NCBI GenBank assembly: GCA_902825795.1
Contig: CADECG010000026.1
Span: 1-33,434, forward strand
Direction of reading: 5' to 3'
DNA: 33,434 nt
Origin: an uncultured Bacteroidota bacterium
GTDB taxonomy: Bacteria; Bacteroidota; Bacteroidia; Flavobacteriales_F; PHOS-HE28
Made by a program: the position numbers and the translations under genes. Below, piece after piece: positions 1-33,434 of this stretch. The stretch's first letter is position 1, and each line of letters opens with the position of its first letter. The notes under the pieces were generated by a model. That model had not been told where the DNA came from, did no database searches, and saw only the letters and a list, made by a program, of their open reading frames with translations.

Positions 1-2
1 CC

Positions 3-344
3 AATCACTTCTACCTGAATGCCGGAAAGCTCTTTCACCTCAACGAGAACTTCGACCTGAAGCCATCGTTCCTGGTGAAGTACGAATTGAGCGCACCGAT
101 CGAAGCGGACATCAACTGCAACGTATTGTACAAGGAACGTTTCTGGCTCGGAGCAGGCTACCGCACCGGCGATGCGATCGTGGGCATGGTGGAGTACCAG
201 ATAACGCCACGGCTGCGCGCCGGCTATGCCTATGACGTCGCGTTGAACAAGCTGCGCGCGTACACAACCGGCTCGCACGAACTCATGCTCGGTTTCGATT
301 TCGGAAAAGAAACGATCAAGATCAAAACACCCCGCTACTTCTGA
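3..344 (+). CDS. PorP/SprF family type IX secretion membrane protein, C-terminal part (5' truncated by window edge)
   Basis: The frame is open from the window edge to the TGA at 342-344, so only the last 113 residues are visible. They form alternating amphipathic strands typical of an outer-membrane beta-barrel, with a run of Y/F/G-rich strands (for example FWLGAGYRTGDAIVGMVEYQ, then LRAGYAYD) and a final strand HELMLGFDFGKE. This matches the C-terminus of the PorP/SprF family, which takes part in type IX secretion and gliding in Bacteroidota. The stop overlaps the ATG of the next gene by one base (TGATG), so the two are translationally coupled. PorP-like genes are commonly paired with an OmpA/PorE-like gene, as here. 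The family call is confident; the role of this paralogue is inferred. Confidence 0.8.
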   Translation, partial: NHFYLNAGKLFHLNENFDLKPSFLVKYELSAPIEADINCNVLYKERFWLGAGYRTGDAIVGMVEYQITPRLRAGYAYDVALNKLRAYTTGSHELMLGFDFGKETIKIKTPRYF

Positions 345-2242
345 TGAAGGCGATCCTCAACTTCACCCTTGTGCCAGTGGCCTCCGCCGCACTCCTTGCA
401 GGCTGCGCCGGCATGCGCCTTCAACAAGCTGATCAGGCCTATGGCCGTATGGCTTACCAAAAGGCCATTACCATGTATGACAAGGTGCCGGTATCGAAGA
501 TGGACCGACCTGCACTCGTACGCGCTGCTGAGGCAGCACGCATGCAAGGCAGTAACACCAAGGCCGCAGAGCGCTTCGCCAGTGCCGACAGTATGACACG
601 CCTCACTGATTCTGAAGCCCTGCACTACGGCCAAGTCCTTATGGAACTGGGGCAACGGAACAAAGCGGCTGACCAATTCATGCGCGTGCTCAGCGAGAAC
701 CCGGAAGACCGGACCGCCCAGGATCTTTATGCATCGTGCTTGGCCTACAGGTCGTTCTATAAAGACACCACGCGCTTCGTGGTGAATGAACTGGTACTTC
801 CTGGTATACGCAATGCTTTCAGCGCAACCCCATACCGAGATGGCCTTGTTGTAGTGGGCGAACAGGACGCGCCACTTGCGAATGCGAACCCCTGGAACGG
901 GCTCAGCTACCTTGATCTGTACTACAGCGAGAAGAAAACGATGGTGACCTGGCTGAATGCCCAAGCACTACCTGGCCAAGTGAACGGAAAATGGCATGAA
1001 GGTCCGCTTGCTTTCAGTGAGAACGGTCGAACGATGTACTTCACACGGAGTCACTACACGGGTCACAAACTCGGAAAGGACGACGGGGATGTGAGTCATC
1101 TAATGATGTTCCGGGCCTCACTAAGCGACGCAGGCGAATGGGGCGACATTCGAGCGTTCGCCTTCAACGGTGACGACTTCTCCACCGGACATCCGGCTCT
1201 GAGCAGCGATGAACGAACGCTCTATTTCGCAAGTGACAGGCCCGGAGGCCATGGTGGCACTGACATTTGGAAAAGCGTGGACAATGGAACGGGCTGGGGC
1301 GAACCGACCAATCTCGGCCCGACGGTGAATACCGCGGGCAACGAGCTGTTCCCCACCGTGAACGGGCACACCCTGTACTTCGCCAGCACGGCGCACGAGA
1401 ACATGGGAGGGCTGGACATCTTCAGCACCCATGAAAGCGATGGTCGGTGGTCTGAGCCGGAGAATCTCGGCTATCCGCTCAACACGGCCCACGATGATTT
1501 CGGTTTTGTAATGAACGCGACCAACAACAACGGATACTTGAGCAGTGATCGAACAGGTAACGACCGGATACACGCGTTCATCTATCAGGAGCGGATCTTC
1601 ATACTCGATGGAATGGTAAGCGATAGCATCGGGTTCCTGAGCAATGTGGAAGCAACAGTATTGAACGTAGAGACAATGGAGGAGCAAACTGTTCTGACCG
1701 GACGTGACGGCAGGTTTTCGTGCAAGCTGGCTCCCGAGAGCCTCTACGACATCACCACTCAGCATCCCGGGTATCTCGCAGCAAGAAAGCGTATCAGCAC
1801 GAAGGGCATCGCGGGAAGCGACACGCTCTTCGCGGCTCTTGTCCTTAGAACGATCGAATTGAACAAACCGATCGCTATCAAGAACATCTACTTCGATTAT
1901 GATCGCTGGGAAATACGCCCGGACGCGGCCGCGGAACTCGATAAGTTGGTGGATATCATAAAGGATAACCCTGACCTGAGTTTCGAGTTGGGTTCGCATA
2001 CCGACTCTCGCGGGGGCGATCTTTACAACCTCGTTCTTTCTGACGGTCGCGCGAACAGTACAGTTGATTACTTGATCCGGCATGGCGCCGATCCGGGCCG
2101 CATTACAGCAAGAGGCTATGGCGAGGAGCGCTTGGTAAACGGCTGCACGAACGGCGTTGCCTGCAGCGAAGAGGCACATCAGGCCAACCGCCGCACCGAG
2201 TTCACCATAACGTTCGCGAAAGAGCTGGCCGGTACGCGTTGA
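344..2242 (+). CDS. PorE-like lipoprotein: TPR, PD40 beta-propeller, carboxypeptidase-regulatory-like and OmpA domains
   Basis: This is a 632-residue predicted lipoprotein. It has a hydrophobic N-terminus and a lipobox L18-A19-G20 before Cys21. Order of domains: TPR-like helices (about 25-135); a WD40/PD40 beta-propeller (about 190-410) with repeated LYFASDRPGG and LYFASTAHENMGG blades; a beta-sandwich resembling the carboxypeptidase regulatory domain (about 418-490); and an OmpA-C peptidoglycan-binding domain (about 513-628) with IYFDYDRWEIRPDA, SHTDSRG and a closing NRRTEFTI. This is the architecture described for PorE of Porphyromonas gingivalis, which links the T9SS to peptidoglycan. The gene overlaps the upstream PorP/SprF gene by one base, supporting a PorP-PorE-like pair. 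It converges with the next gene 7 nt away. Whether it belongs to the core T9SS or is an accessory paralogue cannot be told from the sequence. Confidence 0.85.
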   Translation: MKAILNFTLVPVASAALLAGCAGMRLQQADQAYGRMAYQKAITMYDKVPVSKMDRPALVRAAEAARMQGSNTKAAERFASADSMTRLTDSEALHYGQVLMELGQRNKAADQFMRVLSENPEDRTAQDLYASCLAYRSFYKDTTRFVVNELVLPGIRNAFSATPYRDGLVVVGEQDAPLANANPWNGLSYLDLYYSEKKTMVTWLNAQALPGQVNGKWHEGPLAFSENGRTMYFTRSHYTGHKLGKDDGDVSHLMMFRASLSDAGEWGDIRAFAFNGDDFSTGHPALSSDERTLYFASDRPGGHGGTDIWKSVDNGTGWGEPTNLGPTVNTAGNELFPTVNGHTLYFASTAHENMGGLDIFSTHESDGRWSEPENLGYPLNTAHDDFGFVMNATNNNGYLSSDRTGNDRIHAFIYQERIFILDGMVSDSIGFLSNVEATVLNVETMEEQTVLTGRDGRFSCKLAPESLYDITTQHPGYLAARKRISTKGIAGSDTLFAALVLRTIELNKPIAIKNIYFDYDRWEIRPDAAAELDKLVDIIKDNPDLSFELGSHTDSRGGDLYNLVLSDGRANSTVDYLIRHGADPGRITARGYGEERLVNGCTNGVACSEEAHQANRRTEFTITFAKELAGTR

Positions 2243-2249
2243 GGGAAGG

Positions 2250-3776
2250 TCAGAGGCGGGCCTTCATCAGTTCACCGTAGGAAACCCCCTCCATCTTGGC
2301 CTGTGTCCAGCTGAGAAAGTCAAAGTACTTCAACACCAAGCTTTGGTTCGGGTCCTTGAACAAACGGACCAGTTCATCGTGCAATGACTTGAAGAGGTCG
2401 CGTTTCAATTGCGGTTGTTGCGCCCGGGCCAATTTCTTGATGTGATCGATCAGGGCGTTCTCCACCTCCAATGCGCGGTGCCGCTTGCTGAGGAATCGCT
2501 GGGTGCTCCGCACGATATACTCCAGAAGGTCGAAGTTGCCCAGCTCGTAGTGCACCACCAAATTGAACAGACGGGCATATGCGAAGATGTCCTGACGCAG
2601 CGTCGGCTCCGGGTCATTGAGCACTTTGTTCAACCAGAAGAGCGATTTGTTCACCTCGCCGGCGCCGAAATGCACAACGGCCAGATTATACCAGAATTCG
2701 ATCTCATATTCCTTGTTCAGCCGGGGGCCCAGGTCCTCAATGCCTTGCAGGATAGCCGGCACCAGTTCAACCGCCTTCTTATGCTCGCCCATCCGCTCCA
2801 GCAAGCGCAGCTCACTCACGTAACTGGCCGTGAATGTCTGCACCCGAATGTCGATCCCGTCGAAGCCTTCGGTATCCTTCAACGAGCGCATGAGCTTGAT
2901 GTTCTCGCGTGCCGACTTGTGATCCCCGAGCTCGATCTGACCAAGTATGATGTACTGAAGCGTTCGGATATACCGCTTCGTAAGGTCGATCCTTAGATGA
3001 GGATGACCATCCAGAATGGCTTTCACTTTCGTGAATTTCTCCAAGCTGGTCTTCCAGTCGCGTTTCGCCCAATGGCAAAAGCCTTGAGTGTAGTAGCAGA
3101 TGGTAGCCGCGCGTTGGCTCAAGGCGGTGTTCTTGCCCTTGATCAACTGATGCTCACTGATCTCTTCCACCATAGCGTGCTCCTCATCGCTACGCACGTA
3201 ACCACCACTGCGGAACACATAGTTGATCTTACTGTACAGGATGTGATAGGCGGCCAGGTTCCGAAGTTTCTCGATCACGTCCCGCTCCTCTTCGATCAGC
3301 GCATCAAGGTCCTTGGTGAATTCCCCGCTCTCGTACGCTTCCTCCAACAACATCTTCTCCCAGTTCAACAATTCGAACCAGTAGTAGAAGCGTTCGTTGT
3401 CCTTGGCCAACCGTTTCGCTCGGTGCAACACTTTGTTGCATTCGTCATACAACGCTTTCTGATATAGGATCTCGATGTTCTTGATCTCCTGCTTCAGAAT
3501 GCTGCTTACGTTGTTCTCTGAATAATACGCGCGCAGCGCCTTCAGGATCAGTTTGTACAAATGGTTCTTCTCACTGGGGAAGTGTTTGATGAAGGCTTCC
3601 TTTGCGAACAGTTTCTTGATCTGATCCTCATCATACACATCCTGCTTGTCCACTGCCTCGAAGATCCGGAGGTAGTTCTTCGGGCCACTTTGGAGTGCGC
3701 TGTGGAGCTTGAAAAAGCGCTTCTCCGACTTGTTCAACGACTTGATAAGATCGTGCAGTTCGGTGCTCGGTTTCAT
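2250..3776 (-). CDS. Uncharacterised all-helical (TPR-like) cytoplasmic protein
   Basis: I do not recognise this 508-residue protein by function. It has no signal peptide or membrane segment. The sequence is almost entirely predicted amphipathic helix, rich in Leu, Lys and Glu, with helix pairs spaced as in TPR or similar alpha-solenoids (for example FWYNLAVVHFGAGEVNKSLF and the following segment). The N-terminus (MKPSTELHDLIKSLNKSEKR) begins a highly charged helical region. No catalytic motif is visible. The product is probably a scaffold or protein-interaction protein. The gene is convergent with the PorE-like gene (7-nt gap) and divergent from the M1 peptidase gene. A -7 box TACATTTG lies about 50 nt upstream of its ATG. 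The long open frame and good codon bias make the gene itself secure. Confidence 0.7.
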   Translation of the reverse strand: MKPSTELHDLIKSLNKSEKRFFKLHSALQSGPKNYLRIFEAVDKQDVYDEDQIKKLFAKEAFIKHFPSEKNHLYKLILKALRAYYSENNVSSILKQEIKNIEILYQKALYDECNKVLHRAKRLAKDNERFYYWFELLNWEKMLLEEAYESGEFTKDLDALIEEERDVIEKLRNLAAYHILYSKINYVFRSGGYVRSDEEHAMVEEISEHQLIKGKNTALSQRAATICYYTQGFCHWAKRDWKTSLEKFTKVKAILDGHPHLRIDLTKRYIRTLQYIILGQIELGDHKSARENIKLMRSLKDTEGFDGIDIRVQTFTASYVSELRLLERMGEHKKAVELVPAILQGIEDLGPRLNKEYEIEFWYNLAVVHFGAGEVNKSLFWLNKVLNDPEPTLRQDIFAYARLFNLVVHYELGNFDLLEYIVRSTQRFLSKRHRALEVENALIDHIKKLARAQQPQLKRDLFKSLHDELVRLFKDPNQSLVLKYFDFLSWTQAKMEGVSYGELMKARL

Positions 3777-3825
3777 AAGCGAAAATGTGTGCTGGCCTAC
3801 GGTCTAAGGAACCCAAGGGCATGAT

Positions 3826-3833
3826 CAAATGTA
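3826..3833 (-). promoter_or_regulatory. Bacteroidota-type -7 promoter element for the helical-protein gene
   Basis: Read on the minus strand this is TACATTTG, a full match to the Bacteroidota -7 consensus TAnnTTTG, 50 nt upstream of the ATG at 3776. I see no clear TTG -33 element at the usual distance. The box is identical to the one upstream of rpsL. Confidence 0.4.
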
Positions 3834-3910
3834 GGGATCCCAAGTGGTGAACGGAGCGGAAGTCGACTTTCGTGTGGCGCTACCTTGCCGCGGACTTTCG
3901 TGACCGAACC

Positions 3911-6346
3911 ATGACGATGACGCGCCTCATTCTCCTGCCGACCATTCTTCTACTTTCAACCGTGGGACTGGATGCCCAGACCTGTCAGCTGAGCCGGAAC
4001 GCCACGACGCATGTTCACCCCGCGCACTTGAAAGCTAGTGCGACGCGCAGCGACAGTATCGACATTTTGCATACCACCATTGCGCTCGACCTGACGCAGG
4101 TCGACCAGAACGTCATTGCTGCCAGCGCCACGCTGCGGTTCGCACCCAAGGTGAGCGGAATAGACCACCTGCCGCTTGACCTGCTGGCACTTACGGTGGA
4201 CTCCGTCTCGTTCAACAATGCTCCGCTCTTCTTCAGCCAAACAGGGGAACTGTTGGACATTACGTTGGACGCACCGCACAACCCAACAGACACCTTGGAG
4301 TTGACTATTCACTATCAAGGGGACCCAACCGTTGATGGTAGTGGTTGGGGTGGGTTCTACACGAACGGAAATATCATATACAACTTGGGCGTTGCCTTCG
4401 AGTCCCAACCTCACTCATACGGCCGTGCATGGTTCCCTTGCTTCGACAACTTTGTTGAGCGCAGCACCTTCGAGTTCATGGTGCGCACGGATCTGAACAG
4501 GCACGCATGGTGCAACGGCGAGATGCTCTCAGAGACCGACTTGGGCGGTGGGCAGTGGGAAAGTCATTGGCGCATGGCAGGCAGTGTGCCGAGCTATCTG
4601 GCTTCAGTGGCGGCCAGCACGTATGTGGTTGCTGAGGATGCGTTCGCAAGTGTCGGCGGTAGCGCAATACCAGTGGATCTGGTGGCGGCAGCAGGCGACA
4701 CCACGGACATGCGCAATTCGTTCGTCCATCTGCAGGACGCCTTTGACGAATTCGAAGAACGTTTTGGACCATACCGTTGGGAACGTGTCGGCTACTGCCT
4801 TACACCACAGGGGGCTATGGAGCATCCCTGCAACATATCCTATCCGACTTCCATTGCGGACGGCGGACTTCTCTATGAGGCCACCATGGCGCATGAACTA
4901 GCACACATGTGGTTCGGGGACCTGATCACGTGTGCCACGGCCGAGGAGATGTACATCAATGAAGGCTTCGCGGAATACCTCAGTTTTCTCTTTCTGGAGA
5001 AGGTGTACGGCGCTGATCGCTACATGGATGAGGTGCGCTCCAACCACCACGATATGCTGCATACGGCCCATGTTACCGACGAAGGCTGGTACGCCTTGGC
5101 CGACATGCCGCAAGACTTCACCTACGGAGCCCACACCTATAACAAGGGTGCTGATGTGCTCCATACGCTGCGCAGCTACATGGGCGAAACTCTATTCAAT
5201 AGCGGCCTGACGAGTGTGATGAATGCCTACGCGTACAACCACATTTCAACCGACCAATTGCGCGACCACCTCACTTCCGTTACAGGCGTGGACTTGACGG
5301 ACTATTTCGATGACTGGATCAAACAACCCGGCTGGGCGGCGTTCGAAGTGGATGGCTTCACAAGCTTGCCCAGTGGTGGTGGTTTCATCACCACTGTGCA
5401 GGTGCAACAGAAATTGCGCAACGCGGATCACTATTACCACAACGTGCCGACGACGGTGACCTGCGTGAGCAATACCGGAGCGCTGTTCAGTTCGCAACAT
5501 CCATTGGGTGGTGCCAACAGTACGCTGATGATCAACACGCCATTCGCGCCGGCTTTCATCTGGCTCAACTACGACGATCGTATCAGCATGGCCGTTACTG
5601 CGCAGAACGATACGATCACCACCACCGGTGTCCACCAATACAATTTGGCCAACTTCCGCCTTACCGCCACCAACGTTCCGGCCCCGGCCACACTGCGTAT
5701 TGAGGAGTACTGGGTGGCGGCTGATGATGGCGTGGATGAAGCATTCGCCTACGTGGTTTCACCGGACCGGTATTGGCGGGTTACCGGCATCGTTCCAGCG
5801 GGCTGCGAGTTCGATGCCCGGATCGTTTTCGATGGTCGCCCAACAGTGGTCGGCTCCTACGACGTTGGGCTGGTGCAGGACGCAGGTGGCATAGCTTTCC
5901 ACGAGGACAGCTTGGTGGTGCTCTACCGGATCGGACCCGGGGCGGTGTGGACGTTGGTGCCGAACGCGACATTGAACACGCAAGGCAGCGCAACAGATGG
6001 ATCCGGCCGGATCGACTTTACTGGCTTCCAGTTGGGTGAATACACATTGGCTTGGCGCAGAAGCCCCGTCGCGGTCAACAGCGTGGATGCCTCGACAGGT
6101 CAAACGTGGCGCATCAGCCCCAACCCCGCTGACGGGCACATTGTCGTGGAGCAAGTGGGAGCCTTGTTGCCGACCGACAGCGTGCTCCAACTCTGCGATA
6201 TGAGCGGCAAGTTGATCGTCCAGCGATCCGCTAATGCAACACGGATCACATTCGATGTATCGCACTTGCCGACCCAAACAGTTAACGTGCTTCTAGTGAG
6301 CACGACGAACGGCACCAAGCACATCGGTTCCGTTGTGATCGAGTGA
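3911..6346 (+). CDS. Secreted M1-family (aminopeptidase N-like) zinc metallopeptidase with T9SS type A sorting domain
   Basis: The protein is 811 residues from the ATG at 3911. I chose this start because it puts a clean signal peptide (MTMTRLILLPTILLL...GLDAQ) at the N-terminus; a start at 3872 would place 13 polar residues ahead of it. An N-terminal beta-domain is followed by the M1 catalytic domain. The zinc site is H328-E329-L-A-H332 with E351 exactly 18 residues later. A substrate-binding exopeptidase motif reads G301-A-M-E-H305 where the family usually has GAMEN. The probable catalytic tyrosine is Y410 in TYNKGADVL. The last ~78 residues, from WRISPNPADG, form a T9SS type A sorting domain, so the enzyme should cross the outer membrane and be released or anchored at the surface. 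It ends 3 nt from a convergent gene. Confidence 0.9.
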   Translation: MTMTRLILLPTILLLSTVGLDAQTCQLSRNATTHVHPAHLKASATRSDSIDILHTTIALDLTQVDQNVIAASATLRFAPKVSGIDHLPLDLLALTVDSVSFNNAPLFFSQTGELLDITLDAPHNPTDTLELTIHYQGDPTVDGSGWGGFYTNGNIIYNLGVAFESQPHSYGRAWFPCFDNFVERSTFEFMVRTDLNRHAWCNGEMLSETDLGGGQWESHWRMAGSVPSYLASVAASTYVVAEDAFASVGGSAIPVDLVAAAGDTTDMRNSFVHLQDAFDEFEERFGPYRWERVGYCLTPQGAMEHPCNISYPTSIADGGLLYEATMAHELAHMWFGDLITCATAEEMYINEGFAEYLSFLFLEKVYGADRYMDEVRSNHHDMLHTAHVTDEGWYALADMPQDFTYGAHTYNKGADVLHTLRSYMGETLFNSGLTSVMNAYAYNHISTDQLRDHLTSVTGVDLTDYFDDWIKQPGWAAFEVDGFTSLPSGGGFITTVQVQQKLRNADHYYHNVPTTVTCVSNTGALFSSQHPLGGANSTLMINTPFAPAFIWLNYDDRISMAVTAQNDTITTTGVHQYNLANFRLTATNVPAPATLRIEEYWVAADDGVDEAFAYVVSPDRYWRVTGIVPAGCEFDARIVFDGRPTVVGSYDVGLVQDAGGIAFHEDSLVVLYRIGPGAVWTLVPNATLNTQGSATDGSGRIDFTGFQLGEYTLAWRRSPVAVNSVDASTGQTWRISPNPADGHIVVEQVGALLPTDSVLQLCDMSGKLIVQRSANATRITFDVSHLPTQTVNVLLVSTTNGTKHIGSVVIE

Positions 6347-6349
6347 TCG

Positions 6350-7168
6350 TCAGCGCTTGATCGTGTACCGTGTGGAAAAGCATACGGCAACACGTTGGTT
6401 CATCACACGTACATCGCTGCCGTGGATCATTTGTAGCCCCATGCCATATGCCGCCTCCAAGGCGACGTCCACCCGTTTCAAGATGCGCACCCCTGCTCGC
6501 CCTGTGAGGCTTGCACGGAAATAAGTGCAACGCTTGCCGGGGTAGTACTCCTCATTGCTGGTGACCACACGTGTGCCGCTAACGTCGCGAAGGCGCGTTG
6601 CTTCATAGACATAGAACTGGCTGCTGGTCGTGGTGCCAAGGCCCAAGGCCAGGCCACCGCCGAAGTAGAACGGCCGACGCTCGTTGCTGCGCCATCGACG
6701 CTCCACCGTTAAGCCGGCTTCATTCTGGGCGTAGAAGTATCCTGTGCTCATCGTGTAGACGGAATCACCCGCGATGGAATCGGTTTCCGCGACCATGCCG
6801 GAGGTGCGGCCGGGAAATCGGTCCAGCGAAAATCGCCATTGGTGACCGCCAAGTGTGCCGTTGTCTATGCGGCTCCAACTGACATCCTGCTGGGTGTGGA
6901 GCGAGAGCGATGCAGAAAGAAAATAGATGCGTTCATAGTCCTTGGACACGTCCACAAGGGATCCATTGCGCGGGAACAACTGCATGGTGGCCAAGTCGTG
7001 TGCATCGTACCACCCGACCTCCACACCGATGGCATGGCCAAAATTCCGGACCTTCCATTCCCGGTCCTTCTGCCAGTATTGGGTACTGTCGGTGGGCGTC
7101 TGCTGTGCTTTGGTCAAAGCACAGCAGGTGAACGCGCAAAACACGAAGGCGCTTGCGCGTAGGTCCAT
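6350..7168 (-). CDS. Putative outer-membrane beta-barrel protein, unknown function
   Basis: I chose the start at 7168 because MDLRASAFVFCAFTCCALTK-AQ reads as a signal peptide ending in Ala-Gln; an in-frame ATG at 7207 would add 13 polar residues. The 272-residue product then alternates polar and aromatic/hydrophobic residues in short strands (ALGLGTTTSSQFYVYE, FRASLTGRAGVRIL, ALEAAYGMGLQ), as in Bacteroidota outer-membrane barrels. It ends in an amphipathic strand with an aromatic (VAVCFSTRYTIKR). No family-specific motif is recognised, and an outer-membrane location is inferred from composition. It lies 54 nt downstream of eno on the same strand and may be cotranscribed. Its end is 3 nt from the convergent M1 peptidase gene. 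Confidence 0.6.
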   Translation of the reverse strand: MDLRASAFVFCAFTCCALTKAQQTPTDSTQYWQKDREWKVRNFGHAIGVEVGWYDAHDLATMQLFPRNGSLVDVSKDYERIYFLSASLSLHTQQDVSWSRIDNGTLGGHQWRFSLDRFPGRTSGMVAETDSIAGDSVYTMSTGYFYAQNEAGLTVERRWRSNERRPFYFGGGLALGLGTTTSSQFYVYEATRLRDVSGTRVVTSNEEYYPGKRCTYFRASLTGRAGVRILKRVDVALEAAYGMGLQMIHGSDVRVMNQRVAVCFSTRYTIKR

Positions 7169-7222
7169 GGCCCGAAGATCGGTGAAGGGCGCCAACCGCA
7201 CGCGCACCGCTCCGGCTATCGA

Positions 7223-8521
<1,299 letters not shown>

Positions 8522-9652
8522 CTATACGTTCTGCAGGCTGCCCTTCTGAATGCTGGCGTGCTGCTTCATGTTTTTAACGAAATCATCGAAGAGGTAGCGG
8601 GCGTCGAACGGCCCGGGACCCGCTTCCGGGTGGTATTGCACGCTGAATACGGGGCGACCCTTCAAACGGATCCCTGCAACGCTTTCATCGTTCAGGTGGA
8701 CATGCGTGATGCTTACAGCATCGTTTTTCTCCGCTTCCTTCCGGTCCACTACGAAGCCATGGTTCTGGCTTGTTACCTCATCGCGTCCGGTTTCCAAATT
8801 CTTGATCGGGTGATTGATGCCACGATGGCCATGGTGCATCTTCTGTGTGCCAATGCCCTGACTTTCCGCTAGCAACTGATGTCCAAGGCATATGCCGAAC
8901 ACGGGCAGACCGGTTTCCACGATGGCATTGACCAGCGCCACGCTTTCGGGCATCGCACCGGGATCCCCGGGGCCGTTGCTCAGCAGGAAACCACTCGGCT
9001 TCCACGCCAGCATGTCCTTCACCGGTGTGTTCATAGGGAAGACACGCACCGCGCAACCGCGCTCGACCAAGCAGCGCTCGATGTTCGCCTTTACCCCGAA
9101 GTCCAGGAGCGCAACCCGCTGCACACCATCTCCGACGGTATAAGCGGTCTTCGTGCTAACCGTGCTGCTCAGTTCCAGACCCTCCATACCGGGTGCAGCG
9201 GACAAGAGTTTCTTCAACGCAGGAAGGTCCATTACAGCACTGCTGATGATTGCGTTCTGGGCACCCCTGTCGCGGATATGCCGCACCAATTTGCGTGTGT
9301 CGATGTCGCTGATCCCAACAACGCTTTGCCGGTCCAAGAGATCCTGCAAGCTGCCAGCACCGCTAGGGCGGCTCCATATTTCGCTGAATTTCTTCACTAC
9401 GAGCCCGGCGATCTTCACCGAACCGCTCTCGCCTTCCTCCGCATGCACACCGTAATTACCGATGTGCGGAGAGGCCATCACCATGATCTGGCCCGTGTAG
9501 CTGGGGTCGGTGAAGATCTCCTGGTACCCGGTCATGCCGGTGTTGAAGCAGATCTCGCCAATGGTTGTTCCGATGGAACCGATCGCCCGTCCTTTGAACA
9601 CGGTACCGTCAGCGAGCAACAGGACGGCTTCTGGGCGTTGACTGATGAGCAT
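8522..9652 (-). CDS. carA: Carbamoyl-phosphate synthase small (glutaminase) subunit
   Basis: CarA hydrolyses glutamine and passes ammonia to the CarB large subunit, which makes carbamoyl phosphate for arginine and pyrimidine synthesis. The 376-residue protein has the typical N-terminal CPSase small-chain domain (about 8-150; GEICFNTGMTGYQEIFTDPS is diagnostic) and a C-terminal class I glutamine amidotransferase domain. The triad is intact: Cys255 in FGICLGHQ, His341 and Glu343 in QYHPE. carB is not in this window, so the two subunits are not encoded side by side downstream (eno follows instead). The gene follows the ribosomal operon but is separated from it by a strong terminator, so it likely has its own promoter between 9653 and 9700. 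Confidence 0.97.
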   Translation of the reverse strand: MLISQRPEAVLLLADGTVFKGRAIGSIGTTIGEICFNTGMTGYQEIFTDPSYTGQIMVMASPHIGNYGVHAEEGESGSVKIAGLVVKKFSEIWSRPSGAGSLQDLLDRQSVVGISDIDTRKLVRHIRDRGAQNAIISSAVMDLPALKKLLSAAPGMEGLELSSTVSTKTAYTVGDGVQRVALLDFGVKANIERCLVERGCAVRVFPMNTPVKDMLAWKPSGFLLSNGPGDPGAMPESVALVNAIVETGLPVFGICLGHQLLAESQGIGTQKMHHGHRGINHPIKNLETGRDEVTSQNHGFVVDRKEAEKNDAVSITHVHLNDESVAGIRLKGRPVFSVQYHPEAGPGPFDARYLFDDFVKNMKQHASIQKGSLQNV

Positions 9653-9685
9653 TGGTTGATCGACTTGCCTTCGATGAGCGCGGCG

Positions 9686-9693
9686 CGAAAGTA
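9686..9693 (-). promoter_or_regulatory. Possible -7 box for carA-eno
   Basis: On the minus strand this reads TACTTTCG, one mismatch from TAnnTTTG, 33 nt upstream of the carA ATG and just downstream of the rplQ terminator. No convincing -33 element is visible. It is supported mainly by position: a promoter is needed here if the terminator works. Confidence 0.3.
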
Positions 9694-9702
9694 TCGGGTC
9701 GG

Positions 9703-9735
9703 GAAAAAGAAGAGGCGCCGTGCGGCGCCTCGTTC
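9703..9735 (-). terminator. Intrinsic terminator of the ribosomal protein operon
   Basis: A perfect 8-bp GC-rich stem, GAGGCGCC (9712-9719) and GGCGCCTC (9724-9731), has a 4-nt loop. On the minus strand it is followed directly by a T-rich run (TTCTTTTTCCC). It sits about 25 nt after the rplQ stop and before carA. This is a textbook rho-independent terminator for the rpsL-rplQ operon. Confidence 0.85.
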
Positions 9736-9756
9736 TTCACAGATCGTGGATAAGCA

Positions 9757-10248
9757 TCACTCAGCTTTCGCCTCACCCTCCGCTTTTGGGGCTTCAGGGG
9801 CAGCATCATCAGCGGCCTTTTTCGCACTTGGCTTACGGCTACGGCGGGTCTTCTTGGCTTCGGCACCAGCGGCCTCCTTCACGTAGAGATCGTTAAAGTC
9901 CACCAGTTCGATAAGCGCCATCTCGGCAGCATCACCGGTACGGTTGCCCATTTTCAGAATACGGGTGTACCCGCCCGGACGAGCTGCGATCTTCGGAGCC
10001 ACATCGCGGAACAATGCGCTAACGGCATCCTTGTTCTGCAAGTAGCTGAACACCACACGACGGCTATGTGTGTTGTCGGCCTTGCTCTTGGTGAGCAGTG
10101 GCTCAACGTACCGGCGAAGGGCTTTTGCCTTGGCCAGAGTTGTTTCGATGCGCTTGTGCGCGATCAAGCTGATCGCCATGTTGCTCATCAGCGCGTCGCG
10201 GTGGGCCTTTTTGCGGCCAAGCGCGTTGTTCTTGTTTCCGTGTCTCAT
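9757..10248 (-). CDS. rplQ: 50S ribosomal protein L17 with long acidic/basic C-terminal tail
   Basis: L17 lies near the polypeptide exit tunnel of the large subunit. The start at 10248 gives the invariant N-terminus [20 protein letters not shown]; an in-frame ATG at 10287 lies too far upstream and would add 13 unrelated residues. The 163-residue product is longer than the roughly 120-130 residues common in other phyla. The extra part is a low-complexity Ala/Lys/Glu tail (about 126-163), a type of extension also seen in Bacteroidota L17 proteins. It is the last gene of the ribosomal operon, 54 nt after rpoA, with a short repeat element in that gap and a terminator downstream. Confidence 0.97.
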
Positions 10249-10280
10249 GACTATGTCTTCTTGGGCGTTCCATAGTGGAC

Positions 10281-10300
10281 GACGCAAGCGCCGCCCCTAC
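10281..10300 (-). repeat. Intergenic 20-bp repeat, copy A (rpoA-rplQ gap)
   Basis: The plus-strand sequence is GACGCAAGCGCCGCCCCTAC. It matches copy B (12497-12516) at 18 of 20 positions. It begins 2 nt after the rpoA stop codon in transcript direction. The GACGC-AA-GCG core is nearly self-complementary, so the RNA could form a small hairpin. Confidence 0.6.
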
Positions 10301-10302
10301 GA

Positions 10303-11295
10303 TCACTCCTTATCCAGTTTGTACTTGCTCACGTTCATACCGAAGGTGAGGCCCTTGTTCTCCACCAGATCCTCCAACTCGGTCAAGCTCTTCTTACCGA
10401 AGTTGCGGAACTTCAAGAGGTCGTTCTTGTTGTAGCTCACCAGGTCACCGAGTGTTTCGATATCGGCAGCTTTCAAGCAGTTGAGCGCGCGCACGCTCAG
10501 GTCCATGTCGACCAACTTGGTCTTCAACATCTGGCGCATGTGCAGGCTCGTCTCGTCGAACTCTTCCTCCTTCACGCGCTCTTCCAATTCGAGGCTGATG
10601 CGCTCATCGCTGAACAGCATGAAGTGGTGGATCAGGATTTTGGCAGCCTCCTGCAATGCGTTCTTCGGGTTGATGCTTCCGTCGGTGAGCAACTCGATGG
10701 TGAGCTTCTCATAGTCCGTCTTTTGCTCCACACGCGTGTTGTCCACGCTATACTTCACGTTCTTGATCGGCGTGAAGATGCTGTCGATATAGATAGTGCC
10801 GATCGGCGAACCCTCCACCTTATTCTCCTCTGCGGGCACGTAACCACGGCCCTTGCCAATGGTGACTTCAACGGTCAACTTCACATTGCTCTCCATGTGG
10901 CAGATCACTTGTTCCGGATTCAGCACTTGAAAACCGGTCGTGTGTTTGCCGATGTCGCCTGCGGTGAAGCTGTCCTTGCCCGTGATGGTAAGGCTCACCT
11001 TCTCGGTGCTGACATCTTCCAACTGGCGGCGGAAACGCACTTGCTTCAGGTTGAGGACGATCTCCGTCACATCCTCGATCACGCCCTTGATGGTGCTGAA
11101 CTCATGTTGCACACCTTCGATGCGCACCGCCGTGATGGCATGGCCTTCGAGGCTACTGAGCAGGATGCGACGAAGCGCATTGCCGATCGTGATACCGTAG
11201 CCGGGCTCCAACGGGCGGAATTCGAAGGTTCCGCGCTGGTCGTCGCTTTCGATCATCGTGACCTTGTCAGGCCGTTGGAAATCGAGAATGGGCAT
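10303..11295 (-). CDS. rpoA: DNA-directed RNA polymerase alpha subunit
   Basis: This is the assembly subunit of RNA polymerase: the N-terminal domain dimerises and binds beta/beta', and the C-terminal domain contacts UP elements and activators. It is 330 residues, normal length. The alpha-NTD carries the conserved [20 protein letters not shown] segment near residue 30 and [10 protein letters not shown] around 150. After a short linker the alpha-CTD (about 250-320) shows [12 protein letters not shown] and [11 protein letters not shown], matching the DNA-contacting helix-hairpin-helix region of other bacteria. It lies in the alpha-operon order rpsM-rpsK-rpsD-rpoA-rplQ. The ATG is preceded by a CAAC-rich stretch rather than a Shine-Dalgarno sequence. 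Confidence 0.99.
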
Positions 11296-11322
11296 GTTGG
11301 TTGTTGGTTGTTCGTTGTTGGT
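11296..11322 (-). repeat. CAAC-rich simple repeat directly upstream of the rpoA start
   Basis: On the transcript strand the 27 nt abutting the rpoA ATG consist of repeated CAAC/AAC units with one interruption and almost no secondary-structure potential. It could be an unstructured ribosome landing site in a phylum that rarely uses Shine-Dalgarno pairing (inference), or merely low-complexity drift. Confidence 0.5.
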
Positions 11323-11366
11323 GTTCTACTTGGCCACGTCCTGCCTCCTGCTCCTGCCCCTTGGGC

Positions 11367-12008
11367 TTACTTGCTGTACAATTCCACGATCAGCTGCTCA
11401 CGGATGTTCTCAGGGATCTGTGCGCGCTCGGGCAAGGCGATCACCTTGCCGACCATGTTCGCCGGATCGAAATCCAACCAATCATGACGTGCGGGCGCTC
11501 CGTGCGTGCTGTTCGTGATCACCTCCAATGCACGGCTCTTCTCGCGCACTGCTACCGTGTCGCCGGGGCGAACGCTATAGCTGGGGATGTTCACCAGACC
11601 TTGGTTCACCGTGATGTGGCCGTGGCTCACCAACTGGCGCGCTGCACGACGTGTACGGGCGATGCCCATGCGGTATACCGTGTTGTCCAAGCGCGCTTCG
11701 CAGAGTTGCAGCAACACCTCACCGGTGATACCCTTCTTGCTCGCGGCCAAGCTGAACATCTTGGAGAATTGGCGCTCCAGGATGCCATAGGTGTACTTCG
11801 CTTTTTGCTTCTCCTGCAGCTGAATGCTGTATTCGCTCTGCTTGCTGCGGCGTTTGCCACCACCGCCTTTGCCTTTTGCGCCGGGGCCGCTGGGGGCGCC
11901 GTGCTGGCCGGGTTGGTAGGGCTTGCGCTCCATCCACTTGTCAGGGCCGAGGATCGGCTCCTTGAACTTGCGGTTGATGCGGGTTTTGGGTCCTGTATAG
12001 CGTGCCAT
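11367..12008 (-). CDS. rpsD: 30S ribosomal protein S4 (zinc-free form)
   Basis: S4 nucleates assembly of the 30S body and is an autogenous repressor of its own mRNA in several bacteria. The 213-residue protein starts [20 protein letters not shown] and has no Cys in this region, so it is the zinc-independent (C-minus) type. A Gly/Lys-rich loop follows (about residues 36-52, [18 protein letters not shown]). The S4 RNA-binding domain (about 103-165) contains [16 protein letters not shown] and [12 protein letters not shown]. It ends in VELYSK. It lies 71 nt upstream of rpoA and 50 nt after rpsK; that upstream gap holds a strong hairpin. Confidence 0.98.
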
Positions 12009-12022
12009 GTTCTTTGTCGTTG

Positions 12023-12042
12023 GGACCGATGATCATCGGCCC
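12023..12042 (-). promoter_or_regulatory. Palindromic hairpin in the rpsD leader
   Basis: The 50-nt gap between rpsK and rpsD contains a perfect 14-bp palindrome, CCGATGATCATCGG (12026-12039). In the transcript it can extend by a G-U and two G-C pairs to an 8-bp stem with a GAUC loop, ending 14 nt before the rpsD ATG. There is no T-run after it on the transcribed strand, so it is not a terminator. An S4 autoregulatory site is possible but unproven. Confidence 0.5.
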
Positions 12043-12058
12043 GTACTTTTTGTTTGGA

Positions 12059-12478
12059 TCAGACGCGACGCTTTTTGGGCGGGCGGCAGCCGTTGTGCGG
12101 CATGGGGGTCTGATCAATGATCTCGGTCACTTCCACGCCGCTGTTGTGCAGGGCACGGATGGCGCTCTCGCGGCCGCTACCGGGGCCGTTCACGAACACC
12201 TTCACCTTTCGCAGTCCCAACTCGTGGGCTTCGCGCGCGGCTTCCTCAGCAGCCGTTTGGCCTGCGTACGGTGTGTTCTTCTTGCTGCCCTTGAACCCCA
12301 TCTTGCCGGCGCTGGCCCAGCTGATCACTTCGCCCTTCGTGTTCGTAAGGCTAATGATGATGTTGTTGAAGGTGGCACGGATGTGCGCCTCGCCGAAGGC
12401 CTCCACATGGACGGTCTTCTTCTTCTTCTTTCCGGCGGAGGCTCCACCTGATTTGCTATCGGCTGCTTGTTTGGCCAT
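12059..12478 (-). CDS. rpsK: 30S ribosomal protein S11
   Basis: S11 sits on the 30S platform and contacts mRNA near the Shine-Dalgarno region of the decoding path. The 139-residue product has a variable Lys-rich N-terminus ([20 protein letters not shown]) and the family core [20 protein letters not shown]. It also has the signature [13 protein letters not shown] near residue 100 and the conserved C-terminus ([18 protein letters not shown]). It is 39 nt downstream of rpsM, with a repeat element in the gap. The length is slightly above the usual ~129 because of the N-terminal extension. Confidence 0.98.
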
Positions 12479-12496
12479 GGTCTTTCGGGTTAGAGC

Positions 12497-12516
12497 GACG
12501 CAAGCGTCACCCCTAC
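12497..12516 (-). repeat. Intergenic 20-bp repeat, copy B (rpsM-rpsK gap)
   Basis: The plus-strand sequence is GACGCAAGCGTCACCCCTAC, with a perfect inverted core GACGC-AA-GCGTC. In transcript direction it starts 1 nt after the rpsM TAA. It is 18/20 identical to copy A at 10281-10300, which is likewise placed directly after a stop codon. Confidence 0.6.
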
Positions 12517-12517
12517 T

Positions 12518-12895
12518 TTATTTCGTGACTTTCTTCTTGTTGGCCACCGTTTTCCTGCGGCCCTTGCGGGTGCGGCTGTTGGTGCGGGTACGCTGGCCGC
12601 GAACGGGCAGGCCGTTGCGGTGGCGGTTGCCACGGTAGCTGTTGATGTCGATGAGGCGCTTCACGCTCAATTGCATCTCGCTGCGGAGCGCGCCTTCCAC
12701 CTTGATGTTCTCGTTGATCACGGTGCGGATACGGCCCTGCTGGTCGTCATCCCAATCCTCCACCTTGATGTCCGGGTCCACCTCGGCTTTTTCGAGGATC
12801 CACAGCGCATGGCTGCGGCCCACGCCGTAGATGTAGGTGAGGCCGATGCAGCCCCGTTTGTTTTTCGGTAGGTCTATGCCTGCGATACGTGCCAT
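12518..12895 (-). CDS. rpsM: 30S ribosomal protein S13
   Basis: S13 is in the 30S head and forms bridges with the 50S subunit and contacts P-site tRNA. The 125-residue product begins [20 protein letters not shown] and carries the helix-turn-helix [16 protein letters not shown]. Its basic tail has the signature [20 protein letters not shown], ending in a Lys-rich extension. The length is normal. It lies 18 nt after rpmJ. It opens the classical alpha-operon portion of the cluster. Confidence 0.98.
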
Positions 12896-12913
12896 GCTCG
12901 TTCGGTTGCGTTC

Positions 12914-13030
12914 TCAGCCTTGACGCTGCTTGAACTTGGGGTTCTTCTTGTTGATCACGTACAGACGTCCCTTGCGGCGCACAATCTTGCAATCCGCTGA
13001 ACGTTTCTTGATGGAGGCCCTGATCTTCAT
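12914..13030 (-). CDS. rpmJ: 50S ribosomal protein L36 (zinc-ligand-poor form)
   Basis: This short gene encodes 38 residues: [20 protein letters not shown] followed by [18 protein letters not shown]. The C-terminal KFKQRQG and early [10 protein letters not shown] identify L36, a small protein bound to 23S rRNA domain V. The classic zinc-binding form has three Cys and one His. Here only Cys14 remains, so zinc binding is lost; this is the C-minus type seen in many Bacteroidota. It lies between infA (16 nt upstream) and rpsM, the expected order. Confidence 0.97.
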
Positions 13031-13046
13031 GGGTCGTTGTTCTTCT

Positions 13047-13268
13047 TCAGGTCTTGTATCGGAAGGTGATGCGGCCTTTGCTCAAGTCGTAAGGACTCAT
13101 CTCCAGTTTCACTTTATCGCCGGGAAGGATACGGATGTAGTGCATGCGCATTTTGCCACTGATGTGCGCCACAATGATGTGCCCGTTCTCCAGTTCCACA
13201 CGGAACATGGCGTTCGAAAGCGCCTCTTTGATGATGCCATCCTGCTCTATGCTGCCTGTCTTCGTCAT
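13047..13268 (-). CDS. infA: Translation initiation factor IF-1
   Basis: IF-1 binds the A site of the 30S subunit during initiation. It is a 73-residue OB-fold protein. I chose the ATG at 13268 because it gives the normal length and the N-terminus [20 protein letters not shown]; an ATG at 13298 would add ten residues not seen in the family. The RNA-binding core [20 protein letters not shown] is intact, and the protein ends in [13 protein letters not shown]. Unusually for this genome, an AGGAGG (13282-13287, minus strand) lies 13 nt upstream, with a second purine run AAGGA nearer the start. Confidence 0.98.
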
Positions 13269-13281
13269 CCGTTTCCTTCTT

Positions 13282-13287
13282 CCTCCT
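13282..13287 (-). promoter_or_regulatory. Shine-Dalgarno-like AGGAGG upstream of infA
   Basis: A perfect AGGAGG on the transcript strand lies 13 nt before the infA ATG at 13268. It supports that start over the ATG at 13298, which lies upstream of the motif. Most genes here have no such motif. Confidence 0.5.
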
Positions 13288-13323
13288 ATTTCATTCACCG
13301 TAGGCTTCCACCTCCGGTTTGTT

Positions 13324-14124
13324 TCAATTCAAAATGCTCTTCTTCGCCCGAAGCACATGCTCGATGTGCTCGAACGTTGAAAGGACCTCTGCTTTGCCAT
13401 CGCGCACCGCGATCGTGTGCTCGAAGTGGGCGCTCTGTTTGCCGTCGCGCGTCACTATCGTCCAACCGTCGGGCTCCTGCCGCACTTCTTTGCTACCGCC
13501 GTTGATCATGGGCTCTATCGCCAACACCATCCCGGTCTTCAGCCTCACACCCTGCCCTCGACGCCCGTAGTTGGGCACTTCGGGAGCTTCGTGCAGTTTG
13601 CGGCCAACGCCATGGCCCACCAGTTCGCGCACAACGCCATATCCATGGCCTTCCGCGTGATACTGTATCGCGTGGCCGATGTCGCCCACCCGATTGCCAT
13701 CGATCGCTTGGGCAATGCCGAGCGCAAGACATTCCTGCGTTACCCGCAGCAACCGTTTTGCCTGCTCGCTCACTTCACCGATCATGAACGTGTACGCACT
13801 GTCGCCGTAGAACTCGTTCATCAATACACCACAGTCAACGCTGGCTATGCTCCCCTCTTCAAGGGGTTTATCACCAGGCAACCCGTGCACCACGGCATCA
13901 TCAACACTGATGAGCAACGTGCTCGGACACCCGTACAGGCCTTTGAAGCCTGGTACACCGCCATGGTCCCTGATGAACGTTTCGGCCAGGGTGTCGAGTT
14001 CCCGGGTCGTAACACCCGGTCCGATCATCCCGGCCACTTCGGCCAAGGTCCTTCCAACAAGCAAAGAACTCTCCCTCACCAACGCGATCTCCTCATCGCT
14101 CAAACAGATCACGGACTTACCCAT
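13324..14124 (-). CDS. map: Type I methionine aminopeptidase
   Basis: This cytosolic metalloenzyme removes the initiator methionine from nascent proteins. The 266-residue pita-bread fold has all five metal ligands: D97 (SVDCG), D108 (YGDSAY), H171 (VGHGVG), E204 (AIEPM) and E235 (FEHTI). His80 (VVHGLP) is the substrate-binding histidine. There is no N-terminal zinc-finger extension, so it is a type Ia enzyme. It lies 4 nt after secY and 55 nt before infA. secY-map-infA-rpmJ is the common order when adk is missing from the cluster. Confidence 0.98.
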
Positions 14125-14128
14125 GACC

Positions 14129-15457
14129 TCAACTTGCCGCCATGCTGAACGCTGGATTCGTCCTCCCTTTGATACGGCCTGACTTCATCAGACCGTCGTA
14201 ATGCCTGCTCAACAAGTGGCTTTCCACTTGCTGCAATGTGTCGAGCAACACACCCACCGTAATGAGCATGCTGGTACCGCCATAGAAGTACGCGAACTGT
14301 TGCTTGATACCGGCCATCATGGCGAAAGCCGGAAGGATCGCCACGAAGCCCAAGAAGATGGCACCGGGCAAGGTGATGCGGCTCAACAGCTCATCGATGT
14401 GGTTGGCCGTTTGCTTGCCGGGCTTCACACCGGGGATGAAGCCTCCGTTGCGCTTCATGTCGTCGGCCATCTGGTTCGGGTTCACCATGATAGCGGTGTA
14501 GAAGTACGTGAACACCACTACCATGAGGAAGAACAGGATATTGTAGGTGAAGCTTTGCATGTCCACCAGTCCGGCCATCCACTGTGGGGGTTGTTGGAAT
14601 GCCTGATACACATAGAGCGGAATGAACATGATCGCTTGGGCGAAAATGATCGGCATAACACCGGCCGCGTTCACCTTCAAGGGGATGTAGTTGCGCACCC
14701 CGCCGTACTGCTTGTTGCCCACTACGCGCTTCGCGAATTGAACCGGTATCCGCCGCGTGCCCTGCACGAGCAGGATGATACCTGCGATGGTCAGCAAGAG
14801 GAAGACCAGTTCGAGCAACAACATCACCAATCCGCCGCCACCGCTCGTGCGACCAACGATCTCCTGCGCAAGTGCCTGTGGGAAGTTGGCGATGATGCCG
14901 ATCATGATGATCAACGAGATACCGTTGCCCAGCCCACGCTCGGTGATACGCTCACCCAACCACATCACGAACAGTGTACCGGCCGTGAGGATGACCATGC
15001 TCGATATGAGCCAGAACTGCGGGTTCGCGGCCAAGCGTGCTTCCTCGGGGATCGTTGTGAAGATGTAGCCCGGCGCTTGGAACATGGCGATCACGATCGC
15101 CAAATAGCGCGTCCACTGGTTCAGCTTCTTCCGGCCACTGTCCTCACGCTGCATCTTCTGCACCATGGGGATCGCCATGCCCATCAGCTGAACAATGATG
15201 CTGCCGCTGATGTAGGGCATGATGCCCAAGGCGAAAATGCTCGCGCGGTTGAACGCGCCACCGGTGAAGATCGACAGCAGTTCGGCCAAGCCGCCACCAC
15301 CGCTGGTGTTGGCGTCCAGCCGAACAGTATCAACCCCGGGCAGCACAATGAAGGAGCCGATCCTGTACACCAAGAGAAGACCCAGGGTAATGAGGATCCG
15401 GTTGCGCAGCTCTTCGATGCGCCAAATGTTCTTGATGGTTGAGAACAGGTTCTTCAT
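14129..15457 (-). CDS. secY: Protein translocase subunit SecY
   Basis: SecY forms the protein-conducting channel of the Sec translocon in the inner membrane. The 442-residue protein has about ten hydrophobic segments. The first starts near residue 20 (ILITLGLLLVYRIGSFI), and the second follows the plug region. A conserved cytoplasmic loop reads GIRKQ-like in other species and here NGGFIPGVKPGKQTANHID (about 355-373). ERITERGLGNGISLIIMIGI near 170 is also family-typical. It ends in a short cytosolic tail. It follows rplO by 8 nt and precedes map by 4 nt in the spc-type part of the operon. Confidence 0.98.
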   Translation of the reverse strand: MKNLFSTIKNIWRIEELRNRILITLGLLLVYRIGSFIVLPGVDTVRLDANTSGGGGLAELLSIFTGGAFNRASIFALGIMPYISGSIIVQLMGMAIPMVQKMQREDSGRKKLNQWTRYLAIVIAMFQAPGYIFTTIPEEARLAANPQFWLISSMVILTAGTLFVMWLGERITERGLGNGISLIIMIGIIANFPQALAQEIVGRTSGGGGLVMLLLELVFLLLTIAGIILLVQGTRRIPVQFAKRVVGNKQYGGVRNYIPLKVNAAGVMPIIFAQAIMFIPLYVYQAFQQPPQWMAGLVDMQSFTYNILFFLMVVVFTYFYTAIMVNPNQMADDMKRNGGFIPGVKPGKQTANHIDELLSRITLPGAIFLGFVAILPAFAMMAGIKQQFAYFYGGTSMLITVGVLLDTLQQVESHLLSRHYDGLMKSGRIKGRTNPAFSMAAS

Positions 15458-15465
15458 GGTACTCT

Positions 15466-15912
15466 TCAGATCGTCTCCGCTTTTCCGCCCTTCGCTTCAA
15501 TTGCAGCCTTCGCTGTTGCACTGAAAGCATGTGCCTTGATGTCCAGTGCACCTTTCAGTTCACCACGACCGAGCACCTTCAACGTGTCGTTCTTGGCGAG
15601 CATGCCGTTGGCACGCAACACTGCCGGATCAAGAGCCTTCAGTCCACTTTTCTCGGCCAACATCTGCAGCGCGTCCAGGTTGATACCCTTATGCTCCACA
15701 CGTGTCGGGTTGGTGAACCCGAACTTCGGCAAGCGCCGTTGCAGGGGCATCTGGCCACCTTCGAAACCGCCCTTGCGGCTGTAACCGCTGCGGCTCTGTT
15801 GGCCCTTGTGGCCTTTGGTGGACGTACCGCCCTTGCCGCTGCCTTGGCCGCGACCGATACGCTTGCTTGTTTTTACCGCACCTTCGGCGGGCTTGATCTT
15901 GCTCAGGTCCAT
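15466..15912 (-). CDS. rplO: 50S ribosomal protein L15
   Basis: L15 is an assembly protein of the large subunit with a long, glycine- and lysine-rich N-terminal extension that threads into 23S rRNA. Here that part reads RIGRGQGSGKGGTSTKGHKG followed by QQSRSGYSRKGGFEGGQMPLQ near residues 37-57. The globular C-terminal half (about 70-148) ends in KAKEAIE-like helices (here ATAKAAIEAKGGKAETI). The 148 residues are the normal length. It starts 11 nt after rpmD and ends 8 nt before secY. Confidence 0.98.
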   Translation of the reverse strand: MDLSKIKPAEGAVKTSKRIGRGQGSGKGGTSTKGHKGQQSRSGYSRKGGFEGGQMPLQRRLPKFGFTNPTRVEHKGINLDALQMLAEKSGLKALDPAVLRANGMLAKNDTLKVLGRGELKGALDIKAHAFSATAKAAIEAKGGKAETI

Positions 15913-15923
15913 CTCAATTCCGT

Positions 15924-16103
15924 TTAGAGCTGTTCAACTTTCACCAAGTGGGCCACCTTGGCCACCATGCCTTGGATCTGCGGTGTGGCATTGTGCTCCA
16001 CCGTGCGGCCGATGCGACCCAAACCGAGGCCCGTAAGGGTGGCCTTCTGGCGCTTGGGGCATTTGATCCAGCTCTTGGTCTGGGTGATCTTCAACTTGCT
16101 CAT
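15924..16103 (-). CDS. rpmD: 50S ribosomal protein L30
   Basis: This short gene encodes 59 residues: MSKLKITQTKSWIKCPKRQK, then ATLTGLGLGRIGRTVEHNAT and PQIQGMVAKVAHLVKVEQL. The ferredoxin-like fold and the signature TLTGLGLGRIGRTVEH place it as bacterial L30. It lies between rpsE (6 nt gap) and rplO (11 nt gap), the canonical spc-operon order. Length and start agree with other Bacteroidota. Confidence 0.97.
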   Translation of the reverse strand: MSKLKITQTKSWIKCPKRQKATLTGLGLGRIGRTVEHNATPQIQGMVAKVAHLVKVEQL

Positions 16104-16109
16104 GGTTCC

Positions 16110-16622
16110 TTATCCGTTGAATACGCGATCGATCGTTACGCCACGTTGCGCGCCAACGGCGTTCGCATCGCGCATGTTGGTGAGTGCCAGGATCGTTGCC
16201 TTCACCACATTGTGGGGATTGCTGCTGCCCTTGCTCTTGGCCAATACGTCGGTGATGCCGACGCTCTCCAGCACGGCGCGCATGGCACCGCCTGCGATAA
16301 CACCGGTACCGTGCGCCGCTGGTTTCAGCAGCACTTGTGCACCGGCGAACTTGCCTTCCTGCATGTGCGGGATGGTGCCTTTGCGCACCGGCACTTTCAC
16401 CAGGTTCTTCTTGGCATCGTCCACGCCTTTGGCAATGGCCTCCTGAACTTCCTTGGCTTTACCGAGGCCGTGGCCAACAACGCCTTTCTCGTTGCCTACC
16501 ACAACGATCGCGGCGAAGGTGAAGGTGCGGCCGCCCTTGGTCACCTTGGTGACCCGGTTCAGCGCTACCAGCTTATCCTTCAGTTCGAGGTCGCTGCTCT
16601 TGACTTTGTTCGCTTCAGACAT
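16110..16622 (-). CDS. rpsE: 30S ribosomal protein S5
   Basis: S5 lies at the mRNA entry channel and affects decoding fidelity. The start at 16622 ([20 protein letters not shown]) gives 170 residues and leaves 10 nt after the rplR stop; an in-frame ATG at 16655 would overlap rplR by 23 bases. The N-terminal double-stranded RNA-binding domain contains [20 protein letters not shown] and [11 protein letters not shown]. The C-terminal domain shows [19 protein letters not shown]. No deviation in these motifs is visible. Confidence 0.98.
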
Positions 16623-16632
16623 GGTGCTGTTT

Positions 16633-16986
16633 TCAGAAGTTGAGGCCGGCTTCACGCGCGGCGTCCGCGAATGCTTTCACACGGCCGTGGTACAAGTAGC
16701 CATTGCGGTCGAATACCACTTTGTCGATACCGGCGGCCTTGGCTTTCTCGGCCATGGCGGCGCCTACCAACTTGGCTTGCTCGATGCCACTGGCATCGTG
16801 GGCCTTCTTGTCTTTCAAGCTGCCAACGCTTACGAGGGTTTTGCCTTCTTCGTCGTTGATGATCTGGGCGTAGAAATCCGCATTGCTGCGGTACACGCTC
16901 AAACGCGGACGCTCGGGGGTGCCCTTCACGCGCTTGCGGATGTGGCGCTTGATCTTGGTGCGGCGGATGATCTTGGTCGTTGACAT
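16633..16986 (-). CDS. rplR: 50S ribosomal protein L18
   Basis: L18 binds 5S rRNA and helps anchor it in the central protuberance. The 117-residue protein has a basic N-terminus ([20 protein letters not shown]) followed by [19 protein letters not shown], the family core. It ends in [19 protein letters not shown], the usual C-terminal signature. It sits between rplF (11 nt) and rpsE (10 nt). Confidence 0.98.
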
Positions 16987-16997
16987 GTTCAGTTGTC

Positions 16998-17552
16998 TTA
17001 TTTGCCTGCGGCCTTACCGGCTTTGCGGCGTACCACCTCACCCACGAAACGCACACCCTTGCCTTTGTACGGCTCGGGCTTGCGCAGGCCACGAATCTTC
17101 GCGGCTACGGCACCGATCAATTGCTTGTCGGCACTTTCCAGGCGGATGATGGGGTTCTTTCCTTTTTCCTGTGCAGCGGCCACTTTGATCTCGCTGGGCA
17201 GCTCGAACGCCACGTTGTGGCTGAAGCCCAACGACAGGTCGAGGCGCTGGCCTTTCACGGTAGCACGGTAACCCACGCCCACCAACTCCTGCTGGATCAC
17301 GTAGCCCTCCGTAACGCCTTGCACCATGTTGGCGATCAAGGCACGGTAGAGACCATGCATCTCGCGGTGCGGCTTCGCATCGCTGGGGCGGCTAACGTTG
17401 ATGATACCGTCCTCCTGTTTCACCGTGATGGTGGGATCGACATTCTGCATCAACGTGCCCTTGGGACCCTTTACAGTGACCAGGTTCTTATCGCTGATGC
17501 TGATCTGCACCCCCTTCGGGATGTTGATCGGTGCTTTTCCAATGCGTGACAT
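16998..17552 (-). CDS. rplF: 50S ribosomal protein L6
   Basis: L6 lies near the factor-binding site at the base of the L7/L12 stalk. It is 184 residues with two repeated alpha/beta domains. The N-terminus [19 protein letters not shown] and the C-terminal signature [20 protein letters not shown] are typical. It ends in a short Lys/Ala tail. It lies 20 nt after rpsH and 11 nt before rplR. Confidence 0.98.
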
Positions 17553-17572
17553 CGTCTGTTCTCTTTTATGGA

Positions 17573-17968
17573 TCAGCTCACGTAGCAGAGGACTTCCCCT
17601 CCCACGTTCAGTTGACGCGCTTCCTTGTCCGTCATAACACCCTTGCTGGTGCTGATGATGGCCACGCCCAATCCGTTCAGCACGCGTGGCAATTCACGAA
17701 CGTGGCTGTACTGGCGAAGGCCGGGGCTGCTCACACGGCTGAGTTCGCGGATGGCGTTCTCACGGGTGGTGCGGTCGTATTTCAAAGCGATCTTGATGGT
17801 GCCTTGTTTGCCATCCTCCTCGGCCTTCCAACTCAGGATGTAGCCCTTGTCGTAGAGGATGCGCGTAATGTCCTTCTTGAGGCCGCTGGCGGGCACTTCC
17901 ACGATCTTCTTGCGGGCCATGATGGCGTTGCGCAAGCGGGTCAGGTAATCGGCTATCGGGTCTGTCAT
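17573..17968 (-). CDS. rpsH: 30S ribosomal protein S8
   Basis: S8 organises the central domain of 16S rRNA and in E. coli is the translational repressor of the spc operon. The 131-residue protein starts [20 protein letters not shown] and has the C-terminal signature [20 protein letters not shown] followed by [10 protein letters not shown]. Whether it represses this merged operon is unknown; no clear S8-site mimic was identified near rplE. It lies 13 nt after rpsN. Confidence 0.98.
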
Positions 17969-17981
17969 GGTCGTGTTGGTC

Positions 17982-18251
17982 TTACCAGCTGCACTTGGTT
18001 ACACCCGGGATCTTGCCTTCCAGGGCCATATTGCGGAGCATGTTGCGGCTTATGCCGAAGATGCGCACGTAGCCGCGCGGGCGACCCGTGAGCTGACAGC
18101 GGTTGTGCATGCGCACTTTGCTGCCATTGCGGGGCAACTTCTGCAGTGCGGTCCAATCGCCCGCTGCTTTCAAAGCGGCGCGCTTGTCCTTCTGCAGTTC
18201 CACCATGCGGGCGCGTTTGCGCTCGCGGGCTTTCATCGATTCTTTGGCCAT
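17982..18251 (-). CDS. rpsN: 30S ribosomal protein S14, long zinc-free form
   Basis: S14 is in the 30S head. At 89 residues this is the long C-minus paralogue type: the C-x2-C...C-x2-C zinc ribbon of the ~61-residue form is absent, although two isolated Cys remain (in [11 protein letters not shown] and the terminal KCSW). The N-terminus is [20 protein letters not shown], and the conserved core is [20 protein letters not shown]. It begins 1 nt after rplE ends, so the two are tightly coupled. Confidence 0.98.
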
Positions 18252-18252
18252 G

Positions 18253-18816
18253 TTACTGTTGCGTTGCTGGCTTGGCGAACGGGAACCCGAACGCGGTCAA
18301 TAGTGCTTTGGCTTCCTCGTCGGTCCGGGCGCTGGTCACGAACGTGATGTCCATGCCTTGGATCTTCGGGGTCTTGTCAATGTCGATCTCGGGGAAGATG
18401 ATCTGCTCCTTCACACCCATGGTGAAGTTGCCGTTGCCATCGAAGCCCGAGGGCTTCACACCGCGGAAGTCGCGGGTACGGGGCAAGCTCACCGCGATCA
18501 AGCGATCAAGGAACTCGTACATCTTATCGCCGCGGAGAGTAACGCGCACGCCGATGGGCATGCCCTTACGCAGTTTGAAGTTGCTGATGTCCTTGCGGCT
18601 GATCGTCTGCACAGCCTTCTGGCCGGTGATGGTGGTCATCTCCGTCTGGGCGTTCTCAATGATCTTCTTGTCGCCCACGGCGCTGCCGAGGCCCTGGTTC
18701 ACGCTGATCTTCATCAAGCGTGGGATCTGCATGGAGCTCGTATAGTTGAACTCCTTCTTAAGCGCCGGAGCGACTTCGCTGCGGTACTTGGTCTTGAGGC
18801 GGGGTTGGTAGCTCAT
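18253..18816 (-). CDS. rplE: 50S ribosomal protein L5
   Basis: L5 binds 5S rRNA and contacts P-site tRNA. I chose the ATG at 18816, which overlaps the rplX stop by one base (TGATG); a GTG one codon upstream (18819) is also in frame but less likely. The 187-residue product has the motifs [20 protein letters not shown] and [20 protein letters not shown], then [21 protein letters not shown]. Its C-terminal region contains [18 protein letters not shown]. Length is normal. Confidence 0.98.
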
Positions 18817-19139
18817 CACTGGATGATCGCGCCGGATCGTTTTGCGTAACGGACGAGCTTGCCGTCCTTGTCTGCCTTGCGGCCCACGCGTGTGGGTTCA
18901 CCGCTCTTGGGGTCGATCAACATGAGGTTGCTCAGGTGGATCGCCGCTTCCTTCTTCACGATACCGCCTTGGGGCGTTGCCGTGGTGGGCTTGCTGTGCT
19001 TTGTGGCCAAGTTCAAACCTTCAACGAAGGCTTTGTTGTCCGCACGGACCACGTCAAGCACCCGGCCTTGCTTGCCGCGCTCGGTGCCTGCGAGGACCTT
19101 CACCAGGTCGCCCTTCTTTATGTGTGTCTTCTTGCTCAT
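18816..19139 (-). CDS. rplX: 50S ribosomal protein L24
   Basis: L24 is an assembly-initiator protein at the exit side of the large subunit. The ATG at 19139 gives 107 residues starting [20 protein letters not shown] with the KOW motif [10 protein letters not shown]-like (here [20 protein letters not shown]). The frame is open further upstream across rplN, but that part is out-of-frame shadow. The middle has [20 protein letters not shown], also typical. The gene lies 37 nt after rplN and overlaps rplE by one base. Confidence 0.97.
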
Positions 19140-19176
19140 TGGTTGAAGCGCTGGATCCGCGCCCGGACTTGTATGA

Positions 19177-19545
19177 TCAGAGTACTTCGGGTGCGAGTGA
19201 GATGATCTTGGTGAACTTCTTTTCGCGCAGTTCCTTGGCGACCGGGCCGAATATGCGCGTGCCGCGCATCTCGCCCGCCGCGTCCAACAACACCACGGCG
19301 TTGTCGTCGAAGCGGATGTAGCTGCCGTCCTTGCGGCGCGTCTCCTTGCGGGTGCGCACCACAACGGCCTTGCTCACGGTGCCCTTCTTGGCGTTGCCGT
19401 TCGGCAGGGCGTCCTTGATGGTGACCACGATGGTGTCGCCGATGTAGGCGTAACGCCGGGCCGTGCCACCCAACACGCGGATGCACAACACTTCCTTGGC
19501 GCCGCTGTTGTCGGCCACCCCGAGGCGGGATTCTTGTTGGATCAT
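19177..19545 (-). CDS. rplN: 50S ribosomal protein L14
   Basis: L14 sits at the subunit interface and forms intersubunit bridges. It is 122 residues, the canonical length, starting [20 protein letters not shown]. The signature [20 protein letters not shown] followed by [20 protein letters not shown] is intact. It lies 9 nt after rpsQ. Confidence 0.99.
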
Positions 19546-19554
19546 GACTGTCTC

Positions 19555-19833
19555 TTATTTCGCGCGTTCAACGATCTCCACCAAGCGACAGCATTTCAGC
19601 TTGCTCATGGGGCGGGTCTCGGCGATCTTCACCGTATCGCCCACCTTGGCGTCGCGGTTCTCGTCGTGCGCCATGAACTTGCTGGAACGCTTCACGAACT
19701 TGCCGTACTTCGGGTGCATTACCCGGCGCTCCACCATTACGGTGATGCTCTTCGTCATCTTGTCACTGGTGACGATGCCCACGCGCTCTTTGCGCAGGTT
19801 GCGGTCAACGGTGGTTGTGGTCTCGGTGCTCAT
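19555..19833 (-). CDS. rpsQ: 30S ribosomal protein S17
   Basis: S17 is a primary 16S rRNA-binding OB-fold protein. The 92-residue product has a Thr-rich N-terminal extension ([20 protein letters not shown]), then [20 protein letters not shown] and the signature [20 protein letters not shown]. The ATG overlaps the rpmC stop by four bases (ATGA), so translation is coupled. Slightly longer than the ~84 residues common elsewhere because of the N-terminus. Confidence 0.98.
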
Positions 19834-20033
19834 TTCGCAGTGAGTTGGCGCGTGCGCAGTTCGGTGAGGAGGCGTGCCACTTCCTTGCGCTTGGTGCGCA
19901 ATTGGGCGGGGCTCTCAATGGGGCTCAACGCGTGGTTGAAGCGCAGCTTGCCAAGCGTTTGGCGGGTATCGGCCAGCTTGTCCTGCAACTCCTGCACGGT
20001 GAGGTCCTTGATCTCGGGTCCTTTCTTTTTCAT
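19830..20033 (-). CDS. rpmC: 50S ribosomal protein L29
   Basis: L29 is a small two-helix protein at the exit tunnel where trigger factor and SRP dock. It is 67 residues: [20 protein letters not shown], then a second helix with [20 protein letters not shown]. The mid-segment [20 protein letters not shown] is typical of Bacteroidota L29. It lies 9 nt after rplP and overlaps rpsQ by four bases. Confidence 0.97.
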
Positions 20034-20042
20034 GGCAGTTCC

Positions 20043-20465
20043 TTATTCGCCTGCGTAATCCTCGCGGATCACGAACTTGGTCATGATGGGCAGTTTGCCA
20101 GCGGCAAGGCGCAACGCCTCTTTCGCAGTGGCCATGGGCACACCGTCGGCTTCGAAAATGATACGGCCGGGATGCACCACCGCCACCCAATGGTCCAGAG
20201 CACCTTTGCCCTTACCCATACGTACTTCGGCGGGTTTGCTGGTCACCGGTTTGTCCGGGAACACCTTGATCCACACTTGGCCTTGGCGCTTCATGTGACG
20301 GGTGAGCGCTACACGGGCTGCTTCGATCTGGCGACCGGTAAGCCATGAGCCTTCCAACGCCTTCAGCCCGAAGGAGCCGAGTGCTACGCGATGACCGCGC
20401 TGGGCCTGGCCTTTCATGCGGCCCTTGTGCATGTTCCTGAATTTGGAACGCTTGGGTTGAAGCAT
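20043..20465 (-). CDS. rplP: 50S ribosomal protein L16
   Basis: L16 contacts A-site tRNA and organises the peptidyl-transferase region. It is 140 residues and starts [20 protein letters not shown]. Conserved parts include [20 protein letters not shown] and [20 protein letters not shown]. It ends in [17 protein letters not shown]. It lies 11 nt after rpsC. Length is normal. Confidence 0.99.
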
Positions 20466-20476
20466 AACCTGTTGTC

Positions 20477-21307
20477 TTAGCTGTTAGAGCGTTCACGTCC
20501 ACCACCTCCTCCGCTGCGGCGATCACCGCCACCGCGACGGTCACCACCTCCACCGCCTGGACCCCGGCGTTCGCCACGGTCACCCCCACGACGGTCGCGG
20601 TCTCCACCCATGGGGCGAGGTCCACGGCCACCGCCGGCTGTTGCCGTCTTGGCTTGTCCCACGTTCGGGCTCAGGTCGCGCTTGCCGAACACTTCGCCGC
20701 GCATGATCCAGCACTTCACCCCGATGCGACCCATTTTGGTGTGCGCCTCGGTGATGGCGAAGTCGATATCAGCGCGCAAGGTGTGCAGGGGCACGCGGCC
20801 TTCGCGATACGTTTCGGTACGAGCGATCTCCGCGCCGTTCAATCGGCCGGACACCGTGAGTTTGATGCCTTCGGCACCCATGCGCATGGTGCTGGCCACG
20901 GCCATCTTCATGGCGCGGCGGAAGCTGATGCGGCCTTCCAATTGGCGTGCGATGCTGTCAGCAACGAGACGGGCATCCACCTCCGGGCGCTTGATCTCGA
21001 AGATGTTGATCTGCACGTCCTTGCCCGTGAACTTCTTCAGTTCCTCGCGCAACTTGTCCACCTCCGTACCACCCTTGCCGATGATGACGCCGGGGCGGGC
21101 GGTGTTGATCGTAACGGTCACCAATTTCATGGTGCGCTCGATCACGATCTTGCTCACGCTCGCCTTCTTCAAGCGGGCCATGAGGTACTGGCGGATCTTT
21201 TCGTCCTCCACCAGTTTATCAGCGTAATCGTATCCGCCGTACCAATTGCTGTCCCAGCCCTTGATGAAGCCGAGACGCTGTCCGGTGGGGTGTGCTTTCT
21301 GTCCCAT
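20477..21307 (-). CDS. rpsC: 30S ribosomal protein S3 with Gly/Arg-rich C-terminal tail
   Basis: S3 forms part of the mRNA entry tunnel and has helicase-related function. The conserved core (about 1-222) starts [20 protein letters not shown] and contains a type II KH domain with the GxxG loop in [20 protein letters not shown]. The C-terminal domain holds [20 protein letters not shown]. The last ~50 residues are a low-complexity Gly/Arg/Asp tail with RGG- and GDRRGG-type repeats, giving 276 residues in total against the ~220-240 of many bacteria. The gene lies 2 nt after rplV. Confidence 0.98.
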
Positions 21308-21309
21308 GC

Positions 21310-21708
21310 TTAGTTGGCTGCGGTATCAACGATGAGGGTAACGTGGTTGCTGCGCTTCTTCATGCGGTAAGCGCGGCCTTGGGGGGCGGGCAACATGCGG
21401 CGAAGGCCTTTGGCCTCGTCCACCATGATGGTCTTCACCACCAGATTGTTGCCTTCGGCCTTCTGGCCTTCGTTCTTCGCTTCCCAGTTGGCGATGGCGC
21501 TCAACAGGAGCTTACGCATCGGCACGCTGGTGTGGCGGGTGCTGAACTGGAGGATACCAAGGGCCTTCTCCACTTCCAGTCCGCGGATCACATCTGCCAC
21601 CTGGCGCATTTTGCGCGGGCTGGTGGGTACGTTGCGAAGCGTGGCAAGGGCCGTGGTCTTCATGGCTTCCTTGCGCTTATCAGCGCTCAGTTTCTTGCGG
21701 GCTCCCAT
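21310..21708 (-). CDS. rplV: 50S ribosomal protein L22
   Basis: L22 lines the nascent-peptide exit tunnel through its beta-hairpin. The 132-residue protein has an N-terminal extension ([20 protein letters not shown]) before the core [20 protein letters not shown]. The hairpin region reads [20 protein letters not shown] and the end is [14 protein letters not shown]. No tunnel-loop insertion is obvious. It lies 3 nt after rpsS. Confidence 0.98.
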
Positions 21709-21711
21709 GGC

Positions 21712-21987
21712 TTACGATTCTTTCTTGTTGTTGCCGCTGTGTCCACGGAAGGTGCGCGTCGGCGAGAACTCGCCGAGCTTGTGGCCGACCATGTTCTCGG
21801 TCACGTAAACCGGTATGAACTTGTTGCCATTGTGCACGGCAAACGTCATCCCAACGAACTCGGGAGCGATCGTGGAAGCACGCGACCAGGTCTTGATCAC
21901 GCTCTTCTTGCCACTAGCCGTGGCTTCGCCCACACGCTGCGCCAGCTTGTAGTGGATGAACGGTGGTTTCTTGAGTGAACGGCTCAT
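21712..21987 (-). CDS. rpsS: 30S ribosomal protein S19
   Basis: S19 is in the 30S head and contacts 50S bridges. It is 91 residues and begins [20 protein letters not shown]. The family signature is the run [20 protein letters not shown] followed by [19 protein letters not shown]. It lies 43 nt after rplB and 3 nt before rplV, in the S10-operon order. Confidence 0.98.
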
Positions 21988-22030
21988 GTTGTTTCTGTTG
22001 GGGCGCGAGATGCCGCGACCGTACTATCGA

Positions 22031-22870
22031 TCAATTTGCGTTTGATCCGGTTTTGCGACGCGAGATGATGAACTTGCTCGTGGTGCGTTTCGGGTGGCGG
22101 GTCTTCTTGCCCTTCGCCAACAGACCCTTGCGGCTCCGTGGGTGTCCACCGGATGCGCGGCCCTCGCCACCACCCATCGGGTGATCGACGGGGTTCATGG
22201 CCACCGCACGGGTGCGGGGACGACGACCTTGCCAACGTGTGCGACCGGCTTTGCCGCTCTTCTGCAGCATGTGCTCGGCATTGCTCACCGTACCTACCGT
22301 GGCGAGGCATGCGCACAATACCATGCGCACTTCACCGCTTGGCATTTTCAGCGTTGCGTACTTGCCATCTCGGGCGTTGAGCTGCGCGAAGGTTCCAGCA
22401 CTGCGCACGAAGCTGCCGCCCTTGCCGGGTTGCAGTTCAACGTTGTGCACGATGGTACCCAGCGGGATCTCGCCAAGGGGCAACGTGTTGCCAACCTCAG
22501 GAGGAACACCGGTGCCGCTCACGAGCACTTGGCCCACCTTCACACCCGTAGGTGCGAGGATGTAGCGCTTCTCGCCATCGGCGTATTGCAACAGGGCGAT
22601 GCGTGCGCTGCGGTTCGGATCGTACTCGATCGTCTTCACCGTGGCGTTGATGCCGTGCTTGTTCCGCTTGAAATCAATGATGCGGTACCGCTGCTTGTGA
22701 CCACCGCCGATGTAGCGCATGGTCATTTTGCCGGTGTTGTTACGGCCACCGCTCTTCATGCGGCCGCTCGTAAGGCTCGGCTCGGGCACGTTGGTGGTGA
22801 TGCCTTCGTGCTCGGTGATCACCCGGTGGCGGGTGCCGGGGGTGACGGGGTTCAGTTTCTTGATGCCCAT
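22031..22870 (-). CDS. rplB: 50S ribosomal protein L2
   Basis: L2 is needed for subunit association and supports peptidyl-transferase activity. The 279-residue protein begins [20 protein letters not shown] and has the N-terminal OB-like domain followed by an SH3-like domain ([20 protein letters not shown]). The C-terminal signature [20 protein letters not shown] contains the conserved His near residue 230. It ends in a basic tail ([13 protein letters not shown]). It lies 22 nt after rplW. Confidence 0.99.
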
Positions 22871-22892
22871 GGCGCTCTTGTCTCTATTCCCG

Positions 22893-23192
22893 TTAGATGG
22901 CGCTGTACAGATCGATGACCTCGCCCTTCTTCAGGGAGATGATCGCCTTCTTGTAACCGCTGGTGCTGCCGCGCAGGATGTTCGTCTTGGTGTAACGTGT
23001 GCGGTCCTTGCCGCGCACGATCATCGTGCGCACGCCGGTCACCGTCACGCCGAATTCCTTCTCCACGGCGTTCTTGATCTCGATCTTGTTGGCGGTACGC
23101 TCGACAATGAAGCCGTAGCGGCCTTCCTTCTCGGTCTGCTTGGTCACCTTCTCGGTGATCACCGGCCGGATGAGGATCCTTGGGTTGCTCAT
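22893..23192 (-). CDS. rplW: 50S ribosomal protein L23
   Basis: L23 is the docking site for trigger factor and SRP at the tunnel exit. It is 99 residues: [20 protein letters not shown] then [20 protein letters not shown] and [20 protein letters not shown]. It ends [21 protein letters not shown], where the family ends in a similar strand. The ATG overlaps the rplD stop by four bases (ATGA). Confidence 0.98.
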
Positions 23193-23815
23193 TTGCTCAG
23201 GGTGGCTTCGATGGGAGCGATCGCGTCTTTCACGATCAGCAGGCCATTGGCGTTGAGGATATCGTAAGTGTTGAGCTCGCTCGCCAGCACCACGCGGGCG
23301 CCTTGGATGTTGCGCGAGCTGAGAAGCACGTTCTCATCGCGGCTCGGCAATACGAGCAGGCTCTTGCGGTCGAGGCCGAAGGCGAGGAGCATCTTGGCGA
23401 AGTCCTTGGTCTTGGGCGCGGTCAATGCCACGCTGTCCAACACTTTCACCTGTCCATCCTTCACCTTGTAGCTCAATGCGCTGCGGCGTGCGAGGTCCTT
23501 CACTTGCTTGTTCAGCTTGAAGTGGTAGTCGCGCGGGCGGGGGCCGAAGGCGCGGGCACCACCCTTGAAGGTGGGGCTCTTGATGGAGCCTTTACGGCTA
23601 CCACCAGTACCCTTCTGGCGGTGCAGCTTCTTGGTGCTGCCGCTCACTTCGCTTTTCTCAAGGGCCTTGTGGGTACCCTGGCGCTTATTGGCCAAGTGCT
23701 GTTTCACGTCGAGGTAGATCGCGTGATCGTTCGGTTCGATCGCGAATACCGCGTCGTTCAACTTGGCTTTCTTGCCAGTCGACTTGCCGTCGGCGCTGTG
23801 GATGTCCAGTTCCAT
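23189..23815 (-). CDS. rplD: 50S ribosomal protein L4
   Basis: L4 lines the exit tunnel, and in E. coli it represses the S10 operon. The start at 23815 (MELDIHSADGKSTGKKAKLN) gives 208 residues and leaves 1 nt after the rplC stop; an ATG at 23863 would overlap rplC by 47 bases. The tunnel loop has GSTKKLHRQKGTGGSRKGSI and TFKGGARAFGPRPRDYHFKL. The C-terminal domain contains ASELNTYDILNANGLLIVKD. Whether it autoregulates this operon is not known. Confidence 0.98.
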   Translation of the reverse strand: MELDIHSADGKSTGKKAKLNDAVFAIEPNDHAIYLDVKQHLANKRQGTHKALEKSEVSGSTKKLHRQKGTGGSRKGSIKSPTFKGGARAFGPRPRDYHFKLNKQVKDLARRSALSYKVKDGQVKVLDSVALTAPKTKDFAKMLLAFGLDRKSLLVLPSRDENVLLSSRNIQGARVVLASELNTYDILNANGLLIVKDAIAPIEATLSK

Positions 23816-23816
23816 C

Positions 23817-24434
23817 TTACTTCCAGATGATAACGTAGCTGCCTTTGGCACCGGGGACGGCACCGCGCAACAGCACGAGGTTCTTCTCAGTATCCACCTT
23901 CACCACTTTGAGGTTCTCGGTGGTGATCTTCTTGCCGCCATCGCGACCGCCCATGCGCATGCCTTTGAATACGCGAGCAGGGTATGATGAACCACCCAGC
24001 GAACCGGGAGCGCGCAAACGATCGTGCTGACCGTGCGTGGCTTCACCCACACCGCTGAAGCCGTGGCGCTTCACAACACCTTGGAAGCCCTTGCCCTTGT
24101 TGGTGCCGGTAACGCTCACGAAGCTGCCTTCCTCGAAGAGGTCGACACCCACTTTGTCGCCGAGCTTGAACTCTTGTTCGAACTCCTTGAACTCGTGCAT
24201 CTTGCGCTTGGGCGTGGTGCCGGCCTTCTTGAAGTGGCCGATCATCGCCTTGGTGGTGTTCTTCTCCTTCTTCTCACTGTACGCGAGCTGGACGGCCGAG
24301 TAGCCTTCCTTCTCAACGCTCTTGAGGTGGGTGACCACGTTGGGGGTCGCCTCGATCACGGTGCAGCCCACTAGGCTACCGTCCGCATCGAAGAGACTGG
24401 TCATCCCGATCTTTTTTCCGATCAATCCGCTCAT
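23817..24434 (-). CDS. rplC: 50S ribosomal protein L3
   Basis: L3 is an early-assembly protein reaching toward the peptidyl-transferase centre. It is 205 residues, starting [20 protein letters not shown]. The conserved W-finger region reads [20 protein letters not shown] then [20 protein letters not shown] and [20 protein letters not shown]. It lies 45 nt after rpsJ; that gap holds no obvious hairpin. Length matches the bacterial short form. Confidence 0.99.
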
Positions 24435-24479
24435 GGGTTCTCTTATTGGAGTGGGGTCTAACGCTCGTCCTTATTTCCG

Positions 24480-24785
24480 TCAGACTTTGATCTCCACGTC
24501 AACGCCGCTGGGGAGTTCCAGTTTCATGAGGGCGTCGATGGTTTTGCTGCTGCTGCTGTAGATGTCCATGATGCGCTTGTAGGAGCACAACTGGAACTGT
24601 TCGCGCGCTTTCTTGTTCACGTGCGGGCTACGCAGCACTGTGAAGATGCGCTTGTGCGTGGGGAGGGGGATCGGCCCGCTCACCACGGCGCCGGTGCTCT
24701 TCACCGTCTTCACGATCTTCTCCGCGCTCTTGTCCACGAGGTTGTGGTCGTAGGAGCGTAGTTTGATCCGGATCTTCTGGTTCAT
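24480..24785 (-). CDS. rpsJ: 30S ribosomal protein S10 / transcription factor NusE
   Basis: S10 is in the 30S head and, as NusE, partners with NusB and NusG in antitermination and transcription-translation coupling. The 101-residue protein starts [20 protein letters not shown]. The signature [20 protein letters not shown] and the loop [20 protein letters not shown] are intact. It lies 16 nt after fusA; in many other phyla tuf would be between them, but it is absent here. Confidence 0.99.
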
Positions 24786-24801
24786 GGTCTTTGTTGCGGG
24801 A

Positions 24802-26907
<2,106 letters not shown>

Positions 26908-26916
26908 GATCTTTTG

Positions 26917-26926
26917 CTCTCCTCCC
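26917..26926 (-). promoter_or_regulatory. Shine-Dalgarno-like GGGAGGAGAG upstream of fusA
   Basis: The transcript strand reads GGGAGGAGAG, ending 9 nt before the fusA ATG; its AGGAG core is 11 nt from the start. It overlaps nothing coding (rpsG stops at 26929). It is one of only two clear Shine-Dalgarno-like sites seen in the operon. Confidence 0.5.
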
Positions 26927-26928
26927 TA

Positions 26929-27393
26929 TCAGAACCTGAAGTGGCTGAACGCTTTGTTGGCGTCCGCCATCTTGTGTACTTCTTCCTTCTTCTTGAAGGC
27001 TGCGCCTTCTTCCTTGGCCGCTGCCAGGATCTCGCCCGCCAGCTTGCCCACCATGCCACGCTCGTTGCGGCTGCGGCTGTAGCCGATCAACCACTTCATG
27101 GCAAGGCTCTTCTTGCGCTCGTCGCGCACCGGTTGCGGGATCTGGAAGTTGGCACCGCCCACGCGACGGCTGCGCACTTCCACCTGCGGGGTAACGTTGT
27201 TGAGGGCCTTGCGGAACACCTCCAATCCGTCCTCGCCGCTCTTCTCGGCAACAATGTCGATGGCGCCGTAGAAGATGTCGAGCGCTTTGCTCTTCTTCCC
27301 GTCGTACATCATGTTGTTCACGAACTTGGTCACCAGCACATCGCCGAACTTGGGGTCCGGGAGCGTGTTGTGTTTGACTGCTTTCTTGCGCAT
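26929..27393 (-). CDS. rpsG: 30S ribosomal protein S7
   Basis: S7 nucleates the 30S head and lies at the E site. The 154-residue product begins MRKKAVKHNTLPDPKFGDVL and includes VTKFVNNMMYDGKKSKALDI. The signature VRSRRVGGANFQIPQPVRDE is present, and the protein ends in MADANKAFSHFRF. In E. coli S7 represses the str operon. It lies 12 nt after rpsL and 21 nt before fusA. Confidence 0.99.
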   Translation of the reverse strand: MRKKAVKHNTLPDPKFGDVLVTKFVNNMMYDGKKSKALDIFYGAIDIVAEKSGEDGLEVFRKALNNVTPQVEVRSRRVGGANFQIPQPVRDERKKSLAMKWLIGYSRSRNERGMVGKLAGEILAAAKEEGAAFKKKEEVHKMADANKAFSHFRF

Positions 27394-27405
27394 TGCTCAG
27401 AGTGC

Positions 27406-27789
27406 TTATGCCTTCTTGGCCTTGGGCTTCTTGGTGCCGTACTTGCTACGGCGCTGGTTGCGGCCCTCCACACCAGCGGTATCCAACACACCACGTACGA
27501 TGTGGTACTTCACACCGGGCAGGTCCTTAACACGACCGCCGCGCACCAGCACGATGCTGTGCTCCTGCAGGTTGTGTCCCTCGCCGCCGATGTAGGCGAT
27601 CACCTCGTACTTGTTCGTGAGGCGCACTTTGGCCACTTTCCGCAGGGCCGAGTTCGGCTTCTTCGGGGTGGTCGTGTACACCTTGGTGCACACACCACGG
27701 CGCTGCGGACAGCGCGTGAGTGCGACCGATTTGCTCGCGTAGGTTTGGCTATCGCGGCCCTTGCGGATGAGCTGTTGGATCGTTGGCAT
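27406..27789 (-). CDS. rpsL: 30S ribosomal protein S12
   Basis: S12 monitors codon-anticodon pairing in the A site. The ATG at 27789 gives 127 residues with the invariant start [14 protein letters not shown]; upstream in-frame codons reach into the leader hairpin and promoter and are rejected. The fidelity loops are wild-type in sequence: K43 in [13 protein letters not shown] and K88-D89 in [13 protein letters not shown]. These are the residues commonly changed in streptomycin-resistant mutants, and D89 is the usual RimO methylthiolation site. It is the first gene of the 33-gene operon. Confidence 0.99.
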
Positions 27790-27817
27790 CGCTCGTTTTC
27801 TCTTGTCTGTCAGTCGC

Positions 27818-27840
27818 TTTAGCCCAATACTGGGGCTAAA
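27818..27840 (-). promoter_or_regulatory. Leader hairpin at the 5' end of the rpsL transcript
   Basis: A perfect 8-bp inverted repeat, TTTAGCCC (27818-27825) and GGGCTAAA (27833-27840), has a 7-nt loop. It lies about 28 nt upstream of the rpsL ATG and just downstream of the predicted transcription start, so it would form a 5'-terminal stem-loop. Possible roles are RNA stabilisation or feedback control by a ribosomal protein (inference). It has no T-run and is not a terminator on the minus strand. Confidence 0.55.
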
Positions 27841-27849
27841 AACGGGCTG

Positions 27850-27857
27850 CAAATGTA
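27850..27857 (-). promoter_or_regulatory. -7 promoter element of the ribosomal protein operon
   Basis: The minus strand reads TACATTTG, a full match to the Bacteroidota TAnnTTTG element, about 60 nt upstream of the rpsL ATG. A TTG triplet at 27873-27875 may serve as the -33 element, but the 15-nt gap is shorter than the 17-23 nt usually reported. It is placed correctly for the head of the operon. Confidence 0.55.
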
Positions 27858-27870
27858 TCCGAAGCCACCT

Positions 27871-27890
27871 TTCAACCCATCCCTGTTGAA
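27871..27890. promoter_or_regulatory. Inverted repeat overlapping the -33 region of the rpsL promoter
   Basis: TTCAAC (27871-27876) and GTTGAA (27885-27890) form a perfect 6+6 dyad with an 8-nt spacer, extendable with a one-base bulge (CCT/AGG). Its position over the -33 region suggests an operator for a dimeric regulator, or chance. It is close enough to the divergent fic gene to affect both. Confidence 0.35.
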
Positions 27891-28067
27891 GGAATTTTTC
27901 CCGGAGAGGGCCGTTGGGCCTGCGTTTTCACGGGATTATGGCCCCGCCATAAGGCGCTGCAATGCAATACAGCAAAGGGTTTCGCGCCTCGCGGCCCCAC
28001 TGCTACACCACCACCCCTATTGGTCCCAAAAAAGTGGGCGATCAGTGGCCCGCAAGACCCCCTTCGA

Positions 28068-28075
28068 TACCTTTG
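28068..28075 (+). promoter_or_regulatory. Possible -7 element of the fic-like gene
   Basis: TACCTTTG matches TAnnTTTG and lies 22 nt before the ATG at 28098. No TTG -33 element is visible at the proper spacing. The 245-nt divergent gap to rpsL is otherwise non-coding. Confidence 0.35.
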
Positions 28076-28097
28076 ATGGCATCATCTGATATCATTC

Positions 28098-29066
28098 ATG
28101 CAACCATCGAGCTATGCCTTTTACACCATGCAGAGCCGCATGCTGCATTTGCTCACTTCCATCTACCACCGGCTGGGCGAAGTGCAGGCCCGGCATCTGC
28201 AACAACCCGTGCCTGAGCTGGAACGCGCCTACCGCGTGAGCGCCGTACACGCCACGCTCGCACTGGAGGGCAACCCGCTGGAGCCCTTGCCCATTGCCGA
28301 GCTGGTGAGCCGCCCCACGTCCACCGCAGGACCCTCGGCCTTGGAGGCCGTTAACACCCAGCGCGCCCTGGAACTGCTTCCAGAGCTAGACCCCTTTACC
28401 GGCCTCGACCTTCGCCGGGCGCACGGGGTGCTGATGCACGGCCTCGCGCTGGATGCCGGCCAGTACCGCACCGGACCCATGGAAGTGGTGTATGGCGACC
28501 CACCGCCCCTGCGCATTGCACCGGCCACCAACATCCCGTACTTGGTGGAAGAGCTGCTCAACTTCGTGGAGGGCGACGATGCCCCGCCCATCATTACCAG
28601 CTGTTTGCTGCATTTCGGCTTGGTGTACCTGCGGCCGTTCACCGCGGGCAACGGCCGCATGGCGCGGCTGTGGCAGCGGCGGGTGCTCATGAAGCACTGG
28701 CCGGTGTTCGCCTTCCTGCCGGTGGAAGCCTTCATCCAGAAAACCCAGCCCACGTACTACGCCGCGTTGGAGTTCGCCGACCGGCAGGGGGACTGCGGCA
28801 GCTTCGTTACCTACCTGATGGAGCGCATGGACGAGGCCTTGGCCGAACTGCTGGCCATGCCCGATCCCGTGCGCAAAGCGGCCGACCGCATCGATCTGTT
28901 CCTGGCCCAAGCCCCCGATCGCCCCTTCCGGCGCAAGGACTACATGAACACGTTTCCAAGGCTCAGCAGCGCCAGCGCAAGTCGCGACCTGCGCGATGCC
29001 GTGGTAGCCGCGCGGTTGGTGCGGGAGGGGGATGGGAGGACGGCGGTATACCGGTGGCAGCGTTGA
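28098..29066 (+). CDS. Fic family protein with a degenerate active-site motif
   Basis: This is a 322-residue Fic-fold protein. Order of parts: N-terminal helices with an inhibitory-type motif T53-L-A-L-E57-G58 (the [S/T]xxxE[G/N] pattern that blocks ATP in regulated Fic enzymes); the Fic core (about 100-235); and a C-terminal winged-helix-like segment (about 268-322, FRRKDYMNTFPRLSSASASR then VREGDGRTAVYRW). The catalytic loop should read HPFxDGNGRxxR. Here it reads R179-P-F-T-A183-G-N-G-R187-M-A-R190, so the essential His is Arg and the metal-binding Asp/Glu is Ala. The GNGR anion-binding part is kept. The frame is intact and long, so this is not an obvious pseudogene. AMP transfer is probably lost; a DNA-binding or scaffold role is possible. 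Confidence 0.85.
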   Translation: MQPSSYAFYTMQSRMLHLLTSIYHRLGEVQARHLQQPVPELERAYRVSAVHATLALEGNPLEPLPIAELVSRPTSTAGPSALEAVNTQRALELLPELDPFTGLDLRRAHGVLMHGLALDAGQYRTGPMEVVYGDPPPLRIAPATNIPYLVEELLNFVEGDDAPPIITSCLLHFGLVYLRPFTAGNGRMARLWQRRVLMKHWPVFAFLPVEAFIQKTQPTYYAALEFADRQGDCGSFVTYLMERMDEALAELLAMPDPVRKAADRIDLFLAQAPDRPFRRKDYMNTFPRLSSASASRDLRDAVVAARLVREGDGRTAVYRWQR

Positions 29067-29099
29067 GGTGAGCATACGTTTTCGGCAAGAACCTGCACC

Positions 29100-29324
29100 A
29101 TGGCCTCCATCGATCTACATGCACAAATCCGGCAGCGACTCGAAGACGTCCAAGACTGGACCATCCTCGGACGGGTGTTGAACTTCGTACGTGGGGTCAA
29201 ACAAGGTAGCGAGAACCCTTTCACCCAGAAGAATTGGCTGAGTTGGATGCCGAACACGAGAAGGCAGTCAATGGCGAAGGCCCTTCATACGCATGGGATG
29301 AAGTGAAAGCCATGGCGCGGAGGG
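29100..29324 (+). pseudogene. Frameshifted antitoxin-like remnant (addiction-module component family)
   Basis: One frame from 29100 reads MASIDLHAQIRQRLEDVQDW...GSENPFTQK and then loses sense. A second frame, one base off from about 29231, continues ELAELDAEHEKAVNGEGPSY and AWDEVKAMARR. Joined, they look like a small antitoxin: an N-terminal helix followed by the ELD...W-x-EV ending common in addiction-module component proteins. A one-base deletion near 29229-29231 would explain the break. The second frame then runs on without a proper stop. Neither piece alone resembles a complete protein. The family assignment rests on pattern recognition only, and a sequencing error is possible. Confidence 0.4.
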
Positions 29325-29366
29325 ATGAGCCATCGGCTGGTGGTAAGTCCAAAGGTAGCCGAGCTG
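29325..29366 (+). pseudogene. Possible ParE/RelE toxin N-terminal fragment
   Basis: An ATG in an ATGA context at 29325 starts MSHRLVVSPKVAEL, which resembles the first strand and helix of RelE/ParE-type toxins (YRLVVSPxAxxxL). After about 14 residues the similarity vanishes into low-complexity sequence, so only a stub would remain. It lies exactly where a toxin would follow the antitoxin-like remnant. Very short; treat as a hint. Confidence 0.2.
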
Positions 29367-29448
29367 CTGCGGGGGGGCTGCTTACCAGCAGCACCACACA
29401 ACAGAAGACATTCAGTAAGTTCGGCTCCGATCCTCAGCCAGGTATGCC

Positions 29449-32400
29449 ATGGACTTGCTCTGCCGTCGCCATATTGTTCTGACCCTCGTCGGGATTTTCT
29501 TGAGTGCCTTGGTCAGGGCGCAGTTTTCTCCGATCCACGACGTTAGTACCGAGGACAACATTATTGAAGCAACGGTGGCAGCGGACATCGACGGCGACTC
29601 TAACGTTGACATTGTGTATTGCGACTACCACACTGTTTACTGGGCACCAAACATTGGTAACGGAAGGTTCATCACACCTCGTATTGTCACGACAGAACAT
29701 GGCATGGGGTCGAGTGTCACTCGATTGTTCGTGGAGGATATTGACGTCGATGGCGATGTTGACATAGCCATCTCAACCATTCCCTCCATGTGGATAGATA
29801 CCATGTTGTCGATTTACCAGAACGACGGTCTTGGCAATTTCATTCAGGTATTCTCTATCACCCAACCCAGCTGGAACCACAGATTTGCAGACTTGGATAC
29901 AGATGGACTAGTGGACTTGTACTTCGAAGACACGATGAACATAATGTGGATGTCAAGCATTGGAAACTGTTCATTTGACAATGCTCAAATTCTTCATTCC
30001 GATTCCATTTCCGTCAAGCACATCGCATCGGGCGATTTCGATTTAGATGGTGACATCGATTTGCTGGGCCGTTCCATCCATTTTGATTATAGTCAAACTC
30101 TGTATCTGCTTCACAATGACGGGAACGCAGGGATGACTGCGACTGAGATACTCCTCGATACACTTCCCGCGAAATACGTTTCTGAAGATTATACCGGTGA
30201 TGGTTATCCAGATTTTTTGGCCGTTAGACAAACTGCTGGCATATCCATTTTCGTGAATGACAGCTTCGGCGCTTTTGATTCCACCATAGTTGTGGCAGCG
30301 ACCTCCAACAGCCTAATTCACGCCTCTTCAGTTGACATTGATCAAGATGGCGATCTCGATCTGTACACTACGAACAATAGTGGCAACACTTATGCGCACA
30401 TCAATGACGGTGGTGGACAGTATCAACAGGCGATACCTCAAGGAGGTGACTATCAGTTCAGACTGATTAACGACCTCGATGGTGATGGCCACTTGGACGC
30501 CATCGGAACTGCGTGTTGGCGGAGAAACTCTGGCACTATCACAGGGAGCTTTCCACGCCGCTTTTCTGTTGTACCTCTAATCGGATCATGCCAGGTCCCC
30601 GCCTACGCAGGCTATGCACCGGTGGACCTCGACCAAGACGGCCACCTGGACCTGGTCAGCACGTCTGACTGCACAAGGATGGTTGCCTGGTTAAGAGACA
30701 CAGGAGACCAACGCTTCGACCAGTTCGCGCCGCTAGCCTATCTTGATGCGGCGAATGTTGCAACAGGCGATGTGGATGGTGATGGTGATCTTGATGTACT
30801 AAGCACAGCAAGTTGCCAGAGTTCGCCTGACAGCACCTTCATCAATTGGTTGGAAAACAATGGTACGCCTCACCATTGGCCCGTACACTACATCCCCACC
30901 TCGCACCTGATCAATCAAGTATTGTCTGTCGACATGGACCTTGACGGCGATTCCGATATCGTCGCTCAAGCTTGCGTGGCCGATTCGGCCATTTCCATAC
31001 ATATGAACAGTGGTGGGGGGCAATTCACCGAAATGGGTCCCTTCGCTTCACTCGCTACGATTTCAGCCTGGCACGTGGGCGATATGAACGGGGATGCCTT
31101 CCCGGATCTGGTTGCTGCGGATTTTACCGCTCAGGTAGTGGTGTGGTACCCTGGTGATGGAAGTGGCAGTTTGTTGCCGGCTCTGGTCATCAACGCGTAC
31201 GATACGCTCATCACAAGTCTACATGCTGCCGATATCGATAGCGACCTTGACATGGATATCGTCACTAACTCGGCTAACCTCGATTCCGGCTGCTGGGTCA
31301 TGATGTACATCAACGACGGTGGGGGCAACTTCAACTCCGTTCGTCTTCATCGTCCCGCGTGGGATGATGCCGACCTCATGGTAGGTGACATCAACGGTGA
31401 TCTTCGACCGGACCTAGCCGTAGATTGGGTTGCCGTCATGTTGAATGACAGCGTTCAGAGCTTCACAGAGCATGTTCAGACGGGGGTCAACTATGCCGAC
31501 TTTTTGCTCGATGTGGATGGCGATGGGGATAATGATGCCTTCACTTTGGGCTCCGATGCTATTCATTGGCAGGAGAATTTCTTTGGGAGTCCGTATCGAT
31601 TTACAGGTAGTATATTTTTTGACGTCGACATGAACGGTGTTTTTGACTCCACGGATGTTCCGATGGGATCTGCGATCATTGAAAGCAGTCCGCAAGCCAG
31701 CTACGCCTACACGGACACCTCCGGGCATTACGTTGTCTATGCTGATTCTGGCAGCTATGTCGTCACGCATTTATTCGATACGGCTCTATGGAACCTCAGT
31801 TCGGACAGTATCGAGTACCACGTAGCCCTTACCAGTCTTGACCCTATCGCTACTGGGGTCGATTTCGGTATCACACCGTCATACCCCGCCACCTTGGTGC
31901 GACCCAGCCTGGTTCCTGGGTTGGACGTCTGCGGTGGCCCTACTACCTACTTCTTTTCTTGGCAGAACAGGGGGAACACGATCTGCGACGGGTGGGTAAT
32001 GCTTGAACTGGATTCCCTGTTGGTGCCCGATAGCATAGCCCCGCCACCCGACTCGATCGTAGGGCAGCGCTACTACTGGTCATATGAGGACCTCTTCTTT
32101 TACGAGGACGTGCGGACGAGGCTATACGTGACCTCTCCCTCTGCTGACAACATCGGGGAATGGCTTGAGTGCGCCATGTCGATCGCGGTTACCGACTCGC
32201 AAGGCGTCGTTGTCGAGCAGTTCGATTCGCTATGGACGCGCCAGATTACGTGCTCCTTTGACCCGAATGACAAGCAAGTTGCCCCTGCGGGGTTCGGCTC
32301 GTTCGGGGCGGTTGACATGGATACTGAATGGCTCGATTACACGATCCGGTTCCAGAATACGGGAAATGACACTGCATACACCGTTATGCTCAGGGATTCG

Positions 32401-33165
32401 ATAAGCGATCGATTGGATGTTGCATCCATTTGTGACTTCGCCTCCTCACATACCATCTCATCGATGAACATCGAGCAAGACCGGGAGCTGGTGGCCCGGT
32501 TTGAGAACATCATGCTGCCGGACAGTGGTACGAACCAAGCCGGTAGCCAGGGCTTCTTGTCGTTCCGCGCACGGGTACTCCCGGGATTAGCAAGTGGCTC
32601 AAGCATTACGAACCGCGCCTACATCTATTTTGATTACAACGCACACGTGATTACGAACACAGCGATGACCACTTTGGTGGACTGCGACCTTTTCGATGTT
32701 GGGGTCATGCTGGAGGACTCTGGAATACTGGTGGCTTCCGCAGCCATGTCCTATCAATGGATGCTGAACGGCGTGCCCATACCGAATGCCCAACAGGATG
32801 TACTGGCACCGACGATGCCGGGTAGCTATTCCGTGTCAGCCATAGATGTCTTCGGGTGCCAAGACACGAGCGCTTCCGTTGTGGTCACGGGCATCGAAGA
32901 CCCGCAGCAACCGTCGGTTGCGATCGTTGTATTCCCAAACCCCTCGAACGGTGATTTTGATGTTCTTGTCCGTTCCAGTGGAGACGTGGATGCAATGTTG
33001 GAATGTCTCGATGCTCAAGGTCGGCTCGCTTACCGGGGGCAAATTGTTGGTCAGAGCTCACAGAGAGTCCGTCTACGTGGCTTACAACCTGGTCTGTATC
33101 TTGTCCGATTGTTGAGTGGCCAGTCCTCACACGTTTCACGCGTTATAGTTGTTGCCGGTCCTTAG
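29449..33165 (+). CDS. Giant secreted FG-GAP/VCBS-repeat protein with T9SS type A sorting domain
   Basis: The protein is 1238 residues. A signal peptide (MDLLCRRHIVLTLVGIFLSA...VRAQ) is followed by a repeat region (about 40-700) with 14 calcium-binding Asp motifs of the type DIDGDSNVDI, DVDGDGDLDV and DLDQDGHLDL, as in VCBS/FG-GAP beta-propellers. Next come an SdrD-B-like domain (about 719-790; GSIFFDVDMNGVFDSTDVPM), a domain with the Bacteroidota motif CSFDPNDKQV (about 934-1075) ending in IYFDYNAHVITNTA, and an Ig-like segment (about 1102-1150; YQWMLNGVPI). Last is a type A sorting domain (about 1161-1238; VFPNPSNGDF). It should be exported by the T9SS and displayed on or released from the surface, probably as an adhesin or matrix protein. 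Its composition looks more AT-rich than the ribosomal cluster. Confidence 0.9.
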   Translation: MDLLCRRHIVLTLVGIFLSALVRAQFSPIHDVSTEDNIIEATVAADIDGDSNVDIVYCDYHTVYWAPNIGNGRFITPRIVTTEHGMGSSVTRLFVEDIDVDGDVDIAISTIPSMWIDTMLSIYQNDGLGNFIQVFSITQPSWNHRFADLDTDGLVDLYFEDTMNIMWMSSIGNCSFDNAQILHSDSISVKHIASGDFDLDGDIDLLGRSIHFDYSQTLYLLHNDGNAGMTATEILLDTLPAKYVSEDYTGDGYPDFLAVRQTAGISIFVNDSFGAFDSTIVVAATSNSLIHASSVDIDQDGDLDLYTTNNSGNTYAHINDGGGQYQQAIPQGGDYQFRLINDLDGDGHLDAIGTACWRRNSGTITGSFPRRFSVVPLIGSCQVPAYAGYAPVDLDQDGHLDLVSTSDCTRMVAWLRDTGDQRFDQFAPLAYLDAANVATGDVDGDGDLDVLSTASCQSSPDSTFINWLENNGTPHHWPVHYIPTSHLINQVLSVDMDLDGDSDIVAQACVADSAISIHMNSGGGQFTEMGPFASLATISAWHVGDMNGDAFPDLVAADFTAQVVVWYPGDGSGSLLPALVINAYDTLITSLHAADIDSDLDMDIVTNSANLDSGCWVMMYINDGGGNFNSVRLHRPAWDDADLMVGDINGDLRPDLAVDWVAVMLNDSVQSFTEHVQTGVNYADFLLDVDGDGDNDAFTLGSDAIHWQENFFGSPYRFTGSIFFDVDMNGVFDSTDVPMGSAIIESSPQASYAYTDTSGHYVVYADSGSYVVTHLFDTALWNLSSDSIEYHVALTSLDPIATGVDFGITPSYPATLVRPSLVPGLDVCGGPTTYFFSWQNRGNTICDGWVMLELDSLLVPDSIAPPPDSIVGQRYYWSYEDLFFYEDVRTRLYVTSPSADNIGEWLECAMSIAVTDSQGVVVEQFDSLWTRQITCSFDPNDKQVAPAGFGSFGAVDMDTEWLDYTIRFQNTGNDTAYTVMLRDSISDRLDVASICDFASSHTISSMNIEQDRELVARFENIMLPDSGTNQAGSQGFLSFRARVLPGLASGSSITNRAYIYFDYNAHVITNTAMTTLVDCDLFDVGVMLEDSGILVASAAMSYQWMLNGVPIPNAQQDVLAPTMPGSYSVSAIDVFGCQDTSASVVVTGIEDPQQPSVAIVVFPNPSNGDFDVLVRSSGDVDAMLECLDAQGRLAYRGQIVGQSSQRVRLRGLQPGLYLVRLLSGQSSHVSRVIVVAGP

Positions 33166-33434
33166 CACCCTACAAAACAACAGGTGTGGGTGTATGCGAG
33201 TTGCGCACAGGTCTCATCGTGTGCTGTTCGGTCAAGGTCCAACCCAAAAGACTCCCTCCATACGCGCTCGGCTACTGCCGAGTGCGCTCCGAGTTCTAGG
33301 GCCCAGGCCCGCCTCCTGAGTTGCACACCGTTTTCGTAACCGTATCCGAAATCTTCATAAGACAAACAAGGCCCGGCTTCTGTAAGCTTCCCCTAAAGTC
33401 GGGCCAGTGATAACTGGAGGTCTCAGGAGCATTG
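33166..33434. other. Non-coding end of window
   Basis: No convincing gene is visible here. A 67-codon minus-strand open frame (33162-33365) has no recognisable domain and no start signal. The only structure is the hairpin pair at 33370-33417. The window ends before any further gene starts. Confidence 0.5.
33370..33417. repeat. Two adjacent hairpins at the window end
   Basis: The first is a 10-bp stem with one G-T pair: GGCCCGGCTT (33370-33379) and AAGTCGGGCC (33396-33405), loop 16 nt. The second overlaps its 3' end: CCAGT (33404-33408), loop GATA, ACTGG (33413-33417), a perfect 5-bp stem. The minus strand after the first stem is T-rich (TTGTTTGTC), so it might terminate a minus-strand transcript coming from beyond the window. 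It could also be a structured leader of a plus-strand gene just outside. Confidence 0.45.

Follow-up and report, generated by a model that had tools for sequence, protein, structure and literature searches.

A clade-wide Fic pseudoenzyme, probably an autorepressor, encoded beside the ribosomal-protein array in an order of Bacteroidota

In the order Flavobacteriales_F of the Bacteroidota, a Fic protein has lost both of its catalytic positions throughout the lineage and has kept its fold, a predicted DNA-binding domain and a putative operator in its own promoter. The gene was studied in a window of 33,434 nucleotides (the whole stretch of DNA analysed, from an uncultured member of the order). 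The clade-fixed Fic pseudoenzyme is real, and the sequence evidence that its gene is autoregulated is strong. The explanation that best accounts for the data as a whole, a non-catalytic Fic pseudoenzyme acting as an autorepressor, is judged probable, with considerable room left for error. An apparent tie of this gene to the adjoining ribosomal-protein array is unexpected and notable. The features on which the argument rests are listed in Table 1.

Table 1. Position and basis of the features discussed, numbered from the first letter of the window.
Feature	Position	Strand	Basis or remark
rpsL (S12)	27406..27789	-	divergent from pseudo-fic; heads co-directional str-S10-spc-alpha array
rpsL promoter -7 box TACATTTG	27850..27857	-	232 bp from operator core (28082-28089)
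pseudo-fic promoter -7 box TACCTTTG (Bacteroidota TAnnTTTG)	28068..28075	+	upstream alignment
Putative palindromic operator ATGGCATCA-TC-TGATATCAT, 20 bp	28076..28095	.	profile score, orthologue conservation
pseudo-fic gene, 322 aa, Fic domain and C-terminal winged helix	28098..29066	+	uninterrupted ORF, PF02661
Former inhibitory motif T53-L-A-L-E57-G58	28254..28271	+	translation, orthologue alignment
Altered FIC loop R179-P-F-T-A-G-N-G-R-M-A-R190 = LRPFTAGNGRMARL	28632..28667	+	translation, orthologue alignment
Predicted C-terminal winged helix, about residues 259-322	28872..29063	+	AlphaFold2 secondary structure

Membership of the Fic/Doc (Fido) family is indicated by a Pfam match to PF02661 (Fic/DOC) over residues 104-194, at 47 bits against a cut-off of 24, and by Foldseek matches to 4rgl, SoFic and FICD. 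Active Fic AMP-transferases carry the motif HPFx[D/E]GNGRxxR, in which the first residue is the catalytic His and the Asp/Glu holds Mg2+; those of class II also have an N-terminal inhibitory helix, [S/T]xxxE[G/N], ahead of the Fic core. A sequence-only reading of this DNA had described an intact 322-residue frame with the loop RPFTAGNGRMAR and TLALE57G upstream, and translation bears this out, except that the interval which it gave for the loop begins one codon early, at L178 (the Arg179 codon is 28632-28634). Three residues of the loop are substituted, namely His to Arg at 179, Asp to Ala at 183 and Gly189 to Ala, while GNGR and R190 are retained. Of 39 distinct variant orthologues, 38 have Arg at position 179 and one has Cys, and position 183 is Ala in every sequence, so that neither the catalytic His nor the metal-binding Asp/Glu remains in any of them, as had been supposed for this one protein. 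Position 190 is Arg in 39/39, and the phosphate-binding GNGR with its second Arg is preserved (R187 and R190 invariant), with a single GNAR exception (L027). In the 17 canonical relatives that were compared, the columns 179, 183, 190 and 57 hold His, Asp, Arg and Glu with no exceptions. Ten positions are switched between the canonical and variant groups, including H179R, D183A and G189A, and switches in the flap region are I130V and P141A. Work on EfFIC describes the His as critical to nucleophilic attack and to AMP transfer, and in that protein either H111A or E115A, the latter altering the acid of the FIC motif, abolishes deAMPylation (PMC6408439). By these mutants, the loss of both residues argues against both canonical reactions, and AMP transfer and its reversal should be gone.

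The inhibitory helix of class II is recognisable as TLALEG at residues 53-58, although one subclade has another residue, mostly Asp, in place of G58. Position 57 is Glu in 38 of the 39 variants and Asp in the other, and Glu in 17/17 canonical relatives. The retention of this Glu had been noted from the single sequence, and found odd in a protein with nothing left to inhibit; the retention holds across the order, and the oddity is eased. In known Fic proteins the inhibitory Glu forms its salt bridge with an Arg of the FIC motif, namely the second one of GNGRxxR, which here is R190. Since this partner is also invariant (39/39), Glu57 is not an orphan, and the E57-R190 pair may have been retained for a structural role or as a contact that gates nucleotide.

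The variant is widely distributed. Full-length orthologues, with 57-81% identity and no stops, occur in 40 of a sample of 45 genomes from the order, which represent one family and one genus, and an orthologue is present in 29 of the 30 good assemblies. In three of the genomes with no fic match (G003, G063 and G064) rpsL is also missing from the assembly, so the locus is absent from the data, and in a fourth (G067) a contig end interrupts it; G014 alone has rpsL without fic. Canonical HPFxDGNGR relatives are found throughout the class, and the RPFxAGNGR variant forms one clade (support 100/100) for which one change is needed, which places the origin of the substitution once, before the radiation of the order. 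A recent loss, entertained from the single sequence, is thus contradicted. Pairwise dN/dS of the gene lies between 0.05 and 0.17, and the segment 179-194 has the lowest mean pN of nine segments (0.007, against 0.04-0.18 elsewhere). Arg179 is encoded by CGG, CGC, CGT, CGA or AGG in different orthologues; with five Arg codons in use, the residue is held while its codon turns over. Judged by the single-clade origin, the low dN/dS and the synonymous turnover at Arg179, both substitutions are old and actively kept by purifying selection. Recurrence of RPFxAGNGR across a clade under such selection had been proposed as a check on the pseudoenzyme idea, and it is what the 40 genomes display; the alternative of a single degraded gene among relatives that all have HPFxDGNGR fails inside the order.

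An AlphaFold2 model built with 33 orthologues (pLDDT 89.5, pTM 0.86) has a helical Fic core, a flap hairpin and a C-terminal winged helix, in line with the earlier expectation that fold and winged helix remain. The elements predicted for the winged helix are helices 261-271, 279-285 and 291-303 and strands 307-310 and 317-320, with the recognition helix placed around SASASRDL. The residues RKDY and A-x-A-S-R-D-L of this domain are common to the canonical relatives bearing the same operator, which have ATASRDL. Foldseek ranks 4rgl first, followed by 7cb8, 7xux, CbFic2, FICD and SoFic, so that a C-terminal HTH is predicted both by the model and by full-length matches to Fic-HTH structures. Dde_2494 of Desulfovibrio (4rgl) is the best match by sequence (E 5e-39) and by fold (E 3e-17), nearly over the full length. 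It differs in having a canonical motif, HPFADGNGRMGR; in the alignment over residues 2-265, its H-P-F-A-D-G-N-G-R faces R-P-F-T-A-G-N-G-R.

When the upstream DNA of the orthologues is aligned at the start codon, a TA[CT]CTTTG box, a palindrome and the start codon follow each other in this order, and the TA and TTTG of the box are invariant across the aligned set. Flavobacterial -7 boxes lie at -12 to -5 (PMC9723704), and transcription is therefore predicted to start at about 28080, inside the palindrome. The consensus of the palindrome across the class is GATAGTATCA-AA-TGATACTATC. It is carried by nearly all variant orthologues and by most canonical relatives, and most of those of other families have a near-perfect copy at the same location. 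In the variant clade the palindrome is imperfect, with 67% of pairs complementary, and the copies of G006 and G031 are weak. The operator profile holds 37 bits of information. A leave-one-out profile made from 22 other genomes, covering the -7 box and the palindrome, scores 42 bits at 28068-28096, compared with 11 for the next site of the window and 12.3 for the best of 30 simulated windows. A reading as an RNA element instead of a DNA operator is disfavoured by the predicted transcription start inside the palindrome and by the lack of an Rfam family.

When 44 genomes of the order are scanned with the profile, strong sites (E < 0.003) occur only at pseudo-fic, at a canonical paralogue or at an orphan position by ruvB. 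The canonical paralogue lies beside ruvB in two genomes only (G016 and G029), and where they carry it G066 has an orphan operator behind ruvB (L108, C1:650822), which appears to be the scar of a deleted paralogue. A larger regulon was considered and rejected, since the strong sites are confined to fic genes or to the orphan site of the apparently deleted copy. Some further operator-like palindromes were seen away from fic genes, in G060 (L103) and in G017 (L115), the latter just upstream of an unrelated-looking 124-aa ORF, and in G245 (L101) the palindrome sequence stands twice upstream of a canonical fic gene. Autoregulation without a regulon is the simplest reading of the conserved promoter palindrome and the predicted C-terminal winged helix, and the palindrome lends independent sequence-based backing to the earlier guess that the protein is a transcription regulator, a guess made with no mention of the palindrome or of the adjoining rpsL.

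In the mechanism that we favour, the starting point is a Fic protein of class II bearing a winged helix at its C-terminus, and in the ancestor of the order this protein would have become a non-catalytic regulator. The winged helix, as a dimer, would bind the palindrome and repress the protein's own promoter, and the Fic domain, without AMP transfer, would serve as a domain for dimerisation and for binding a ligand or partner. In known Fic proteins GNGR and the second Arg bind phosphates; to judge by the motif residues, GNGR, R179 and R190 could form an anion pocket, probably for a nucleotide phosphate. The retained E57-R190 contact would gate this pocket, and its occupancy would alter DNA binding.

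Known systems offer partial precedents. CccR of Yersinia pseudotuberculosis is a class II Fic protein with a C-terminal HTH that represses its own promoter via a palindrome, and its H192A mutant, in which the catalytic His is lost, still restores DNA-dependent repression (PMC9755527). The present protein shares with it the class, the C-terminal HTH (here predicted) and a palindrome in its own promoter (here identified by sequence), and the CccR half-site ATGATAATCT resembles ATGATACTATC of the pseudo-fic operator (PMC9755527). Unlike pseudo-Fic, which has no active FIC motif, CccR has one, AMPylates FtsZ and is secreted by a T6SS; its half-sites are 26 bp apart and those of pseudo-fic adjacent, and the available part of the CccR report mentions no linkage to a ribosomal operon (PMC9755527). 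CbFic2 of Coxiella burnetii (PDB 8cil) likewise joins a Fic domain with a DNA-binding HTH; DNA induces it to dimerise, and its inhibitory Glu and HTH influence each other. Deletion of the HTH raises ATP affinity much as mutation of the inhibitory Glu does, from which it follows that pocket and HTH communicate (PMC10628234). It differs in being an active AMPylase and de-AMPylase with His205 and a eukaryotic histone target (PMC10628234). BepC, one of the Bartonella Bep proteins whose Fic domains have non-canonical motifs, is thought to act by binding, and no enzymatic activity has been found for it; however, it keeps the catalytic His (H146) and is a host-targeted effector without HTH or operator (PMC8401265). 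In Doc subfamily D2 the catalytic His is replaced clade-wide, by Gln, but these proteins are single-domain, keep the Asp/Glu and NKR and have no winged helix (PMC4454073).

The neighbourhood of the gene is constant on one side only. On the minus strand of the window rpsL is followed by rpsG, fusA, rpsJ and rplC and, further on, by rpoA and rplQ, down to 9757, a str-S10-spc-alpha array of 18 kb. The divergent arrangement of rpsL and pseudo-fic is found in 34 of the 34 flanks read, and the opposite side of the gene is variable. In many members of the order fic has a pcrA-like gene downstream of it, and in the outgroup G038 rpsL is divergent from a pcrA-like helicase gene with no fic between them, so fic was probably inserted between rpsL and pcrA. 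One contig of G016 (C18) carries, at L042:4801-5380, a fragment of a pcrA-like N-terminus fused to a fragment of a pseudo-fic C-terminus, relics of a duplication of the fic-pcrA region. Downstream of pseudo-fic in the window are a short, apparently frameshifted ORF without significant Pfam match (29100-29340) and a secreted-type protein with eleven FG-GAP repeats, DUF7619 and a type IX secretion tail (29449-33165). A search of genome contigs gave one distant locus as its sole match.

Operator core and rpsL -7 box are 229-234 bp apart in 23 genomes, 216-219 bp in nine, and 205 and 241 bp once each, with an SD of about 1 bp per clade if one outlier each (205 and 241) is left out. About 160 bp between the operator and the rpsL promoter are at background identity in most equal-length pairs, with a median of 29% against some 26% expected from base composition. 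In the same order, length SDs are 52 bp for secG-groES (15 without the three longest) and 22 bp for groES-groEL, two intergenic stretches that served as controls, neither of them a divergent pair. Two genomes, G007 and G027, have a fic start codon shifted 100-150 bp away and have lost the -7 box, and in both the operator still lies at 231-232 bp. This near-fixed spacing over randomised DNA, and the position kept in these two genomes, suggest that the operator is of importance on the rpsL side. The stretch 27850-28095 might be viewed as a length-constrained divergent promoter region with randomised intervening DNA. Because of the fixed distance, the bound protein is proposed to adjust transcription of the adjoining array as well, a more tentative claim than autorepression and, at present, a rather doubtful one. 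Similarly speculative is the fuller version, in which pseudo-Fic would be a nucleotide-responsive regulator of the fused str-S10-spc-alpha array and its former AMP-transferase pocket would report nucleotide state to ribosome synthesis.

The same spacing could quite plausibly, if short of an even chance, reflect a stable neighbourhood in which indels are rare for some other cause, e.g. an unrecognised element or supercoiling coupling of the two promoters, rather than control by the protein. In a profile scan of the window no second operator was found in the vicinity of the rpsL promoter. Some 95-130 bp from the operator there is a faint zone rich in AT, which might belong to such an element. 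However, a Gibbs motif search of the stretch of about 160 bp gave only motifs of close relatives, the operator-rpsL region matches no Rfam family, and the operator distance in G007 and G027 is kept though the fic promoter box is lost. An operator some 230 bp upstream of the rpsL promoter is far for simple repression, and since G014 has rpsL without fic the gene is not strictly needed for rpsL expression. An inverted repeat, CCTTTCAAC-N8-GTTGAAGG, lies just upstream of the rpsL -7 box at 27868-27892 and in many genomes of the order, and G014 keeps a similar one.

As to the protein itself, RPFxAGNGRxAR might perform some other transfer with Arg179 in place of His, the DNA-binding part controlling dosage as for a toxin-like enzyme. 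The near-invariance of Arg179 and Ala183 is as compatible with a new active site as with a dead one. There is a known Doc clade in which Gln takes the place of His (PMC4454073), and Campylobacter fetus has a toxic Fic protein, Fic2, whose motif is degenerate (PMC5651007). Toxic genes are, moreover, typically autoregulated, and the 44-genome scan found no regulon outside the gene's own promoter. Fic2, though, keeps its His, which is required for toxicity (PMC5651007), whereas here catalytic base and metal ligand are both lost, and the flanks of the orthologues contain no conserved antitoxin-like or other partner gene downstream; an enzyme of this kind is unlikely. Less likely again is a decoy or antitoxin, a dead protein that blocks AMP transfer by attaching itself to active Fic proteins or to their targets. 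Neutralisation of one Fic protein by another is documented in Campylobacter fetus (PMC5651007), and many genomes encode several Fic/Doc proteins, including G000 (HPFLDGNGR and HPFDDGNGR). Pseudo-Fic is, however, the sole Fic/Doc match in the near-complete genomes G028 (99%), G059 (97%), G011 (95%) and G033 (94%), so a partner Fic is not needed and an antitoxin role is unlikely to be general, and the ruvB-adjacent paralogue was found in two genomes only and seems to have been deleted in G066, where its operator is left. That the gene is merely decaying after recent inactivation, as the loss of both catalytic residues might suggest, is refuted by the 40 stop-free orthologues, the purifying selection with synonymous turnover at Arg179, the single ancient origin and the conserved operator.

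Non-canonical FIC motifs are already known. The literature search returned no paper on an RPFxAGNGR form of Fic, none that ties a Fic domain to rpsL, and no Fic-HTH protein lacking both the His and the metal acid lineage-wide yet keeping its DNA-binding domain and operator. Together with those canonical relatives across the class that share its operator, the non-catalytic autorepressor would complete a clean evolutionary series from an autoregulated enzyme to a dedicated regulator, for which the analysis supplies an exact candidate DNA site (28076-28095). If the link to rpsL is true, the protein would be a DNA-binding regulator for ribosomal-protein synthesis in Bacteroidota.
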